Assembly (NCBI GenBank): GCA_022340465.1 | Contig: JAJDNW010000130.1 | Location: 62,001 to 126,000, forward strand | Direction of reading: 5' to 3' | DNA: 64,000 bases | Origin: Deltaproteobacteria bacterium | Lineage (GTDB): Bacteria > Desulfobacterota > Desulfobacteria > Desulfobacterales > B30-G6 | Shown: in pieces, positions 1 through 64,000 of the stretch | Numbering within the stretch: the stretch's first letter is position 1 | Layout: each line of letters starts with the position of its first letter | Made by a program: the position numbers and the translations under genes | The notes under the pieces: generated by a model | Database searches by the model: none | Told to the model about the DNA's origin: nothing | Seen by the model: the letters and a program-made list of their open reading frames with translations, nothing else

Positions 1-150
1 CTCCTGAAAGGCGTTTCCGGCACGGGTCGTTGAGGATTCTGTATGGATGTTCGGGGGCATCGATGTCCGATCGATCAGAGAATGGTTAAAAACCGGTTGC
101 CATCATTTTAAATATTCCATATAAGGCCAAAACAGCTTAAAAATCAAGTT

Positions 151-909
151 ATGGATATTCTGCTATCAAACGACGACGGCATTCAGGCGGAGGGGCTTTG
201 GGCCCTGTACAGGTGTTTTGCGCCTTCACATCATTTGATCGTCGTCGCTCCGGACCGTGAAAGGAGCGCCATCGGGCATGCCATCACCCTGCATGCGCCC
301 ATTCGGGCCGAAGCGGTCTCCATGAACGGTGAAAAAAACGCCTATGCCGTCAACGGGACCCCCGCGGATTGCATCAAACTGGCGGTTACCGAATTGGTGG
401 GGAAAAAGCCGGACCTGGTCATAGCCGGCATCAATCCCGGTGCGAATGTTGGCGTAAATGTAAATTACTCGGGAACGCTGGCCGCGGCGAGGGAGGCGAC
501 GCTGTACGGCATTCCGGCCATTGCGGTTTCCATACAAGGGAGGTCGCCGGCCTATTACGACGAAGCGGCCGTCTTTGTCGAGGGATTGGCGCGCAGGGTC
601 GGCCGGCATGGTCTGCCGCAGGGGACACTGTTGAATGTAAACATTCCCGACCTGCCCTGGGACCGCTTGAAGGGCATACGCTTCAGCCGGCAGGGCAGTG
701 AGCATTTCAAGGAGGGCATGGAAAAACGCTTCGATCCCCGGAATCGCCCTTATTACTGGTACGGGGCGTATGCCCAGGAGCCCACCGGGCAGGCCGATGC
801 GGACGCCATGGCCCTGGCCGAGGAGCATATCAGTATTACCCCTCTTCAGTGCGATGCCACCAATTATGACTATTTGGATACGCTGGAGACATGGGATATC
901 CGTTTATAG
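151..909 (+). CDS. surE: 5'/3'-nucleotidase SurE
   Basis: SurE is a metal-dependent nucleoside monophosphate phosphatase of the cytoplasm, linked to nucleotide salvage and stationary-phase survival. The 252-residue product has the usual family length. It opens with the SurE signature MDILLSNDDG, whose paired Asp residues bind the metal, followed by the PDRERSAIGHAIT stretch, NGTPADCIKL and the GINPGANVG...YSGTLAAAREA block. The ATG is directly in front of the conserved first strand, so the start is secure although no strong ribosome site is visible. It is followed after 76 bases by tmk on the same strand. Nothing unusual was seen in the protein. The 150 bases upstream show no recognisable gene. 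Confidence 0.95.
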   Translation: MDILLSNDDGIQAEGLWALYRCFAPSHHLIVVAPDRERSAIGHAITLHAPIRAEAVSMNGEKNAYAVNGTPADCIKLAVTELVGKKPDLVIAGINPGANVGVNVNYSGTLAAAREATLYGIPAIAVSIQGRSPAYYDEAAVFVEGLARRVGRHGLPQGTLLNVNIPDLPWDRLKGIRFSRQGSEHFKEGMEKRFDPRNRPYYWYGAYAQEPTGQADADAMALAEEHISITPLQCDATNYDYLDTLETWDIRL

Positions 910-916
910 GATATTT

Positions 917-958
917 CCTAAGTTGATCATTCTTAAAATTTGAAACCCTCAACTTAGA
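917..958. repeat. dispersed repeat, copy 1, with inverted ends
   Basis: The surE-tmk gap holds CTAAGTTGA (918-926) and its exact inverse TCAACTTAG (949-957), flanking an A+T-rich stretch with AAAATTTGAAAC. Closely related copies occur near 62,700 and, inverted, near 58,940. This is visible by eye. Whether it is a mobile, REP-like or regulatory element is unknown. Confidence 0.55.
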
Positions 959-985
959 ATATTATTGAGGAGCGCCGGCCAAACC

Positions 986-1621
986 ATGTTCATTTCATTC
1001 GAAGGCATAGAGGGTTCGGGAAAAACGACCCAGATAAGCCGGGTGAGGGATTTTTTGGGCCGAAAGGGTGTCAGCTGCGTCACGACGCGGGAACCGGGGG
1101 GTACGGAGATCGGGCGGCGCATTCGGGCCATCCTGTTGGATCCCCGCAGTGAAGAACTCCATCCCCTGGCGGAACTGTTGTTGTATATGGCCGACCGGGC
1201 GCAGCACCTGAGACAGGTCGTGCAGGTCAACCTGGAAGCGGGCAAAACCGTTTTGTGCGACCGGTATTTTGACGCCACCCTCGCTTATCAGGGGTATGCC
1301 AGGGGGCTGGACATGGAGATGATCACCCGGCTCCACCGGCAGGCACTCGGGAATGTAAAGCCGGATCTGACCTTTCTGCTGGATCTGTCCCCCGAGGAGG
1401 GGCTTGCCAGGGCATGGCGGCAGATCGATGGCGGAGACAGGGCGGCCGGCGAGACGCGTTTCGAGGAAGAAAAAGTGGCTTTCCATCAAAAAGTGCGCGA
1501 GGGTTACCTTACGCTCGCCGAGGCCGAACCTGCCCGTTTCGCAGTGGTTGACGCCGCCATGGATGTAGACAGGGTGGGAGACGCGATTTGTTCGGTCCTG
1601 ACTGAAAAGTTGGGGGTATAG
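986..1621 (+). CDS. tmk: Thymidylate kinase
   Basis: Phosphorylates dTMP to dTDP in dTTP synthesis. The 211-residue product starts MFISFEGIEGSGKTTQ, so the Walker A loop GIEGSGKT lies at residues 7-14. CDRYFDATLAYQGYARG is the DRY-type motif near residue 91, and a LID-like Arg-rich stretch (ETRFEEE) follows. A TTG at 965 could add seven residues, but the ATG at 986 fits the family N-terminus and has GAGGAG upstream, though at a rather long spacing. It lies between surE and the cysteine synthase fusion on the same strand and is probably co-transcribed with them. Confidence 0.95.
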   Translation: MFISFEGIEGSGKTTQISRVRDFLGRKGVSCVTTREPGGTEIGRRIRAILLDPRSEELHPLAELLLYMADRAQHLRQVVQVNLEAGKTVLCDRYFDATLAYQGYARGLDMEMITRLHRQALGNVKPDLTFLLDLSPEEGLARAWRQIDGGDRAAGETRFEEEKVAFHQKVREGYLTLAEAEPARFAVVDAAMDVDRVGDAICSVLTEKLGV

Positions 1622-1709
1622 GGTGAACGGTGTAACGGTATCAAATTTCAGGCGCAAGGGCTCGGGGCATTGCGCTTACCTGTCGGCGTGGGGGCACACC
1701 GCGTAGATC

Positions 1710-3995
1710 ATGAGCAACGGCATTCTGGATAAAATAGGCAACACCCCCCTGGTTGAGATCAAGCGCATCAACCCGAACCCGGACGTGACCGTGCTGGCCA
1801 AACTTGAATATATGAATCCGGGGGGTTCCATCAAGGACCGGGCGGCGCTCTACATGATCGCGGCCGGGGAGACATCGGGAGAACTGACCCCAAATAAAAC
1901 CGTAATAGAAGCCACCAGCGGCAATACGGGTATTGGACTGGCCATGGTGTGCGCGGTCAAGGGGTACCGCCTGCTGTTGGCCATGTCGGAATCGGCCAGT
2001 GCGGAACGGCAGCAGATTCTGCGGGCCAGGGGCGCAGAAATTTTGTTGACGCCCGGGCACCTGGGAACCGACGGCGCCATCGAAGAGGTCTATCGCCTGG
2101 TGCGCGAAAATCCGGGCGACTATTTCATGACCGATCAGTTCAACAATGAGGCCAACTGGCAGGCCCATTACCACGGCACCGCACCTGAAATCTGGGCCCA
2201 GACCAAGGGCAAGGTGGACAAAATCGTCGCCACCCTGGGAACCAGCGGGACGCTCATGGGTATTTCCCGCCGCATGCGGACCTACGACAAAAAGGTTACC
2301 GTGATCGGTGTGGAACCTTACCTGGGGCATAAGCTCCAGGGCCTTAAGAACATGAAAGAATCTTATCATCCTGAAATTTTTGATAAAAGCCTTTTGGATC
2401 AAAAAACGAACGTCGAGGATGAGCCCGCTTTCGAGATGGCCAGGCGGCTGGCTACGGAGGAAGGGATCTTTGTGGGCATGAGCAGCGGTGCCGCCATGGT
2501 GGCGGCCCTCGATGAAGCCGCCACCATGCATTTCGGCACCATTGTGGTGGTGCTGCCGGACGGCGGTGAGAGATACCTCAGCACACCCCTTTTTACGGTC
2601 AGGGAAAACGTTCACCTGAAGCTTTTCAACACCTTGAGCCGCACCAAGGAGCCTTTCGAACCGCTGGTTTCGGGAAAGGTGTCCATATATTCGTGCGGAC
2701 CCACGGCCTATGCCAGGATGCATTTGGGGGAATGCCGGCGGTTCGTTTTTTCCGATCTGTTGAGCCGCTATCTTACCTACAGGGGATACGCCGTCAAGCA
2801 TGTTATGAACATCACCGATTTCGACGACAAGACCATCGAGGGATCGGAAAAGGCGGGCATGGATCTGTCTGAATTCACCGGCAAACACATCGACCGCTTC
2901 AAGGCCGATCTGGCATATCTGGGGATCCGGCCGGCGGACAATTATCCCAGGGCCAGCGAACACACGGAAGAGATGGTGTCGCTGGTACGCAGGCTGGTAG
3001 CCAAGGGCTTTGCCTATGAAAAGTTGCGCTCGATCTACTACGACATTTCACGATTTACGGATTACGGAAAGCTTTCGGGTGTCGATTTGGATAAAATCAG
3101 ATTGGGCGCTACGGTTGACCTGGATGAATATGAAAAAGAAAATCCGAGGGATTTCACGCTCTTGAAAAGATCCAAGTTGTCCGAACTGAAACGGGGCATT
3201 TTCGTTCAGACCGACTGGGGCAACGTAAGGCCGTCCTGGCATATTCAGTGTGCGGCCATGTCCATGAAACACCTCGGTGAAAGCTACGACATTCATACGG
3301 CCAGCCGGGAACTGATCTTTCCTCATCACGAAAACGAGATCGCCATCGCCAGTTCCGTTACGGGCAAACCACTGGCGAAATATTGGCTCCATTGCGACAG
3401 GGTGCTTGCGGACGGGAAAAAAATGCAGGGTGATGGCGGCGACCTGTCCATAGAGGACTTGATGGCGGCCGGCTACAAGGGACGCGAGATACGCTACTGG
3501 CTGATTACGGCGCATTACCGCCGACCGGTGCAGTACTCCCTGTCTAAACTGGAAAATGCCAGGCGGGCGTTGAAAAGGATCGACGCCTGTGTCAAAAGGC
3601 TTCAGGGGGTGACCGGTGGACGGCCCTATGCCGATCTGGATCAACTGATCTATGACATCAAGCAGGGCTTCGTGGGCGCGATGGATGACGACCTCAACAT
3701 TTCGGCTGCCGTCGCCAGCATTTTCAGCCAGATAAAAAGAATCAACAAGTTGATCGGGGCGGGGGAGATAGATGCCTCCGGGGCAGCACAAGTGCTGGAG
3801 GCCTTCAAACGCATTGATGACGTGTTGAATATTTTCGATATCAGGGCAATCAGCCCGGACGCAGAAATTGCCAGCCTGATCAGGGAAAGGGAAGCGGCCA
3901 GGCAGAAAGGCGACTGGGAGCGGGCCGACGCCATTCGCCTGGCCCTGACGGCCCGCGGCGTCATGGTTCAGGATAGAAAGATAGACATCGAATAG
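1710..3995 (+). CDS. Cysteine synthase-cysteinyl-tRNA synthetase fusion
   Basis: A single 761-residue frame joins two enzymes. Residues 1 to about 295 form a PLP cysteine synthase: PLP lysine K42 in GGSIKDRA, the TSGNTGIGLA loop, and a GERYLST ending. Residues from about 300 match class I cysteinyl-tRNA synthetase: SCGPTAYARMHLGE (C329; HIGH-type motif 338-341), WHIQCAAM, and FPHHENEIA with zinc ligands. An in-frame stop just before 1710 fixes the start. The second domain is odd. Where CysRS has KMSKSLGN it has KMQGDGG (571-577), and the GGxDL before FPHHENE is replaced by TASREL. The fusion could channel new cysteine to tRNA, or the second half may instead make another cysteinyl adenylate product, as MshC-type homologues do. 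The domain calls are secure; the aminoacylation activity is not. Confidence 0.88.
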   Translation: MSNGILDKIGNTPLVEIKRINPNPDVTVLAKLEYMNPGGSIKDRAALYMIAAGETSGELTPNKTVIEATSGNTGIGLAMVCAVKGYRLLLAMSESASAERQQILRARGAEILLTPGHLGTDGAIEEVYRLVRENPGDYFMTDQFNNEANWQAHYHGTAPEIWAQTKGKVDKIVATLGTSGTLMGISRRMRTYDKKVTVIGVEPYLGHKLQGLKNMKESYHPEIFDKSLLDQKTNVEDEPAFEMARRLATEEGIFVGMSSGAAMVAALDEAATMHFGTIVVVLPDGGERYLSTPLFTVRENVHLKLFNTLSRTKEPFEPLVSGKVSIYSCGPTAYARMHLGECRRFVFSDLLSRYLTYRGYAVKHVMNITDFDDKTIEGSEKAGMDLSEFTGKHIDRFKADLAYLGIRPADNYPRASEHTEEMVSLVRRLVAKGFAYEKLRSIYYDISRFTDYGKLSGVDLDKIRLGATVDLDEYEKENPRDFTLLKRSKLSELKRGIFVQTDWGNVRPSWHIQCAAMSMKHLGESYDIHTASRELIFPHHENEIAIASSVTGKPLAKYWLHCDRVLADGKKMQGDGGDLSIEDLMAAGYKGREIRYWLITAHYRRPVQYSLSKLENARRALKRIDACVKRLQGVTGGRPYADLDQLIYDIKQGFVGAMDDDLNISAAVASIFSQIKRINKLIGAGEIDASGAAQVLEAFKRIDDVLNIFDIRAISPDAEIASLIREREAARQKGDWERADAIRLALTARGVMVQDRKIDIE

Positions 3996-4037
3996 CCGGA
4001 TGTCATGTCTGCAAAAAAGTTGAACGGGAGGAGGGGG

Positions 4038-5036
4038 ATGCTGCCGGTATATTTTCCGTTTACAAGCATAGACGAGCGTCTGATGCGGGCCTTGGGCCGT
4101 ATTTTCAGCAAGGTGGTCGTTTACCAGATGATGGAGCCGGGCATACCCGAAAGGATGAAGCGATGGCGGGAAGAGGGACGGCTCGACATTCGACTGCCCA
4201 TGCAGCATCTTGAAAAGAAACTCACCGCCGTCCTAAGGGATTTTCGAACGTGGGCCGGCGATCATCTTGGGGGCGACCTGACCTTTTTCAAAGCACAGGG
4301 GGGGGGCGTTCCTTTTTACAGCGGCACGTCGGTGGCGCAGATCCGCAAGGATATCCGGGTGAAGAGTGAAGGGGGGACTGCCGGGGAGGGTGACGATGCC
4401 GGCGAACTCTATCCGGCCCTGTTTCTCCAGATGGCGCAGGAATTGGACGAGAAAAACAGGGAGATTGTCGGCGATCTGGAATCCCAGGCACAAAATGAGC
4501 ATGCGTTGATGCACGCGCTCAAGGGATATGAAGGGGCGGAGACGCTTTACGGTCCGGGAACGGTGGTTGCGCCCGAAGACAGTTCCGTATATATGCTGCC
4601 CCAAAGGCTGGCGGCCTGGACCCGCCTCGTTTCCGCGGACGGGCTTTGGTCACCGCTGCTGATCACCTCGCAGAGCGGTGTTTTGGAGGAACTGGCGGAA
4701 CGGGCGTCTGTGGTGAACAAAGAGATGTCGTTTCTGCAGACCGTTACGGCGCCGTCTGATGAAGGGGGATCGTCGGCGTCGTTTCAAAACGATTTGATGG
4801 AATACCTTGAGGCGCTTTCTACGCACCCATGGAATGCCGAAAACAAACCGCCCCCATTTGCCTGTGGTGCTGAACCTGCGGCCGGGGCAGTAGGACTGTC
4901 TTTGTATATATTTCCAGGGGTTAACCCATACGAATTGCTGGGTGGCTTTTACAATGGTGGTGTCATCGACGCTCCCGGCGGACAACCTTCCCCCGCCGTT
5001 TTCGGCAACACCCTGGTGGGCGTTGCCGGGCATTAA
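4038..5036 (+). CDS. Conserved protein of unknown function
   Basis: I do not recognise a family. The 332-residue product starts MLPVYFPFTSIDE and looks soluble, with no signal peptide or membrane helix. It has charged helical stretches around residues 120-165 (LQMAQELDEKNREIVGDLE), suggesting a coiled segment, and a Gly/Pro-rich C-terminus. An ATG at 4005 is possible, but the ATG at 4038 is directly preceded by GGGAGGAGG, a much better ribosome site. It follows the CysK-CysRS gene closely and is probably in the same transcript, which is the only functional clue. A role in cysteine or tRNA metabolism would be a guess. Confidence 0.6.
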   Translation: MLPVYFPFTSIDERLMRALGRIFSKVVVYQMMEPGIPERMKRWREEGRLDIRLPMQHLEKKLTAVLRDFRTWAGDHLGGDLTFFKAQGGGVPFYSGTSVAQIRKDIRVKSEGGTAGEGDDAGELYPALFLQMAQELDEKNREIVGDLESQAQNEHALMHALKGYEGAETLYGPGTVVAPEDSSVYMLPQRLAAWTRLVSADGLWSPLLITSQSGVLEELAERASVVNKEMSFLQTVTAPSDEGGSSASFQNDLMEYLEALSTHPWNAENKPPPFACGAEPAAGAVGLSLYIFPGVNPYELLGGFYNGGVIDAPGGQPSPAVFGNTLVGVAGH

Positions 5037-5052
5037 AAATTGACAAGAATGC

Positions 5053-5079
5053 TTGACTCGAAATTTTAATTGGTATAAT
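5053..5079 (+). promoter_or_regulatory. Sigma-70-type promoter of the ferredoxin gene
   Basis: TTGACT (5053-5058), a 15-base spacer, and a perfect TATAAT (5074-5079) preceded by TG at 5071-5072 as an extended -10. It sits about 70 bases before the ferredoxin start, which suggests the ferredoxin has its own strong promoter. Confidence 0.6.
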
Positions 5080-5151
5080 GGCAATTCCCATGTCAGAGAC
5101 ATGGCGGCAAAGGATGCCGAAACTTTATTTATACGAAAGGAGATGAGCAAA

Positions 5152-5340
5152 ATGGCGTTCGTACCTACAGTTGATGAAGAAAAATGCGTAGGCTGTGAGG
5201 AATGTGTAGACGTTTGCCCTGTTGAAGTATTCGAAATGCAAAACGAAAAATCAGTTCCGGTCAACGCTGACGAGTGCCTCGGCTGCGAAAGCTGCGTTGA
5301 AGTATGCGAGGAAGGCGCGGTTACCGTCGAGGAAACCTAA
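5152..5340 (+). CDS. 2x[4Fe-4S] ferredoxin
   Basis: A 62-residue electron carrier with two CxxCxxCxxxC clusters: CVGCEECVDVCP near the N-terminus and CLGCESCVEVC near the C-terminus. The second lacks the proline that usually follows the last cysteine. The protein is strongly acidic. AAAGGAG at 5136-5142 is nine bases from the ATG at 5152, which starts MAFVPTVDEEKCVGC; the ATG at 5143 lies too close to that site. It has its own promoter upstream and a strong terminator downstream, so it is probably a highly expressed single gene. A likely partner is the 2-oxoacid oxidoreductase at 17-22 kb, but that is inference. Confidence 0.93.
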   Translation: MAFVPTVDEEKCVGCEECVDVCPVEVFEMQNEKSVPVNADECLGCESCVEVCEEGAVTVEET

Positions 5341-5371
5341 ACCGATGGCATACACGTGCCGAATAGAAAGG

Positions 5372-5406
5372 GCCGGGTCCACGCGTGTGGACTCGGCTTT
5401 TTATTT
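5372..5406 (+). terminator. Rho-independent terminator after ferredoxin
   Basis: GCCGGGTCCAC (5372-5382), a GCGT loop, then GTGGACTCGGC (5387-5397) form an 11-bp stem with one G-T wobble, followed by a T-rich run. The stem also lies just past the stop of the convergent HD-GYP gene and could serve both strands. Confidence 0.85.
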
Positions 5407-6436
5407 ATGGATTTTTGGCGGCAATGCGTCTGAATGCGGGGATCGACTCCAGGAACAGATCGAAAAACCCGGGGTCGAAATGGCTGCGGCGCTCTTTTTG
5501 CATCGTTCTGATCACTTCCTCTTCGGGTGAAGCCTTGCGATAGACGCGGTCCTGGCTGAGGGCGTCGTATACGTCCACCAGGGAAACGATACGGGCCGCC
5601 ACAGGGATATCCTCCCCCTTGCGATTTTCCGGGTAGCCGCCTCCTTCCCAGCGTTCATGGTGGTAAAGGGCGATTTCATGGGCCATCTGCAGCATGGGGA
5701 ATTCCGAATCCTTTAGAATCTGTCCACCGATGAGGGTATGCGATTTGATGACTTCGAACTCATCTTCAGTGAGGGGTCCCTCCTTTTGCAGGATGGCATC
5801 CGGCACCCCTATTTTCCCGATATCGTGCATGGGGGCCGCCAGGCGGATGTCCTCGACCTGTTCGTGGGTCCACCCCGCGGCATTGGCCAGGTGGGCACTG
5901 AAAAGGCCTATGCGCCGCACATGCCCGCCGGTTTCTTCATCCCTTGATTCCAATGCGGTAAGCAACCTGATGATGGTTTCCTCCTGAGTCCGTCGGATCA
6001 GGCGGGTTTGCATGCGGACGATATTTTCCAATCCCTTTCCGTATTCCCTCAAGGCCCTTTCCAGCCTTACCGTGCGTTCCCCTACGGAAAGGCGCGCCCT
6101 CAGTTCGTCGGGCTCGAAAGGTTTGACCACATAATCGTCGACGCCGATCTCCGACAGCCCTCTGACCACATCCTCCTTTTCTCCTCTCGAGGTCAACAGG
6201 ATGGTGTAGACGTAGGGTTTGTCGCTGCCGCGGTTCCGAATGTGACCGACCAGTTCCATGCCGTCCATCTCCGGCATCATCCAATCGGTGATGACCAGAT
6301 CCATCTCCAGCGAAAGAAATTTTTCCAGCGCCTCCCGTCCGTTGCCGGCGGCAATGACGTGGTGGCCCCATTTCTCGAGGAAGTGCTGCAGCCTGCGAAG
6401 GCTGATGGCTTCATCTTCGGCGATGAGAATGTTCAA
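5405..6436 (-). CDS. Response regulator with HD-GYP domain
   Basis: A 343-residue two-domain regulator. The N-terminal receiver (about 1-120) has the acidic pocket IAEDE, the phosphoacceptor Asp in VITDWMMPE, and the conserved Lys in VVKPFEP. The C-terminal HD-GYP domain (about 165-335) keeps HDIGKIG and HHERWEGGGYP, the metal and substrate motifs of cyclic-di-GMP phosphodiesterases. The predicted role is phosphorylation-controlled c-di-GMP breakdown in the cytoplasm. Its start overlaps the end of the hybrid kinase gene by four bases, so that kinase is the probable phosphodonor. Confidence 0.92.
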   Translation of the reverse strand: MNILIAEDEAISLRRLQHFLEKWGHHVIAAGNGREALEKFLSLEMDLVITDWMMPEMDGMELVGHIRNRGSDKPYVYTILLTSRGEKEDVVRGLSEIGVDDYVVKPFEPDELRARLSVGERTVRLERALREYGKGLENIVRMQTRLIRRTQEETIIRLLTALESRDEETGGHVRRIGLFSAHLANAAGWTHEQVEDIRLAAPMHDIGKIGVPDAILQKEGPLTEDEFEVIKSHTLIGGQILKDSEFPMLQMAHEIALYHHERWEGGGYPENRKGEDIPVAARIVSLVDVYDALSQDRVYRKASPEEEVIRTMQKERRSHFDPGFFDLFLESIPAFRRIAAKNP

Positions 6437-9099
6437 GCTGTTTTCTCCTGAGTCATATCCACAAACATCTCTTCCAATCTGACAAGATCGTCCGCTAGAA
6501 GCCCAAAAGTGCTTTCCGCGTGCTCGAGACTGTTTTCGCGGCCCATCTTTTCCAGGGCGAAGGCTTTCTGGACGGATGCCTCCACTTGAAAATTTCCCAG
6601 CATGCCTTTGAGCGCATGGGCCTTTCTTTCGAGCCCCGAAAAATCGCCGTCAGTGATGGCGTCGCGGATATCCTGCATCATCTGCGGATAATCGGCCACG
6701 AACATATCGACCACTTCCAGGAAAAATTCCCAGTCATTGTCGAAAGCCTGCAGAAGCGCTTCCCTGTCGAAGAACGGGCGTTTATCAAGGCTTTGCGCTT
6801 TTTCGAGGTCTGTGGCGTTGTCTCCGGCAACCACCTTGTCGCTGCTGCGGCCCACGAGGGCGTTGATGGCGTTCAGCAGCGTTTCCGAAGAGATCGGTTT
6901 GGGAACGTAGTCATCCATGCCCGCTTCCAGGCAGCGCTCACGGTCACCCTTCATGGCATGGGCCGTCATGGCGATAATGGGCACATGGGTCCCTTTTTCC
7001 TTTTCCATGGCCCTGATCGTCTCGGTCGCTTCAAACCCGTCCATTTCCGGCATTTGCACATCCATCAGCACAATGTCGAAACGATGCCGGGAAACGGCGG
7101 CACAGGCCTCTTTTCCGTTTTCCACGATGGTGGCCTTGTGTCCCCAGCGATCCAGCAGGCGGCGGATAAATTTCTGGTTGAAGAGTGTGTCCTCCGCCAC
7201 CAGGATGTTCAGTGTGGCGGGGCTTACCGCGCTTGCATGGCGGCGGATCTCCCCCGAAGCGCCTTGGTGCGCATTTTCTGCGCCGGCGGCGGTAATGACG
7301 GCATCCAAAAGGTCCGAGGGCCGCACCGGTTTGGTGACGATGGCCTTCACGTTCAGATCGTTGAGGTCCACCTGGCTTCTATTCCTGAGCGAGGTCAGCA
7401 TCATCAGAATCTTGCAGTGCATCTCTTTCCGGGTTTTCAGCCACCTTACCAGAGAAAAGCCGTCGGCTACCGGCATGTCCGAATCCACGAGAAGCAGGTC
7501 GAAAGGATTCCCGGAAGAGACGGCCTGCAGTAGTATTTCCTGGGCGTGGGCCATGGAGGTCGTTCCCCGGGGGCGCATCTTCCACCCCTCGAGCATCTCC
7601 ATCAGTATGCTCAGGCTGCTTTCGTTGTCATCGACGATAAGTGTTTTCAGGGTGCCCAGTTCAATATCCTGCTGAAAGGGTGCGGTTTCCTGTCCCTGCG
7701 ACGATGGCTGCGAAAATCTGGAGAGGAAGCGGAATGCACTGCCCTGCTGCGGAGGACCGGGCTGCTTCGACGGCGGATTCGCAACCGGGCTTTCAACCCA
7801 CAACCGTCCGCCCATCAGTCCCACCAGCTGGCTGGAAACGGCCAGACCGAGGCCGGTACCGCCGAAGCGGCGCGTCGTGCTGCCGTCTGCCTGGGCAAAG
7901 GCGCCGAATATGCTCTCATGTTTCTCAGGCGGTATTCCGATGCCGGTGTCGGTGACGGAGATCAGCAGTTTGCAGCTGTCGCGGTCGATCTTCTCGGGTT
8001 CAACCGAGAGAATGATTTCGCCTTCTTCCGTGAATTTGATAGCGTTGCCGACCAGGTTCAGGATTACCTGTCTCAGTCTGGCGGGGTCGCCCACCACGTT
8101 TTCGGGGACGTCCCGAGCTACCCGGTAGGCCAGTTCGAGCTCTTTTTCGTGCGCCTTGGCGGCGACGATTCTAAGGGATTCCCCCAAAAAGTCTCGCATG
8201 TTGAAAGGGATCTCCTCCAGCTCCAGCTTACCGGCTTCGATTTTCGAAAAGTCCAGAATGTCGTTGATGAGCGAAAGCAGCGAGTAGGCAGCGGCAACGA
8301 CGACATCCAGGTCTTCGCGCTGTTCGGGCTTGAGCTCCGTTTCCAGCATCAACTCGGTCAGTCCGATGATCGAATTCAGCGGCGTGCGGATCTCATGGCT
8401 CATGTTGGCCAGAAATTCACTCTTGGATCGGCTGGCAGCCTCTGCCGTCATTTTTTCCCGGTAAAGGGCTTCGGCCCGCTTGCGCCTGGTGATATCGCGC
8501 AACAATCCGCGAAAACCCGCGGGCTGTTCACTGTTGCCGGTGATGAGAGAGATGGCGGTTTCGAAAAAACGTCGGGTGCCGTCATCTGTGACGGTCGACC
8601 ATTCCAATTCGTTGGGCCGGGATGCACCGTCGCTCAGAGTCCTGAACTTCTCGATGAGTTCGTCGGCGATTTCCCCTCCCAAAAACGTCTCGACGGGCCT
8701 GCCGATGATGCCGCCCTTAGGGCGCCCGATGATTCTGGACAATGCGTCGTTGCAGAAAGTCAACCGGCCCTCGGTGTCGACTTCGTAATAGCCGTCCTCG
8801 ATGCTTTCGATGATCGTGCGGTATTTGGTTTCACTTTCGCGCATGGCGGCTTCCGCAGCCCTGCGCCGATTGATCGTATACTGGGCGTGGGAACCGAAAA
8901 TTGCAAAAAAACTCAACACGAGCAGGCGAATGAGAAGGTCGTTCACTGTTGGCCCATAGAGGCGCTGGGTAAAGGAGACGTCATTCGCCAGCATGACATG
9001 CACCAGGGCCTCCAGCATCCAGTAGAGCACAGCCAGACCAAGCCCGAAAAGGGCCATGTGGTCCATCAGGTTGAATTGCTTTTTGGATTGGTTTTTCAT
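6433..9099 (-). CDS. Hybrid sensor histidine kinase (PAS-HisKA-HATPase-REC-REC-Hpt)
   Basis: An 888-residue inner-membrane phosphorelay kinase. Two hydrophobic segments near the N-terminus (around [14 protein letters not shown] and [15 protein letters not shown]) anchor it. A PAS domain follows, then HisKA with the phospho-His in HEIRTPLN, HATPase (GTGLGLA), a first receiver (LIVDDNESS...LLVDSDMP), a second receiver ([11 protein letters not shown]...[12 protein letters not shown]), and a C-terminal Hpt domain with [11 protein letters not shown] place the start at the ATG at 9099 (MKNQSKK); the frame stays open 37 codons further upstream, but that part has no family-like sequence. It is coupled to the HD-GYP regulator. 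The signal sensed is unknown. Confidence 0.92.
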
Positions 9100-9239
9100 T
9101 ATGCAATATCCGCTATATGACAAAACAGGTAAAACCACAACCATATAATTTGTGCCGGCACCCCTACCTGTTGTTGTCATTGACCCGCAGGCAACATATA
9201 TATTGCGCAAGGCGGGGAATTGTGATAGTCAACGATCGT

Positions 9240-9572
9240 ATGAAACAGTACGTTGTCGACGAGATCAGAGCGCCTGAATACGAGAGAATAAAGACCTATC
9301 TGGATACGGAATTCGGCTCTCCTGAAATGGGCGGCATTTATTGGATCACCATTCCGGAAGAACTCATGAGCGAGGTTCAGCATGCACATAAGGCATGCCA
9401 GCCATACTGCTTCGCCCTGGATCTCCTGCCGGAACGCTTGTCCTGTGAACTGCTTGTCAGAACCAGAAACCGTATCCGGTGCGATTGTATGGGGTATGCA
9501 ACCGAATCTCAAAGGGACTGGATCATCAGCGTGGTGGATGCCATGTTTGAGAGATTGGAGATCTACACCTGA
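9240..9572 (+). CDS. Small conserved protein of unknown function
   Basis: A 110-residue soluble protein beginning MKQYVVDEIRAPEYE. A GTG at 9222 could add six residues. It contains GGIYWITIPEEL and, in its second half, two cysteine pairs (CQPYC and CDCMGYA). I recall proteins of this type in Deltaproteobacteria but know no function. Its stop overlaps the start of plsC (TGATG), so it is translationally coupled to phospholipid synthesis and RNase J. It is divergent from the hybrid kinase. Confidence 0.6.
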   Translation: MKQYVVDEIRAPEYERIKTYLDTEFGSPEMGGIYWITIPEELMSEVQHAHKACQPYCFALDLLPERLSCELLVRTRNRIRCDCMGYATESQRDWIISVVDAMFERLEIYT

Positions 9573-10309
9573 TGCGAACGCTGCGTCGTCTGATATACAC
9601 CCTGGTCGTTGTCGTTTGGGTCATTTTGGTCACCATTGTGATGGGCCTTCTCGCCATCACGACGGCCTTTTTCAGTAGAAAGGGAAACGGTCCGCACCTG
9701 GTCGCCAGGACATGGGCCAAATCGATCCTATGGGTGAGCCGGGTAAAAGTGAATCTGAAAGGGCTGGACAATCTGCCCGGGGATACCCCCTGCATCCTCA
9801 TGCCGAACCATCAGAGCAATTTCGATATTCCCGTGCTTTTGGGCCGGCTGCCGATCCAGTTCAGGTGGCTGGCCAAGGCGGAGCTGTTCAAGATTCCCAT
9901 CTTCGGAAGAGGAATGCGGGGCTGCGGCTACATCAGCATAGATCGCACCAACCGCAAATCCGCGTTCAAAAGCCTGGCCGAAGCTGCCCGGAAGATACGG
10001 GACGGGGCTTCGGTTCTTATCTTCCCGGAGGGTACCCGCAGCCGGGACGGCGACATCGGACCTTTCAAAAAAGGGGGGTTCGTTCTGACGGTCGATGCCG
10101 GCGTTCCCATCGTCCCCATCATCATCTACGGGACCCGCACCATTATGCCCAAGGGACGTCTTATCATGCAGCGTGCCGAGGCTTACATGGAAATATTGCC
10201 GCCCGTGGAAACCTCCGGATACACCCGCAAGACCAAGGACCTGTTGATCGAGGAAGTCCGGTCCATTATCTGCACCGCCTTTGATCGCGTTAGAGAATCC
10301 TCGCCATGA
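9572..10309 (+). CDS. plsC: 1-acyl-sn-glycerol-3-phosphate acyltransferase
   Basis: Transfers an acyl chain to lysophosphatidic acid to form phosphatidic acid at the inner membrane. The 245-residue product has an N-terminal membrane helix (TLVVVVWVILVTIVMG), the catalytic NHQSNFD box (NHx4D) near residue 79, and the substrate motif FPEGTRSRDG near residue 150. It overlaps both neighbours by a few bases, so the three genes form an operon with RNase J. Length and motif spacing are typical. Confidence 0.93.
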   Translation: MRTLRRLIYTLVVVVWVILVTIVMGLLAITTAFFSRKGNGPHLVARTWAKSILWVSRVKVNLKGLDNLPGDTPCILMPNHQSNFDIPVLLGRLPIQFRWLAKAELFKIPIFGRGMRGCGYISIDRTNRKSAFKSLAEAARKIRDGASVLIFPEGTRSRDGDIGPFKKGGFVLTVDAGVPIVPIIIYGTRTIMPKGRLIMQRAEAYMEILPPVETSGYTRKTKDLLIEEVRSIICTAFDRVRESSP

Positions 10310-11958
10310 CATTGAAAATCATACCTTTGGGCGGTTTGGGGGAAATAGGCCTCAACATGATGGTCTACGAATATGGCGACACCATGTTCGTCGTGGATGC
10401 CGGGTTGATGTTTCCGGAAGACTACATGCTGGGAGTGGACTATGTCATCCCGGACATGTCCTATATTCGCCAAAACTCTTCCCGGGTGGCGGCCATCGTT
10501 CTCACGCACGGGCACGAGGATCACATCGGAGCCCTGCCTTTTCTGCTGAGGGAAGTCAACGTGCCGGTTTATTCGACCGCCTTCACCCTGGAACTTGTGC
10601 GCCACAAGCTCGAGGAACACGACCTGCTCGAGACGGCCGTTCTCCATCAGATCTTTCCGCAGGACCGGTTGAGAATCGGACCGTTCGAGTTGGAGTTCAT
10701 CCGGGTGTGCCACAGTGTGGTTGACGGTGTCGGCTTGGCCATTCGCACGCCTGCCGGTTTGATCGTCCATACCGGGGATTTCAAAATCGACCATACGGCC
10801 AGCCGGGAGATGATGACCGACGTCAACGGATTCGCCAGGTGCGGCGAGAAGGGGGTTTTAGCCCTGTTGTCCGATTCCACCAATGTGGAAAAAGAGGGGT
10901 ACACGATTTCAAGCAATGACATCGGCGAGACCCTGTCGAGAGTGATTACCGGGCGCAAAGGCCGCGTTATCGTCGCCCTTTTTGCGTCCAACATCACCCG
11001 CATCCAGAAAATTATCGATATTGCCGCGGAACAGGGGCGCAAGGTCGTGTTCAACGGTCGCAGCATTGAATTGAGTGTCAGGATTGCCAAGGAACTCGGG
11101 TTTCTTAGAATAAAGGAGGGGATGGAAATCGACGTTGCTTCGCTGGAAGAATACGAGGACGACGAGATCCTCATGGTCATGACCGGGAGTCAGGGGGAGC
11201 CCATGTCCGCCCTGAGCCGCATGGCGGTGGGAAACCACAAGCTGATCAAAATCAAGCGAGACGACACGGTCATTTTATCTTCGAAATTCATTCCCGGCAA
11301 TGAAAAAGCCATCGCCAATATTATCAACAACCTGTATCGGCGCGGGGCGGATGTTATCTACGAAAAGATATCCGCCATTCACGTCTCCGGACATGCCTTT
11401 CAGGAAGAACTGAAACTGATGATCAACCTCACCAAGCCGAAGTACTTCATCCCGATTCACGGAGAGTTCCGGCATCTCACGCTGCACGGCAGGCTGGCCG
11501 GCAAGACCGGCATTCCGGAGGAAAACATCATTATCGCCCAGAACGGCCAGATCATCCGGTTTGACAAAACAGGCGCCGGCGTGCATGCAGACGTGGAAAC
11601 CGGCCGGCTCCTGGTCGACGGCAAAGGCATCGGCGATGTGGGCAGAAGTGTGTTGAAGGAGCGTCGCCTTTTGTCGGAGGATGGCCTCGTCGTGGTCAAC
11701 ATGGCTTTTGATGAAGAAACCGGCATCATCGTTTACGGGCCGGAAATCGTTTCCAGGGGGTTCGTTTTCGAGACGGAAACGGGGCACCTTTTGAAGGACG
11801 CCGAGTGTGTCATTTTGGAAGTTGTGGAGGAGCTGCCGCCGGAGACCGAAGACCGGGTGGATAAGCTCCGCCGCAAGGTTCGGACCGCCCTGCGGCAATA
11901 CTTTTACTTCACGATCGGGCGCAGACCGCTGATACTGCCTTTTCTTCTGGAAGTATAA
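10306..11958 (+). CDS. rnj: Ribonuclease J
   Basis: A metallo-beta-lactamase/beta-CASP nuclease with 5'-to-3' exonuclease and endonuclease activity in RNA decay. The 550-residue product has the zinc motif LTHGHEDHIGALP near residue 65, later HTGDFKID and SDSTNVE blocks, the beta-CASP segment, and HVSGHAFQEEL. The length matches RNase J. The ATG overlaps the plsC stop (ATGA). In bacteria with this enzyme it often replaces or supplements RNase E. Confidence 0.93.
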   Translation: MTLKIIPLGGLGEIGLNMMVYEYGDTMFVVDAGLMFPEDYMLGVDYVIPDMSYIRQNSSRVAAIVLTHGHEDHIGALPFLLREVNVPVYSTAFTLELVRHKLEEHDLLETAVLHQIFPQDRLRIGPFELEFIRVCHSVVDGVGLAIRTPAGLIVHTGDFKIDHTASREMMTDVNGFARCGEKGVLALLSDSTNVEKEGYTISSNDIGETLSRVITGRKGRVIVALFASNITRIQKIIDIAAEQGRKVVFNGRSIELSVRIAKELGFLRIKEGMEIDVASLEEYEDDEILMVMTGSQGEPMSALSRMAVGNHKLIKIKRDDTVILSSKFIPGNEKAIANIINNLYRRGADVIYEKISAIHVSGHAFQEELKLMINLTKPKYFIPIHGEFRHLTLHGRLAGKTGIPEENIIIAQNGQIIRFDKTGAGVHADVETGRLLVDGKGIGDVGRSVLKERRLLSEDGLVVVNMAFDEETGIIVYGPEIVSRGFVFETETGHLLKDAECVILEVVEELPPETEDRVDKLRRKVRTALRQYFYFTIGRRPLILPFLLEV

Positions 11959-12051
11959 CAGAATTTTTAATGTGTTATAAACGGTCGGGATATCGGGAAG
12001 GAAATTAAACCTGGCTAAAAAGTCTGTTCTAATTTGAAAGTAAATGCTTTT

Positions 12052-14196
12052 ATGAGGAAAGAAATAATCGGCATCATTCTGTTTTTCCTGGTCATTTTTA
12101 CTCTGATCAGCCTGCTTTCCTACAGCCCGCAGGACCCCTCCATCAACAACGCCGGGGCAACGGGAGAGATCCACAACCTTTTCGGCTGGTTCGGGGCGCA
12201 CGTGGCCGGCGCCCTTATCGCTCTTTTCGGGGTCGGCGCTTTCTGGACGCCGATACTGCTTTTGCTGCTGAGCGTCCAGTTTTTCGGTAAAAATTCCGAG
12301 GTGGTGATTTACCAGCGCATCGTCGGCGGTGTACTGCTGATCGTTACTTCCGGAAGCCTGATCGCCTTTTACAGCAACCACCTGTCGCTATTCGGCAGCC
12401 GCTTCTCATCGGGCGGCATCGTGGGCATTCCCCTGAAGTCCTTCCTGGAAGCGTACACCAATGCCAGCGGCGGTGTGATTATCCTGGCGCTGCTGTGGCT
12501 CATCGGCTTCATTCTCACCACCGGATTCTCCCTGGTGCGGTTTTACCGTCGTTCGGTGCTGGTCGGTTCCCGTGTCGGCGACAAGCTGACAACCGCTTAT
12601 CTCAAGTACAAGGAGCGCAGGGAAAAGAACCGTAAACGCCAAAAAGCCATCAAGGCTAAAAAGATCAGCCGGCGGCAGGAGATCACCATCAAGGCCGTCA
12701 AACCCAAACCCATCAAGAAACCGCCGCCCCCGAAGCAGGAAGAGTTCGCCTTCATGCAGGACAAGACGGGATTCAAGCTGCCTCCCGTCAACCTGCTGGA
12801 CGAACCCGATGAGGGAACCGTGGTCGCAGACCGGGAAAACCTCAAGATGCAGTCGCAACTTTTGGAGAAGAAGCTCGGCGATTTCGGTGTGAACGGAAAA
12901 GTGGTGACGGTGAGCCCCGGGCCGGTCATCACCACCTTCGAATACGAGCCGGCGCCGGGGGTGAAAATCAACAAGATCGTCAATCTGGCCGATGACCTTT
13001 CCCTGACGCTGCGGGCGACCAGCATCAGAATTGTGGCCCCCATACCGGGCAAGGCCGTGATCGGTATCGAAATCCCCAACGCCGAGCGCGAGACGGTTCG
13101 CTTCAAAGAGATCGTCACGTCGGACGTTTTCCAGAAATCGAAGTCTCCCCTGACGCTTTGCCTGGGCAAGGACATCGTGGGGGAGCCGGTGGTGAGCACC
13201 ATGGACAAGATGCCCCACCTGTTGATTGCCGGCGCCACCGGTGCGGGCAAAAGCGTGGCCCTCAACACCATGATCAGCAGTTTTCTCTACAAGTCCACCC
13301 CCGATCAGGTAAAAATGATCATGGTCGACCCGAAACGCATTGAGCTGTCCATGTACGACGGCATCCCGCACCTGATAACACCGGTGGTGACCCAGGCCAA
13401 GAAAGCGACCAATGCGCTTTTCTGGGCCGTCAAGGAGATGGAAAACCGCTACGAACTCCTCTCTTCCATGAAGGCCCGCAACATCTCGCAATACAACAAG
13501 AAGGTGGAAAAAGCCCAGCCCGAAGAGGGCCAGGAGCCCCCGAAACCGCTTCCCTACATCGTCGTCATCATCGATGAGCTGGCCGACCTGATGATGGTGG
13601 CGTCGCGGGATGTGGAAGTGGCCTTGACGCGCCTGGCGCAGATGGCCCGAGCCGCCGGCATCCACCTGGTCATCGCCACCCAGCGTCCTTCGGTGGACGT
13701 TTTGACCGGGATCATCAAAGCCAACTTCCCCACGCGTCTGACATTCCAGGTTTCATCCAAAACCGACTCCAGGACCATTATCGACACCAACGGTGCGGAA
13801 ACCCTTCTGGGAAACGGGGACATGCTGTTCCTGCCGCCCGGAGCGGGCAAGTTGCAACGCATCCACGGCGCGTACATATCCGAAACCGAAGTGGGCAGGA
13901 TCACCGACTTTTTGAGGACGCAACGTGCGCCCGAGTATGACGATGAAGTGACCCAGGCCCCCACGGAGGAAAAGGCGGAAGACGGCGAACTGGAATTCGA
14001 CGAACGGTATGACGACGCCGTCGCGCTGGTAACCAAGAGCGGACAGGCGTCCATATCCATGGTTCAGCGTCACTTGAGAATCGGGTACAATCGTGCCGCC
14101 CGCATCATCGAAACCATGGAACAGGAGGGCATCGTCGGACCTTCCGACGGCGCAAAACCGAGGGAGGTGCTGGTCAGGGGGTATGACGATATGTGA
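12052..14196 (+). CDS. ftsK: DNA translocase FtsK/SpoIIIE
   Basis: A septum-located, ATP-driven double-stranded DNA pump for chromosome segregation and dimer resolution. The 714-residue product has four predicted N-terminal membrane helices (to about residue 165), a short basic linker, and the motor with Walker A GATGAGKS (394-401) and Walker B VVIIDELADL. The last 65 residues form the winged-helix gamma domain (SISMVQRHLRIGYNRAARI), which reads KOPS-type sites. A TTG at 12034 is an alternative start; neither has a strong ribosome site. The linker is short compared with E. coli FtsK and closer to SpoIIIE-type enzymes. Confidence 0.93.
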   Translation: MRKEIIGIILFFLVIFTLISLLSYSPQDPSINNAGATGEIHNLFGWFGAHVAGALIALFGVGAFWTPILLLLLSVQFFGKNSEVVIYQRIVGGVLLIVTSGSLIAFYSNHLSLFGSRFSSGGIVGIPLKSFLEAYTNASGGVIILALLWLIGFILTTGFSLVRFYRRSVLVGSRVGDKLTTAYLKYKERREKNRKRQKAIKAKKISRRQEITIKAVKPKPIKKPPPPKQEEFAFMQDKTGFKLPPVNLLDEPDEGTVVADRENLKMQSQLLEKKLGDFGVNGKVVTVSPGPVITTFEYEPAPGVKINKIVNLADDLSLTLRATSIRIVAPIPGKAVIGIEIPNAERETVRFKEIVTSDVFQKSKSPLTLCLGKDIVGEPVVSTMDKMPHLLIAGATGAGKSVALNTMISSFLYKSTPDQVKMIMVDPKRIELSMYDGIPHLITPVVTQAKKATNALFWAVKEMENRYELLSSMKARNISQYNKKVEKAQPEEGQEPPKPLPYIVVIIDELADLMMVASRDVEVALTRLAQMARAAGIHLVIATQRPSVDVLTGIIKANFPTRLTFQVSSKTDSRTIIDTNGAETLLGNGDMLFLPPGAGKLQRIHGAYISETEVGRITDFLRTQRAPEYDDEVTQAPTEEKAEDGELEFDERYDDAVALVTKSGQASISMVQRHLRIGYNRAARIIETMEQEGIVGPSDGAKPREVLVRGYDDM

Positions 14197-14271
14197 GTGC
14201 GGCTCGTGGAAAAGAGAATCAACCGTAGCCAGTAGAGAATAGAACCAAAACGGACAAGACATTCATCACGA

Positions 14272-14348
14272 AATCACGAAAGTACGAAAACACGAAATTT
14301 TAGGAATTTGTTCCGTGTTTTTCAGATTTCGTGCTTTCGTGATTTTTT
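14272..14348 (+). terminator. Long CACGAAA hairpin after ftsK
   Basis: AATCACGAAAGTACGAAA (14272-14289) pairs with TTTCGTGCTTTCGTGATT (14327-14344) over about 18 bp with a G-T wobble, and a T-run follows. The same CACGAAA words recur at 27,541-27,592 and 28,417-28,480, so this is a terminator-like member of a dispersed palindromic repeat. Confidence 0.65.
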
Positions 14349-14369
14349 ATATGAAAAGGGGATAGATGT

Positions 14370-14996
14370 ATGGAAGAACATATGTTCAAAATGCTGGACA
14401 GCGTCAAAGGCTTCCTGGATGAGGCCGAGGGCCGGGCCCTTTATGACACCGCTCTAAAGGCCAGCCTGAACGGACCCTGCCTGGAAATCGGCAGTTATTG
14501 CGGCAAGTCCGCCGTCTATCTCGGCCTTGCCTGCCGCCGGAAGGGCGGTGTTCTATTTTCCGTAGACCACCACCGCGGTTCGGAGGAGCAGCAACCGGGC
14601 GAAGAATATTTCGATCCCGCTCTGTACGACTACAACGTTTTTGCCGTGGACACCCTGGGCGCGTTCAGACAGACGGTTTCGAAAGCAGAGCTGGAGGACA
14701 CCGTCATCCCGCTTGTGTGCCGTTCCGCCACGGCGGCCAGAAAGTGGTCGACAGCCCTCTCTCTGGTGTTCATCGACGGGGGGCACGCGTTTGACACCGT
14801 AATCGCCGACTACCGTGCCTGGTCGCCGCACCTAATCGAGGGCGGCTATCTCCTGATTCACGACATTTTCGAAAATCCCACCGAAGGCGGACAGGCGCCC
14901 TACCAGGTGTACCGGATGGCGCTGGACTCGGGTGGCTACAAAGAGGAGCTCCGGGTAAAGACGTTAGGTATTTTAAAAAAAATAACAAAGCAGTAG
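14370..14996 (+). CDS. Class I SAM-dependent methyltransferase (Methyltransf_24-like)
   Basis: A 208-residue soluble protein with a Rossmann methyltransferase core: LEIGSYCGKSAVYLG (motif I, near residue 36), SVDHH (motif II acid), and FIDGGHAFDTVIADY with LIEGGYLLIHD as later motifs. This pattern matches the Methyltransf_24 group often found near glycan or secondary-metabolite genes. The substrate is unknown. ATG 14370 follows an A/G-rich stretch; ATG 14385 is possible. The next two genes, on the opposite strand, are another methyltransferase and a glycosyltransferase. Confidence 0.75.
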   Translation: MEEHMFKMLDSVKGFLDEAEGRALYDTALKASLNGPCLEIGSYCGKSAVYLGLACRRKGGVLFSVDHHRGSEEQQPGEEYFDPALYDYNVFAVDTLGAFRQTVSKAELEDTVIPLVCRSATAARKWSTALSLVFIDGGHAFDTVIADYRAWSPHLIEGGYLLIHDIFENPTEGGQAPYQVYRMALDSGGYKEELRVKTLGILKKITKQ

Positions 14997-15050
14997 CAGA
15001 TAAAAGGATTATTTGGACGCCGAAGAATACATGCATTACAATCGCTTGGA

Positions 15051-15767
15051 TTAATAAAGATATTTTGTGAAGTAGAGCACCAGGCTTTTGCCGAACAGGG
15101 GATTGCACAACCGGTCCAGAAGTCGCGTCACCCTTGGTTTCTGCATGATGTCCCAGGTGAGAAAGCGGTGGTAGAGGTTCACGGAGCCTGAATCTTCCCG
15201 GATGGGGCCGACCAGGCATTTCAGCCACCAGTAGGGGGTGTGCAGGCTGTGGGCATAGTGGCTGGAGGTCAATCGCAGTCCACAGCTTTCGAAGAGGGCG
15301 ACGATCTTTTTCTTGCGGTATATGCGAATGTGGCCCTGATTGGCCAGGTGGTATTCAGCGGACAGCTTCCAGCAAACCCATTCCGGGAAAAAACGGGGGA
15401 CGGAGACGACCAGGGGGCATCCCGGTCTCAATACCCGGCAAAGCTCTTTCGCAGCGGTTTTTTCGTCGTGAATATGCTCCATAACTTCCGAGCAGATCAC
15501 CAGATCGAAGGTGTGCCGCGCAAAAGGCATCGCCGTTATATCGGCGACGTTGAGTCCCCATGCCCCGCCGCCGTGTTCCCCCAGACGGTCATGCAACCGA
15601 AGCCGTTCCCTCGCCTGGGTTAAATCGTGAAAACATAAATCCGTACCAATGGCGGTTGTGGCGGGTTGCTGATAGGCGGCTCCGACATGCCTGCCTGAAC
15701 CGCAGCCCACGTCCAGCACGCGACTCCCGGGTCTGATACGGGTTCTCTCAAAGTCCACGGTGATCAC
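15051..15767 (-). CDS. Class I SAM-dependent methyltransferase (Methyltransf_11)
   Basis: A 238-residue methyltransferase with VLDVGCGSGRHVG (motif I, near residue 19), GTDLC, and VICSEVMEHIHDE followed by LCRVLRPGCPLVVS, the usual order for this superfamily. It starts with GTG at 15767, where GGGAGG lies six bases upstream. The start overlaps the end of the upstream glycosyltransferase by 20 bases, so the two are coupled. It probably modifies the product of that glycosyltransferase; the substrate cannot be read from the sequence. Confidence 0.82.
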   Translation of the reverse strand: MITVDFERTRIRPGSRVLDVGCGSGRHVGAAYQQPATTAIGTDLCFHDLTQARERLRLHDRLGEHGGGAWGLNVADITAMPFARHTFDLVICSEVMEHIHDEKTAAKELCRVLRPGCPLVVSVPRFFPEWVCWKLSAEYHLANQGHIRIYRKKKIVALFESCGLRLTSSHYAHSLHTPYWWLKCLVGPIREDSGSVNLYHRFLTWDIMQKPRVTRLLDRLCNPLFGKSLVLYFTKYLY

Positions 15768-16998
15768 GAATAACCTCCCGATAGGCCTCTACCGTCTGTT
15801 CGGCAGCCTTTTTCCAGGTGAAATGCCTCTGAATGCGGTTGTAACCCTCCCGGCCCAGTCTGGTTGCCCTGTCGGTGTTCTTGAGCAGGTCCAACATCGC
15901 CGCTGCGAGCGCCCGGTGGTCACCCGGCGGGACCAGGACGCCGGCATCCCCCACCACCTCGGGCAGGGCGCCCCCGGTCGTGCTCACCACCGGCACACCA
16001 CAGGCCATGGCTTCACCGGCGGGAATCCCGAAGCCCTCATAGAGGGAAGGGACGACGGCCAGCGATGCCCTGGCATACTGCCGCACGAAAACGTCATGGT
16101 CGATTCGCCCCGTGAAGTGCACCAGGTGTCCGATGTCAAGGTCGCGGACCAGTTTTTCGATGCCGCCGTTTTTCTTGGGCGAACCGACGACCACCAGCTT
16201 GACAGGGTGCGTTTTGGCGATGCGGGAAACGGCGTGCAGCAGATGGTAAAGCCCCTTCAGGGGAATGTCCGCGCTGTTGGTCACGATTACCCTGTTTTTT
16301 TCCCTCGCGATTTCCGGTATCGGGTAAAACAGGTCCGTGTTGATTCCGTTGGGCACCACCCGGAACCTGTCCGGGGGGATGCGGAAATCGTTCCCGATAT
16401 CTCGTTTGGCGCATTCGGATACGGTAATGATGCCGGGAAGGTTTCGCGATACCAGCTTCTGCATCCTCAAAAAGGAGTGCCACCGCAGGTGTTTGATCTT
16501 TTTCCAAAAGGCGGACACGCTTTTCACCGCGAGGTCGCGGTCCACGGTGATGGGGTGATGGATGGTGGCGATGGTGGGCATTAAGCGTCCGATCGCCCAT
16601 ATCCCGTAGGAAAGGCTCTGATTGTCGTGAATGATATCGAAACGGCCGCGGCGGCGGCGCAGAAATTGATAGGCCCGCAACCCGAAGGTGAACGGTTCGG
16701 GAAATCCCATGGTGGCGACGCCGATCCATTCGAGCAGATTGATGGGCTCGGAAAGTTCGTGCAGCGTGGGAATGCGGAACGGATCCTTGGGGTTGTACAG
16801 GTCCAGTCCGCGGATATGATGAACCGGGATATCGCCGTGAAGTTGCGGGTCCGGCGGGCCGCTTGCCACAAGGACGTTGTGGCCCAGGTCGGTCAAGGCC
16901 CGGGAAAGGTTTTTCAGGTAAACTCCCTGCCCGCCGCTGTGGGGGTTGCTCCTGTAGCTGACCAGGCAGATATTCAATTGTTTTTCATGTGTTTTCAT
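15748..16998 (-). CDS. Glycosyltransferase family 4
   Basis: A 416-residue GT-B glycosyltransferase, probably acting on cell-surface glycans at the cytoplasmic membrane face. The N-terminal half starts LNICLVSYRSNPHSGGQGVYL (Gly-rich donor loop). The C-terminal half has VVPNGINTDLF and the EX7E motif in EGFGIPAGEAMACG (near residue 320). I place the start at MKTHEKQ; an ATG at 17013 would add five residues and neither has a clear ribosome site. It is coupled to a methyltransferase and looks like a small surface-sugar operon. Confidence 0.85.
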   Translation of the reverse strand: MKTHEKQLNICLVSYRSNPHSGGQGVYLKNLSRALTDLGHNVLVASGPPDPQLHGDIPVHHIRGLDLYNPKDPFRIPTLHELSEPINLLEWIGVATMGFPEPFTFGLRAYQFLRRRRGRFDIIHDNQSLSYGIWAIGRLMPTIATIHHPITVDRDLAVKSVSAFWKKIKHLRWHSFLRMQKLVSRNLPGIITVSECAKRDIGNDFRIPPDRFRVVPNGINTDLFYPIPEIAREKNRVIVTNSADIPLKGLYHLLHAVSRIAKTHPVKLVVVGSPKKNGGIEKLVRDLDIGHLVHFTGRIDHDVFVRQYARASLAVVPSLYEGFGIPAGEAMACGVPVVSTTGGALPEVVGDAGVLVPPGDHRALAAAMLDLLKNTDRATRLGREGYNRIQRHFTWKKAAEQTVEAYREVIRDHRGL

Positions 16999-17013
16999 AA
17001 ATTGGCATTGCAT

Positions 17014-17428
17014 TACAGGGGGGGATTGTCCCCGTCAAGTCATTTCTCGCCGGGATCGTGGCTCCCCCTGACATTGCCCGCAGAGAAAAATCATGAACCA
17101 CAAAGGCACAAAGGATACAAAGGATATAAGGATGCAGGGGTTCAATCGCTCAAATTAGGGCTTGACCCTCCAGCGGGGCTTACATATCCTAAATCGGCTG
17201 TGGGAAATGACGGTTCTTGTATCGGTTTTCATCATTTTCTGATACAGATCGACCTATAGCCATGGGCGGGGCCGCTCCGGAGAAGCAATGCGATGTCATC
17301 CGGCTTGCCGCAAAAAAGGGGCGTTACAGGCGGACCTGCTGTCCGGGCATTGATGGAGCACAGACGGGCATGCAAGATCTTTCCACCTACGTTGGGCGTT
17401 TCAGAGGCAGGAAGAGGGCGGTAATTTG
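17014..17428. other. Intergenic region without recognised gene
   Basis: This 415-base gap separates the leftward glycosyltransferase from the rightward oxidoreductase operon, so it must hold promoters for both. I saw no clean sigma-70 or sigma-54 pair. Around 17,096-17,135 there is an imperfect tandem of ACAAAGG-type words. The only open frames are short and not gene-like. Confidence 0.5.
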
Positions 17429-17983
17429 ATGCGGGAAATGCGTTTTCACGGTCGTGGCGGTCAAGGCACCGTGGTGGCTTCGATTTTGCTGGCAAAGGCG
17501 TTTTTCAAAGCCGGCTACCATGTCCAGTCTTTTCCGGCTTTCGGTGTCGAAAGGCGGGGCGCTCCCGTGGAGGCCTATCTGAGGGTCGATCATGAAAAGA
17601 TACTGCTGCGCACAAACATCGCCACGCCCGATGTGGTCCTGGTTCAGGACCGGCAGCTGTTAAAGACCGTGAATGTCGTCAAGGGCCTGAAAGCGGGTGG
17701 GTGGGTTCTGGTCAACACGCGGGATCCGCAGGATGGGCCCGATATCTATGCCGGATTTTGTTCTGCATTTGTCGATGCAACGCGTATCGGCGTCGAAAAC
17801 GGTCTGGGGACGCGGACGCATCCCATCGTCAACACGGCCATGGTGGGCGCCCTGATCCGGATATTGGAAACGCCGCCTCTGGCGTGCCTGGAGTCGGCGA
17901 TCCTCGAGCATATCGAGGTCGAGCCGGAAAGGAACAGGGCCGCAGCCATTCAGGCGTATGAAACCGTGCAGTTTGACCACTGA
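17429..17983 (+). CDS. porC: 2-oxoacid:ferredoxin oxidoreductase, gamma subunit
   Basis: The 184-residue gamma (catalytic-domain) subunit of a pyruvate/2-oxoacid:ferredoxin oxidoreductase. It begins MREMRFHGRGGQGTVVAS, the family signature, followed by SFPAFGVERRGAPVEAYLR. It interacts with the alpha and beta chains encoded downstream. The TTG one codon earlier is less likely than the ATG at 17429, which follows GAAGAGGG. It lies first in an operon with the FAD/NAD-ferredoxin, alpha and beta genes. The exact 2-oxoacid cannot be fixed; pyruvate is most likely. Confidence 0.88.
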   Translation: MREMRFHGRGGQGTVVASILLAKAFFKAGYHVQSFPAFGVERRGAPVEAYLRVDHEKILLRTNIATPDVVLVQDRQLLKTVNVVKGLKAGGWVLVNTRDPQDGPDIYAGFCSAFVDATRIGVENGLGTRTHPIVNTAMVGALIRILETPPLACLESAILEHIEVEPERNRAAAIQAYETVQFDH

Positions 17984-18096
17984 TCTGTCGGCGAAGGGTC
18001 ATACCCTCCCCGGTTAGCGGATTACTTGGGTTTATCGGGTTAGCGGGTGTAACCCAACAAACGCAACGCACACTGTCCACAACGGATTAGGATACC

Positions 18097-19836
18097 ATGA
18101 CCGAAATTGAGAACCGTAACGCTTGTAAGGTGCCGCGGTTGTTGCTGTCCAGATCGGACCGGTCGACCCGCGCGAACAAGACAGGCGACTGGCGCTTTGC
18201 CGTTCCCAGATATGAAAACAAAACCGCCCCCTGCGCTGCGGCCTGCCCTGCCGGGCTGAACATTCCCCGGATCGAAATGCTGGCGGCTACAGGAAATTTG
18301 GCACAGGCCTGGGACGACATCATGCTGGAGAACCCGCTTCCCGCGGTGTGCGGCCGGGTTTGTTTCCATCCCTGTGAAGACGCCTGCAACCGGGCGGGGT
18401 TCGACCAGCCCGTGGCCATTCATCACATCGAAGGGTTGCTGGGCGCGCATGCCCTGAAGGCGGGGTGGTTGCCCTCGGCCTGGCCGCAACCGGCCGGCGG
18501 CGCGCGCATCGCCGTTGTCGGGGCGGGACCCGCGGGCCTGTCGGCGGCGTATTTCCTGAACAGCCTGGGACATGCATGCCACGTTTACGAGTCCCGTGAA
18601 GAAGCCGGCGGCCTGCTGCGCTGGGGAATCCCCGCCTACCGTCTTCCGCTTCCACTCCTGCAGGGCGAGGTGTCGCGCCTGGAACGGCTGGGAGTGCGGA
18701 TTCTCTGCCGCACACCCGCATCGCCGGACGTTGCCGGCACCGGCGATTACCAGGCGCTGGTCGTGAGCTGCGGCCACACGCGACCGGTGACACCGGCCAT
18801 ACCCGGACGGGAGCTTTTCATCGACGGGCTCGATTATCTGCGGCGGGTTCGGAGCGGGGCGGCGGAGGAATTCAAGGGCGATGTGGCGGTGATCGGCGGA
18901 GGCAACACCGCCGTCGATGTCGCCCGGACGCTCGTGCGCTGCGGTGCCAGACCGGTTATTGTCTACCGCAGGAGAATTGAGGACATGCCGGCATTCGGTG
19001 AGGAAAGAGAGCAGGCCCTCGCTGAGGGGGTGGCCCTGAAGGAACTTTCGGCCCCGGTCGCCTTACGGAAAGTCGACGGCGGCTTTGCGCTCGACGTACA
19101 GGCCATGCAGTTGACGGGAGGGATGTCCGAAGACGGGAGGGCGCGTGTGGAACCTGTCGCCGGGGCCACGGAAACCATGGACGTTCAAGGCGTGTTTGCG
19201 GCTACGGGAGCCGAACCCGACATCGCCTGCCTGCCTGGCCCGGGAAAGAGAACGGGGCGACTGCCGTTGAGTCACTGCCTGGTGGAGGGGGGCGCGATTC
19301 CGACGGTCTACAGTGGCGACCTGGCCAGTCCGGTGTTGAGCGTCACCCACGCGATCATGTCGGGCAAACAGGCAGCGATGGCCATCGACGTTTGTTTGAA
19401 GGACGGCATTGAAAATGTCATACCGCGGCTCGACGAATGCTCCCTCGGAGAGGGGCGCGGGGTCTCAATGGAAAAATACAGGCGGGGGAATGCGCGTGAC
19501 GTCAGCTCTCACTGCGTACCCCTTGCCGAGATCAAGACGCATTACTACGACAGGACGGAACGCAATTTGCCGGCAACGCTTGCTCCGGAGCGGCGTGTGC
19601 ACAGCTTCGACCCTGTCGAGGCCGGCCTGTCAAAAGAGGCTGCCATGCAGGAAGCCGGGCGGTGCTTCAACTGCGGCACATGCAACGGATGCGGCTACTG
19701 CAGCATCTTCTGCCCGGAGATGGCGGTCGAGCTGAGCGAACCCAATACCATCGATCTGGATTACTGCAAGGGGTGCGGCATCTGCGTGGAAGAATGCCCG
19801 CGCAATGCCATGACTCTGGAGGCGGGGGGCTTATGA
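18097..19836 (+). CDS. NAD(P)-binding FAD oxidoreductase fused to 2x[4Fe-4S] delta subunit
   Basis: A 579-residue iron-sulfur flavoprotein. Residues about 35-115 are an Fer4_20-type region with CAAACPAG and CGRVCFHPCEDAC. A first dinucleotide fold starts with VVGAGPAGLSAAY (near 143) and a second with VIGGGNTAVDVARTL (near 267), as in glutamate synthase small subunits. The last 60 residues hold two clusters, CGTCNGCGYCSIFCP and CKGCGICVEECP, as in PorD. The gene thus combines the delta ferredoxin with a module able to pass electrons to or from NAD(P)H. Its stop overlaps the alpha-subunit ATG. Confidence 0.85.
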   Translation: MTEIENRNACKVPRLLLSRSDRSTRANKTGDWRFAVPRYENKTAPCAAACPAGLNIPRIEMLAATGNLAQAWDDIMLENPLPAVCGRVCFHPCEDACNRAGFDQPVAIHHIEGLLGAHALKAGWLPSAWPQPAGGARIAVVGAGPAGLSAAYFLNSLGHACHVYESREEAGGLLRWGIPAYRLPLPLLQGEVSRLERLGVRILCRTPASPDVAGTGDYQALVVSCGHTRPVTPAIPGRELFIDGLDYLRRVRSGAAEEFKGDVAVIGGGNTAVDVARTLVRCGARPVIVYRRRIEDMPAFGEEREQALAEGVALKELSAPVALRKVDGGFALDVQAMQLTGGMSEDGRARVEPVAGATETMDVQGVFAATGAEPDIACLPGPGKRTGRLPLSHCLVEGGAIPTVYSGDLASPVLSVTHAIMSGKQAAMAIDVCLKDGIENVIPRLDECSLGEGRGVSMEKYRRGNARDVSSHCVPLAEIKTHYYDRTERNLPATLAPERRVHSFDPVEAGLSKEAAMQEAGRCFNCGTCNGCGYCSIFCPEMAVELSEPNTIDLDYCKGCGICVEECPRNAMTLEAGGL

Positions 19837-20984
19837 AACAGGTGCTGGAAGGCAGTCATGCCGTTTCGGAAGCCGTCAGGCTGGCCAGGGTCCAGGTGGT
19901 TTCCGCATACCCGATAACACCGCAGACCCATATCGTGGAAGCCCTGTCAAACCACTGCGCATCGGGCAGCCTGGATGCGCGCTTCCTCTGTGTCGAGAGC
20001 GAACACTCCGCCCTGGCCGCTGTCATCGGGGCTTCCAGCGGAGGCGTGCGGGCCTTTACGGCAACATCGGGACAGGGGTTGGCCTATATGCACGAACTCC
20101 TGCACTGGGCATCTGGCGCACGCCTGCCCATCGTGATGGCCGAAGTCAATCGCGCACTGGCTCCCGGGTGGAACATCTGGGCAGACCAAACCGACAGCCT
20201 TTCACAAAGGGACACCGGCTGGATTCAACTCTATTGTGAAGACGGCCAGGAGGCGTTTGACACGATTCTCATGGCCTTCAGACTGGCCGAGAAGGTAAAC
20301 CTGCCGGTGATGGTCGTGCTGGACGCCTTTCTGCTTTCCCACACATTCGAACCCGTGGACATACCGGATGAAAACACGGTGGACCGGTTTCTGCCGCCGT
20401 TCGAGCCCAACATCAAGCTGGACACCGCCGATCCCTACGCACTCGGACAGATGGTGGCGCCCGCGGCTTACATGGAAATGCGCCACAACATCCAGGAGGC
20501 CATGGCCTGCGTACCCGGCACCATGGCTGTCATAGAGGCCGATTTCGAAAAAGTTTTCGGCCGGCGGTATCCGGCGGTGGAGGCGGTGGCCTGCGGGGAC
20601 GCCGATGTCGTGCTGGCCGTGAGTGGCACCATGGCGGCAACGTGCCGGCAACTCATCGCTCAGCTGCGATCGGAAGGCATCAAAGCCGGCATGCTGAAGG
20701 TCAAGGCGTTCAGGCCATTTCCGGGCGTTGCCATCCGCGAGGTATTGGCGGGAGTGCCTAAGCTGGCCGTTGTCGACCGCAACTTTTCATCAGGGGCTGG
20801 AGGCATCTTTGCCCGGGAGATTCGTGCGGAGCTCTGCAATCTGACCGTGAAGCCCCTGGTCTACAGCTACATTGCAGGCCTTGGCGGCCGGGACGTGACC
20901 CTGGACACACTGTCCCGAATTTTAAGGGAAACGATGAACACGGACATGCCGCCCGTGGAGAGCGTGTGGGTGGACTGCGGGTAG
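19833..20984 (+). CDS. porA: 2-oxoacid:ferredoxin oxidoreductase, alpha subunit
   Basis: The 383-residue alpha chain. It starts MKQVLEGSHAVSEAVRLA, followed by VSAYPITPQTHIVE, a hallmark of PorA, and TATSGQGLAYMHE. The C-terminal part carries the transketolase-like domain (LKVKAFRPFPG). The ATG at 19833 overlaps the stop of the upstream flavoprotein gene (ATGA). Together with beta and gamma it would decarboxylate a 2-oxoacid to acyl-CoA with ferredoxin as acceptor, or run in reverse. Substrate is inferred as pyruvate or a close analogue. Confidence 0.9.
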   Translation: MKQVLEGSHAVSEAVRLARVQVVSAYPITPQTHIVEALSNHCASGSLDARFLCVESEHSALAAVIGASSGGVRAFTATSGQGLAYMHELLHWASGARLPIVMAEVNRALAPGWNIWADQTDSLSQRDTGWIQLYCEDGQEAFDTILMAFRLAEKVNLPVMVVLDAFLLSHTFEPVDIPDENTVDRFLPPFEPNIKLDTADPYALGQMVAPAAYMEMRHNIQEAMACVPGTMAVIEADFEKVFGRRYPAVEAVACGDADVVLAVSGTMAATCRQLIAQLRSEGIKAGMLKVKAFRPFPGVAIREVLAGVPKLAVVDRNFSSGAGGIFAREIRAELCNLTVKPLVYSYIAGLGGRDVTLDTLSRILRETMNTDMPPVESVWVDCG

Positions 20985-21061
20985 TCGTCTCTGGCCGGTA
21001 GCAGGTGGCCGGAGAAATGGGATAAGAAGGTAAGCGCGGCACTCGGGGAGATAGGTGACCG

Positions 21062-22012
21062 ATGGAAATGGAATCAACGCTGAAAAAGGGCGGCGGTGAA
21101 ACGGAGCTGATGCACCCGGGGCATGTGGCCTGCCCTGGATGCGGCGCGGCGATTGCCATGAAACTGGCGCTGAAGGCCCTCGGCCCCCAAACCATGGTGG
21201 TTATCCCCGCCTGCTGCTGGGGCATTATTGCCGGCGCCTATCCCCAGAGCTCTCTGGGGGTGCCGCTTTTGCAGATGGCTTTTGCCGCGGCAGGAGCGGC
21301 GGCCAGCGGCCTGAGGGCGGCGCTGGATGCCAGAGGAGAAGATGAAACCTTCGTGATGGCGTGGGCGGGTGACGGGGGAACTTTCGACATTGGTCTGCAG
21401 TCCTTGAGTGGGGCCGTGGAACGCAATGAAGATTTCATCTATGTCTGTTATGACAACGAAGCTTACATGAATACCGGTGTGCAGCGGAGTTCGGCCACGC
21501 CGTACGGTACGCGAACGACAACGACGCCGGGAGAGCAGTGGAAACGATCGGGTAAAAAAAACATCATCGAAATCATGGCGGCCCATCGCATACCCTATGC
21601 GGCAACCGCCAGCATCGCCTATCCCCATGACCTCATCCGTAAATTCAAAAAGGCGGCCCGACTGAAGGGTGGCTCACGCTTTATCCACCTGTATGCGCCC
21701 TGTCCCACGGGTTGGGGCATTCCGTCGGAGGTGTCCGTCAGGGTTGCCAGGCTGGCCGTCCAGACGAACAGCTTCCCGCTGTACGAAGTCGAGAACGGTT
21801 TGCACTACACGCTCAACTTCAAAGGGGATGCGCCCGTGGGCGACTATCTCGGTCCCCAGGGCCGCTTCAAACATCTTTCATCACAGGATATGGATGCGAT
21901 ACAAAAGCGTGTGGATGAAGACTGGGAGGTGCTGCTCAAGCGAATCGATAGCGTAAAACTGCTGAAGCAGCCGGCTGAAATGAGAAGCTATGACCGATAC
22001 CGGGAACACTGA
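21062..22012 (+). CDS. porB: 2-oxoacid:ferredoxin oxidoreductase, beta subunit
   Basis: The 316-residue thiamine-diphosphate-binding beta chain. ACPGCGAAI near residue 23 and ACCWG give cluster cysteines, and AGDGGTFDIG (near 102) with YDNEAYMNTG is the thiamine diphosphate/Mg motif. CPTGWG near 222 fits PorB. The 77-base gap after porA shows no terminator, so it is probably co-transcribed. It completes the four-gene enzyme set; the ABC transporter genes follow almost directly. Confidence 0.92.
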   Translation: MEMESTLKKGGGETELMHPGHVACPGCGAAIAMKLALKALGPQTMVVIPACCWGIIAGAYPQSSLGVPLLQMAFAAAGAAASGLRAALDARGEDETFVMAWAGDGGTFDIGLQSLSGAVERNEDFIYVCYDNEAYMNTGVQRSSATPYGTRTTTTPGEQWKRSGKKNIIEIMAAHRIPYAATASIAYPHDLIRKFKKAARLKGGSRFIHLYAPCPTGWGIPSEVSVRVARLAVQTNSFPLYEVENGLHYTLNFKGDAPVGDYLGPQGRFKHLSSQDMDAIQKRVDEDWEVLLKRIDSVKLLKQPAEMRSYDRYREH

Positions 22013-22014
22013 GC

Positions 22015-22671
22015 ATGGATGAAACTTGTTCCGTAGTGATTAAACCTGAACGTTGCGGTAACCGGTATCATCATGCCGTCTCGAGGGACAGATCGGGCTG
22101 CGGCATCTTGGCACCCGTGTTCGCAAAGGCGATGGGTCTGCTCGCGTGCCTGTTTCTCGTGTGGGCGGCTTCTCTGGGGGCGGAACCCTCTGCATCCGTC
22201 AGGAGCCTGATGCAGGAGCCTGCATCCATGCTGGATTTGGGATTGTCGCGGCTGGACGAACAGTTGTACCGCAATCGCGGCATCCTGGTAAAAAGTGACG
22301 GCAATCTGTTCGAGCCGGAACCGTCGATGCGGGTGACGTATGACTGGGATGACAACCGGATTCAAATATTTATCAAGCTGACCCTGAATGCTCAGGTGAA
22401 AAAAACACCGCAGCGCATGGCCGCGGTTCGGTCGCACGTGGAGTTCCTGGCCACGTATCTGAGGGGCTTTCTGACCATGATGCCCTACGATCTCCTTTTC
22501 CGGCACAAGGGGTTCAGAAGCAAGGCGTATCCGGAAGATCTGGATCGGGAACTTGTGGAGATTACCGACATTCACATGACGGTCATAGACCACCGGCAGA
22601 ACATCGTAAGCCGCTGCAGGGTACCCTTGGCCGGCAAGGAGATTATCTGGTCGAACATGGGCGGGTCTTGA
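22015..22671 (+). CDS. Exported protein of unknown function
   Basis: A 218-residue protein that starts two bases after porB. A hydrophobic segment (MGLLACLFLVWAASLGAEPS, from residue 40) looks like a signal peptide, so the real start may be GTG 22117 or ATG 22132. The rest is soluble, with a charged central part (TYDWDDNRIQIF) and a C-terminal half rich in aromatic and charged residues. I do not recognise the family. It lies directly before an ABC transporter ATPase, so a periplasmic role in that uptake system is possible. Confidence 0.55.
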   Translation: MDETCSVVIKPERCGNRYHHAVSRDRSGCGILAPVFAKAMGLLACLFLVWAASLGAEPSASVRSLMQEPASMLDLGLSRLDEQLYRNRGILVKSDGNLFEPEPSMRVTYDWDDNRIQIFIKLTLNAQVKKTPQRMAAVRSHVEFLATYLRGFLTMMPYDLLFRHKGFRSKAYPEDLDRELVEITDIHMTVIDHRQNIVSRCRVPLAGKEIIWSNMGGS

Positions 22672-22672
22672 G

Positions 22673-23365
22673 ATGACACTTAACTGCAGCAACATCGCTT
22701 TTCAATACCCGGGCACCTCTGCGAACGTATTTCAAGGGCTTTCCTTCCGGTTGGAGAGACCGGGATTCGATGCCCTGTTCGGCCCGTCGGGCGTGGGGAA
22801 GACGAGCCTGGCAAGAATAATCGTGGGGGAGCTCGACGGCTATCACGGCGATATCCGTGTGGAAGGCATGTCCCGCCTCTTTTATTCCTACAACATGGAA
22901 CGCCTGCCCGACTGGTCGAGCGTCGGCCGACATTTGGAAAAGATAACGCCGGCATCGAAAAGCGATCGAAAGGAAGCGCTGGTGGACGCTTTCGGGATGG
23001 CCAGCGTCATGGGACTGCGTTTTTCTCAACTTTCCCTGGGGCAGCAAAACCGCATCAATTTGATGCGCTACCTGCTGCAGGACTTCGAACTGCTCATCAT
23101 GGACGAAAGCCTCGCCAACGTAGATGAAAAAACGCGTGAGAGCATCATCTTGAAGATCAAGGCCATGTACCCGGAAAGGTATTTTCTCTACATATCGCAC
23201 AATGTCGTGGAGGTTTCCAAGTTCTGCCGTGACATCATCGTGCTGCGAGGCCCCGGGAAACAGCCGCAAACCGTTGGCTTGAAAGGCATCGATATGCGGA
23301 ATCCCGAAGATCTGGACAGGGACAGGCTCGAAAAGACCATGCTGGAGATCATGAATGCTTCATAG
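22673..23365 (+). CDS. ABC transporter ATP-binding protein (NitT/TauT-type)
   Basis: A 230-residue ABC ATPase. Walker A GPSGVGKTS lies near residue 38 and Walker B LLIMDESLANVD near 140. The signature is LSLGQ rather than LSGGQ, a modest departure, and the switch His is present in YISHNVVEV. It should energise the permease whose gene overlaps its end by 11 bases. Length and arrangement with a permease and an NMT1-like binding protein point to the NitT/TauT (nitrate, taurine, thiamine-precursor) group. Confidence 0.82.
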   Translation: MTLNCSNIAFQYPGTSANVFQGLSFRLERPGFDALFGPSGVGKTSLARIIVGELDGYHGDIRVEGMSRLFYSYNMERLPDWSSVGRHLEKITPASKSDRKEALVDAFGMASVMGLRFSQLSLGQQNRINLMRYLLQDFELLIMDESLANVDEKTRESIILKIKAMYPERYFLYISHNVVEVSKFCRDIIVLRGPGKQPQTVGLKGIDMRNPEDLDRDRLEKTMLEIMNAS

Positions 23366-24107
23366 GCGCATCTACCAATTTCTGATCATATTCGTGCTGG
23401 GAATCGTATTGCTTTTTGCGGTCAAGTATCTTTTCGGACTGTCCGACTACGTCATCCCCAGCCCCTCGAATATCAAGGATACGCTTGTGGCCGTGTACGC
23501 GAATTTCGGCCTGGATGTCGCCAACACCCTGTCGGTGGCGATCATCGGGCAGGTGGTCTCCATTTTTCTGGCGCTGCTGGTGGGGGTCCTGGGCCGGCGC
23601 ACGACCTGGTTTGGATCTTTCATCAAGGTGGCGGCCTACAACGTTCAGGCCTATCCCATCGTTGCCATCGCCCCCATCATATTCATCCTGTTCGGCGACG
23701 GCTTTTTTTCCAGGTTGTTGATTGCGGCGATGATATGCTACTTTCCCATTTTGCTTTCCGTGCTGGGCATCATGTCCGAGCCGGTCAGGGAGATAGAACA
23801 TTTCTACCGCGTTACCGGCAGGATGCGGTGGCAACTGGAGGTAAAGATAAGGGCCTTCGAAAATCTCGGCAAGCTGACCACGGTGATATCCGGGAGCGCT
23901 ACGCTGGCCATGGCGGGGACCATCGTGGCTGAATTCATTGCGGCCAACGAGGGGATCGGTTACAGCATACGGGTCGCGCTGTACCAGAGCGATCTCGCCA
24001 AGATCCTGGTGGCCCTGTTTCTGATCGGCATCACCCTGGCTCTCTATCAGGGACTGCTGGAAGCCATGGGTGCGGTAATCCGGAAGGGGTGGGCCGGGGG
24101 ACGGTAG
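23355..24107 (+). CDS. ABC transporter permease (NitT/TauT-type)
   Basis: A 250-residue inner-membrane permease with about six hydrophobic helices, starting at IYQFLIIFVLGIVLLFAVKYLFG. Near the C-terminus GTIVAEFIAANEGIGYSI matches the EAA loop that docks with the ATPase. It overlaps the ATPase gene and is followed, after a 148-base gap with a dispersed repeat, by the binding protein. The substrate is not readable here. Confidence 0.82.
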   Translation: MLHRRIYQFLIIFVLGIVLLFAVKYLFGLSDYVIPSPSNIKDTLVAVYANFGLDVANTLSVAIIGQVVSIFLALLVGVLGRRTTWFGSFIKVAAYNVQAYPIVAIAPIIFILFGDGFFSRLLIAAMICYFPILLSVLGIMSEPVREIEHFYRVTGRMRWQLEVKIRAFENLGKLTTVISGSATLAMAGTIVAEFIAANEGIGYSIRVALYQSDLAKILVALFLIGITLALYQGLLEAMGAVIRKGWAGGR

Positions 24108-24173
24108 CCGGTGGCCGGCGGTCAGTTGCCATGTCCACGAACGACAGGCTGCCGGTTTTTCGGACGTATACCT

Positions 24174-24230
24174 CAGCGTTGCAAAAGCCCGGGGGCCTCA
24201 GAATCAAGGCGTCTGAGGGTGACGTCGAAA
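24174..24230 (+). repeat. Dispersed GCAAAAGCC repeat, copy 1
   Basis: GTTGCAAAAGCCCGGGGGCCTC followed by TCAAGGCGTCTGAGG closely resembles copies at 30,634-30,678 and, inverted, at 35,411-35,462. It lies between the permease and binding-protein genes. It looks like an extragenic palindromic element; function unknown. Confidence 0.5.
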
Positions 24231-24255
24231 GGTAGAAAAAAAAAGAGGTGGTGGC

Positions 24256-25248
24256 ATGAAAACACGATGGATGGTTTGTTTGTTCGGTTTTTTTCTGGTA
24301 ATCGTTCAGCTTTCGTCCGGCGGGCTTTTCGCTGCCGAAAATGGGAGCGCCAGGTTGACCTATCGTTTGAAATGGCTCTTCAATGCCAGCGTGGTCGGGG
24401 ATCTGAACGCCGATGCGATGGGCTATTTCAAAGCGGCTGGGTTGGACGTAACCGTTAAGGAGGGCGGGCCGGAGCGCGATGCCATTCGCGAGCTGGAACT
24501 CGGATACGCCGATTTCGGCGTTGCTTCAGCCGATCAGGTAATCAGGGCACTGGCGAAGGGGTCGCCCGTGGTGGTCCTGGCCCAGCTTTTTCAGGTCAAC
24601 CCTCTGCAATGGATCTATCGGCCGGATGCGGTTCAGATATCGGGGGTGGCGGACCTCAAGGGAAAAATCATCGGGGTGACCTTTGGCGGCAACGACGAGA
24701 CCATCATGCGGACCCTTCTGGCCGGTGGCGGCCTGTCCGAAAAAGATGTGCAGATCTACAGTGTTCGGTACGACTACACCCCGTTCTATCGACATAAAGT
24801 GGATTTGTGGCCGGTATATATCAACAGCCAGGGTCCCATTATCAGTCAGAAGTTGACGCAGGCCGGCGAAAAGACCGCTTTTTTCAACCCGTCGCTTCAC
24901 GGTGTGAAATTCGTGGCCAATTCGGTGGTGACATCGGCACACATGGTTCAGGAACGCCCGGATACGGCGAGGCGGTTCATCAAAGCGCTTTTAGATGGGT
25001 GGGAGGGGGCTTTCAACCCCCAACACGCGGAAGCCACCCTCAAAATGCTGTCGGGATTTGACAAGAACACCCCCCTCCCGATACTCGAGGAGCAGTTGAC
25101 TATAACGCGGAAATTGATCAAACCGGAAGAAGAGGTGAAGATCGGCACTATCGATGTGGAGGCCTGGCGACAAACGGAACGCATCATGCTCGAACAGAAG
25201 CTGATCAAAACAGCGGTGAACGTGGAAAAGGTTCTGATACGACTGTAA
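24256..25248 (+). CDS. ABC transporter substrate-binding protein (NMT1/THI5-like)
   Basis: A 330-residue periplasmic binding protein. It opens with a signal peptide (MVCLFGFFLVIVQLSSGGLFAAE) and continues with RLTYRLKWLFNASVVGDLNA, a GYFKAAGLDV segment and GVASADQVIRALAKGSPVV, typical of NMT1/THI5-like receptors of NitT/TauT systems. The set may import a thiamine pyrimidine precursor, which would suit a neighbouring thiamine-dependent oxidoreductase, but nitrate, sulfonate or aromatic ligands cannot be excluded. No thiamine riboswitch was seen upstream. Confidence 0.8.
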   Translation: MKTRWMVCLFGFFLVIVQLSSGGLFAAENGSARLTYRLKWLFNASVVGDLNADAMGYFKAAGLDVTVKEGGPERDAIRELELGYADFGVASADQVIRALAKGSPVVVLAQLFQVNPLQWIYRPDAVQISGVADLKGKIIGVTFGGNDETIMRTLLAGGGLSEKDVQIYSVRYDYTPFYRHKVDLWPVYINSQGPIISQKLTQAGEKTAFFNPSLHGVKFVANSVVTSAHMVQERPDTARRFIKALLDGWEGAFNPQHAEATLKMLSGFDKNTPLPILEEQLTITRKLIKPEEEVKIGTIDVEAWRQTERIMLEQKLIKTAVNVEKVLIRL

Positions 25249-25386
25249 TTTCCGCAGTTGCAACACTGGGGGAAACGATGCGGATATCGAAAACATGACG
25301 CGTCGCATGCTGATTGCCTGTTTTCGAAGGGTCATTTTTTCGCGGTGAATTTCCGTGTCTGACACAAACGGCGTGGAGCGTTCGAA

Positions 25387-25857
25387 GTGGTAGCTAAACA
25401 GAAAACGGTTTCCGGAGATCATGCCCCTTTCTGGGAAAGGAAGACGCTGGGGCAGATGTCGCCCGAAGAGTGGGAGATGCTGTGCGACGGCTGTGGCCGA
25501 TGCTGTCTCCAGAAGCTGGAAGACCGGAAAACCGGCAAGGTTCGTTATACATGGGTTTCCTGCTATCTTTTCGATACCCAACGGTGCCGCTGTACAGCTT
25601 ACGAGAACAGAAGCCGACTGGTAAAAGGGTGTACTACCCTGACGCCCTCCCGGGTCAAAGCCTATCGATGGCTTCCCCGGACATGCGCCTATCGCCTGTT
25701 GGCCGGCGGCAAGCCGCTGCCCCCCTGGCACCCGCTGCTGACCGGGGACAAGGATTCCGTGCATGCAGCCGGCATATCGGTGAAGGGGCGCGCCATTCCC
25801 GAAGTCAATGTGCACCCGGACGATGTCGAGTACTACACCATAGCGGAACCTTTTTAA
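25387..25857 (+). CDS. YcgN/UPF0260 family cysteine-cluster protein
   Basis: A 156-residue soluble protein of the UPF0260 family, function unknown. It has the conserved opening PFWERKTLGQMSPEEWE, the cysteine cluster CDGCGRCCL near residue 36, two more cysteines in RCRCTAYE, and WLPRTCAYRLLAGGKPLP near the end. The cysteines suggest a bound metal or cluster. It begins with GTG at 25387, the first start after an in-frame stop, with GGAG eight bases upstream. Confidence 0.85.
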   Translation: MVAKQKTVSGDHAPFWERKTLGQMSPEEWEMLCDGCGRCCLQKLEDRKTGKVRYTWVSCYLFDTQRCRCTAYENRSRLVKGCTTLTPSRVKAYRWLPRTCAYRLLAGGKPLPPWHPLLTGDKDSVHAAGISVKGRAIPEVNVHPDDVEYYTIAEPF

Positions 25858-25873
25858 TACAGAGGAGGGAAAA

Positions 25874-26296
25874 ATGGATGACTGTATTTTCTGCAAAATA
25901 GTAAGGGGGGAAATTCCCAGCTTTAAAATCTATGAAGATGAACGGGTCTATGCCTTCGCGGACATCAACCCCCTGTCGGATGGCCACACCCTGATCATCC
26001 CCAAGGCGCATGCGGAGAATCTCGGGCAGGTATCGGAAGCGGATCTTACGGCCATCCATCTAACCTCGAAGAAGATATACGCCGCCATGCAGACCGCCCT
26101 GGGGGCCGATGCCGTCGCCCTGGTCCAGGCCAACGGGCGGGCTGTCAACCAGGTCGTGATGCACTACCATCTGCACCTGATTCCGAGGAAGAACAGCGAG
26201 CCGAACCTGGAAGTCACCAATTGGGAGATGATACCCGGGGATATGGAGGCCATCAAGACCGAGAGTGAGAAACTGGCGGCGGCGTTGCAGGCGTAG
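25874..26296 (+). CDS. HIT family nucleotide hydrolase
   Basis: A 140-residue histidine-triad protein. CIFCKIVRGEIP at the start supplies zinc-type cysteines, and MHYHLHLIPR near residue 97 is the catalytic HxHxH triad. Family members hydrolyse adenosine phosphoramidates or dinucleoside polyphosphates. The ATG follows GAGGAGGG. The upstream YcgN-like gene ends 16 bases before. Confidence 0.92.
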   Translation: MDDCIFCKIVRGEIPSFKIYEDERVYAFADINPLSDGHTLIIPKAHAENLGQVSEADLTAIHLTSKKIYAAMQTALGADAVALVQANGRAVNQVVMHYHLHLIPRKNSEPNLEVTNWEMIPGDMEAIKTESEKLAAALQA

Positions 26297-26377
26297 TCAG
26301 TGGTTGCAGTTCAGGGCTTCGACGCTGTGGGTTGAGCATCCTGAAGCCATAAATTCGAAACTTAGAAAGGAGAGATC

Positions 26378-27502
26378 ATGAAAGAGATCAGCAAGGTGGG
26401 CATCGTCGGGTTTGGTGTCATGGGGGCCGCCATCGGTCTGAGTGCCGCGTCGTCCGGATACCGGGTCGTGTTCAAAGAGTTGAATGACGAACTGGTGGCA
26501 TCCATGTATGACAAGTGGGTGGTCAAAGCCCTGGAAAAAAGGGTGGCCAAGGGAAAAATGACCCAGGCGGACATGGACGGGCTGACGTCCATGATTACCG
26601 GTACCAGCAGCTACGATGAGCTGGCCGACTGCGACCTGATTATCGAGGCGGCCATCGAAAAGATGGATCTCAAGATCCAGATTTTCGGGGAGCTTTCCGC
26701 AGCCTGCCGCAAGGATGCCATTATCGTCAGCAACACGTCCACGTTTCTGATCGAAAAGCTGATGGAAAGGGTGGAAAACCCGGAACGCACGGCCGGGGTG
26801 CACTACTTTTTTCCGGCCAATGTCAACCGTCTGGTGGAGGTGATCCGCCAAAAGCAGACCAGCGACGCCACTTACGAAAGCCTCATGCACTTTGCCGAAA
26901 AATGCCGCAAGGTGGCCATCTCGGTCAAGGATTTCCCCGGGTTCGCCATTAACCCGGTATTCATTTCCAGCTACATGGTGCTGGATTCGTTTCTGGGCGA
27001 CACCTACAACATCGCCACCCTGGAAAGTATTTCCCAGGAGGCGCTCAACGTGCGGTTCGGCATCATGTGGGTGCAGAACGGCTCCGGCATCGGCACCTGC
27101 TATCACGCAGGCGCTTCCATGGTCGCTTATCTCCATGACAGCGATGTCGGCTACCCCCTGATGCCGGATGCATTGGAGGCGCAGTTTGAAAGCGGGAAAC
27201 CGTGGAACCTCGAGGACGGGGAGGTGCTGGCGGATGAGGCGGCCCGCAAGGCGGTCAGAGACAGCCTGCTGGGGAATATTTTCACCATTTCCGCGCACCT
27301 GATCGAAAGAGACGTGGTTTCCATAAAGGATCTGGAGCTGGGAATATGCACGGCCCTGGCGTGGCCCAAGGGGCCCTTCAGCATGATGAATGACCTGGGG
27401 ATGGAGGAAAGCGCGCGGCTGGTGAACCTGGCGGTGGAAAAAGGATATTATAAGATGCCGCAGACCTTTGCCGGGGGGGTGCCGGATCCCTGGAATGTAT
27501 AA
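26378..27502 (+). CDS. 3-hydroxyacyl-CoA dehydrogenase family protein
   Basis: A 374-residue NAD-dependent dehydrogenase of acyl-CoA (or hydroxy acid) metabolism. The nucleotide loop is VGIVGFGVMGAAIGL (near residue 8). SNTSTFLIEKL supplies the catalytic Ser, and HYFFPANVNRLVEV keeps the His-Glu pair 12 residues apart, although FFPAN replaces the usual FFNP. KDFPGFAINPVF starts the C-terminal domain. GAAAGGAGAG precedes the ATG. It stands alone, with no thiolase or crotonase beside it, so the pathway is open. Confidence 0.82.
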   Translation: MKEISKVGIVGFGVMGAAIGLSAASSGYRVVFKELNDELVASMYDKWVVKALEKRVAKGKMTQADMDGLTSMITGTSSYDELADCDLIIEAAIEKMDLKIQIFGELSAACRKDAIIVSNTSTFLIEKLMERVENPERTAGVHYFFPANVNRLVEVIRQKQTSDATYESLMHFAEKCRKVAISVKDFPGFAINPVFISSYMVLDSFLGDTYNIATLESISQEALNVRFGIMWVQNGSGIGTCYHAGASMVAYLHDSDVGYPLMPDALEAQFESGKPWNLEDGEVLADEAARKAVRDSLLGNIFTISAHLIERDVVSIKDLELGICTALAWPKGPFSMMNDLGMEESARLVNLAVEKGYYKMPQTFAGGVPDPWNV

Positions 27503-27540
27503 TCCCAACCCGGTTAAACCGGAAAAGATAAAGATCATTT

Positions 27541-27592
27541 ATCACGAAAACACGAAAGTCCAAAAACACGAAAAACCATGAAAATTTTCGTG
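27541..27592. repeat. CACGAAA palindromic repeat, copy 2
   Basis: Several CACGAAA words, of which CACGAAAA (27567-27574) pairs with TTTTCGTG (27585-27592). It lies between the dehydrogenase and DnaJ-like genes and shares its words with the hairpins near 14,300 and 28,430. Confidence 0.5.
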
Positions 27593-27617
27593 CCTTCGCT
27601 ATAGCTGACGACTTGTC

Positions 27618-28418
27618 ATGAAGCAGACGGACTACTATAACGTGCTGGGTGTAGATCCCGGCAGCGATCCTAAAAAAATTCGGACCGCATACCGGGATCT
27701 GGCCTTTCAATACCATCCGGACCGCAACAAGGGAAATCCGGAAGCTGCCGACAGGATGAAACGGATCAACGAGGCCTATGCCGTGCTGTCGGACCCCGAA
27801 AAGCGCAAGGCCTACGACGGATTAAGACAGCAGTACGGGGATGCGGCCCGGACCCGTTTCAGAAAGGCTTACACCGAGAAGGACATCTTCAGCAATTCGG
27901 ACATTCATCATATTTTCGAGGAAATGGCCCGGTCCTTCGGGTTCCGCAGTTCCGACGAGGTGTTCAAGGAGTTCTATGGGAAAGGATTCCGTTCCTTCGA
28001 GGTTCGCAGGCCCGGTCTTTTCGGCGCCGGTTTTTTCTTCTTCGGGACTCCCGGAAAAGGCGGTATGAGAAAGGGGCGGTTGCCATCCGGTGGTGGGCCG
28101 CTGGCCATGCTGGCCGGTCAGCTGCTCAGGAAGCTTTCCCAAAACGCTTCACCCGAGAAGGGGGGCGATCTGTTCGAGACCATCGTTTTGGATGGCGAAA
28201 CAGCCCAAAACGGCGGCCCATACGCCTTTTTTCAGAAGACCGACAAGAAGAAGCTGATCATTAAAATTCCGCCGAAGGTGCGTGACGGGCAGAAGATACG
28301 CCTTGCCGGCCGGGGGCGTCCCGGCAGGGGCGACAGTCCGGCCGGCGACCTTTACCTCAAGGTTAAAATAAGACGCCCCCTTCTGCAGCGGCTTAAGAAG
28401 ATGATCTCAGATCGATAA
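27618..28418 (+). CDS. DnaJ-like co-chaperone
   Basis: A 266-residue J-domain protein. Residues 1-70 form the J domain with the HPD tripeptide in [10 protein letters not shown], which stimulates DnaK. A Gly/Phe-rich middle ([15 protein letters not shown]) follows, then a single C-terminal beta-domain ([19 protein letters not shown]) as in CbpA/DnaJ. There is no CxxCxGxG zinc finger, so it is not canonical DnaJ. The convergent argF gene follows. Confidence 0.85.
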
Positions 28419-28452
28419 CACGAAAAAATGGAACTTTTTCGTGTTTTTTCGC
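28417..28452 (+). terminator. Bidirectional terminator, CACGAAA hairpin copy 3
   Basis: AACACGAAAAA (28417-28427) pairs with TTTTTCGTGTT (28435-28445), followed by T-rich sequence; the stem's A-run gives a T-run on the other strand. It lies between the convergent DnaJ-like and argF genes. A further GAAA/TTTC palindrome continues to about 28,480. Confidence 0.75.
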
Positions 28453-28480
28453 TTTCGTATTTTCGTGATTGTTTTTAACG

Positions 28481-29461
<981 letters not shown>

Positions 29462-29509
29462 TCAAAGGTGCGGCCCCCGTCCGGGCGCCGATCGTTTCCG
29501 ACACCGGGA

Positions 29510-29998
29510 TCAATTCATGCCGGGGAATGCATCCTCATATTCGGGGGGGCCACTGAGGCCATATACCCGCACCGTCCGTTCATCGACAGGCTTTATGACC
29601 AGGTAGTTCCAACCCGTGTACAGGTACCCGTATAATTCGCCGGATGGGCTGTCGATGGCGTAGAGTTGCTGAAAATAACCCGGGAAGAGGCTCCGGTCGA
29701 TGCTGTCGATTACCCCGGCGATCGTTTCGGGGTCGTCGATTTTCTTCCAAAGTTTCCCTTCCGGCCGGATATGTTTGTCGTCAGATTTCGGATCGAAGAG
29801 GATGCCGGAAACGAGTCGTTCGCTATTCCCGTAATAATAGACGTCGTAGTCCCCGGAATGAGAGACGAGATCCTTCAACAGGGCATTCTGCTCCTCATTG
29901 GAGGTCGCCGAGAGTTTCCCGTATCCTGCGCATGCGGTCACGGCGACCAGGAGGATCAGCACTTCCATGGCCGTGAATATCACTTTTTGATTTTTCAT
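29510..29998 (-). CDS. Putative lipoprotein
   Basis: A 162-residue protein with a lipoprotein signal: a hydrophobic stretch ending VTAC, where the Cys at about residue 23 would be lipidated. The mature part is acidic and Tyr-rich (YDVYYYGNSE, YGYLYTGWNYLVIKP). I do not recognise the family. It is probably anchored in a membrane facing the periplasm. It stands between argF and a DUF3783 gene. Confidence 0.6.
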   Translation of the reverse strand: MKNQKVIFTAMEVLILLVAVTACAGYGKLSATSNEEQNALLKDLVSHSGDYDVYYYGNSERLVSGILFDPKSDDKHIRPEGKLWKKIDDPETIAGVIDSIDRSLFPGYFQQLYAIDSPSGELYGYLYTGWNYLVIKPVDERTVRVYGLSGPPEYEDAFPGMN

Positions 29999-30074
29999 AT
30001 CGCCAACATAATCACGATTCTGCTGATTTCAATCCATTAGGCATTCAGGGACTGCAGGGACCGACCGGATGGGG

Positions 30075-30500
30075 TCATCGCTTTCCCAGGGCCTTGCGCT
30101 CGGCCGACAATTCCGCGAGAAGCTCCTTCAGCTGCCAGTTTTCCGAGGTGGATGTCAGGGTGGCCCACAGTGCCGGTTTCATTCCGGTTTTCCGGCATAC
30201 GGCCATGAGGACGTGCAGTTTTTTTTCCGTAATGCCGGCAACGATGATCGCACGCGGCAAGGTCGATGAGATCCCCCGGCCGGCTTCCGGCGGCAGGGTA
30301 AAAAGATCGCCCAGACGGCTGTCTGCCTGCTGTTGCGTCGCCCAGACGACCGGGATGTTTTGCAGACCGGCCATGGCGAGCACGGCTTTGAATTTTGATT
30401 GCGCCTCCGACGGAAACCCGCATAGGACTAGTTTTTCTGGGCCGTACAGGGCCCGGTCGGTTCGAGTCACTTTTTCAAATTTCGCATCTGCCATGCTCAT
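30075..30500 (-). CDS. DUF3783 family protein
   Basis: A 141-residue soluble protein. The C-terminal half fits DUF3783, with PALWATLTSTSENWQLKEL as its recognisable core; the family function is unknown. The N-terminal half (KLVLCGFPSEAQ, then PVVWATQQQ) resembles a small alpha/beta fold. The next ATG, two codons in, is an alternative start. It is monocistronic as far as can be seen. Confidence 0.6.
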   Translation of the reverse strand: MSMADAKFEKVTRTDRALYGPEKLVLCGFPSEAQSKFKAVLAMAGLQNIPVVWATQQQADSRLGDLFTLPPEAGRGISSTLPRAIIVAGITEKKLHVLMAVCRKTGMKPALWATLTSTSENWQLKELLAELSAERKALGKR

Positions 30501-30800
30501 ATACTCGACTTGCGTGTGGGTAAGGGGCCTTCTCCCATTGGAACCGGCTGTTCCGTTGTCACCTGCATTAGAAAGATTCGACTCAGATTACACCAAGAGC
30601 GAATTGGTTTCAAGACGCTATTTACGCCATCCTTGCAAAAGCCTGAGGGCTTCAGCGTCAAGGCGTCTGAATACAAAAAACAAGCTATTAGAGTGGTTGC
30701 CAGAAAAAAACGCTCCGAATGGCGTGTCTCTATTGCGGAATAGACTTATGGCAATCGGTAGAGATCTGCTCTTAATTCTTGTCGTTGATTCAAGCTTGGC
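30501..30800. other. Gene-free interval with repeat copy 2
   Basis: No gene was recognised. The interval contains copy 2 of the GCAAAAGCC repeat (30,634-30,678: TTGCAAAAGCCTGAGGGCTT, then TCAAGGCGTCTGA). A 77-codon frame across it is built from the repeat and does not look coding. Confidence 0.5.
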
Positions 30801-31919
30801 TTACCCCAACGTTCGGACGATCGACCGGTCTATCTCCCGTTGATTACCTGTCAACCAGTGCATTAGCCCGATGTTGTGGTAGATGAAGGCGTAATACTCG
30901 TCATCGTCCGGCTCTGCTGCATTGTAAAAGTCGACCAGGTCCCAATTGAGAACATAAAGATTGGCGATCGCCAGCATGGCCGTCAGGTATTTTTTTTCCT
31001 GGGCGGTCAAGGGGTTGACATGGCTGAACTGCCGGCATGCCTGGTTGTAGGTCTGCAAAAACAGGCTGAATTTGTCCTGCCGCAGCGCAACCACTTGCTG
31101 ATCCCAGATACTGGTGAAATAGACCAGGCCCAGGGCGATATCGAACAGCCGGTAGTCGATTTTCGACCAATCAAAATCGAAAATGCCGATGACTTTTTCA
31201 TCGTGATATTTCAAATTTCCCGGGTGGTAGTCACAGTGGACCGGCAGTTCGACCATGCCCTGGAAGGCTGATTCCAGTTCAACCAGATGCCTCACGGTCG
31301 TCAAGATGGTTTCGAAATTTTGTTCGAACAGCCGATCGCAGCGACGTTCCTCGCGCCGGCGATAAAAGGTGGACCAGCTTGTTTCGAACGTGGGCAGGAA
31401 GGTCATGATTTTGGGCTGCACCCGCTTGGCTCCGGGGGGCGGTGTGAAGCCATGCCCGCAGTGGTGGAGATGGGCGAGAACCCGGGCGGCACTGGCGAAT
31501 TCCCTGTCGGTGAGATCGGTATGGGTCCATGAATATTTGTCTTCTCCGTCAAGAAATTCGAACAGCGCCCATAGCGCCCGGGCGCCGTTGTGGTTTTCGG
31601 GCGGGGGCGTACGCACAAGGGTTTCGCCGCTGCTGCCGGGAACGACGGCGGCCGCCTTGGTAAAGCCATTGGAACGCAGGTGATCGACCAGGGCGTGTTC
31701 GAAGCGGATCTCTTTTTCGGCGACATGAGGGTTGTACAGCCTCAGGAATAAACGCCGATTTCGCGGGGCATCCGCCATCCAGACCGCATAACTTTTGTTG
31801 CAATATCCGCCCGTGATTCCCTCGACGCGGGTCAGTTTGCCGAAATCGTAATGGCTCTCCATCAACCGGCGGATGGTTTGCGTGAGAGCGTCGTTGTTCA
31901 ATTCCGAATGAAGGTTCAT
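30801..31919 (-). CDS. Aminoglycoside/choline-kinase-type phosphotransferase
   Basis: A 372-residue APH-fold kinase. GGYCNKSYAVW (near residue 30) is the nucleotide loop, HCDYHPGNLKYH (near 233) the catalytic loop with Asp, and IFDFDW the metal-binding DFD. Such proteins phosphorylate small alcohols such as choline, homoserine or sugars; the substrate is unknown. It lies 77 bases downstream of the sulfotransferase-like gene on the same strand, and both should be transcribed from the sigma-54 promoter at 32,844-32,858. Confidence 0.8.
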   Translation of the reverse strand: MNLHSELNNDALTQTIRRLMESHYDFGKLTRVEGITGGYCNKSYAVWMADAPRNRRLFLRLYNPHVAEKEIRFEHALVDHLRSNGFTKAAAVVPGSSGETLVRTPPPENHNGARALWALFEFLDGEDKYSWTHTDLTDREFASAARVLAHLHHCGHGFTPPPGAKRVQPKIMTFLPTFETSWSTFYRRREERRCDRLFEQNFETILTTVRHLVELESAFQGMVELPVHCDYHPGNLKYHDEKVIGIFDFDWSKIDYRLFDIALGLVYFTSIWDQQVVALRQDKFSLFLQTYNQACRQFSHVNPLTAQEKKYLTAMLAIANLYVLNWDLVDFYNAAEPDDDEYYAFIYHNIGLMHWLTGNQREIDRSIVRTLG

Positions 31920-31996
31920 GGCGTATCGATCCTCTCAAGAAAAGAGAACGAAATCTCTGGGACTCGGTTAGCTCGACGAGAGAAAAACGACCCCTG

Positions 31997-32737
31997 TCAG
32001 GAGGCCGACAGACAGTGTGAACGCATTTTTTCATAGAACGGCAGATGATGTTCATAGTACTCGCGCAAGCGTGGCCTGTCGTCCAATCCGAAATCGAAGG
32101 TTTCCATGTTTTTCTGGATGCCTGAACTTTCCGTGGCGTCCACGTGCCACTCTTTCCACGAGTCCCACGCCTGGATATGGCGCCCGGCTTCCCATTGCAT
32201 GGCTTCGGGTATGAAAGGAATGCCGACGGCCTCGCAATAGGCCCGGGTAACGCCGTCCGGGTCGTCTTCGAGCGCATCCGCGTCGATGATAACGGGCGTT
32301 TTACCGGTTATTTCCCTGACTTTCATGAACAGGTTGTACTCCAGTTCAATGCCGATTTCCTCGCTGGTGACATCCGGGTTCATGACATAGTTGGACAAAA
32401 CGGTTTTCTCGGGATCTCTGATCAAAAAGGTGTTGGTCATCTGTTTGAGAAAGTCCGGGTCTTGGACGACATGATCGTAGGGGTGGTAGCACATGTCCTT
32501 GAAAAAAACCGGCGTCTGCTCGGCTTCGCGCAGGATCCAGCTTTTGATGTCCGGATAGCTCATGGGGGCGCTGGGGTCGATGTGCTGGCCGGGGCAGTCG
32601 ACCCGTTTTTCATACACATAGTAAAGGGCACTGAAAGGTTCGTGCAGGACCTTGAAATCGTTTCTCTCGATGAAAATGCGCTCGAACCCGGTTGAGATGG
32701 ATCTGGGGTGTACCCAGAAAGCGATAATCTGGTTCAT
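31997..32737 (-). CDS. Sulfotransferase-family protein
   Basis: A 246-residue soluble protein with sulfotransferase features. FWVHPRSISTG near residue 7 corresponds to the 5'-phosphosulfate loop of PAPS binding and FLIRDPEKTVLSNYV to the 3'-phosphate site. Family members transfer sulfate from PAPS to hydroxyl or amine groups, but several bacterial relatives have no known substrate. AAGGAGG precedes the ATG. Together with the kinase-like gene downstream and the sigma-54 activator upstream it forms a regulated unit. Confidence 0.72.
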   Translation of the reverse strand: MNQIIAFWVHPRSISTGFERIFIERNDFKVLHEPFSALYYVYEKRVDCPGQHIDPSAPMSYPDIKSWILREAEQTPVFFKDMCYHPYDHVVQDPDFLKQMTNTFLIRDPEKTVLSNYVMNPDVTSEEIGIELEYNLFMKVREITGKTPVIIDADALEDDPDGVTRAYCEAVGIPFIPEAMQWEAGRHIQAWDSWKEWHVDATESSGIQKNMETFDFGLDDRPRLREYYEHHLPFYEKMRSHCLSAS

Positions 32738-33082
32738 CGGTACCTCCTTTTCACTGGTGATCAGGTAAATACAGCAGGGTGTTTTTGCGAGCCGGTCGTG
32801 ACATCATCGCGCCGACCCGTCACATTCAATCCTTCTCAGCTCAGCAATTTCTGTGCCACACGGCACAGGTGGCGGTGTCGAACACCCGGCATAAAAAATC
32901 TATTAAAATCAGTCAGTAAGTGCTTCCGGGGCGTGCCCGGTGGTGCTCTGAGCGGCTCGATGTTTTTTTTATGATGCCGTATGAATCATAATTGAATTAT
33001 TATATAGAAAATAGCCCTAATTTTAACCATTCGTTATTATAGGGTATAGTAATAAAAATATTTTTCTTAATTTAAAAATGAA
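32738..33082. other. Intergenic region upstream of the sulfotransferase operon
   Basis: 345 bases between the sulfotransferase-like gene and the activator gene, both leftward. The left half holds the sigma-54 promoter with an overlapping palindrome. The right half (about 32,980-33,080) is very A+T-rich. No coding frame was recognised. Confidence 0.6.
32844..32858 (-). promoter_or_regulatory. Sigma-54 promoter of the sulfotransferase operon
   Basis: On the minus strand this reads TGGCACAGAAATTGC, an exact match to the -24/-12 consensus with correct GG-GC spacing. It lies about 107 bases upstream of the sulfotransferase start. The -24 box is inside a perfect palindrome, CTGTGCC-ACAC-GGCACAG (32,851-32,868). 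The activator encoded at 33,083-34,519 is the obvious regulator. Confidence 0.8.
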
Positions 33083-34519
33083 TTAATCAAGTCGATATAG
33101 GGTCGATCCTTTGCGGTTGATCCGTGATTCTTTGCGCGAAGCACCGACATATTTCCGGATCAGGCGGTGGGCCTTGCTCTGGCTGATGTTTAAATAAGCG
33201 GCCACCTTATAGGAGCTTTTCAGCATGTGGTAGGCTTCGACGACCAATTTGCGGGTAAGGCTTTCCAGAGCCGCGTCGAGGCCCTGGGGGGCGCCGTCCA
33301 ATTGAAATGTAGTGACGGTTTGCCTGGAGAACGCCGGTGGCAGATTTCCCGGCTTGACTTCACCGTTGTCGACCGTGGCGGCGACCAGTTCAGTGGTGTG
33401 CATGAGTTCCCTGATATTGCCGGGCCAATGGTATGCCAGCAGGGCATCGGCTGTCTCGGAAGACAGGGTGTGAATTTTTCCGAACTGCTTGTCGAATTGA
33501 CCGAGGTAGTAGTTGGCCAGCGGCAGGATATCCTGGGAGCGCTCTTTCAAAGGGGGGATTTCGATTTCGATCACCTTGAGGCGGTGGTAGAGATCACTCC
33601 TGAAGGTCTGGTTGGCCACCATGGCATGCAGGTCCCGATTGGTGGCGCAGATGATGCGGATGTCCAGCGATTTGGTCCGGTTTCCCCCAACGGGCGTGAG
33701 CTGTCTCTCCTGAACGACTTCGAGCAGTTTTGCCTGCAGGTGCAGGGGAAGTTCGGCGATTTCATCGAGCAGCAGCGTCCCTCCGCCGGCCAGCTCGATC
33801 CTGCCGATGCGGCCTTTGGGGTGGGCGCCGGTGAAGGCGCCGCCGGCATAACCGAACAGTTCGGTTTCGATCAGTTCGTTGGGAATAGCGGCACAGTTGA
33901 TGCTTACAAAGGGATGCTGCGATCGATGGCTGACTTCATGAATGTATCTGGCGAGGACCCCTTTTCCGGTGCCGGATTCGCCCAGGAGGATGACACTGGC
34001 GTCGATCGGTGCGATCTGAGAGGCGTAGGCAATCAGCTCCTTGAACCGGGGGCTCTGCCCGATCAGGCCGAAGGTGCCCACGTCGGAATTCAGTTTTGGG
34101 TTGATTTCATCCCGAAATTCCGACACCAGCCGGTTGGCCTTTTCCAACTCCTGCTTGATGATTTCCAGCTGGGTGATGTCCCGCGCGTTCTGAACCACCA
34201 TTTCAAGCTTGCCGTTTTCACTAAATACCGGTGTCGCCGTCACCAGCAGGGTTTTGCCGATGTTGGTTTTCTGGACGATGTTGACCTGCCGCCTTTCCCG
34301 CATGACACGGTGAATGATGGGGGGGGAGTAGTACCCCTCGTCGACCAGGGATTCGGCCCTGCGGCCCAGGACATCGGCGGATTTCAACCCGTAATGGCGT
34401 TCGCAGATCGGGTTTACATAGATGACGACGCCCCCGGCGTCGGTGACGAATATTTCGTCGTAGGAGCTCTCGAGTATTTTGAACAACGTATTGCGCTGAA
34501 GGTCTGCGACCCTTTTCAT
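33083..34519 (-). CDS. Sigma-54-dependent activator with PAS domain
   Basis: A 478-residue enhancer-binding protein. A PAS domain (about 10-120) senses an unknown signal in the cytoplasm. The AAA+ domain has Walker A GESGTGKG, the sigma-54 contact loop GAFTGA, and LLDEIAELP as Walker B. The C-terminus carries a helix-turn-helix (VAAYLNISQSKAHRLIRKY). No receiver domain is present, so ligand binding to PAS is the likely trigger. AGAAGG lies before the ATG. It is next to a sigma-54 promoter driving a sulfotransferase/kinase operon, its probable target. Confidence 0.9.
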   Translation of the reverse strand: MKRVADLQRNTLFKILESSYDEIFVTDAGGVVIYVNPICERHYGLKSADVLGRRAESLVDEGYYSPPIIHRVMRERRQVNIVQKTNIGKTLLVTATPVFSENGKLEMVVQNARDITQLEIIKQELEKANRLVSEFRDEINPKLNSDVGTFGLIGQSPRFKELIAYASQIAPIDASVILLGESGTGKGVLARYIHEVSHRSQHPFVSINCAAIPNELIETELFGYAGGAFTGAHPKGRIGRIELAGGGTLLLDEIAELPLHLQAKLLEVVQERQLTPVGGNRTKSLDIRIICATNRDLHAMVANQTFRSDLYHRLKVIEIEIPPLKERSQDILPLANYYLGQFDKQFGKIHTLSSETADALLAYHWPGNIRELMHTTELVAATVDNGEVKPGNLPPAFSRQTVTTFQLDGAPQGLDAALESLTRKLVVEAYHMLKSSYKVAAYLNISQSKAHRLIRKYVGASRKESRINRKGSTLYRLD

Positions 34520-34777
34520 CTTGCCTTCTGAACGAGTTGGAGGAGACGGTTAAAGCCGTTGGCCTGACGGCAGCTGCCCAACGATTGGTCATCCATACTT
34601 AAACGATGCTGTTTTTTGTGTCAAGCTTTTGAAAAAATGGCATCCATTTGATTTTATGAATTATAATTGATAGTTATGCTTTTAGATCCCTTCATAAAGC
34701 ACCGGGCAGGGTTCAATAATGAAGGAGGTCATTAAGACGAAAATAAACGCTGTCGGATGTGCATTCCCCGCCCGCTA

Positions 34778-35254
34778 TCATCTGTTCGTGCGGGCCACAT
34801 CCCGAAGGTAGGCCTCTGCCGGTAAACAGAGCCCCTGCAGCAGGATGCTTTCCGACGGCACGAAACCGGCCCACACCACCTCCCGGTTGTCGATGGAAAT
34901 GGGTGTGTCCTTTTCCAGGGTCATTTCGAAAATGTCGACGGTCTCCCGCCTGTAGCAGACCGTAAAACGGTACTGCCGGGCGTGCCTCAGCTGGTTGGGG
35001 TATGCGGTGATCCCCACCTCTTCTTTCAGTTCCCGAACCGCGGCCGCTCGCGGTTTTTCCCCGCCTCTGACGTATCCGCCCGGGAAGGTGTATCCCCGGC
35101 GATAGCTGTTTTTGACCAACAGCAGCCCGCCCTCTCCCCGGATAACGACATTCACCCCCCTGACGGCGGGCCTGAATAGGAACGCAAACACGGTCAGGCC
35201 CGCATGGGCGAGCTTATATGCCCTGTGAAACAGCGTATCGGGGATTTTTTTCAT
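34778..35254 (-). CDS. NUDIX hydrolase
   Basis: A 158-residue NUDIX protein that would cleave a nucleoside diphosphate linked to another group. The Nudix box runs from GYVRGGEKPRAAAV to RELKEEVGI (around residues 62-84), with the metal Glu residues in place. The first 35 residues add a hydrophobic stretch (LTVFAFLFRPAVRG), which may let it touch the membrane. The substrate is unknown. Confidence 0.87.
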   Translation of the reverse strand: MKKIPDTLFHRAYKLAHAGLTVFAFLFRPAVRGVNVVIRGEGGLLLVKNSYRRGYTFPGGYVRGGEKPRAAAVRELKEEVGITAYPNQLRHARQYRFTVCYRRETVDIFEMTLEKDTPISIDNREVVWAGFVPSESILLQGLCLPAEAYLRDVARTNR

Positions 35255-35410
35255 TTCGAACAGGTGGTTGACCTTCAGGCTTCGCTTTCAGCTACGCCCG
35301 ACAAGCCTGAGGACGTTATATCCAGCGCTGCCACGCCTCGGCGTGGTTGCTGAGGATTCGAATCCGACTTCGCTCTGCGGGCTTCGCCGGGACGGGGTAA
35401 AATAGTAGGA

Positions 35411-35462
35411 CTTCACCTTCAGGCGTCTGGCTCTGAAGCCCTCAGGCTTTTGCAGCGCTTAG
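35411..35462 (-). repeat. Dispersed GCAAAAGCC repeat, copy 3
   Basis: Read on the minus strand it contains TGCAAAAGCCTGAGGGCTTC, identical over this core to the copy near 30,640. A partial copy lies near 50,391-50,405. The preceding 35,280-35,410 is also rich in short inverted words and seems to be part of the same kind of extragenic sequence. Confidence 0.55.
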
Positions 35463-35482
35463 GCAAAAGTATCGACTGCGGT

Positions 35483-35647
35483 CTAGTTGCGCGGCTTTTT
35501 ACGCCGCTCCTCACCGCTGCGGCGGTCGCTGTTTTTGCGCTGTTCCTCACCCTGGTAGATCTGTTCCACATAGGGGGTGATGAACTTCAGGCGCCTTTCG
35601 GAACCCGACCGTCGTTGTTTATCGTTCGTTGACGTTCTTTTGTTCAT
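35483..35647 (-). CDS. Small basic protein with repeated RRSG-ERR motifs
   Basis: A 54-residue frame. It contains two copies of a short motif, RRSGSERR near residue 12 and DRRSGEERR near residue 41, around a central FITPYVEQIYQG. It is strongly basic. Similar Arg-rich RRSG(x)DRR peptides occur in Deltaproteobacteria, but no function is known to me. No clear ribosome site was seen. The internal motif repeat is the main reason for calling it; it may bind nucleic acid or a partner protein. Confidence 0.5.
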   Translation of the reverse strand: MNKRTSTNDKQRRSGSERRLKFITPYVEQIYQGEEQRKNSDRRSGEERRKKPRN

Positions 35648-35706
35648 GGTGCGGGGATATTAGCGGGGTCTTAAAAGGCTGTCAATAAAATTCACGACCC
35701 CAGGGC

Positions 35707-35985
35707 CTAGTTCAGAGCGGCGCCAAGACCGATGCTTTTGCCGATGAAATGGATCCTGATATCCGCTTTGCTGAAAATGCCGGCATGGCTCCTGATGACG
35801 TTTTTACCGAAAAAATGGACGTGGTTCAGGTCCGAGGTGTTGATGAAGACGTTGAAGCATTGGTCACCGTCTTTTTTCAAAAGATTGAGTAGCTCGGATG
35901 CGGAACTGCCATCGAAGTCGCCTGACAGTTTCAGGTGCAGGCTTTCGCCGGTGCGGTGCTTGAATATTTTGAAATTGTTTGCCAT
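35707..35985 (-). CDS. STAS-like small protein
   Basis: A 92-residue soluble protein beginning MANNFKIFKHR. Its pattern LHLKLSGDFDGSSASELLNLL followed by FNVFINTSDLNHVHFFG resembles a STAS or anti-anti-sigma fold, though the phosphorylatable Ser position is not certain. GGAGGTG precedes the ATG at 35985, which is preferred over an upstream ATG at 36105. A near-consensus sigma-54 promoter lies about 115 bases upstream. It flanks the Lon/USP stress island and may take part in its signalling. Confidence 0.62.
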   Translation of the reverse strand: MANNFKIFKHRTGESLHLKLSGDFDGSSASELLNLLKKDGDQCFNVFINTSDLNHVHFFGKNVIRSHAGIFSKADIRIHFIGKSIGLGAALN

Positions 35986-36100
35986 GGCACACCTCCATTC
36001 GGGTTCCTGATTCCAACCGCCGGGAGCGGCGGTCATCCGCGCGGAAATAGGTTTCTCATGGGTGTGAAAACATGAAAAAATATGGATTATATGCTTGTAA

Positions 36101-36116
36101 TGCAACAGGCGTGCCG
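36101..36116 (-). promoter_or_regulatory. Sigma-54 promoter of the STAS-like gene
   Basis: The minus strand reads CGGCACGCCTGTTGCA, matching the -24/-12 consensus at all but the first base, with correct spacing. An inverted repeat TATGTAA-N6-TTACATA (36,226-36,245) lies about 110 bases upstream, a usual distance for an activator site. Confidence 0.7.
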
Positions 36117-36398
36117 AATGCTATAAATAATAAAGTTAAAAATGACAGGCAGTTGAGATTGTCGAGCTATAACAAGAACAGATGATTGGGATATAAATTA
36201 CTCAATTTTGCTGAGGTTTGTTTCATATGTAAAAAATATTACATAAAAGTGGACGACATTTTCTTTTTTTAAAATCAATTTGTCACGCTTTCTACTATAT
36301 ATTGTGTTGTTTCTGTTGGCGGATCGACCGGGGGATGTTTCATCAATGCGCTGAATTGCGACGGCGGGCGCATTGCCGGTTTGCTGCGGGGAGTGTTC

Positions 36399-36440
36399 AA
36401 TCGCTATCGAAATCGGGATTGGGTCGTTTCGATAGCGATT
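36399..36440. repeat. Perfect 14-bp inverted repeat
   Basis: AATCGCTATCGAAA (36,399-36,412) and its exact inverse TTTCGATAGCGATT (36,427-36,440) with a 14-base loop. It lies 76 bases beyond the Lon stop codon but lacks a T-run on either strand, so it is not a classical terminator. It could protect the lon mRNA 3' end. Confidence 0.6.
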
Positions 36441-36515
36441 TCGGATTGAATGAGGCTCTTCGATCGGACGATACCAAGCGACTCGCCGCGGGGGGGAGGG
36501 CGTTTGGAGGCGACG

Positions 36516-38555
36516 TTAGTTCTTGCCCGATTTTTCTGCCGCCTGCCTTTCTTTGTGCAGGACGGAATCGATGGCGGCGTCGAGTTCGTCGATGGTCAGG
36601 ACGTCGAGGGCCTGGCGGACCTCCTGCGGGACGTCGCTGAGGCTGACGCTGTTTTTAGAGGGCAGCACCACGGTGCGCACGCCGGCGCGGTGGGCGGCCA
36701 GCAGCTTTTCCTTGATCCCACCCACGGGCAGGATGCGGCCGGTCAGGGTCAGCTCACCGGTCGTGGCGGTTTCGCGGCGGCAGCAGCGGTTGGTGATCAA
36801 CGATATCAGCGCCATGGCGATGGGCAGCCCGGCCGAGGTCCCGTCCTTGGGGGTGGCGCCGGCCGGCACGTGGATGTGGAGGTCGTGCTGCTCGAAAAAA
36901 TCGTCGGCGATGCCGTAACGCCGGCTGTTGCTGCGGATGTAGCTCAGGGCGGCCTGGGCCGATTCTTTCATGACCGAACCCAGGGAGCCGGTCAGGATCA
37001 GGTTGCCGCTGCCCCGCATCTTGGTGGCTTCGATGAAGACGATTTCTCCGCCCGCATCGGTCCAGGCCAGGGCCGTGGCTACGCCCACGCGATCCTTTGC
37101 CTGGGCAACCTCGAAGAAAAACTGCGCCGGTCCCAGGTAATTTTCCACGTCTCCCTCCGCGATCACGTCGGTCGACTGGTGCAGGTTGCCGTCGAGCCGG
37201 TTCAGGGCGATTCTACGGCACATGGCGGCCAGTTTGCGCTGCAGGTTGCGCAGGCCGGGTTCGCGCGTATAGTCGCGGATGATCTTACGCACGGCGCCCT
37301 CGTCAAAACGGACCGGATCGTCGCGCAGTCCGGCGGCCTTGAGTTCCCTGGGGATCAGATGATTGAAGGCGATGCGGACCTTTTCGTCCTCGGTGTAACT
37401 GGACAGCCACAATATCTCCAACCGGTCCAGCAAGGGGGGCGGAATATTGTCGAGGTGGTTGGCGGTGGCGATGAACATGATCATGGACAGGTCGAAGGGC
37501 ACATCCAGATAGTGGTCCATGAAGTGGGGGTTCTGCTGGGGGTCCAGGATTTCCAGCAGGGCGTCCGCCGGGTCCCCCTTGAAATCCTGGCCGATCTTGT
37601 CCAGTTCGTCCAGCATGAAAACCGGGTTGTTGGTTTCGCAGCGGCGCAGTTCCTGGATAATCCTGCCCGGCAGGGCGCCCACGTAACTGCGCCGGTGACC
37701 GCGCAACTGGGCCTCGTCCTTCATGCCGGCCAATGAGATGCGCACAAATTTGCGCTGCAGGCTGCGGGCGATAGACATGCCCAGGGAGGTCTTGCCGGTT
37801 CCCGGCGGGCCCACGAAACACAGGACCGGCCCGGCCGCTTTCAACTTGTCCCGGTTGGGTGCCAGCGCCTTTTTTACCGTGCGGCGTATGTCGTCCAGCT
37901 TGAGCGGCTTGGCCAGGAATTGATAGGAACCTTTTTTCATGGCTTCCACGGCGGTGGGTACGGTGGCGTAGCCGGTGATGATGATGACTTCGGTATCCGG
38001 GTGGTCCTGTTTGGCCTGCGCCAGCAACGTCATGCCGTCCACCTTGTCCATCTTCAGGTCGGTGAGGATCACGTCGAACCTGTTTTGGACGAGTAAATCG
38101 AGCGCTTCGGCCCCGTTTCGGGCCGTAAGGACCTCGTAGCCCTCCTTTTCCAGCACGTGCTCCAGGTTCATGCGCGTCATTTTCTCATCGTCGACCACCA
38201 GCATCCTGGGGCGCCGCGTGGCGTGCAGGATCCGCACGGCCAGATGTTCCAGGATGCGGAGCTTCAGGTCCTCCAGCCCGTAATGCTCGGAATCCAGAAT
38301 GGATTTGGCTGCCTCCAGGTCCAGGCGGTCTTCGCTTGACCGGTCCCAGGGCAGGCTGGTCAAAAAATCGACGTAATTGATACCGATGGTGTATTCCGCG
38401 CTACCGGGGCCCATTTTCGCGATGCGGTCGATCTCCTTGGAAACGGATTTGAGGACATCCGGCGGCATGCCGGCGGTCTGAATCGCCTGGTGCATTTCAT
38501 CGATTTCCGTAAAACCAGGAGTAACGTCGTTTTCGTCCTTTTTGAACAGCCTCAT
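36516..38555 (-). CDS. Lon-type protease with inserted receiver domain
   Basis: A 679-residue ATP-dependent protease with unusual architecture. The Lon N-terminal substrate domain is missing. Residues 25-115 match the helical segment before the ATPase (YGLEDLKLRILEHLAVR). A complete receiver domain (117-235) follows, with VVDDEK, phosphoacceptor D166 in LTDLKMD, T194 and K216. The AAA+ motor has GPPGTGKT (249-256) and FMLDELDKIG. The protease domain has the Ser-Lys dyad S574 (KDGTSAG) and K617 (GGIKEK), spaced as in Lon. Phosphorylation should therefore gate proteolysis; that is inference. It is divergent from the USP operon and lies near a sensor kinase. Confidence 0.9.
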   Translation of the reverse strand: MRLFKKDENDVTPGFTEIDEMHQAIQTAGMPPDVLKSVSKEIDRIAKMGPGSAEYTIGINYVDFLTSLPWDRSSEDRLDLEAAKSILDSEHYGLEDLKLRILEHLAVRILHATRRPRMLVVDDEKMTRMNLEHVLEKEGYEVLTARNGAEALDLLVQNRFDVILTDLKMDKVDGMTLLAQAKQDHPDTEVIIITGYATVPTAVEAMKKGSYQFLAKPLKLDDIRRTVKKALAPNRDKLKAAGPVLCFVGPPGTGKTSLGMSIARSLQRKFVRISLAGMKDEAQLRGHRRSYVGALPGRIIQELRRCETNNPVFMLDELDKIGQDFKGDPADALLEILDPQQNPHFMDHYLDVPFDLSMIMFIATANHLDNIPPPLLDRLEILWLSSYTEDEKVRIAFNHLIPRELKAAGLRDDPVRFDEGAVRKIIRDYTREPGLRNLQRKLAAMCRRIALNRLDGNLHQSTDVIAEGDVENYLGPAQFFFEVAQAKDRVGVATALAWTDAGGEIVFIEATKMRGSGNLILTGSLGSVMKESAQAALSYIRSNSRRYGIADDFFEQHDLHIHVPAGATPKDGTSAGLPIAMALISLITNRCCRRETATTGELTLTGRILPVGGIKEKLLAAHRAGVRTVVLPSKNSVSLSDVPQEVRQALDVLTIDELDAAIDSVLHKERQAAEKSGKN

Positions 38556-38778
38556 GTTTTTCTCTTCGTCTTCCGGCGGCGGGCGTTGTTTTCGTACCTA
38601 ATTTGTTCAAATCCCATCATGTTTAGCATTTAGATATTCGAGATTGGAATTTCCGGTTTGACCGGGCTAGAGCCTTTGCCGTCAATTGGAGTGGAAGCAT
38701 ATCACACAAGTATGCGCTCACCAACCCCATTCAGGATTTTCAAGTGATGCGCTAGGGTATTAAATGGCCAATCGTTAT

Positions 38779-38883
38779 CGTTGCACATTGCAACGGTCAT
38801 CCGAACATTGTGTAACAGTTACAACTAATTGAAATAGTTTGATTTATATAAGATATGGGTATGCCCGTTGCAAAAAGCAACGG
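38779..38883. promoter_or_regulatory. Palindromic activator-site candidates upstream of the USP operon
   Basis: Two perfect palindromes with the same half-site, GTTGC-N5-GCAAC, occur at 38,779-38,795 and 38,865-38,883, with TGTAACAGTTACA between them at 38,811-38,823. They lie 75-180 bases above the sigma-54 promoter. They are candidates for binding by the NtrC-type regulator encoded at 44,908-46,272; that link is inference. Confidence 0.55.
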
Positions 38884-38959
38884 CCGCCGAAAATCGCCAT
38901 TCGGGGCATATTGTATTTTTATCAATTAATTTCAAGCGGTTAAAATATATTTCGCGGCT

Positions 38960-38974
38960 TGGCACAGAAATTGA
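38960..38974 (+). promoter_or_regulatory. Sigma-54 promoter of the USP operon
   Basis: TGGCAC-AGAAA-TTGA has exact -24 and near-exact -12 boxes with correct spacing. It shares 14 of its 15 bases with the sulfotransferase promoter at 32,844-32,858. The first gene starts 62 bases further on. Confidence 0.75.
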
Positions 38975-39035
38975 TTAGGTATAGTGCACGGAGCGGCCAT
39001 TCATGCCCGCTTCAAAACCAATGGAGGTGAATGAA

Positions 39036-39218
39036 ATGCAGACTTTGATGAAATTCATGGCACGTCTGGAACGTTGGATGGTGGCGGCCACTTTTGCGGA
39101 GGCCGGCTGTTGGGACACGGCCCGCTGGTTTATGGACGAGGAAAAGCGTTATGCCCGGCATCACTCCCGGGTCCAGGCCTCCGTCTCGACCAATCAGCGT
39201 CCTACCCTGCGCATGTGA
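39036..39218 (+). CDS. Small protein of the USP operon, AEAG motif
   Basis: A 60-residue protein starting MQTLMKFMARLERWMVAA, an amphipathic helix, followed by TFAEAGCWDTARWF and a basic tail. GGAGGTG lies just before ATG 39036, which makes it a better start than ATG 39003. The FAEAG motif reappears as YAQAG and FAQAG in the two proteins encoded next. No known family was recognised. It is first behind the sigma-54 promoter, so it is likely induced together with the USP genes. Confidence 0.6.
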   Translation: MQTLMKFMARLERWMVAATFAEAGCWDTARWFMDEEKRYARHHSRVQASVSTNQRPTLRM

Positions 39219-39249
39219 ACAGACGCATTTTTTACCGAAGGAGTGGTCG

Positions 39250-39807
39250 ATGAAAACAATCTTGTTGGCTGTCGAGGGGATGGCGGCCCATAAAAACGCT
39301 CTGGATTACGCCCTGGACCTGTGCGAACCCGTGCGAGCCGGACTGGACATCCTCCAGATCGTTCGTCCGCGGCGGTATTCCGCAGGCCTGAGCAAAATAA
39401 AAAGGGGCATTTACCGCGCCCGCGATCTGGTGGAGGACGCTATGGTCACGGCCACCTATGCCCAGGCCGGAACGCCTGAACTTGCCGATGCCCTGCGTGC
39501 CACGGCTGAACGACGGGTAAAAGAGCTGATTCCGGACAACATAGACACAACCGTGGGCTATAATTGCGTCGTCACCGGTGAAGACCCCGATGCCGTACTC
39601 GAACGCTATGTTGAAGAACACCACAACATCATCCTGGCCATCTACGATTCGCTGAGATTCGGACGTAAAACCGCATCGGCGCCCGCACCGGCGGCGGAGC
39701 TCGTTTCCGGCTTGTTGAGCAGACTGGCCATACCCCTTGTGTATGTCAAAGACTTGGTACCGAGACCAAAAGAAGAAGGAGGCCAACGTGGGAACCTTTC
39801 TAGATAG
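39250..39807 (+). CDS. USP-like stress protein
   Basis: A 185-residue protein starting MKTILLAVEGMAAHKNALDYALDL, the typical first strand and helix of universal stress proteins. The ATP-binding GxxGx9G(S/T) loop is not recognisable, so it may not bind ATP. It contains TATYAQAGTPELAD around residue 75, the motif shared with both neighbouring genes. AAGGAG precedes the ATG at 39250. Its last 20 bases overlap the next gene. Confidence 0.68.
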   Translation: MKTILLAVEGMAAHKNALDYALDLCEPVRAGLDILQIVRPRRYSAGLSKIKRGIYRARDLVEDAMVTATYAQAGTPELADALRATAERRVKELIPDNIDTTVGYNCVVTGEDPDAVLERYVEEHHNIILAIYDSLRFGRKTASAPAPAAELVSGLLSRLAIPLVYVKDLVPRPKEEGGQRGNLSR

Positions 39808-40342
39808 AATTAAATCACGCACCAAAACAATCGTGGGCAAAGTGGAGAAAACCCAGGAGGACATCACCTTTGCCCAGGCAGGCCACCCCCTGGTGGAAGA
39901 AAAGCAATTCAAAGCGGCCGAGCCCGCCGTTTCCGGGAAACTGCTGGTTGTCGGCCACGAGACGATGTTTTCACAGAAGGTGATCGATTACGCCCTGGAT
40001 ATGGCCCGGCGCATGTCCTACGAAATCGTCGCCCTCAATGCAGCGCCATTATCCTGCAACGCATTCAAGCCTTTTGCCGCCTCCCAGAAAAAATTGTGCG
40101 ATGAATTCCAGCAGCTGTCGGCGGAAAACGTAAAAAGTTTCAAACAGGACGCCGAACGGGTGGGCATTCCTTTCTGCCATGTGGTCAAATTCAGCGAGCC
40201 GGAAAAAGCCCTCGAAATGATCCAGCGGGAATACGACCATATCGATTTCGTCATCAGCGACGAACAACCGGCAGCTTCCGAAGAACGCGTCTCCGACGCA
40301 CAGCGCCCGAGCCAGCAGGTTTACGTCTATTCCATGATTTGA
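39788..40342 (+). CDS. USP-like stress protein with N-terminal AQAG segment
   Basis: A 184-residue protein read from GTG 39788, which follows AAGGAGG. Residues 1-50 are basic and contain DITFAQAGHPLVEE. From about residue 50, KLLVVGHETMFSQKVIDYALDMA and a later hydrophobic strand look like a degenerate universal-stress fold, without an ATP loop. It overlaps the upstream USP-like gene by 20 bases, so the pair is translationally coupled and may form one complex. Confidence 0.65.
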   Translation: MGTFLDRIKSRTKTIVGKVEKTQEDITFAQAGHPLVEEKQFKAAEPAVSGKLLVVGHETMFSQKVIDYALDMARRMSYEIVALNAAPLSCNAFKPFAASQKKLCDEFQQLSAENVKSFKQDAERVGIPFCHVVKFSEPEKALEMIQREYDHIDFVISDEQPAASEERVSDAQRPSQQVYVYSMI

Positions 40343-40467
40343 CACGCAATCGGCACCCCCCTCGAAATGCTCAGGTCAGGGAACGTCGGACCGCAGCGTT
40401 TGACGGAGGGGAGCGTCCGTTTCACAAAAAGCGGACGTGTGCACGGATGTGCCAAAAGGAGGGAAAA

Positions 40468-40551
40468 ATGCATTTTCAATTCTATTTAGGCATCGGACTC
40501 GTTCTGCTGCTGATGGGCCTTTGCTTCTATTTTCGCAAAGAAAGTAAATAA
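40468..40551 (+). CDS. 27-residue single-helix membrane peptide
   Basis: Starts with ATG 40468 after AGGAGGG, a strong ribosome site. The peptide is MHFQFYLGIGLV, then a hydrophobic helix, then a short basic tail (FRKESK). Size and layout resemble small transporter-associated peptides such as KdpF, but no homology is claimed. It precedes the SLC13-type transporter by about 100 bases and may stabilise it. Confidence 0.55.
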   Translation: MHFQFYLGIGLVLLLMGLCFYFRKESK

Positions 40552-40655
40552 ACCGGACTTATCGGAAGCGGTTTGGAAATGTCAAACCGCTTCCTGACGT
40601 TGTTTCCGGTGCGGGCGATGCCCCGGCACCGGCTTTTGGGAAAGGACTTTTGTTA

Positions 40656-42470
40656 ATGACGCCTGAAATGGTACTCACTCTCGTGATTCTGGCATTTGCG
40701 GTGATTCTGTTTATTTTCGAATGGGTCCGAGTCGACGTGGTCGGCATTATCATGATGGTTTTGCTGCCCCTGACCGGTCTGATTTCGGCCAAGGAAGCAT
40801 TTGTCGGCTTGAGCAGCAACGCGGTCGTGTCCATTATCGCGGTCATCATCATCGGCGCAGGTCTGGACAAGACCGGTGTCATGAACCAGGTGGCCGGGCC
40901 GATTGTCAAATTCGCCGGTAACAGCGAAAACCGTGTCATCAGCCTGATATCGGGCACGGTGGGTGTCATCTCCAGCATGATGCAGAATATCGGCGCGGCA
41001 GCCTTGTTCATGCCGGCGGCTCAACGGATCGCCAAGCGCATGGATATACCCGTTTCGCGCATTCTCATGCCCATGGGCTTTTGTGCCATCATCGGCGGCA
41101 CGGTCAGTCTGGTGGGGGCCAGCCCGACCATTCTGCTCAATGACCTGATGGTACTGGGCGGCAAAAAACTGGAGCCGTTCGGCCTCTTCACCCAGACACC
41201 CATAGGGCTTTGTCTTTTGGCCACGGCCATTATTTACTTTTTGGTTTTCGGCCGGCTGGTACTGCCCGCGGCCAAGGGAGAAGCCGATCGCGGGGTCACC
41301 GCTTCCCTGATGGGGGTGTACAACGCCCTGGAAAGCGCCTTCGAGATCCACCTGCCGAATAATTTCGACGGACCGAAAACCCTGGCCGAACTGGACATTC
41401 GCGGCAAATATCTGGTGACGGTGGTGGCGATCAACCACGCCCGCAAGCGGGACAAAAACCTGGTGCCGCACAGTTTCGACAACATCATGGGCGGAGACGA
41501 CATCGCTGTGGTGGGCCGGGAGGACAACGTTCGCCGCCTGGCTACCGACATGGGATGGGAAATCAGGCCGGGACTGGAAGCATTCGCAGAAATCCTGGCC
41601 CGCACCAGTGCCGGCATGGCGGAAACGGTGGTTTCGCCCCGGTCGGAGCTGATAGGCAAAACCATGAGCGAGGTGAACTTCAAGGACCTCTACAACCTGA
41701 ATCCCCTGGGGCTGATCAGGGGGAGGCGTGTTTTCTACAGTGGACTGACCAAGATTCCCTTGAGCATGGGCGACACCTTGCTGCTGTTCGGCCCCTGGGA
41801 CCGCTTTCATATTCTGAAAAATCAGCCCCAGCCCCGCAGCCTCACCTTTGCCACGCCCCTGGAGGGAGAAATCCTGCGGCCGGAAAAGGCCAAGCTGGCG
41901 GTCATGTGGCTGGCGTTGGCCCTGGCGCAGATCATTTTCCTCAAGGTGCCCCTGGCCGTGGCCCTGATGTCCGGCGCACTGGGCATGATCATCACGCGTG
42001 TCCTGACCATCGACGAAGCCTACCGCTCTGTGGACTGGATGACGGTGTTTCTCCTGGCGGGGCTGATACCGCTGGGCATGGCTTTCGAGAAGACCGGCAC
42101 CGCCGCGTTCATCGCCAAAAATCTCCTGGGTATTCTCGGCTCGCCGTCACCCATCGTGCTCCTGGGGGCCGTAGGCGTTTTGACCTCCTTTTTCACCCTG
42201 GTTATCTCCAATGTGGGTGCCACGGTGCTGCTGGTGCCGCTGTGCATGAACATGGCGGTGATGGCCGGGGGCGACCCGCGCATGGCTGCCCTGGTTGTGG
42301 GGCTTTCGGCGTCGAACACCTTCGTGCTGCCCACGCACCAGGTTAACGCCCTGATCATGCGTCCCGGCGGTTACCGCACCACCGACTATGCCAAGGCCGG
42401 TTCGGTCATGACCCTGCTCTTTCTGGCGGTGGAGCTCACGATACTGTACTTTTTCTATGGAATCCAATAA
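40656..42470 (+). CDS. SLC13/DASS-type transporter with RCK-C domains
   Basis: A 604-residue inner-membrane carrier. N- and C-terminal blocks of hydrophobic helices (from VLTLVILAFAVILFIFEW; and LAGLIPLGMAFEKTG near the end) flank a cytoplasmic middle (about 215-395) with two RCK-C/TrkA-C-like domains (LAELDIRGKYLVTVV; VVSPRSELIGKTMSEV). SLC13-type proteins of this layout carry sulfate or dicarboxylates. The motif VGASPTILLNDL is characteristic. ATG 40656 is preferred over TTG 40650. In a presumed sulfate reducer, sulfate is a plausible but unproven substrate. Confidence 0.85.
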   Translation: MTPEMVLTLVILAFAVILFIFEWVRVDVVGIIMMVLLPLTGLISAKEAFVGLSSNAVVSIIAVIIIGAGLDKTGVMNQVAGPIVKFAGNSENRVISLISGTVGVISSMMQNIGAAALFMPAAQRIAKRMDIPVSRILMPMGFCAIIGGTVSLVGASPTILLNDLMVLGGKKLEPFGLFTQTPIGLCLLATAIIYFLVFGRLVLPAAKGEADRGVTASLMGVYNALESAFEIHLPNNFDGPKTLAELDIRGKYLVTVVAINHARKRDKNLVPHSFDNIMGGDDIAVVGREDNVRRLATDMGWEIRPGLEAFAEILARTSAGMAETVVSPRSELIGKTMSEVNFKDLYNLNPLGLIRGRRVFYSGLTKIPLSMGDTLLLFGPWDRFHILKNQPQPRSLTFATPLEGEILRPEKAKLAVMWLALALAQIIFLKVPLAVALMSGALGMIITRVLTIDEAYRSVDWMTVFLLAGLIPLGMAFEKTGTAAFIAKNLLGILGSPSPIVLLGAVGVLTSFFTLVISNVGATVLLVPLCMNMAVMAGGDPRMAALVVGLSASNTFVLPTHQVNALIMRPGGYRTTDYAKAGSVMTLLFLAVELTILYFFYGIQ

Positions 42471-42532
42471 ACCTGCCGGTTGCAAAAGCAGACGATAACC
42501 GGCACTCAATATCGATCGAAGGGAATATTCTC

Positions 42533-43390
42533 ATGTCAATTATCACGATATCCAGGGGATGCTACAGCCACGGCAAGGAAATCGCCGAGCGCGTAGGGGC
42601 CGCCCTGGGCTATGAAGTCATCAGCAAGGAAATACTGCTGGAAGCATCCGAGGCCTGCGACATTCCGGAAAAACGGCTGTCGTCATCGATTCACGACGCT
42701 CCCGGAATTCTGGAAAGGGTCACCCGCTCGCATGAACGGCAGCATTATCTGGACTGCATCCGGGCGGCCCTGCTGGACCACGTCAGGAATGACAATGTGG
42801 TCTACCACGGCATGGCCGGCCACCTTTTCCTCTCAGGCATCCGACACGTCCTCAAGGTTCGCGTGATCGCCGAAATGGAGGATCGCGTGGCCCTGGTTTG
42901 CAAAACACGCGATATCTCCCGCGACGAAGCGGTTGCCTTGATAGATTCGGAAGACCAGCAACGTGAGGAATGGTATCGTTCGGTTTACAAAAAAGACATG
43001 AGCGATCCCCGTCTTTATGATATGGTTCTGAGCATCGGCCGTTTGACCATAGAGGATGCCAGCGAATTGATTTGCGCCGCATCGGCCAGGGAGAGCTTCC
43101 AGACCACCGCCCAGTCGAAGGGATACGTCGACGACCTGGCCATGGTCGGTCATGTCAGAACCGCGCTGGCCGACCTTTGCGAGGCCGATGTGGCCGTTTC
43201 CGGCGGTATCGTCACGGTCAAGGTCAAGGGGAAGAAACTGCGGGGAACCGATTTTACAAGGCCGGGGATGCAGCAGCGCGTGCAGACCCGCATACGGGAA
43301 GACCTGCAGCAGGACATCATGGCCCGGGTCTCCAAAATACCCGGTGTCAAGGATCTGATCTGCGAAATCGAATTGCCGTATTATGCGTGA
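42533..43390 (+). CDS. Cytidylate-kinase-like protein with BON-like C-terminus
   Basis: A 285-residue protein. The first 200 residues belong to the cytidylate-kinase-like family: ITISRGCYSHGKEIAERVG is a relaxed P-loop, followed by EVISKEILLEAS and later VVYHGMAGHLFL. True CMP kinase is shorter and has a standard GxxGxGKS loop, so the substrate is unknown. The last 80 residues (VRTALADLCEADVAVSGGIV to MARVSKIPGVKDLICEI) look like a BON-type lipid- or ligand-binding domain. It overlaps the sensor kinase gene by eight bases and may supply the signal for it. Confidence 0.72.
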   Translation: MSIITISRGCYSHGKEIAERVGAALGYEVISKEILLEASEACDIPEKRLSSSIHDAPGILERVTRSHERQHYLDCIRAALLDHVRNDNVVYHGMAGHLFLSGIRHVLKVRVIAEMEDRVALVCKTRDISRDEAVALIDSEDQQREEWYRSVYKKDMSDPRLYDMVLSIGRLTIEDASELICAASARESFQTTAQSKGYVDDLAMVGHVRTALADLCEADVAVSGGIVTVKVKGKKLRGTDFTRPGMQQRVQTRIREDLQQDIMARVSKIPGVKDLICEIELPYYA

Positions 43391-44924
43391 TGCAGAGACA
43401 TATGACAAACATAAGGGGGTTGTGACCGCCGTTAAAAAAGCGCTCATGCAGACCAGCATCCGCAAAAAGGTCGAGCTGACCATCGTGGCCTATATTCTGG
43501 TCGCGGGAATTCTGTGGCTGCTTAATTTCCACAACGGCCTGACCCTCAACGAAAAATTACGCATCATCGAAAAAAAGGAAGACCTGCTCAACACCATCCT
43601 GGAAGCCCGGCGCTATGAGAAAAACTATTTTTTGACCGGCAATGCCTCCCATCTGGGAGAAGCGGTGGTCTTTATCTTCAAGGCCGAAGATAAATTGCAG
43701 GATATCATCGCCCACCACGGCGAGTATGCCGCCACCCCGGATCTGGATCAACGTCTGGTCCACCTCAAGGATTACGGCGCCTCCATGGGCGCTCTGGCCA
43801 GCTCGCAGGCAGGAATACAGGGTTTCGTTTCAGGGCCCGTGCCCGAGCAGGAAGCCATCCGGGTCCTGGGCCGCGAAATAACCGAAGAGATCGAAACCAT
43901 GGTGCAGGTCGAGCGCCAGCAGATCAGCCGGTTGATTCGGGACGCCAGATTCTACCACTTCATGGCCCTGGGCGGTCTGCTGATCCTGTCCATTTTCGTG
44001 TTTGTTTTTTTCCGCCTCAATGTCAACCGTCCTCTCAAAGCCCTGGAAAGCGCTATCGGGGACATTGCCTCGGGGCACTACGAGAACATCCCGGCCATTG
44101 GGGCCGGCCAGGAATTCGAATCCCTGGTCGACAGCCTGAACCACATGATCAACCGGCTGAACCGCCGCAACCAGGAGTTGATCCAGGCCAAGAAAATGGC
44201 CTCCTTGGGAACGCTCACTTCCGGCGTGGCCCACGAACTCAACAATCCGCTCAACAACATCTCCACCTCTCTTCAGATTGTGCTCGAAGAGCTGGAGGAC
44301 GAGGATCTCGACTTCAAGCGCGAGTTGCTGGAAGGGGCGGAAAAGGAGGTAGTGCGTGCGCGGGACATCGTCAGGGCCCTGCTTGAATTCTCCCGCCAGA
44401 GCGCTTTTTCCATCAAGCCGGTGGCGATAAAATCTCTGGTGGACGACACCCTCAAGTTGATCAAGGGAGAACTGCCGGCGAATGTGTCGGTCGATCTCAA
44501 CATCGAAAACGACATCCAGGCCGCCCTGGATTTTCGCCGCATGCAGCAGGTGCTGATCAACCTGATGCTCAACGGCATCCAGGCCATGGACCAGGGGGGG
44601 ACGCTCACGATCAGCGCTTTTGAGCGCAGCGGCCATGATTTTTGCATCGAAATCAGCGACACGGGTTGCGGCATTCCAGGCGAAAATTTTTCGAAAATTT
44701 TCGACCCCTTTTTTTCCACCAAGGAGGGCCTGCGAAAATCCGACAGCGACATGCGCCCCTATGACGGCATCCTGGACCAGCAGGGCACGGGCCTGGGCCT
44801 GGCCATCTGCCACGGCATCGTTCAGAAACACGGCGGACGGATTTCGGTAGAGAGCGAGGTCGGGAAGGGAACCACCTTTACGGTTTGTCTGCCGATGGGA
44901 ACGAATCATGACGACTCAAAATGA
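43383..44924 (+). CDS. Membrane sensor histidine kinase
   Basis: A 513-residue kinase. A helix near residue 35 (LTIVAYILVAGILWLL) and another near 200 (MALGGLLILSIFVFVFF) bracket a periplasmic sensor domain of about 150 residues, followed by HAMP, HisKA with the phospho-His in VAHELNNPLN, and HATPase (GCGIP, GTGLGLAICHG). It overlaps the upstream cytidylate-kinase-like gene and the downstream NtrC-type regulator gene, so the three form one unit. The Lon receiver may be a second partner. Confidence 0.92.
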   Translation: MRDAETYDKHKGVVTAVKKALMQTSIRKKVELTIVAYILVAGILWLLNFHNGLTLNEKLRIIEKKEDLLNTILEARRYEKNYFLTGNASHLGEAVVFIFKAEDKLQDIIAHHGEYAATPDLDQRLVHLKDYGASMGALASSQAGIQGFVSGPVPEQEAIRVLGREITEEIETMVQVERQQISRLIRDARFYHFMALGGLLILSIFVFVFFRLNVNRPLKALESAIGDIASGHYENIPAIGAGQEFESLVDSLNHMINRLNRRNQELIQAKKMASLGTLTSGVAHELNNPLNNISTSLQIVLEELEDEDLDFKRELLEGAEKEVVRARDIVRALLEFSRQSAFSIKPVAIKSLVDDTLKLIKGELPANVSVDLNIENDIQAALDFRRMQQVLINLMLNGIQAMDQGGTLTISAFERSGHDFCIEISDTGCGIPGENFSKIFDPFFSTKEGLRKSDSDMRPYDGILDQQGTGLGLAICHGIVQKHGGRISVESEVGKGTTFTVCLPMGTNHDDSK

Positions 44925-46272
44925 AGGGTCCATTCTGGTGGTGGAAGACGAAGCCATCGCCCGCAAAAACCTGGTTCACATTTTAAATAAGCAGGGCTAT
45001 ACGGTGACGCCGGCAGAGAGCGGGTCGAAAGCCCTGTCCCTTTTGGCGGCCGAAACCTTCGACCTGGTCCTCACAGACCTGAAAATGGAAAAAGTGGACG
45101 GCATGGAGGTGCTGGCCGAAAGCCGCCGCCGGCACCCGCTGACAGAAGTGATCATCCTCACCGGCTATGCCACGGTGGACTCGGCCGTCAATGCCCTGAA
45201 AGCCGGTGCATACCACTATGTCGCCAAACCGTACAAGATAGAGGCCATTCGCAAAATCGTCAGCGAAGCCCTCATCAAACGCCGCCTCCAGCTCGAAAAC
45301 CTGCAGCTCAAGGAGAGTTTGAAAACGGGCCGGGCCAAACCGATGGTCGTCGGCCAAAGCCCCCCCATGCAAACCGTGCTGAAAACCGTCCAGCGCATCG
45401 CCCCATCGGGCGCCAACGTCCTCCTTCTCGGCGAAAGCGGAACTGGCAAGGAGATCATTGCACAGACGATTCACGACTTGAGCGACCGGGCCTCGAAGCG
45501 CTTCGTGGCCTTCAACTGCGGTTCTTTCAGCGAGGCGTTGATGGCCAACGAGTTGTTCGGGCATGAAAAGGGGGCCTTCACCGGGGCCAATCAATCCAAG
45601 GCAGGACTGCTGGAAACGGCTTCCGGGGGAACGGTTTTTCTCGACGAGATCGGCGACATGCCCCCCACCATGCAGATTCAACTCCTGCGCGTCATACAGG
45701 AGCGGGAGATGCTGAGGGTGGGCGGAACGGCTCCGGTGCCGGTGGATGTCCGCTTCATCGCCGCGACGCATCGTGACCTGCAGCAGGACGTGGAAGGCGG
45801 CCATTTCCGCCAGGACCTTTTTTTCCGGCTGAATGTCATCGCCATCCGACTGCCTCCGCTGGCCGAACGCGAAGGCGACGTCCCCCTGCTGGCCAATTTC
45901 TTCCTGGCCCGAAAGCGCGTCGCCATGCAAAAGGAGATCAAATCCATCGAGCCGGATGCCATGGAGCTATTGAGCCGCTACAGCTGGCCGGGCAATGTGC
46001 GCGAACTGGAAAACACCATCGAGCGTGCCGTGGCCATGGCCGAAGGTGATGTGGTGCGGGTGGCCGATCTGCCGCCCCATATCAACCAGCTGACCATAGA
46101 GACCTATCGCCATGCGTCTGGTGAAATCCCCACTCTGGAAGAAATGGAAAAGCGCTATATCCTGTGGGTGCTGGAGAAGCACAAAGGGAATAAGACCAAG
46201 GCATCCGCTGCCATGGGAATAGATCGGGTATCCCTGTGGCGCAAGATCAAGCGTTATGGTATCGAGGATTAG
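44908..46272 (+). CDS. NtrC-type sigma-54 response regulator
   Basis: A 454-residue regulator. The receiver (about 8-125) has VVEDE, phosphoacceptor D57 in LTDLKME, and VAKPYK. The AAA+ domain carries GESGTGKE, the GAFTGA loop (HEKGAFTGANQ), and FLDEIGDMP. The C-terminal Fis-type helix-turn-helix is KTKASAAMGIDRVSLWRKI. It is coupled to the sensor kinase. The most likely targets are the sigma-54 promoters of the USP operon and the STAS-like gene. Its receiver is strikingly similar to the one inside Lon. Confidence 0.93.
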   Translation: MTTQNEGSILVVEDEAIARKNLVHILNKQGYTVTPAESGSKALSLLAAETFDLVLTDLKMEKVDGMEVLAESRRRHPLTEVIILTGYATVDSAVNALKAGAYHYVAKPYKIEAIRKIVSEALIKRRLQLENLQLKESLKTGRAKPMVVGQSPPMQTVLKTVQRIAPSGANVLLLGESGTGKEIIAQTIHDLSDRASKRFVAFNCGSFSEALMANELFGHEKGAFTGANQSKAGLLETASGGTVFLDEIGDMPPTMQIQLLRVIQEREMLRVGGTAPVPVDVRFIAATHRDLQQDVEGGHFRQDLFFRLNVIAIRLPPLAEREGDVPLLANFFLARKRVAMQKEIKSIEPDAMELLSRYSWPGNVRELENTIERAVAMAEGDVVRVADLPPHINQLTIETYRHASGEIPTLEEMEKRYILWVLEKHKGNKTKASAAMGIDRVSLWRKIKRYGIED

Positions 46273-46373
46273 GCCAGCAAAAAATTCAGCGGACGAAATC
46301 CGTTTTTCAGGGCATCCAGCGATGGGACCGTTCCGACGGGTGTGAGTGGAATCGGGTGGAGAGTTCAAGAAAC

Positions 46374-48227
46374 ATGAAGAGCAACACCAGCGGGAAACCT
46401 GAAAAAGCGGCGGAAGAGGGGCCGGCCCTGGTCCTGAATGAGGAAACGGGACCCGCGTCCTCGGTGCCGGCTGTGCCCGAAGGAATTACGGCACACAAAA
46501 AAGGGGGCATGGGGCAGTTAGCCGCCACGGCGATCTGCGGTAACGACATAACCTCATCCTGCCTGTATGTGTCCGCCCTGGCCATCATCTATGCCGGCCG
46601 GTGGGCACCGCTGGTGCTGCTGATGGTGGCCGGCGTACTTTTCTTGTTTCGATCCATCTATGCGGAGGTGGTAGGGGCGCTGCCGCTCAATGGCGGCGCT
46701 TATAATGCGCTGTTGAACACCACCAGCAAGTACCGGGCATCCATCGCCGCCTGCCTCACGCTTCTTTCCTACATGGCCACAGCCGTCATATCGGCCAGTG
46801 AGGCCATGCACTATGTGCACGTCATGTGGAACGGCTTTCCGGTTACCGCGGCGACGATCAGCGTTCTGGCGTTTTTTATGGTACTGACGATCATCGGCAT
46901 CACCGAATCGTCCCGCGTGGCCATCTTTATTTTTATATTCCACCTGACGACGTTGACGCTGCTGATTGGTGCCAGCATCGTTTACATCAGCGGTGCCGGT
47001 GTCGAGACGTTGCTGAGCAATCTGGGCACAAGAGCTCCGGATGGATTGTTCACCGCCCTTTATTTCGGCTTTGCAGCTTCCCTGCTGGGTATTTCGGGCT
47101 TCGAAAGCTCGGCCAACTTCGTGGAGGAACAAGCCGAGGGGGTCTTCCCCAAAACCTTGAGAAACATGTGGGGGGCGGTCACCCTTTTCAACCCCATGAT
47201 GGCCTTGTTGGCCCTGGCCCTGGTACCCATCGGCCATGTCGGGGGGCACCAGGAGGCCCTGCTGGCCCACATGGCCCAGATTTCCAGCGGCATGTGGCTG
47301 GCCGATCTTATTTCCGTCGATGCCGCCCTTGTGCTGAGCGGCGCAGTGCTGACGAGTTTCATCGGTGTCAACGGGCTCGTGCGGCGCATGGCGCTTGACA
47401 GGTGCCTGCCGCAATTTTTACTGAAGACCGGTCGCCGGGGGACCACCCACCGGATCATCATTGCCTTTTTTATGCTTTGCGTATCGATTTTTCTGATCAC
47501 CGAAGGTCAGTTGAAAGCGCTGGCCGGCGTCTATACCATCTCCTTTCTGGCGGTCATGGCCCTGTTCGGCCTCGGCAACATATTTCTGAAAACGAAACGT
47601 GCAGGCCTTCCCCGGCCCACGGTGGCGCCCCTGATGTCCGTCCTGGTCGCCGTGGCAGCCGTCATCGCCGGTCTGGTCGGCAATGCCGTGATGAATCCAC
47701 CCTATTTGGCGGTATTTCTGGAGTACTTCGCCTTTGCCCTTCTGGTCGTATCCGTTATGCTGGGCCGCATCATCATTCTTCAGGCCTGTCTGTTTATCGT
47801 AAGAGGCATTCTCAAATATTTCATCGGCCGCATGACCTTCATTTCCAGAATGCTGCGCGACAAGATCGATGAGATCAATTCACAGCAGGTGGTCTTCTTC
47901 ACCCGGGGAGACAATCTGGCCAATCTCAACAAGGCTATTTTGTACGTCCAGCAAAATGAACATACCAACCGCCTCAAGGTGGTTACGGTGATTCCGGAGA
48001 AGGGTGAGATCGCGCCTAACCTGAGAAGGGATCTCGACATGCTCGACGAAACGTACCCCGGCATCGATATCGAACTGGTCGTTCAGGTAGGCAAATTCGG
48101 GCCGGAAATGATCGAGACGCTTTCAAAACAATGGAACATTCCGACGAACCTGATGTTCATCGGTTCCCCGGGCACCCATTTCCTGTACGGCCTTGCCGAA
48201 CTGGGGGGAGTCCGCCTGATTATCTGA
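46374..48227 (+). CDS. APC-family amino acid permease with USP-like tail
   Basis: A 617-residue protein. About 45 polar residues precede a block of roughly 12 hydrophobic helices typical of APC permeases (AATAICGNDITSSCLYV; LPLNGGAYNALLNTTSKY; SLLGISGFESSANFVEE). The last 130 residues are soluble (QQVVFFTRGDNLANLNKAIL to MFIGSPGTHFLYG) and resemble a universal-stress-type domain. The substrate is unknown. The gene follows the two-component pair and faces the potassium-uptake genes. Confidence 0.85.
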   Translation: MKSNTSGKPEKAAEEGPALVLNEETGPASSVPAVPEGITAHKKGGMGQLAATAICGNDITSSCLYVSALAIIYAGRWAPLVLLMVAGVLFLFRSIYAEVVGALPLNGGAYNALLNTTSKYRASIAACLTLLSYMATAVISASEAMHYVHVMWNGFPVTAATISVLAFFMVLTIIGITESSRVAIFIFIFHLTTLTLLIGASIVYISGAGVETLLSNLGTRAPDGLFTALYFGFAASLLGISGFESSANFVEEQAEGVFPKTLRNMWGAVTLFNPMMALLALALVPIGHVGGHQEALLAHMAQISSGMWLADLISVDAALVLSGAVLTSFIGVNGLVRRMALDRCLPQFLLKTGRRGTTHRIIIAFFMLCVSIFLITEGQLKALAGVYTISFLAVMALFGLGNIFLKTKRAGLPRPTVAPLMSVLVAVAAVIAGLVGNAVMNPPYLAVFLEYFAFALLVVSVMLGRIIILQACLFIVRGILKYFIGRMTFISRMLRDKIDEINSQQVVFFTRGDNLANLNKAILYVQQNEHTNRLKVVTVIPEKGEIAPNLRRDLDMLDETYPGIDIELVVQVGKFGPEMIETLSKQWNIPTNLMFIGSPGTHFLYGLAELGGVRLII

Positions 48228-48255
48228 TATCGTGTCAATCGCGCGAACAGAAGGA

Positions 48256-48921
48256 TCAACCGTGGCTGCGCAGCTTTTCCAGGGCTTTGTTCGGCCCCAG
48301 CAGGATCATGATATCGCTGTCCTTCAAGATGAACTTGGCGGTGGGAATCATGTTCAGACGCTCCGGGACGAGTTCTTTGATGGCAACCACCTGGACCCCG
48401 TAGCGGTTGATCAGGTTCAACTCTCGCAGGCTTTTCCCGATAAATTCGTTGGGAGGGGCGAGCTGGATGATGCTGAAGCCCTCCAAAACCGGCAGGTACT
48501 CGATCAGGTTTGGGTTGTGCAGGCGTTCGGCCAGGGAAATTGCCATGTCCTTTTCGGGAAACAGGATTTCAGACGCCCCGATTTTTCGTAAAATTCTGCC
48601 GTGGGGCTCGCTGATGGCTTTGGCGATCACCTGCTTCACCCCGATCTCCTTGAGATTGAGCACGGTCAGAATGGAATCGCTGAGCACCGAACCGATGCAC
48701 ACCACGGCGGCATCGAGGTCCCTGACGCCCAGGTTCTCCATTACCCGGCGGTCGGTTGTATCGGCCACCACGGCCTGGCTGACCTTGTCGCGAATATCCT
48801 GAACGCGGGTTTGGTCCTTGTCGACGGCCAGCACTTCATGGCCTTTCTCATAAAGGCGGCTGGCCAGATAGAAGCCGAAATTACCCAATCCCAAAACGGC
48901 ATATTGCTTCATTTTCTTCAC
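48256..48921 (-). CDS. ktrA: Potassium uptake regulatory subunit (KtrA/TrkA)
   Basis: A 221-residue cytoplasmic RCK protein. The NAD-binding loop YAVLGLGNFGFYLASRL starts the RCK-N domain and an acidic DKDQTRVQDI follows; the C-terminal RCK-C domain begins near residue 140 (APPNEFIGKSLREL). It gates the TrkH/KtrB channel encoded just upstream; the start overlaps that gene (GTGA), and ATG 48912 is an alternative. Size fits KtrA rather than the double-length TrkA. Confidence 0.92.
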   Translation of the reverse strand: MKKMKQYAVLGLGNFGFYLASRLYEKGHEVLAVDKDQTRVQDIRDKVSQAVVADTTDRRVMENLGVRDLDAAVVCIGSVLSDSILTVLNLKEIGVKQVIAKAISEPHGRILRKIGASEILFPEKDMAISLAERLHNPNLIEYLPVLEGFSIIQLAPPNEFIGKSLRELNLINRYGVQVVAIKELVPERLNMIPTAKFILKDSDIMILLGPNKALEKLRSHG

Positions 48922-50342
48922 CCGATCATAATGTTTTCTTCAGCGAAATAGTGGCGTTGCATACCCTGGCGGCTGACTGCCAGGGCGATCATCAACGGCC
49001 CCAGGCGTCCGACGAACATGACGCCTGCGATAATCAATTTCCCGGCGGTGGAAAGGCCCGAGGTCACCCCCGTGGACAGCCCTACCGTGCCGAAGGCGCT
49101 GACCACCTCGAAAAGCAGCTCGAGGAATTTCCCCCTGCTCATGGGGTGGGAGACTTCCCCCAACTCGGTCATGAGCATTAACATCGTTGCCGAGAATATA
49201 ACGAAAATGCTTATCATTACAATGCTGACGGCCTTGCCGATGCTTTCCTGGGAAATGGTCCGATGAAAGAGCTGTGGTTTTTCGTGACCGAAAAGCCGGG
49301 ATATTCCCAGGATGATCAAACACGAGAAGGTCGTGGTTTTTATGCCGCCCCCGCATGAACCGGGCGAGGCGCCGATGATCATCAGGAGGATGATCAGAAA
49401 GAGGGCCTCGTTGGACATATCGGAAATGGAGATGGAGTTGAATCCGGCGGTTCTGGCGCTCACCGCGTGGAAAAAACCGACCAGACACCGTTGTAGCGGA
49501 TGAAAGGGGGTCAGGGTATTGTCCCACTCCATGAGCACGATAAGCACGGTGCTGACGAAAAGCAGAATCGCCGTGGAGGACAGGACCAGTTTCGAATGCA
49601 GGCTCAGGCGGGACAGGGGGCGGTGTTTGACGGAGAGCCGGTGGCGGATTTCCGAAAGGACCAGGAACCCGATTCCCCCGCTGATGATAAGAAAACAGAC
49701 GGCCAGGTTTATCGGTACGTTTTCCTGGAAAGACGTGAAACTGTCGGAGAAGGTCGAAAAACCCGCGTTGCAGAAGGCACTGATGGAATGAAAAATGGAG
49801 AGATAAACGGCTTCCCCCTTGGTTCTTCCCGGGAGGAACTGGATAAACATCACCAGGGCGCCGAGGCTTTCGATGACCAGGGTGAAAAGGGCGACGTCCT
49901 TCAAGAGACTGCCGACACTGCGATCACCGCTGTGGGTCAGGGTATCGGAAATGACGACGCGGCCGATCATGCTGGGGCGCTTCCCCGCGACCATCAAAAG
50001 CAGGGTGGAAATGGTCATGATCCCGAGCCCGCCCACCTGGATCATGGCAAGAATCACCACCTGACCGAAGCGGGTCAGTTCGCGGCCCGTGTCGAGCACG
50101 ACAAGCCCGGTGACGCAGGTCGCCGAGGTGGCCGTAAAAAGGGCATTGACAAACCCGATGGGTGTCGCCGTGGATGCCGCCGGAAGCATCAGCAGCAACG
50201 CCCCCGTCAGGATAACGGCGCCAAAACCGAAAATGGCGATACGGGCCGGGGATTTCAACACCGATCGCGACAGATAAGCGGCGAACCTTTTGAACGTTTC
50301 GGCCGTCCAAGACGGATCCGGTTGTTGTTGCAGCATCTGCAT
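48918..50342 (-). CDS. ktrB: Potassium channel-like transporter subunit (KtrB/TrkH)
   Basis: A 474-residue inner-membrane potassium transporter with the four pore repeats of the TrkH/KtrB family; recognisable loops include TSATCVTGLVVLDTG, SAFCNAGFSTFS, SARTAGFNSI and SAFGTVGLSTGVT, each with the selectivity glycine. It is coupled to ktrA. ATG 50336 is an alternative start. With the SLC13, APC and USP genes it completes an ion-homeostasis cluster. Confidence 0.93.
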   Translation of the reverse strand: MQMLQQQPDPSWTAETFKRFAAYLSRSVLKSPARIAIFGFGAVILTGALLLMLPAASTATPIGFVNALFTATSATCVTGLVVLDTGRELTRFGQVVILAMIQVGGLGIMTISTLLLMVAGKRPSMIGRVVISDTLTHSGDRSVGSLLKDVALFTLVIESLGALVMFIQFLPGRTKGEAVYLSIFHSISAFCNAGFSTFSDSFTSFQENVPINLAVCFLIISGGIGFLVLSEIRHRLSVKHRPLSRLSLHSKLVLSSTAILLFVSTVLIVLMEWDNTLTPFHPLQRCLVGFFHAVSARTAGFNSISISDMSNEALFLIILLMIIGASPGSCGGGIKTTTFSCLIILGISRLFGHEKPQLFHRTISQESIGKAVSIVMISIFVIFSATMLMLMTELGEVSHPMSRGKFLELLFEVVSAFGTVGLSTGVTSGLSTAGKLIIAGVMFVGRLGPLMIALAVSRQGMQRHYFAEENIMIG

Positions 50343-50390
50343 CTGATGTACTCTAAGGAATCTCTATCGACGGTATCTGTTTTATCTCGA

Positions 50391-50411
50391 TCCAGGCTTT
50401 TGCAGCGCCGA
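50391..50411 (-). repeat. Partial GCAAAAGCC repeat
   Basis: The minus strand reads CTCGGCGCTGCAAAAGCCTGG, matching the first part of the copies at 30,634 and 35,462. It lies upstream of ktrB in a gap of about 300 bases that shows no gene. Confidence 0.4.
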
Positions 50412-50639
50412 GGTTCGGACAGGACTATAATATAAACATTTGCCATAAATCAAGGCAGGCCTGTAGAAGGAAGGGCTGGCCCGGGATTGGCGGAGCTTCG
50501 GATTGCTTGGCCACCTATTTTGCAGGGGGGCGATCAATGTAACAATAGTTTTGCCGTCAAGGCGATCAGATGTCAAAACGGTTTCCCACTTCTTGTCCTG
50601 CTGCTCCCGGCTCTCGAGGGATGCCTCGGGGACACAATG

Positions 50640-51311
50640 CTACTTTTTCAGAAAGGCGTAGTAGCTGCCCATGTTGTAGACCGCCGCCAGCGGATTGTGA
50701 CCCATCAGCCGGTCTTTTACCGCCAATACCGTCACCGGTGCGTCCAGGTGCTTGATAGCCAGGGAATCGTGGCCGACACACAGTCCCAGCAGGATGTTGA
50801 AATCCACGCGTTGGTCGTTGACAATTTTAGCCTGGTAGATCGGGTTGCACATGGACTCGAACGTGTTGGGGTGTATTTTCTGCTCCTCTTTTAATCCGAG
50901 TGCCTCCTTGGGCGTCCTGCCGGCCTTGCAGGCCACGGAGACCATCTCAAACCCCCGGCCCCTGTAGAACTTGTCCACCATCCTGGCTTCCCCGGCCAAC
51001 CCCACGCAAAACAGCAGGCCCAAGCGCCGATAGTCCATTTTTTCGGCGAACTCGGCGATTTCCAGGATGCGTGGTTTCAGCGGTTTGACGCCGCCGCCCG
51101 CCACGTGTTCGTAGCATTCGGCTTCCTGGATAGATGCATTGCGGGCAAACCTCGATGCCTGCGGATCTTCGTACAGTGCCATGCTTTCGTCGAGAAGCTT
51201 CTTTTCATTCACCGTGGGGCAGGATCCCAAACCTTTACCGTTTTCGATGTTGCACAGCCTCTCCGGCCATTGATAGGGGCATTGGGCGCAACCGGGCGTC
51301 AATTCGTTCAT
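50640..51311 (-). CDS. DUF1847 cysteine-rich metal-binding protein
   Basis: A 223-residue soluble protein of the DUF1847 family. It starts MNELTPGCAQCPYQW with a CxxC pair, and has further cysteines in LFCVGLAGEA, VACKAGRTP, SMCNPI and LGLCVGHDSL, spaced as for a metal or cluster site. AGAAGGAG lies seven bases before ATG 51311, preferred over an upstream ATG. Family members are common in anaerobes; the function is unknown. Confidence 0.82.
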   Translation of the reverse strand: MNELTPGCAQCPYQWPERLCNIENGKGLGSCPTVNEKKLLDESMALYEDPQASRFARNASIQEAECYEHVAGGGVKPLKPRILEIAEFAEKMDYRRLGLLFCVGLAGEARMVDKFYRGRGFEMVSVACKAGRTPKEALGLKEEQKIHPNTFESMCNPIYQAKIVNDQRVDFNILLGLCVGHDSLAIKHLDAPVTVLAVKDRLMGHNPLAAVYNMGSYYAFLKK

Positions 51312-51506
51312 GGAATGCTCCTTCTGAGATTGTATATGCATTATGGAGATAAGGCCTAACGGACTCGATGGAATTATGGCCGATACGTTTCGGCATCATA
51401 GACCTAAATTGAATTTAGGATAGAATTACCCCGGCATCGGCTCATTGTCAAACAGATATCCCCCCGGCGTTTCCGCAGCAACGGGGCCAGGCAGGCAGCA
51501 TATCCC

Positions 51507-51806
51507 TTAAAATTCCCTACCGCCTCTGTAGGTCAGGGTAGGCATGCGGTTGGCACCGGCCTGGCGGGCGACGGCATCGACCTGCTCTAGACACGCCCAG
51601 GCCATGCGCAGATCGAAGTTGCCGGCGAGCGCCTCCTCAACCAGGCGGTTGGGTTCATCGCTGCCAAAGGCTTCCCACCACCAGTTCGGCCCCGATGTGT
51701 CGCCGGTGTGGAGCGCAAAGTGCTCCGGCAGTTCGATGGGTGCATCCGGCCGCACCTGGGTTGAAGCATGCTGCGGCCGGTGATGACCGTCAGACTCCCG
51801 AACCAT
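51507..51806 (-). pseudogene. Remnant of an outer-membrane efflux protein (OprM/NodT-type)
   Basis: About 75 residues match the N-terminal part of RND-efflux outer-membrane lipoproteins: NWWWEAFGSDEPNRLVEEALAG followed by LRMAWACLEQVDAVARQAGA. The frame then stops after MPTLTYRGG, far short of the usual 450 residues, and no signal peptide or partner pump genes are present. It appears to be a decayed fragment left by a deletion. Confidence 0.6.
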
Positions 51807-51869
51807 CGGGTCATTACCAATCGGACATGCCCGGCATGGGACTCAAATTATTGAAATCCTGGTCTTCGG

Positions 51870-51892
51870 AACCCGAATTATCAGTTCGGGTT
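51870..51892. promoter_or_regulatory. Inverted repeat upstream of the four-gene operon
   Basis: AACCCGAA (51,870-51,877) and TTCGGGTT (51,885-51,892) are perfect inverse copies with a 7-base spacer, about 72 bases above the sigma-54-like box. It could be an activator site. It could also be a leftover hairpin, since no T-run follows. Confidence 0.45.
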
Positions 51893-51963
51893 TAGGCGGA
51901 AAATGTTCGCAATGAGTCCGCTTAATTCATTTAAATATAAATAAAATTAATATGTTGAAAATT

Positions 51964-51978
51964 TGGCACGAGTAATGC
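51964..51978 (+). promoter_or_regulatory. Sigma-54-like promoter of the four-gene operon
   Basis: TGGCAC-GAGTA-ATGC has a perfect -24 box and the essential GC of the -12 box at the right distance; the first -12 base deviates. The first start codon is 140 bases downstream. Confidence 0.5.
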
Positions 51979-52117
51979 TATGGTGGCCTGCAGACAGTGT
52001 GAAATCACATGTTTCTACATTTCCACGAAGCAATTGCCGGCGCGAGATCACTCTGAAAAAGCAGGTTGTCACGATACGGAAATATGCGCTCGAACCAACC
52101 AACGAATATGAGAAAAA

Positions 52118-53227
52118 ATGTGGGGGACGCAGGTGACGGTAGCTGAGGATCACAATGGGCCGTACAATCTGTTGGACGGTGCTTCAGGTGAAGTTGCGGA
52201 AGTCGTTGCGGAGACGGACAGTAAACTGAGGATTGCCGCGGATTCTACGTTGCCGCTGGACAAACGGCTGGAGGCCTTTGAAGATATTTTCGAGTCTGAA
52301 GTGGGCGACACCTCACTGGTGAGGGCGCGAAACGTCGAGCGCGAGGTCGGATTGCGCCAGATATATTTGAAGTTTGAGGGCGGCAACCCGACAGGAACGC
52401 AAAAGGACCGTATCGCTTTTGCCCAGGCCATGGACGCCTTGAGGCGCGGATACGACACCATTACCGTGGCCACCTGCGGTAACTACGGCGTTGCCATGGC
52501 GCTGGCGGCCAAGTTTTCCGGGCTGCACAGCCGCATATACATCCCTGAAAAATACCACACCCGCAGGATCCGGGAAATGCAGGACCTCGACGCCGAAATC
52601 GTTCGCGTCGAGGGTGATTACGAATGCGCGGTGGACGTGTCTTCAGAGCAAGCCCGGCAGCATGAATACTACGACGCCAACCCCGGCGGAGAAAACATGC
52701 TCAGCCAGATGCAGGCGTATGGACAAATTGCCTATGAGATTTATGACGAACTGCGCGACGCCCCTGCAGCTGTAGCGGTGCCCGTCTCCAACGGCACGAC
52801 GCTGGCGGGGATATATAAAGGATTCTTAAGCCTGTACCGAAGAGGGAAAACATCGCGCATGCCGCGCATTGTCGCTGGGTCATCGTTCCGAAAGAACCCC
52901 ATTGTACAGGCCTTTAGAAACAAGAAGCGATCCTGTGAAGATCTGAATCCGGTCAAGATACATGAAACCAGCGTGAATGAACCGCTGATTAACTGGCATT
53001 CCATCGATGGCAATCACGCCTTGGGTGCCATCCGTGAAACCAATGGGTGGGCCGCCGATGCTTCGGACCGGGCCATGCGAAACTGCAGCCGGCTGATTAG
53101 CGAAAAGGAGGGCATTCAGGCTCTCCCGGCCTCCTCGGCCGGAATGATCGCCCTGTTGGATCAACACCACAGTGAAGCCTTACCAAATGATCGATATGTT
53201 GTTGTTTTGACGGGAAGAAAATTATGA
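52118..53227 (+). CDS. Threonine-synthase-like PLP enzyme
   Basis: A 369-residue fold-type II PLP enzyme. The PLP lysine is K96 in NPTGTQKDR, the substrate loop is ATCGNYGVAMA, and NGTTLAGIYKG is the glycine-rich phosphate loop; the end is VVLTGRKL. The nearest familiar relatives are threonine synthases and cysteine/diaminopropionate-type beta-replacement or lyase enzymes. GTG 52133 is a possible alternative start. Its stop overlaps the start of the DUF1611 gene, so it is the first of four coupled genes. No hom or thrB genes are adjacent, which argues against ordinary threonine synthesis. Confidence 0.8.
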   Translation: MWGTQVTVAEDHNGPYNLLDGASGEVAEVVAETDSKLRIAADSTLPLDKRLEAFEDIFESEVGDTSLVRARNVEREVGLRQIYLKFEGGNPTGTQKDRIAFAQAMDALRRGYDTITVATCGNYGVAMALAAKFSGLHSRIYIPEKYHTRRIREMQDLDAEIVRVEGDYECAVDVSSEQARQHEYYDANPGGENMLSQMQAYGQIAYEIYDELRDAPAAVAVPVSNGTTLAGIYKGFLSLYRRGKTSRMPRIVAGSSFRKNPIVQAFRNKKRSCEDLNPVKIHETSVNEPLINWHSIDGNHALGAIRETNGWAADASDRAMRNCSRLISEKEGIQALPASSAGMIALLDQHHSEALPNDRYVVVLTGRKL

Positions 53228-54324
53228 CGAAAAATAATGATGCCCACGCCATTGTGTATTGCCAAGGGATGTTCAACACGCTTAACGGAAAGACGGCCCA
53301 TGGACTGGTGCGTTTCACCGAGCGGTATCGGGTTGTTTCCGTGGTGGACGCCCGCTATGAAGGTCGAGATGCCGGTGACGTACTGGATGGGAAACGGCGG
53401 GACATCCCGGTGTTTGCATCGATCGGGGAAGCACACGCGCATGCCTCCCGCGCTTCGGCCCCGGCCACTCATCTCGTGGTGGGGCTGGCACCGGACGGCG
53501 GGCGTTTGGGGGCAGGAGAGCGCCAGGATATTCAAACGGCTCTGAAAATGGGCTTGAACGTGGATTGCGGATTACACGACTTTCTGTCCGATGACCCGGA
53601 AATGGCCGCGATCGCCAGAGAAAAAGATGCGGTTATCCGGGACATTCGCAAGCCGCCGCCGCGGTCGCAACTGCATTTTTTTTCGGGCAAAATAGAAGCG
53701 GTAACATCCCTGAAGATTGCCGTTCTGGGAACCGATTCGGCAGTGGGTAAGCGTACGACTGCCTGGAAGATTGTCCATGGATTTCAGAAGATCGGGCTCA
53801 ATGCCGTACTTGTCGGCACCGGTCAGACTGCCTGGATGCAGGGTGCCCGATACAGTGTCATCATGGATTCGTTGGTAAACGATTTCGTATCCGGTGAAAT
53901 AGAACATGCCGTCTGGTCGGCCTGGGAAGATGAAAAGCCGGACGTCATCGTCATCGAAGGGCAGGGAAGCTTGATGAACCCGGCTTATCCCGGAGGATTC
54001 GAGATTCTTGCCGCCGGGCGGCCGGATGTGATCGTGCTGCAGCATGCGCCGGCCAGATTGGAATATGACGGCTTCCCCGGATATCCAATCCAGCCGCTGG
54101 CACAACAAATACAAGTGATAGAATTGCTCTGCGGCAAGCCGGTCGCGGCCGTGTGCATAAACCACGAAGGGCTTTCCGATCCACAGATACCTTTTGTATG
54201 TGACGCGGTTGCCATGGCTGTCGGCAGGCCGGCGTTCGATGTGCTCAGGGACGGCCCTGAAAAACTCGTCAAGCAATTGAAACGCTATCTGAACAGAGCG
54301 GTACCGGAGTCGGCGGATGGGTAA
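53224..54324 (+). CDS. DUF1611 (DgcN-like) P-loop protein
   Basis: A 366-residue protein of the DUF1611 family. An N-terminal Rossmann-like part (to about 150) is followed by a P-loop domain with VLGTDSAVGKRTTA and VIEGQGSLMNPAYPGG. The characterised relative DgcN is described as a D-glutamate N-acetyltransferase that works with DgcA, a dipeptide-epimerase-like enzyme, in D-glutamate breakdown; a relative of that partner is encoded two genes downstream. It overlaps both neighbours (4 and 8 bases). The exact reaction here is open: acylation or ATP-dependent activation of an amino acid are both plausible. Confidence 0.82.
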   Translation: MTKNNDAHAIVYCQGMFNTLNGKTAHGLVRFTERYRVVSVVDARYEGRDAGDVLDGKRRDIPVFASIGEAHAHASRASAPATHLVVGLAPDGGRLGAGERQDIQTALKMGLNVDCGLHDFLSDDPEMAAIAREKDAVIRDIRKPPPRSQLHFFSGKIEAVTSLKIAVLGTDSAVGKRTTAWKIVHGFQKIGLNAVLVGTGQTAWMQGARYSVIMDSLVNDFVSGEIEHAVWSAWEDEKPDVIVIEGQGSLMNPAYPGGFEILAAGRPDVIVLQHAPARLEYDGFPGYPIQPLAQQIQVIELLCGKPVAAVCINHEGLSDPQIPFVCDAVAMAVGRPAFDVLRDGPEKLVKQLKRYLNRAVPESADG

Positions 54325-56680
54325 CCTATCCTCACAATCTCAGGCGCAATTTGCAGCGCTAAAAGTGTTCGACCGCCTCGAAGTCGGCCCGGTAAAATTG
54401 GAGCGCAACCGTCTTACGGCTCCTTACCGGTTGTTTGTTAACGATAAAGAAGATGTTTTCGACCTGATCTACAGCTTCGAGGAGCCGGTGTTCAGAGTAG
54501 GAGAGACAGAATCGAAAAACCTGGCGGACATGATGGCGGCCCAGGTGGCCCTCAATTACGGCCTTTTCTGCGAAAGGATTGTCTTTCACGGATGTTACGA
54601 TCAAATCGACCGGTCTTTTTTGCGCGATATGGCCGAGAATACGGCCAGGGAAATATATGTCAAAAAATTTCTGGAACCCAATCCGTTTCTTCAGGGATCC
54701 GTGACCGGGATGACGGCGACAAAAAAGGACAAGTACGCGGCCGCCCGCTTGGAGTTCAAGGGGTCTATTAAAAGGGATGCGGACACGCGCTGGCAGCAAT
54801 GGTCCACGGACCAAAACCGTCACTGCATTCTTTCCAGCGGCGGCAAGGACAGTCTGCTCAGCTACGGGTTGATCAACGAAATAGGGCTGGAATGCCACCC
54901 CGTTTTTGTAAACGAATCGGGCCGCCACTGGTTTACGGCCCTGAACGCATTCCGCCACTTTCAAGAGAATATCCCGAACACCGCCAGGGTGTGGGTGAAC
55001 TCGGACAGGCTTTTTTCCTGGATGCTTCAGCGGATGCCGTTTATTCGCAAGGATTTTACCCGGGTCCGCTCCGATGAATATCCTGTCCGTCTCTGGACCG
55101 TGGCGGTGTTCCTTTTCGGCGCGTTGCCGCTCATGCGCAAACGGGGCATCGGCAGGTTACTGATCGGAGACGAATTCGACACGTCCGTCCGCAAGGTACA
55201 TCAGGGGATAACCCACTATAATGGGCTGTACGATCAGAGCATTTTTTTCGACCAGACCCTTTCGCGCTATTTTATGCGCAAGGGATGGGCGATCAGCCAG
55301 TTTTCCATTTTACGGCCCCTGTCGGAACTGCTCATCCAGAAAATTTTAGCGCGGCGTTATCCCGAGCTCCAACGCCATCAGACCTCGTGCCATGCAGCCC
55401 ACAAGGAGGGCGACCGCATCATACCCTGCGGCAAATGTGAAAAGTGCCGCCGGATTGTCAGCATGCTGTCTGCCTTGGATGTTGACGTCACCGCCTGCGG
55501 GTACCGGGAGCGTCAGGTGGCGGATGCCTTGAAGGCGTTCGTTGCCAAGGGCGTGGCCCAGGAGCTCCCCGGTGTTCGTCAACTGGGAGCGATGCTGATG
55601 CAAAAAAAACTGATAGAGGTGCCCCCGGATCGACGGGATTTTTTCAGACCCAGGCCGGAGGTGCTGCATCTCAGGTTCGATCCCAGCGTGTCGCCGCTGA
55701 ATGCCATACCCGTGAACTTGAGAATTTCCCTGCTGCAGATTTACGTGCAGCATGCCGATGGTGTCATGCAGCGTGTCGGTAAAAAATGGACGTCCTTCAA
55801 TCCTTTCAACAGCGCCGATTTGTCTCAGCCGTTTGTGTTTGAGCTGAATATCGATGCCCAAAGCCCTGAGGCCGAGGAGGGAGAGACGGCTAAGTCCAAA
55901 AGGCAGTTTCTGTGGGGGGAACTCTCCTGGCCTGAGGCCCGGGACCGACTCGAGAAAGTCGATACCGCCTTGTTGCCGGTGGGTTCCATTGAACAGCACG
56001 GTCCCCACCTGCCCCTGGACACCGATGCCTATGATGCCAATTACCTGGCTTTGCGCGTGGCCGAAGCGTGCAGCGATCCCAAACCCCTGGTGCTGCCATA
56101 TATTCCCTACGGTGTTGCCTATCATCATCACGGGTTCAAAGGAACGGTGAGCATCAGCAACGATGTCCTTGCCAAGCTGGTTTATGATATCGGCATGAGT
56201 GCTTCCCATAACGGGATAAACAAGCTTGTTATCATCAACGCCCACGGTGGCAACAGCCCGGCACTGAATTATGCCGCCCAGATGATCAACCGCGATGCCC
56301 ATGTGTTTGTTTGTGTGGATACCGGTGAAACCAGCGACGTGGATATCTATGCCTTGATCGACACGCCCAATGACGTTCACGCCGGTGAGATGGAGACCAG
56401 CACAAGCCTGGCGGTAAGACCGCATCTGGTCAATATGAGCCGGGCCCGTACCGAAATTCCGGAATTTTCCAGCCGCTATCTCGATTTTACCTCCATCCGC
56501 GGCGTTTCCTGGTATGCTTACACGCAAAAAATATCCAACAGCGGTGTGATGGGGGATCCGACAAAGGCCAGTGCGGAAAAGGGGAAAAAAATCTGGGAAA
56601 TCATGATTGCCCACCTGGTTGCGCTGGTTGAAGATTTGAAATCCATGACGCTGGAAGAGATTCATCACCGGAAGTTGTAA
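54317..56680 (+). CDS. MurL-like ATP-pyrophosphatase fused to creatininase-family amidohydrolase
   Basis: A 787-residue fusion. Residues 1 to about 500 contain the PP-loop SSGGKDSLLSYG (SGGKDS at 174-179) and a cysteine trio CGKCEKC (C371, C374, C377). The N-terminal layout recalls MurL, the ATP-dependent epimerase of L-Glu in UDP-MurNAc-L-Ala-L-Glu; this similarity is from memory and needs a profile search. Residues from about 530 are a creatininase-family amidohydrolase: E559 in GSIEQHGPH, D568 and D570, NAHGGN, and HAGEMETS give the metal site. Relatives hydrolyse cyclic amides, formamides or peptides (MftE). Together the halves suggest activation or epimerisation of an acyl-amino acid followed by amide hydrolysis. 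Confidence 0.8.
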   Translation: MGNLSSQSQAQFAALKVFDRLEVGPVKLERNRLTAPYRLFVNDKEDVFDLIYSFEEPVFRVGETESKNLADMMAAQVALNYGLFCERIVFHGCYDQIDRSFLRDMAENTAREIYVKKFLEPNPFLQGSVTGMTATKKDKYAAARLEFKGSIKRDADTRWQQWSTDQNRHCILSSGGKDSLLSYGLINEIGLECHPVFVNESGRHWFTALNAFRHFQENIPNTARVWVNSDRLFSWMLQRMPFIRKDFTRVRSDEYPVRLWTVAVFLFGALPLMRKRGIGRLLIGDEFDTSVRKVHQGITHYNGLYDQSIFFDQTLSRYFMRKGWAISQFSILRPLSELLIQKILARRYPELQRHQTSCHAAHKEGDRIIPCGKCEKCRRIVSMLSALDVDVTACGYRERQVADALKAFVAKGVAQELPGVRQLGAMLMQKKLIEVPPDRRDFFRPRPEVLHLRFDPSVSPLNAIPVNLRISLLQIYVQHADGVMQRVGKKWTSFNPFNSADLSQPFVFELNIDAQSPEAEEGETAKSKRQFLWGELSWPEARDRLEKVDTALLPVGSIEQHGPHLPLDTDAYDANYLALRVAEACSDPKPLVLPYIPYGVAYHHHGFKGTVSISNDVLAKLVYDIGMSASHNGINKLVIINAHGGNSPALNYAAQMINRDAHVFVCVDTGETSDVDIYALIDTPNDVHAGEMETSTSLAVRPHLVNMSRARTEIPEFSSRYLDFTSIRGVSWYAYTQKISNSGVMGDPTKASAEKGKKIWEIMIAHLVALVEDLKSMTLEEIHHRKL

Positions 56681-56683
56681 ATA

Positions 56684-57760
56684 ATGAAAATTACCCATTT
56701 GGAAATGTGGCCGGTCACCATGCCGTTGGCGGAGCCTTACAGTATCGCCTATGAAGCGGTCGCTTCGGCGACCAATGTCTTCTTACGAGTAGACACGGAC
56801 AATGGCCTGACTGGCTATGGCTGCGCCGCACCGGATGCCTCCGTCACCGGTGAAACACCGGAATCGGTGATCGAGGTCGGCAATGGTGTCGTCGAACCGG
56901 CAATTTACGGCGAGAATCCTTTGCGGCTGGCGAGGTTGACCGAAAACCTGAAATCGATTCTGCCCGGGAATCCATCGGCCATGGCAATGACGGACATGGC
57001 CCTGTATGACATTCTGGGGAAGGCGGCCGGGCTTCCGGTATATGTGCTGCTGGGGGGATACCGAACGCGAATCATGACCAGTGTCACCATCGGAATCATG
57101 CCGGTGGCGGATACGGTGGCCAGGGCCAGGGAGCATGCCGGCAATGGGTTCCGGTCCTTGAAATTAAAAGGGGGTGTCGATGTAGAGACCGATATCGAAC
57201 GCGTGCTTGCGGTCAGAAAAGCCGTCGGGACGCTTGTCGAACTCCGCTTTGATGCCAATCAGGGCTATGGCGAAGCCGAAGCGCTGCATTTTATCCAAAA
57301 GACCCGCCAAGCCGGCTTGGCGCTCATCGAACAGCCGACCGACAGAAGTGACTTGAAACTGTTGGGCCGTATTACCGATGAAGCGCCGTTGCCGGTCATG
57401 GCCGACGAGAGCATGATGAGTCTGCGGGATGTCTTCCGGCTGGCCAAACGCGATCTGGTCGACATGGTCAATATCAAACTGATGAAGGTGGGGGGGGTGA
57501 CCGAGGCCATGCGCATCGATTCCGTCGCCAAGGCGGCTAAGCTGGAGACCATGGTGGGCTGTATGGATGAGGCCGCTCTGGCCATTGCAGCCGGGCTGCA
57601 CTTTGCGCTGGCCCGGCCCAACGTCGCGTATGCCGATCTGGATGGGCACTTAGACCTGGTTGGAGACCCCAGCACGGGCGCGGTCACATTGAAGAAGGGC
57701 TATCTTTATCCGCGTTCCGGGCCCGGGCTGGGATTCGATCTGCCGCTATCTTCAGGGTAG
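56684..57760 (+). CDS. Dipeptide epimerase-family enolase (Ala-Glu epimerase/DgcA-like)
   Basis: A 358-residue member of the muconate-lactonising/dipeptide-epimerase branch of the enolase superfamily. K160 and K162 (KLKGG) and K265 ([10 protein letters not shown]) are the two catalytic acid-base positions. The metal ligands are in [13 protein letters not shown] and MADES, and DLDGHLDL near the C-terminus matches the DxD substrate motif of L-Ala-D/L-Glu epimerases. It would racemise a dipeptide or N-acyl amino acid, most likely glutamyl. It starts three bases after the fusion gene and ends the operon. Confidence 0.88.
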
Positions 57761-57833
57761 TCAATCCATATGGGAATTTCCGGTTTGTCCGGGTTCGGTG
57801 CATGTAGGCTTCAGGCATCAGGTAACTACTCAA

Positions 57834-57974
57834 ATGAAAACGATTTTTATTGTTCTGGCAGGCGTTGGGATCCTCACCATGTTAAAGGGAAGCCTTTTTC
57901 AGTGTCTTGATCCGTGTCGACAACGAAGAGCTCTATCCGGATACTTACGTTTTAGCGTGACTCCAAAAAATTGA
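57834..57974 (+). pseudogene. Possible frameshifted small membrane peptide
   Basis: From ATG 57834 the frame reads MKTIFIVLAGVGILTMLKGS, a membrane helix, then becomes Arg-rich and unlikely. After the TTTTT run at 57,895, the +1 frame instead continues SVLIRVDNEELYPDTYVLA and stops at 57,960. This looks like a small gene of about 40 codons broken by a one-base change in the T-run, or a sequencing error. No ribosome site was seen. Confidence 0.3.
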
Positions 57975-58000
57975 TCTGAAGGTAACATAGGAGGTTTGAC

Positions 58001-58459
58001 ATGACCGTTATCAATAAAATAATGGTTGCTGTTGACTTTTCAGATTTTTCCGTGGCCGCGGCCAGGTATGCCGCCAAACTGGCAAGAGATGTGAAGGCAA
58101 CCCTCCTGTTGACCCATGTTTACAACCAGCGGGACGTGGACATGCTGAACATGGTCGCCATGCAGGTGCCGGACTTTTCGGTAAAAAAGTACGTGGGTGA
58201 GTGCACCGATGAGAAAAAAGAACGCCTTCGCGAGCTTTCCGAAGAACTAAGCCACGACGGAGGACTCAGCGTGGAAACTCACTTGCGCATCGGTGTGCCT
58301 TATGAAGCCCTTTTGCGGGAGATAGACGAGGGAAAGCCCGATCTGCTGGTGATGGGCGCCAAGGGAAGATCCAATGTAATTGACATGATCCTTGGCTCTT
58401 GCGCCCAGAAGATGTTCCGGCACAGCCCCATACCGCTGCTGAGCATTCGTAACCGGTGA
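58001..58459 (+). CDS. Universal stress protein (UspA family)
   Basis: A 152-residue USP. It starts INKIMVAVDFSDFSVAAARYA and ends with the ATP-binding loop GAKGRSNVIDMILGS, followed by HSPIPLLSI, so unlike the two USP-like proteins at 39-40 kb it should bind ATP. TAGGAGG lies before the ATG. It is monocistronic. Confidence 0.92.
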   Translation: MTVINKIMVAVDFSDFSVAAARYAAKLARDVKATLLLTHVYNQRDVDMLNMVAMQVPDFSVKKYVGECTDEKKERLRELSEELSHDGGLSVETHLRIGVPYEALLREIDEGKPDLLVMGAKGRSNVIDMILGSCAQKMFRHSPIPLLSIRNR

Positions 58460-58600
58460 TTGCAATAAACGCTCTCGTTCGCCCATGGCGTGATGATTAG
58501 GAATGCTGAGACCCTGTAGACAGGACAAGGACAACTTTTTCGGTATGTATATATTTATCTTCGGATACAGGCAGGCGATGCCTGTCGCGAAGCGCGATGC

Positions 58601-58897
58601 CTACTCATCCACAACCTGAAACGATTTGACCGTAATAATTTTCATCTCTTCCCCTTCCCGAATCGAGCCTTCCACTTTCACTTTCACACTGATGTAATTC
58701 TCGATTAGATCTTCACCTATCTCGTTCGGTTCGATATCAAAAATATCACCTTCGGCCACGAGTTGGCCTGTGTCGTTTATTTCACCAACCAGGGTGACCG
58801 TCTCCGATGCCGCATGGGATAAACTCAGTGCCGCAAAAATAAAACCGATAAAGATGGTGAGGGTGATAAGACGCTTTTTGGCAAGTAATGATTTCAT
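58601..58897 (-). CDS. Small exported protein of unknown function
   Basis: A 98-residue protein. A signal peptide (KKRLITLTIFIGFIFAALSLSHAA) precedes a 67-residue acidic domain with TVTLVGEINDTGQLVAEGDIF and VKVKVEG, a beta-rich pattern like a small OB-type periplasmic domain. GAGGAG lies just before the ATG. The function is unknown. Confidence 0.68.
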   Translation of the reverse strand: MKSLLAKKRLITLTIFIGFIFAALSLSHAASETVTLVGEINDTGQLVAEGDIFDIEPNEIGEDLIENYISVKVKVEGSIREGEEMKIITVKSFQVVDE

Positions 58898-58933
58898 AGC
58901 TCCTCGCTTATTATCAGGAAAATTAGGAAGTCG

Positions 58934-58960
58934 CCTAAATCAAGCGTTTCAAATTTTCAG
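58934..58960 (-). repeat. Dispersed AAATTTGAAAC repeat, copy 2
   Basis: On the minus strand it reads CTGAAAATTTGAAACGCTTGA, then TTTAG, against TTAAAATTTGAAACCCTCAA then CTTAG at 933-957. It is a diverged, inverted copy. Confidence 0.45.
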
Positions 58961-59300
58961 CTTCCATTATCGCTTAACAAGAACCATGCCAACGGTATTG
59001 TTTTCAATGGATTCTATCTACTTGAGCCATCGGGGTGTTTTAACGTCATCCCTATGCTCGAAGAGGGAAAGGGGATGGCAACAAACAAGACGCCGGAGTT
59101 CCGGCGCGACTGTTTTAGGAACTGGAAGTTCCGACATCTGCCTCTTCAATCCGCTTGTACTGTGCTTTTTCCCGAAACGGACGGGGAAATCCGTTCGTCG
59201 TTCATGCAATCGCGGGGTTTTCAAACGAGGCCTGTGTTTGTTTCGGTAATTCTCTGTTGGCAGTAGAGTGATCGTTGTTGTCGAGAAGACGGACCGTTCC

Positions 59301-59357
59301 GAAAAAAAAAATCAGGGACCTCCGGCAGCGCCTTAAGGTCTGGGGCCTGCGCTGCCG
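59301..59357 (-). terminator. Probable terminator of the 62-residue gene
   Basis: On the minus strand CGGCAGCGC and GCGCTGCCG (59,349-59,357 and 59,323-59,331) form a perfect 9-bp stem, followed after 11 bases by a run of ten T (59,302-59,311). It lies 40 bases beyond the stop of the leftward gene at 59,397. Confidence 0.5.
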
Positions 59358-59396
59358 TCGGCGCCGATTTGAAACAGTCGAAAGACCGGCCAGACT

Positions 59397-59585
59397 TCAG
59401 GCATTGCCGCCCACGAATCCCTCGCAACGATCGTTGAAAAATTCCATCGCCTCCTCGACGGAATCGAAGAGGATCCAGTCGTGCTTGATGACCTTTTCAT
59501 CCTGCATGCGGGTGCGTTCGATCTCTGTATTCCCGAAATATTCAAAATGGTCGTAATAGTCGGTGTGCAATTCCTGTGTTTTCAT
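59397..59585 (-). CDS. Small conserved cytoplasmic protein
   Basis: A 62-residue acidic protein starting MKTQELHTDYYDHFEYFG and ending in a helix (SVEEAMEFFNDRCE). AAAAGGAGAA precedes the ATG at a good distance, which supports translation. I do not recognise a function. It has its own terminator-like hairpin downstream, so it is a single-gene unit. Confidence 0.6.
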   Translation of the reverse strand: MKTQELHTDYYDHFEYFGNTEIERTRMQDEKVIKHDWILFDSVEEAMEFFNDRCEGFVGGNA

Positions 59586-59635
59586 TCGTATATTCTCCTT
59601 TTTTAGCGTTTATAGGAGATGATTACCACACAGGA

Positions 59636-59663
59636 TTGACAGATACGGTCACACCGGTATAAA
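59636..59663 (+). promoter_or_regulatory. Sigma-70-type promoter of the MFS operon
   Basis: TTGACA (59,636-59,641), 16 bases, TATAAA (59,658-59,663). It lies about 180 bases before the MFS start and is the best sigma-70 match seen in this part of the window. Confidence 0.55.
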
Positions 59664-59844
59664 TTTTTTACGGACCTATAACCAATAACAAGGTAAAAGC
59701 CTGCCGGCCGGGGCGTCATTATTCCTATGCAATCGTTGTTCCTTATTTTGGGTTATAGGCTCGATTTTTTATAATCGATGCCGCAAGTTCGACGCGATTG
59801 TGTGGAACGGGCGGTGCGCTTTTAAAATAGGTCGGTAGTCAACC

Positions 59845-61032
59845 ATGGCTGTTACGAAAAAATTATCCCTGGGTATCATTTTCGCCTCTGCAACTCTGAC
59901 CATTATGGCCGGGAGCATCATAGCGCCGGTTTTAAATCTCATGCGAGACGGTCTCGGGGTTGCGCCTTCCTATGTGGGGTTGATCATCACCACCCACGGG
60001 TTGTTCATGGCGCTGTTCAGCCCATTGATGGGAAGCATCATCGACCGTCGGGGGGTCAAAGGGCCGTATATCGCTGCGTTATTTCTCTACGGGCTTGCCG
60101 GCGGGGCCGGCTTGCTGATCGATTCCTTCTGGGCTTTCCTGATCAGCAGGGCCTGTCTGGGAATCGGCTTGGCCGGTGTTTTCGCCGGTATCAACGTGCT
60201 AATCCTGAATATGTACGATGGGATCGAGCGCGATCGGGTCATGGGATGGCGGGGCAGTGCCCAGAGTTTCGGCGGGGTCATCTGGCCGTTGCTCGGCGGC
60301 GCCCTGGGCGCCGTTTCATGGCGTTTTCCTTTTGCCGTCTACCTGGTGGCCATTCCCATCGGCCTGCTGGCCATGGCGGGTGTTCCTGAACCGAGGGTCC
60401 GCCGCCAGAGTGGACCGAGTCCCCAGGGCAATGCATCGGTATTGACCATCTTTCGAGAAAAGCCGGTCCTTTTCATCATATACGGTGTAACCTTTTTTGG
60501 CAGTCTGCTTCTATATTCCATCGTCGTTTTTCTACCCCAATTGCTAGAGGGCTTTGGCATCTCCAGCACCATCCGTATCGGGCTGTTCATCACCGCTATG
60601 ACAGCTGCGGGAGGCGTGACCGCTTTTGTCTATGGAAAGATACGGTCACGTTTCAGCTATGAGCGCATCATCGTCATGGTTGCCGCTCTGTGGACAGTGG
60701 CATTTTCCTTCCTGTCCCAGGCATCCGCAAGCTGGGTCATTGCCGCCAGCGTGGCCCTGTTCGGTGTCAGTCAGGGGCTGATGATGCCCACCGTCATGGT
60801 GTGGATCGGGGCTGTGGTACCCCCATCCTTCCGGGGACGGTTCAGCTCATACCTGGGGACATTCGGGTTTATCGGCCAATTCCTGTCGCCCATTGTATTT
60901 GCACCCGTTTTCATGCAGCTGGGATTCGACGGTGTTTTTGTAACCGGTGCCGGGATAGGTGCGGCTTGGTTGGTGTCACTTTCGGTTGTAATGGCCAGAA
61001 GCAGTCGAAAAAGATCCGGTGAAACAAAATGA
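59845..61032 (+). CDS. MFS transporter
   Basis: A 395-residue inner-membrane carrier with about 12 helices. The loop between helices 2 and 3 reads GSIIDRRGVKGPY, the MFS motif A, and it recurs in weaker form as YGKIRSRFSYER in the second half. It resembles drug- or metabolite-efflux members, but the substrate is unknown. Its stop overlaps the methyltransferase start (ATGA), so the two are coupled. Confidence 0.85.
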   Translation: MAVTKKLSLGIIFASATLTIMAGSIIAPVLNLMRDGLGVAPSYVGLIITTHGLFMALFSPLMGSIIDRRGVKGPYIAALFLYGLAGGAGLLIDSFWAFLISRACLGIGLAGVFAGINVLILNMYDGIERDRVMGWRGSAQSFGGVIWPLLGGALGAVSWRFPFAVYLVAIPIGLLAMAGVPEPRVRRQSGPSPQGNASVLTIFREKPVLFIIYGVTFFGSLLLYSIVVFLPQLLEGFGISSTIRIGLFITAMTAAGGVTAFVYGKIRSRFSYERIIVMVAALWTVAFSFLSQASASWVIAASVALFGVSQGLMMPTVMVWIGAVVPPSFRGRFSSYLGTFGFIGQFLSPIVFAPVFMQLGFDGVFVTGAGIGAAWLVSLSVVMARSSRKRSGETK

Positions 61033-61643
61033 AATTGAATAAAATAGAGTTTCTGGCAATGAACAATCCCATGAGGGCCCTTGTTCAGGAAAAGTATGAG
61101 CTCAAAATTCTACGATCCATGACTTCGATCAAAGACGCTCGGAGGGTGTTGGAAATTGGTTGTGGCAACGGCAACGGAATTAAATTGATTAAAAAATATT
61201 TCTCGCCGGAGCATATTGTTGGAATCGATCTTGATGACAGGATGATAAAGCTCGCCTCGAAACGGAATCCGGATGCGTCGATTTCCTTCAAAGTCATGGA
61301 TGCCTCGAATCTTGATTTTCCGGATACATATTTCGACGCGGTTTTTGATTTTGGAATTATTCACCACATACCTGATTATAGAGGCGCCCTTAAAGAAATA
61401 AAACGCGTTTTAAAGCCAAAGGGTGAATTGATTCTCGAAGATATGTCCATCGAAGCGTTTACAGGAGGCATTGGAAAATTATGGCGAATTTTGTCCGATC
61501 ATCCCTATCAATCGATGTACACGGCGGAACAATTTACAGGATTCTTAAAGGAGATCGGTTTTACTGTCAAAAATTACAAAAAATCAAATCCATTCAAAAT
61601 GGTAAAATTCTTTTCCCTCAATGCGATAAAGGATGGTGAGTGA
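61029..61643 (+). CDS. SAM-dependent methyltransferase (Methyltransf_11)
   Basis: A 204-residue class I methyltransferase: VLEIGCGNGNGIKLI (motif I, near residue 38), GIDLDDRM (motif II), VFDFGIIHHIPDY and EIKRVLKPKGELIL. It is coupled to the MFS gene, which suggests it modifies the exported compound. It is visibly more A+T-rich than the genes to its left, so the pair may have a mixed origin. Confidence 0.85.
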   Translation: MKLNKIEFLAMNNPMRALVQEKYELKILRSMTSIKDARRVLEIGCGNGNGIKLIKKYFSPEHIVGIDLDDRMIKLASKRNPDASISFKVMDASNLDFPDTYFDAVFDFGIIHHIPDYRGALKEIKRVLKPKGELILEDMSIEAFTGGIGKLWRILSDHPYQSMYTAEQFTGFLKEIGFTVKNYKKSNPFKMVKFFSLNAIKDGE

Positions 61644-61694
61644 GCCGATTCCCTACAAAAACGCAAAAAGGAAAAATCGCTTAAACCGAAAAAC

Positions 61695-62600
61695 CTATTG
61701 CCGCCAAATCACAGCTCGTTTCTCCACCGATGTCCTCAGCTCACGGCCATCAGCGGTTCTCACAATTATATAAGAAAATTCTTCCCATGTATTATCTTCG
61801 TAAAGCATAAAAAGCTTTTTCCCATCTGCGTTCCATCGACCCCGATGCTCATTCTTACTGTTGTCTTCGAGCCATACGCCTCCTGCACCAACGATGGTTT
61901 GAGAGGTGTTTATTCTATGCCACTCTCCGTTCGGGTAAAACGTCAGCTTACTTTTATCCTCTGAAACCGATTGGGCTGCACTCCAGGCTGTTTCATAGAT
62001 TCTGTCAGGGTTGGCAAGTGCCGCAGTGGCGTACTTGTGCCATGTTCCTATCAAAGCAGGATCGAGTTGCCCCTGGCCGATCACGAACGAGGTAAATATT
62101 TTGTCTAAATACCCTTCACGTTTGTCTATAAGCCCTTTGAGGGAAATGCCGGAGAGAGTCAAAGCAAACCCTTTGGTGATGACAATGTAAGCTCTCCCTT
62201 CGATGGGTTTGCCTGCGTTATTATTTCCTTTCCAAATCAACACCAGTCCTTGTGTTCCCAAAAGATCAACACGTGTGCGGCTTTTTTGTAATTGCAGGGC
62301 GGGCAGGATTGAACGTACCTGTTGGTCAGCGTAGCTGATTACTTGTGGGTCATCGGCTCGAGAAATACCCGTCCCACTGACACTCTCGCCAGTTACAAAG
62401 TAGAACTCTGACGAGCCTTCTTGCGTCGTCACGACATCATCAGGGATAAGCTGTAGAGCTTCATCCAGTTCCCTGAGTGTCCATTGCTGGGGATACCAGA
62501 ATGAAAGGCCGGCCGGATGGCGGTAAATATTCCCCTTTTCTGCGGCATGCGCCGGCACTAGCAACAGTAACACGGAGAAAATACAAATACTAAATCGCAT
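61695..62600 (-). CDS. Secreted protein of unknown function
   Basis: A 301-residue protein with a signal peptide (MRFSICIFSVLLLLVPAHA, cleavage after AHA). The first half (GLSFWYPQQWTLRELDE) resembles domains of surface-exposed PsbP-like or lipoprotein families. The second half (GTWHKYA... FYPNGEWHRIN ... GRWNADGKKLFMLYED) is a beta-rich lipocalin-like repeat. AAAGGAG precedes the ATG. Function unknown. Confidence 0.65.
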   Translation of the reverse strand: MRFSICIFSVLLLLVPAHAAEKGNIYRHPAGLSFWYPQQWTLRELDEALQLIPDDVVTTQEGSSEFYFVTGESVSGTGISRADDPQVISYADQQVRSILPALQLQKSRTRVDLLGTQGLVLIWKGNNNAGKPIEGRAYIVITKGFALTLSGISLKGLIDKREGYLDKIFTSFVIGQGQLDPALIGTWHKYATAALANPDRIYETAWSAAQSVSEDKSKLTFYPNGEWHRINTSQTIVGAGGVWLEDNSKNEHRGRWNADGKKLFMLYEDNTWEEFSYIIVRTADGRELRTSVEKRAVIWRQ

Positions 62601-62695
62601 TATTAATTTCTCCTTTCACATTAACTGAATCGTTTTAAGGATGGCGGCTATGTAATTGTAATCACTTACCCTTGAAGATGTTTTTATTTTGGCCA

Positions 62696-62723
62696 TTTTT
62701 TAAAATTTGAAACGCTCAACTCA
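62696..62723 (+). repeat. Dispersed AAATTTGAAAC repeat, copy 3
   Basis: TTTTTAAAATTTGAAACGCT, then CAACTCAG, close to the copy at 933-957. It lies between the secreted-protein and membrane-protein genes. Confidence 0.45.
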
Positions 62724-62764
62724 GGGCTAAGCAACATACCTCCATGCCCTTATTCGACAATATT

Positions 62765-63820
62765 TCAATGCCTTTGATAACGTTTTCGGCGTCTAACCGA
62801 ATCTACTTTATGATAAAAAATACTTCTTCGATGCACCCGAAGCTTGAAATTTCTGTGCAACCTACGCGATGGTTTGATTACGAAAAAATAAAATGTGAGA
62901 CTGAGGTAAAGCATGAGAGCAGCAGCGATGTACCAAAAGTTCCAAAATATAAACTGTAAAAATTCTTCGCTGGCGTGGCTATAGCCCCGAGCCATGTGCC
63001 ACGCTTCACGATCTTCGTTCATGCTGCCGTAAATTATAAATTTGATATTGTTTTTCCATGTTCCAGGATCTATATCGAAAACAGAAATTACCTTTGCTGC
63101 CGTGTCGATCGGTAGGATGTATTTGTCTATAGGGTAAATTAAAATCAAATGAATCGATATGAAGAAAATGACTAAAATGAAAATCTTTATCATGTGTTTA
63201 AGCAGTCTTTTTGCTTCATTTTTAGTTCTTTTGTAGCTAATGCTTTTATCAGCTCTCATGCAGTTTTTTAAGGTAATTCGAAATGTCTTTAAATCGATAA
63301 AAATGATCCCGATTGTTAAAATCAAAGTAGTGCCGACAAGGCCATCCGCAATAGAATTTACCGTAACTATGAATTGTGGCAGTGCCGTCCCTTCAATCTC
63401 GTGCTTTTCACCAAACGCAATTTTTGAAAAAAAGTCGGTATCCAAGTCCCGCGGCACCATCCTGACAGTAAAATCCTGCCATGGGGACATTAAAAAATTG
63501 ACGGCTTGGCTCGATAAGCTGTCAGGAGTGATTTCCTGGGTCTGATATGAATGATCAATGGAAAATTCATCTTGATTGACCCTGTCAACGTCTTCCCACT
63601 CTTCCGCTTTTAGCTTTAGATGGATATTATCTTCGGTTGAAAGAGCCATGGCAAAGGTTTGTTCATCCCCTATTAAGAAAACGGAATGAACGGCAATGAA
63701 ATACGAAAATAGAATGACAATAGATTGTATCTTTCCTATGACAGCTGTGAAATTCCCTTTTCGGCCCATACCACATATTGTGGCATGTATTCCCTTGACA
63801 AACAAGTTCTCTTTTGCCAT
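62765..63820 (-). CDS. Membrane protein of unknown function
   Basis: A 351-residue inner-membrane protein with about four helices: near residue 33 (SIVILFSYFIAVHSVFLIG), near 163 (VGTTLILTIGIIFI), near 215 (MIKIFILVIFFISIHLILIY) and near 310 (FWYIAAALMLYLSLTFYFFV). A charged loop of about 100 residues follows the first helix. GGAGG precedes ATG 63820, preferred over ATG 63841. No family was recognised. It is clearly more A+T-rich than most of the window. Confidence 0.6.
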   Translation of the reverse strand: MAKENLFVKGIHATICGMGRKGNFTAVIGKIQSIVILFSYFIAVHSVFLIGDEQTFAMALSTEDNIHLKLKAEEWEDVDRVNQDEFSIDHSYQTQEITPDSLSSQAVNFLMSPWQDFTVRMVPRDLDTDFFSKIAFGEKHEIEGTALPQFIVTVNSIADGLVGTTLILTIGIIFIDLKTFRITLKNCMRADKSISYKRTKNEAKRLLKHMIKIFILVIFFISIHLILIYPIDKYILPIDTAAKVISVFDIDPGTWKNNIKFIIYGSMNEDREAWHMARGYSHASEEFLQFIFWNFWYIAAALMLYLSLTFYFFVIKPSRRLHRNFKLRVHRRSIFYHKVDSVRRRKRYQRH

Positions 63821-63901
63821 ATGATGGCCTCCGGAATGCAAGTTTTTACCCCTCTTTGCGGCGTTATCTTTGTTCTGCCGCTATTCCAGTGAGGAACGCA
63901 A

Positions 63902-64000
63902 ATGAAGCCGTTGCTTCGACGTATCGAACACATCAATCACTCCCTCTTTGATGTGTCTCTCCGTCGAGCAAAACGCAACGCCCAGCGTATGACCGGAGGC
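63902..64000 (+). CDS. Partial gene at the right edge
   Basis: An open frame begins with ATG 63902 after GAGGAA and runs off the window as 33 codons (MKPLLRRIEHINHSLFDVSL, then basic residues). It is divergent from the membrane protein gene. Too little is present to assign a family. Confidence 0.4.
   Translation, partial: MKPLLRRIEHINHSLFDVSLRRAKRNAQRMTGG

Follow-up and report, generated by a model that had tools for sequence, protein, structure and literature searches.

We found that a Lon protease encoded in the window (the whole 64,000-nt stretch of DNA that was analysed, in which all coordinates are positions) carries a complete receiver domain inserted just before its Walker A strand, and that its gene lies close to those of a membrane histidine kinase and an NtrC-type regulator. 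Here we describe the anatomy of this protein, REC-Lon, together with its conservation, gene linkage, receiver kinship and promoter footprint. We propose, with a probability of roughly 0.6, that REC-Lon provides the proteolytic output in a branched two-component system, in which phosphorylation of D166 turns proteolysis up. The usual control of bacterial proteases is through adaptors or tags on their substrates. With a receiver built into the AAA+ motor, proteolysis would come under the direct control of a sensor kinase, and synthesis and breakdown would both be set by one kinase. By analogy, REC-Lon of the window most likely belongs to an already published kind of protein, that of DVU3303 of the sulfate-reducing bacterium Desulfovibrio vulgaris, which a report of 2011 presented as a Lon-containing response regulator (PMC3333781, available portions of the text). 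The features of the locus are listed in the table.

Table. Features of the REC-Lon locus in the window.
Feature	Position	Strand	Basis or remark
REC-Lon, 679 aa	36516..38555	-	open frame with Pfam, Lon alignment and AlphaFold model
Parts of REC-Lon			three-helix linker, aa 14-111; receiver, aa ~112-238; AAA+ and lid, aa 240-457; Lon protease domain, aa 465-667
Receiver insert, aa 112-238, phospho-acceptor D166	37842..38222	-	Pfam and alignment of homologues
Palindrome CGTTGC-N5-GCAACG, putative regulator-binding site 1	38779..38795	.	
Palindrome CGTTGC-N5-GCAACG, putative regulator-binding site 2	38866..38882	.	87 bp from site 1
Sigma-54-like promoter TGGCAC-N5-TTGA	38960..38974	+	points away from lon; position derived from offset and sequence
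Small protein, 60 aa	39036..39218	+	opens the divergent operon; carries the recurrent hairpin motif
USP-like protein 1	39250..39807	+	weak Usp match, E 2.2e-4, below the Pfam cut-off
USP-like protein 2	39740..40342	+	by position and conservation; no Pfam match
CitMHS-type transporter	40656..42470	+	with TrkA_C domains
Cytidylate-kinase-like protein	42533..43390	+	
Membrane histidine kinase	43383..44924	+	HAMP, HisKA with H284, HATPase_c; proposed phosphodonor
NtrC-type regulator	44908..46272	+	D57, GAFTGA, HTH_8

The open reading frame given in a preliminary description of this DNA is real, and D166, T194, K216, S574 and K617 each lie where that description placed them. Pfam identified Response_reg (PF00072) at residues 119-227 (E 6.7e-29), followed by AAA (245-381), Lon_lid (406-457) and Lon_C (465-667), and the protein scored 698.8 bits against the NCBIfam model 'endopeptidase La' (TIGR00763), above the cut-off of 608.05. 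The receiver triad D166, T194 and K216 is in the right motifs, and the Lon catalytic residues comprise the Ser574/Lys617 dyad, Walker A K255 and Walker B D316-E317. With these domains and key residues present, the description of a complete receiver inside a Lon with an intact dyad was borne out. The same was true of the loss of the usual substrate-recognition domain: Pfam found no N-terminal Lon domain in REC-Lon of the window, nor in any of 39 REC-Lons whose sequences were trimmed to the start of the window protein. Upstream of residue 30, the open frames of 56 REC-Lons offer 0-152 residues, too few for a globular N-domain. Judged by these comparisons, the window protein represents the core of a LonA and falls short of the complete enzyme, the globular N-terminal substrate-binding domain being the missing part. 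Two further genes of the same genome match the Lon protease domain strongly and over nearly its full length.

REC-Lon aligned to Thermus Lon in two blocks, residues 14-111 with 247-344 and residues 237-662 with 348-771. Because linker and core align on both sides, the receiver fills the short loop before Walker A: in the alignment to solved Lons, it amounts to ~125 extra residues in a loop of about three residues, bordered by a helix ending at residue 113 and by the strand 244-248, which runs into the Walker A motif. The Lon linker is documented by structure entry 4ypn, titled as a fragment with a three-helix bundle and an AAA-alpha/beta domain. The preliminary description had put the receiver in place of the N-domain linker; the alignment of residues 14-111 to Thermus Lon rules out such a replacement, and what is missing is the globular N-domain. 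An AlphaFold model (39 sequences, mean pLDDT 81.8, pTM 0.70) contained a complete receiver fold at residues 117-236 and matched full-length Lon with a Z score of 32.7 and an rmsd of 2.7 over 523 residues.

The LonA proteases of E. coli, Bacillus, Meiothermus and Thermus share with REC-Lon the AAA+ core, the lid, the Ser-Lys protease domain and the three-helix linker; REC-Lon differs from them in being without the globular N-domain and in having a receiver inserted into the loop that precedes Walker A. NtrC-type regulators (REC-AAA+-HTH) resemble REC-Lon in combining a receiver of similar sequence with an AAA+ ATPase in one chain, but in them the receiver stands N-terminally of the entire AAA+ module, and the output is transcription, not proteolysis. 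The Lon of Xanthomonas citri is an ordinary Lon that is not known to carry a receiver. Its activity was reported to be under phosphorylation control (PMC5784255, in the portion available). A laboratory construct of Meiothermus LonA with the N-domain removed ('AAAP') is, like REC-Lon, a Lon core without the N-domain, but has no receiver; according to the accessible part of the report, it degrades alpha-casein but not thermally unfolded protein, which indicates that a Lon without the N-domain can be active but choosy (PMC8087443). Since REC-Lon is without the N-domain, we expect that it would act on a narrow set of targets, probably through disordered stretches or an adaptor, and would have no role in general quality control. 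With its natural loss of the N-domain, REC-Lon may serve as a model for selection by a bare Lon core.

To assess conservation, we aligned 56 distinct proteins (REC-Lon of the window and 55 relatives). The positions of the phospho-Asp, the Thr or Ser, the Lys, the Walker A Lys, Ser574 and Lys617 were kept in all 56, and the stretch 112-238 counted 127 residues in every one, so that the insert length is constant. A motif pattern missed many members of a divergent subgroup, yet the alignment keeps the Ser and the Lys in 56/56, and a dead protease in that subgroup was rejected. The window comes from a draft genome of 162 contigs, in which an assembly artefact or a chance fusion might be suspected; such an origin is refuted, and its probability rendered negligible, by the same architecture and insert length in 56/56 aligned proteins from many genomes and by the presence of REC-Lon in named records of several groups. 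In a tree built without the receiver, a fully supported branch parted the REC-Lons from 22 ordinary Lons.

Full-length REC-Lon was found in the genomes of 10 of 58 relatives. Among the 389 genomes of the class, 80 encode REC-Lon by our own count, and the wording 'rare arrangement' in the preliminary description is too strong for this lineage. In a separate set of 80 loci, 38 carry a full-length REC-Lon. Named records with the full-length protein include members of Desulfobacterales, Desulfovibrionales (48-53% identical) and Nitrospirota, a wide spread that covers Desulfobacterota and Nitrospirota here. One IMG/VR contig classed as viral (L194, 1-5687) has a REC-Lon gene at one contig end, adjoining open reading frames that were read as repressor-like and Mu-like from sequence, with no family search behind the reading; by this gene content, it is probably host DNA flanking a provirus.

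The gene set of the window, or just its kinase-regulator core, recurs at other REC-Lon loci. Among 79 loci (the window, L194 and duplicates left out), an NtrC-type regulator was encoded within 10 kb of REC-Lon in 63, and in all 63 a histidine kinase gene lay beside that of the regulator. Where both flanks exceeded 8 kb, kinase and regulator were found in 24 of 25 loci; the 16 loci with no regulator within 10 kb include many at contig ends. In the window, the regulator gene is directly followed by a gene for an amino-acid permease-type transporter (46362-48227, + strand), and ~2 kb from REC-Lon (33083-34519, - strand) lies the gene of a second sigma-54 activator, which has PAS where a receiver would otherwise be.

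We compared the receiver of REC-Lon with other receivers of the same genome, in which it had 77 matches. Besides itself, its best match was the receiver of the partner regulator, encoded ~7 kb away (E 1.4e-38, 54%), and the next-best receiver had an E value of 6.6e-31. In a tree of 111 of the 262 receivers, one group (73 rows, SH-aLRT 90) took in all 36 Lon receivers together with 35 of the 41 high-scoring sigma-54 regulator receivers that were sampled. On the simplest reading of these sequences, the inserted receiver derives from the partner regulator or its ancestor, and we infer that it still answers to the partner's kinase. Since the Lon receiver is nearest to that of the regulator and the kinase gene adjoins the regulator gene (63/63), the kinase of the window fits as the phosphodonor of REC-Lon. 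In a comparison of Lon and regulator receivers, for which rows of eight weak loci were left out, only a single position separated the two kinds; no Lon-specific surface was found, and that candidate was dropped.

With almost no positions of its own, the Lon receiver might be a phosphate sink or a docking module without control over the protease, and nothing computed here couples it to the ATPase. A sink would need neither the AAA+ and protease residues, which are kept in 56/56, nor the constant insert length, and we regard such a role as very unlikely. The receiver is anchored through both of its ends, one following the first AAA+ helix and the other preceding the Walker A strand. In the mechanism that we prefer, activation of proteolysis by phosphorylation of D166, this anchoring inside the AAA+ module is what matters: phosphorylation of D166 would most likely alter nucleotide handling or ring assembly and would thereby raise proteolysis; the direction of the effect is the presumed one.

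Between lon and the divergent operon, the exact palindrome CGTTGC-N5-GCAACG occurs twice, and nowhere else within the whole window; the genome has 7 copies of its 15-bp core, and this control region accounts for 2 of these. The shorter form TTGC-N5-GCAA was found upstream of REC-Lon in 52 of 87 regions (81 sites versus 1.1 expected), the 87 including several same-place pairs (e.g. L041/L117, L085/L164 and L102/L116), and 21 of 29 spacings between neighbouring palindromes were 85-91 bp. After 3 regions shorter than 300 bases were dropped, 84 were scanned for sigma-54-like sites: 81 sites in 69 regions point away from lon and 22 sites in 21 regions point toward it, with ~12 expected in either direction. 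Expected counts for both kinds of site were obtained from mononucleotide shuffles. The palindrome pairs and the sigma-54-like sites pointing away from lon suggest that the NtrC-type regulator most likely drives the divergent operon, in agreement with the regulation of DVU3302-3298 and of its own operon by DVU3305, as given in the accessible text (PMC3333781). Taken with the kinship of the receivers, one sensor kinase of the window would phosphorylate two related receivers: that of the NtrC-type regulator, which would switch on the divergent stress-protein/transporter operon from sigma-54, and that of REC-Lon, to which phosphotransfer would take place at D166.

In D. vulgaris Hildenborough, DVU3303, DVU3304 and DVU3305 are, as in the window, a Lon-containing regulator, a kinase and a DNA-binding sigma-54 regulator, for which a three-component system was proposed (PMC3333781, in part). 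The available text of the same report already suggested phosphorylation-dependent proteolysis for DVU3303, and the idea of a switch is not new. Targets of DVU3305 are listed elsewhere (PMC4641369, in part). The targets of the three-component system include UspA-type proteins and an anion transporter (PMC3333781, PMC10102598), and the operon of the window is similar in this respect. The window differs in that lon is divergent from one gene run that also holds kinase and regulator, and in an added cytidylate-kinase-like gene. The likeness of REC-Lon of the window to DVU3303 is drawn from the published description, in the portions available. In the literature covered, mostly outside subscription journals, we found no biochemistry of REC-Lon beyond the accessible parts of PMC3333781, PMC10102598 and PMC4641369.

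A transposon screen of 2023, as far as its available text shows, gave pairwise cofitness above 0.9 for DVU3303, DVU3304 and DVU3305 (PMC10102598). The same-signed fitness of the three genes favours a Lon that acts together with kinase and regulator; transposon polarity is possible, given the consecutive numbering of the genes and the wording 'its own operon' in the accessible part of PMC3333781. On chlorate, DVU3303-3305 were detrimental, so that their loss helped, whereas the transporter DVU3299 was important (fitness -2.3) and its loss harmful (PMC10102598, in part). The opposite signs of the signalling genes and their target transporter do not fit simple activation, and plain activation does not explain the chlorate result.

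Phosphorylation might instead turn the protease off, with the unphosphorylated enzyme degrading a component of the response that the signal spares. A receiver can act by repression, and chlorate is a condition under which losing the whole system is of benefit; the same-signed and highly correlated fitness of the Lon, kinase and regulator mutants nevertheless speaks against an off-switch, unless polarity accounts for it, and we consider an off-switch unlikely (PMC10102598, in part). REC-Lon might also degrade the partner regulator or kinase and so end the response. Tight gene linkage and near-identical receiver features would suit docking on the same kinase, but a negative regulator should oppose the fitness sign of the regulator, and the sign reported in the available text is the same, with a correlation above 0.9, which makes such feedback quite unlikely (PMC10102598). 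With the partners known and D166 as the key residue, whether phosphorylation switches proteolysis up, as we propose, is open to simple tests.

New here are the conservation of key residues and insert length (56/56), the kinship of the receiver with the partner regulator, the kinase-regulator linkage (63/79 loci) and the paired palindromes with a sigma-54-like promoter at the divergent operon. A new lead is a hairpin motif shared by the co-regulated proteins. This motif ('M.A.TFAEAGE..TA.EI', ~25-35 residues) turns up in proteins of the regulator's operon that otherwise have little in common: in a small protein of ~60 residues, in the central part of one stress protein and at the beginning of another, in a small membrane protein and in the tails of lone receivers. 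It is present in the first gene of the divergent operon in the window and also at L095, L100, L108, L119, L134 and L158. It resembles TPR weakly, with matches to TPR_4 in 7 of 36 (best E 0.005). At a threshold of at least 10 bits, there were 154 domain hits versus 0 in 59 control loci, which total only 0.21 Mb.

Of 130 context loci, 63 had the motif; it occurred in 45 of the 87 that include REC-Lon and in 18 of the 43 that do not. Behind the loci without REC-Lon in the stretch stand 30 genomes, 7 of which contain a full-length REC-Lon junction and one a cut-off case (G396); no junction was found in the motif-bearing genomes of L125, L126, L132, L134, L147, L151 and L178, which are drafts, so that absence is not proof. 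Among the 58 relatives, 11 genomes have REC-Lon (full length in 10, truncated by a contig end in G042), and 6 of these 11 contain the motif, as against 4 of the other 47 (Fisher p 0.0017, relatedness ignored). Judged by this distribution, the motif goes with the kinase-regulator system and not with REC-Lon by itself; its presence also in genomes with no REC-Lon found marks it as a feature of the regulator's operon. REC-Lon could be a phosphorylation-gated protease dedicated to the hairpin as a tag, which would take over from the missing N-domain as docking signal or degron, a role that we hold to be highly improbable; if it were so, kinase signalling would raise synthesis and turnover of the tagged proteins together. 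At L100, L101 and L158, small proteins consisting of a receiver followed by a FAEAGE-type tail are encoded near kinase-regulator genes.

Follow-up and report, generated by a model that had tools for sequence, protein, structure and literature searches.

A fused PP-loop ATP pyrophosphatase and creatininase-family hydrolase within a conserved five-domain operon

A 64,000-nucleotide stretch of a deltaproteobacterial genome (assembly GCA_022340465.1, contig JAJDNW010000130.1; hereafter the window) contains a gene joining a PP-loop ATP pyrophosphatase, similar to MurL and QatC, to a creatininase-family amidohydrolase, and this gene forms part of a conserved operon of five domains spanning 52118-57760. 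The families were already known; what is new is their combination. On balance, the chances are about even that this compact, conserved operon encodes a dedicated small-molecule pathway in which the fusion is the central enzyme. A fuller and more tentative proposal is that the operon, found in about 12 phyla of mostly marine and sediment bacteria, may represent an unrecognised biosynthetic pathway to a small, peptide-like metabolite that contains a basic, possibly D-configured residue; the key enzyme would belong to a new branch, amide-forming (or epimerising), within the MurL/QatC/QueC PP-loop group and would have its own amide hydrolase attached.

The fused gene (54317-56680, forward strand) is a single open reading frame of 787 codons with an ATG start, as originally predicted, and overlaps the preceding gene by 8 bases. 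The PP-loop half, which includes an extra N-terminal domain in common with QatC, comprises residues 1-511 (54317-55849, forward strand) and is connected through a linker at residues 503-530 (55823-55906, forward strand) to the creatininase half at residues 535-771 (55919-56629, forward strand). The same two-domain fusion is present at full length in at least 41 relatives, and the PP-loop domain is 44-71% identical across 66 relatives; as the frame is conserved in this way it is not a chance one, and the fusion is genuine and conserved, with no chance join. In other genomes the two halves are adjoining separate genes, the stand-alone forms that had been proposed as worth seeking. Among the 73 PP-loop halves placed on a tree, a creatininase half is fused to 47, the other 26 stand apart, and the state changes at least four times; the occurrence of the halves as either fused or adjoining, unfused genes points to a common pathway. 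An AlphaFold2 model of the first half (511 residues, built from 67 sequences) has a mean pLDDT of 92.6. The full-length model consists of two folded domains separated by a disordered linker (pLDDT below 50 at residues 512-527), with a pTM of 0.72 and an uncertain mutual orientation of the domains, and is therefore taken to support the tethering of the halves, short of substrate channelling.

The ATP-binding PP-loop motif SGGKDS occupies residues 174-179 (54836-54853, forward strand), in which S174, G175, G176, K177 and S179 are invariant and D178 at least 90% conserved across 67 sequences. Further along is a cysteine site, C358 ... C371-x2-C374-x2-C377 (55388-55447, forward strand), likely by analogy to be a QueC-type zinc site; its four cysteines, one within SCH and three within PCGKCEKC, are invariant in the same 67 sequences. 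SGGKDS and the CxxCxxC part of the cysteine site had been picked out in the original prediction, and the location of SGGxDS on a matching fold, found with Foldseek and VIA, places the domain among the PP-loop ATP pyrophosphatases.

Within that group, the closest named NCBIfam model by sequence is that of MurL (NF041275), the best match for 64 of the 67 family members (best E 3.7e-8), in keeping with the resemblance originally proposed. The window protein itself scores 30.1 bits (E 1.7e-7) against a curated equivalog cut-off of 700, and the match falls mainly on residues 281-381, a stretch that runs into the cysteine site (QxSCH and CGKCEKC); the likeness therefore probably reflects family kinship, and does not imply MurL activity. 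Searches for authentic MurL found none in the window's phylum or in control genomes. Another genome of the phylum encodes a separate, distant protein (P0002) that likewise has matches to the MurL model and to the PP-loop family of the fusion. The next named family, QueC (PF06508), is matched by 36 of the 67 members in Pfam searches (best E 6.6e-4), the window protein scoring 12.7 bits (E 0.09), below the gathering cut-off of 22 bits. By fold, the PP-loop half is nearer to QatC, QueC and Cap9. Its top match is QatC (VIA Z 14.8, rmsd 4.6, 321 aligned residues at positions 17-437, taking in the N-terminal extension), followed by QueC and Cap9 (Z 12.9-13.2), with thiolases and TilS at around 9 and synthetase types lower still. 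A search of PDB sequences with the family profile, at E up to 1, did not recover QatC, and the likeness to QatC is one of fold only. A profile search also returned no MurL match among PDB sequences, so fold comparison does not choose between MurL and QatC. Assignment as a thiolase or asparagine synthetase, the result named at the outset as refuting the MurL resemblance, was rejected, as matches were weaker both by sequence and by fold (thiolases at Z about 9 against 14.8).

Each of these relatives nevertheless differs from the fusion. No MurD2 ligase, the neighbour characteristic of MurL, adjoins the fusion gene, which has a fused or adjoining creatininase and a different operon, its partners encoding PALP, DUF1611, creatininase and MR_MLE domains. 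QatC, of the Qat anti-phage system, has an SGGxDS loop and a variant cysteine site (PMC13329287), and both QatC and Cap9 have been described or proposed as ATP-dependent protein-modifying ligases (PMC13329287). The PP-loop fold, the cysteine site and the ranking of QatC as top fold match could therefore be read as indicating a QatC-like anti-phage protein modifier, or a tRNA or cofactor thiolase; this is very improbable, given that the PADLOC defence models gave no match, that no QatC match emerged by sequence profile, that thiolases are far weaker by fold and sequence, and that the operon partners are metabolic enzymes and not Qat proteins. QueC and Cap9 share the PP-loop core and the CxxCxxC site, but the fusion has the spacing C(x)12CxxCxxC where they have C(x)8CxxCxxC, lacks their YPDC or VPxRN motif and is much longer.

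The creatininase half matches Pfam Creatininase (PF02633) over residues 535-771 with 238.5 bits (E 9e-71) against a gathering cut-off of 31.3. Its metal-site motif EQHGPHLPLDTD, starting EQHG at residue 559, covers residues 559-570 (55991-56026, forward strand), and is followed by NAHGGN at residues 641-646 (56237-56254, forward strand), where H643 aligns with a creatininase histidine in 1q3k, and HAGEMETS at residues 688-695 (56378-56401, forward strand). The residues originally taken to indicate an intact metal site (E559, D568, D570 and HAGE, at 688-691) are all present: across 38 fused homologues there is no variation at E559, H561, D568, D570, H643, H688, A689 or G690, nor at E693, T694 or S695, and E691 is at least 90% conserved. 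The closest NCBIfam model is MftE (TIGR03964; 157-161 bits, below the cut-off of 172), whereas creatininase proper (TIGR04448) gives 107-112 bits, under its cut-off of 235. MftE is a creatininase-family peptidase that cleaves a peptide in the mycofactocin pathway (PMC10885120), but has different operon partners. A RiPP pathway with a neighbouring precursor peptide was rejected, as no conserved short open reading frame was found within 800 bases upstream or downstream of the operon.

The setting of the fusion as one step of a five-domain operon had been overlooked in the original prediction. The first gene encodes a fold-type II PLP-dependent PALP enzyme, a threonine-synthase-like paralogue (52118-53227, forward strand; PF00291, E 1.2e-56), overlapped by 4 bases by that of a DUF1611/DgcN-like P-loop protein (53224-54324, forward strand; PF07755 and PF17396). 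After the fusion follows an enolase-superfamily, dipeptide-epimerase-like enzyme (56684-57760, forward strand) starting 4 bases past its stop, giving the domain order PALP, DUF1611, PP-loop, creatininase and dipeptide-epimerase-like (MR_MLE). In tblastn searches, 52 of 76 loci held all five domains in the same order, on one strand and within 6 kb; the other 24 had three or four domains with the order always kept, and several of them end at a contig edge. Median gaps separating operon neighbours range from -11 to 3 bases. Neither the DUF1611 nor the epimerase gene is present at three loci (L009, L051 and L058), a DUF1611 match being absent throughout the metagenome-assembled genome carrying the first of these, and four more (L045, L070, L072 and L077) lack the epimerase gene only. 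The most constant core is the PALP enzyme with the PP-loop and creatininase halves, which can be regarded as the minimal unit because several loci lack the two remaining genes.

Scanning species genomes with the first half as query identified 72 loci. Among 297 genomes of the window's phylum, whole-genome searches turned up 5 with strong matches to the PP-loop half, the window's own included, and among 296 genomes of a Bacteroidota-centred group, 7; hence the family is rare yet widespread. Carriers include cultured groups, namely marine Flavobacteriaceae and Desulfosarcina, with Kriegella aquimaris and Robiginitalea among the cultured carriers, and the locus of Desulfosarcina widdelii sits on a complete chromosome; there was no match in plasmids and none confirmed in viral contigs. 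Neither a riboswitch nor any other known RNA control element was detected in 20 kb of the window or in seven loci, and no single transporter recurs beside the operon.

Among the partner enzymes, the PALP protein passes model NF004996 (433.6 bits, over the cut-off) and scores 103.7 bits against threonine synthase (TIGR00260), below the cut-off of 167, whereas another gene of the same genome reaches 184.2. A better thrC match was found elsewhere in 13 of 13 genomes tested, with the canonical thrC lying elsewhere in the genome of the window, and the operon enzyme is therefore an extra paralogue. The DUF1611 protein is closest to the solved structures 2g0t, 2obn and 7xrj, and scores 140.8 bits against DgcN (NF041892; cut-off 480). 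The enolase-superfamily enzyme is closest to solved dipeptide epimerases (1jpm, E 3.9e-71; 3jva; 3rit); it is 38% identical to 1jpm or 3rit, and has the TSVTIGI and CMDE segments in common with the latter. The catalytic lysines and DxD motif of the dipeptide epimerases from Bacillus subtilis (1jpm) and 3rit have conserved counterparts in K160, K162, K265 and D318-x-D320; K162, K265, D318 and D320 are retained in every family sequence with residues at these positions, as expected of a dipeptide epimerase. In 1jpm, the DxD motif binds the free amino group of the substrate. The enzyme scores 226 bits against the L-Ala-D/L-Glu epimerase model (NF041118; cut-off 500), and its E24 and D295 align with R24 and I298 of 1jpm. 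Replacement of the glutamate-binding arginine by glutamate would reverse the charge of the pocket relative to the Ala-Glu enzyme, which suggests a basic, not acidic, substrate side chain.

The co-occurrence of a DUF1611 protein with an enolase-superfamily racemase in one operon is reminiscent of the DgcN-DgcA D-glutamate pathway, and second adjoining DUF1611-epimerase pairs occur elsewhere in some of the carrier genomes. The operon could thus serve in the salvage of D-amino-acid dipeptides or N-acyl D-amino acids, through catabolism of the DgcN-DgcA kind with amide hydrolysis by the creatininase half. Such a role appears unlikely: both proteins score far under the DgcN and DgcA cut-offs, the epimerase being closer to dipeptide epimerases than to DgcA; the operon has three further enzymes, with no place in salvage for an ATP-spending PP-loop step or a threonine-synthase-like enzyme; the PP-loop and PALP parts are those kept where the DUF1611 and epimerase genes are missing; and salvage would sit poorly with the lack of a recurring transporter.

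Kinship with MurL raises the further idea that the operon makes D-glutamate for peptidoglycan by a MurL-like route, which would suit the 9 of 25 operon genomes, Desulfosarcina widdelii included, that lack a glutamate racemase match at E 1e-10. Such matches are present in the other 16 of the 25 (above the family cut-off in 12), making peptidoglycan D-glutamate supply unlikely as a general role; in addition, the window's own genome has a racemase match just under the cut-off (139.8 against 146.65 bits), MurD2, the ligase with which MurL acts, is not encoded in the operon, and the glutamate-binding arginine of the epimerase is replaced. Overall, this explanation is highly improbable. The original suggestion of a role outside cell-wall synthesis thus gains indirect support, from the racemase matches and from the lack of a Mur ligase in the operon.

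The PP-loop half would most likely bind ATP at SGGKDS and adenylate a carboxylate on a small substrate, either an amino acid or peptide-like, giving an acyl-adenylate, while the tethered creatininase half would cut an amide. There is perhaps an even chance that the acyl-adenylate would then be captured by an amine to form an amide bond, by chemistry of the type in QueC, the parent carboxylate-activating scaffold (PMC13329287), and in QatC and Cap9; the three activate carboxylates to yield amides or nitriles. In the manner of MftE, the creatininase half could hydrolyse an amide or peptide bond within what this step or the following one produces. The PALP enzyme would supply an unusual amino acid, the DUF1611 protein, in loci that have it, may act in acylation, and the epimerase-like enzyme, where present, may invert the C-terminal residue in dipeptides whose amino group is free. 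Protection, ligation and deprotection as a general scheme is weakened by the loci lacking the DUF1611 gene, and cannot be general given the three that lack both this and the epimerase gene.

Alternatively, the acyl-adenylate might be deprotonated and hydrolysed to give an epimer. In this case the PP-loop half would be an epimerase of MurL type that depends on ATP, works in one direction and has a non-peptidoglycan peptide as substrate, and the creatininase half would subsequently hydrolyse an amide to free a D-amino acid or D-containing product. This version is possible, if doubtful. It accords with MurL being the nearest named family by sequence, an epimerase and not a ligase, which tells against amide formation; with the consumption by MurL of one ATP to yield AMP (PMC8788868, PMC5808125); and with the resemblance of other operon genes to enzymes of D-amino-acid and dipeptide epimer metabolism. 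However, the MurL match is partial (about 30 bits against a cut-off of 700), the operon has no MurD2-like partner, and it usually encodes a dipeptide epimerase for the C-terminal residue, so that two epimerases would risk a futile cycle. Two points favour amide formation: the relatives with solved folds have been described or proposed as ligases (PMC13329287), and an epimerase for this type of carbon is usually encoded in the operon already. A second acting on the same residue would be redundant, although this argument falls away at loci without the epimerase gene. The stepwise processing of one intermediate, as originally envisaged, fits the conserved fusion and operon as a predicted sequence of events.

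Nearby genes for mechanosensitive channels, TerC, K+ uptake and universal stress proteins raise the possibility of a compatible solute or stress metabolite as the product. Within about 500 bases of the operon, 5 of 100 genes encode MscS and 5 of 100 TerC, with at most one of each among 99 far genes; near-versus-far enrichment gives p about 0.1 for either family and p 0.02 when pooled by the most cautious count. These two families were chosen after the list of near genes was known, and the osmotic or stress link is therefore a hint. The names or origins of the cultured carriers are marine.

The fixed order of a five-enzyme operon across about a dozen phyla implies a useful, so far unnamed product, and the literature searched included no paper joining these families or describing a five-enzyme pathway. 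Its central protein would enlarge the PP-loop group of MurL/QueC type, for which a 2026 QueC-family survey mentions neither MurL nor a creatininase partner (PMC13329287), and would provide the unexplained chemistry of MurL with a tractable relative represented by many sequences. As carriers among the marine Flavobacteriaceae and Desulfosarcina are cultured, gene deletion combined with metabolomics should be feasible. Environmental dgcN counts, such as those reported for Bacteroidia (PMC12363236), may include the DUF1611 genes of this operon.

A second type of fusion is present within the same operon: a Spirochaetes MAG has a single frame at L052:6888-9461 in which DUF1611 is joined to the PP-loop half, with the creatininase encoded by its own gene outside this fusion. 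DUF1611 and enolase-superfamily genes also lie side by side outside the operon, in the genomes harbouring loci L033 (genome and contig G613:C789), L045 (G614:C67), L072 (G615:C112), L070 (G617:C346) and L058 (G612:C610). These paired genes share about 31-42% identity with their operon counterparts, and the pair is apparently a common module, independent of the operon.

A distantly MurL-like PP-loop protein from another genome of the window's own phylum, P0002 (L006:1207-2568, minus strand), is a stand-alone 453 aa protein with SFGKDS where the PP-loop half of the operon has SGGKDS, and scores 24 bits against the MurL model, NF041275. Its gene is adjoined by one judged by eye to be acyl-CoA ligase-like.

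The region at 43383-50342 of the window contains a permease-like gene (plus strand) and, on the minus strand, genes for K+ uptake that resemble TrkA and TrkH; upstream lie genes for a sigma-54 response regulator and a histidine kinase. The kinase and Trk assignments derive from inspection of the sequence rather than from a family search. These neighbours of the operon may have a role in ion or osmotic stress. A universal stress protein is encoded just 3' of the operon (58001-58459, plus strand). Elsewhere in the window, an NCBIfam search found no match for a 358 aa protein with hydrophobic stretches (62765-63841, minus strand), and a DUF1847 protein (50640-51341, minus strand) has a cysteine-rich start.
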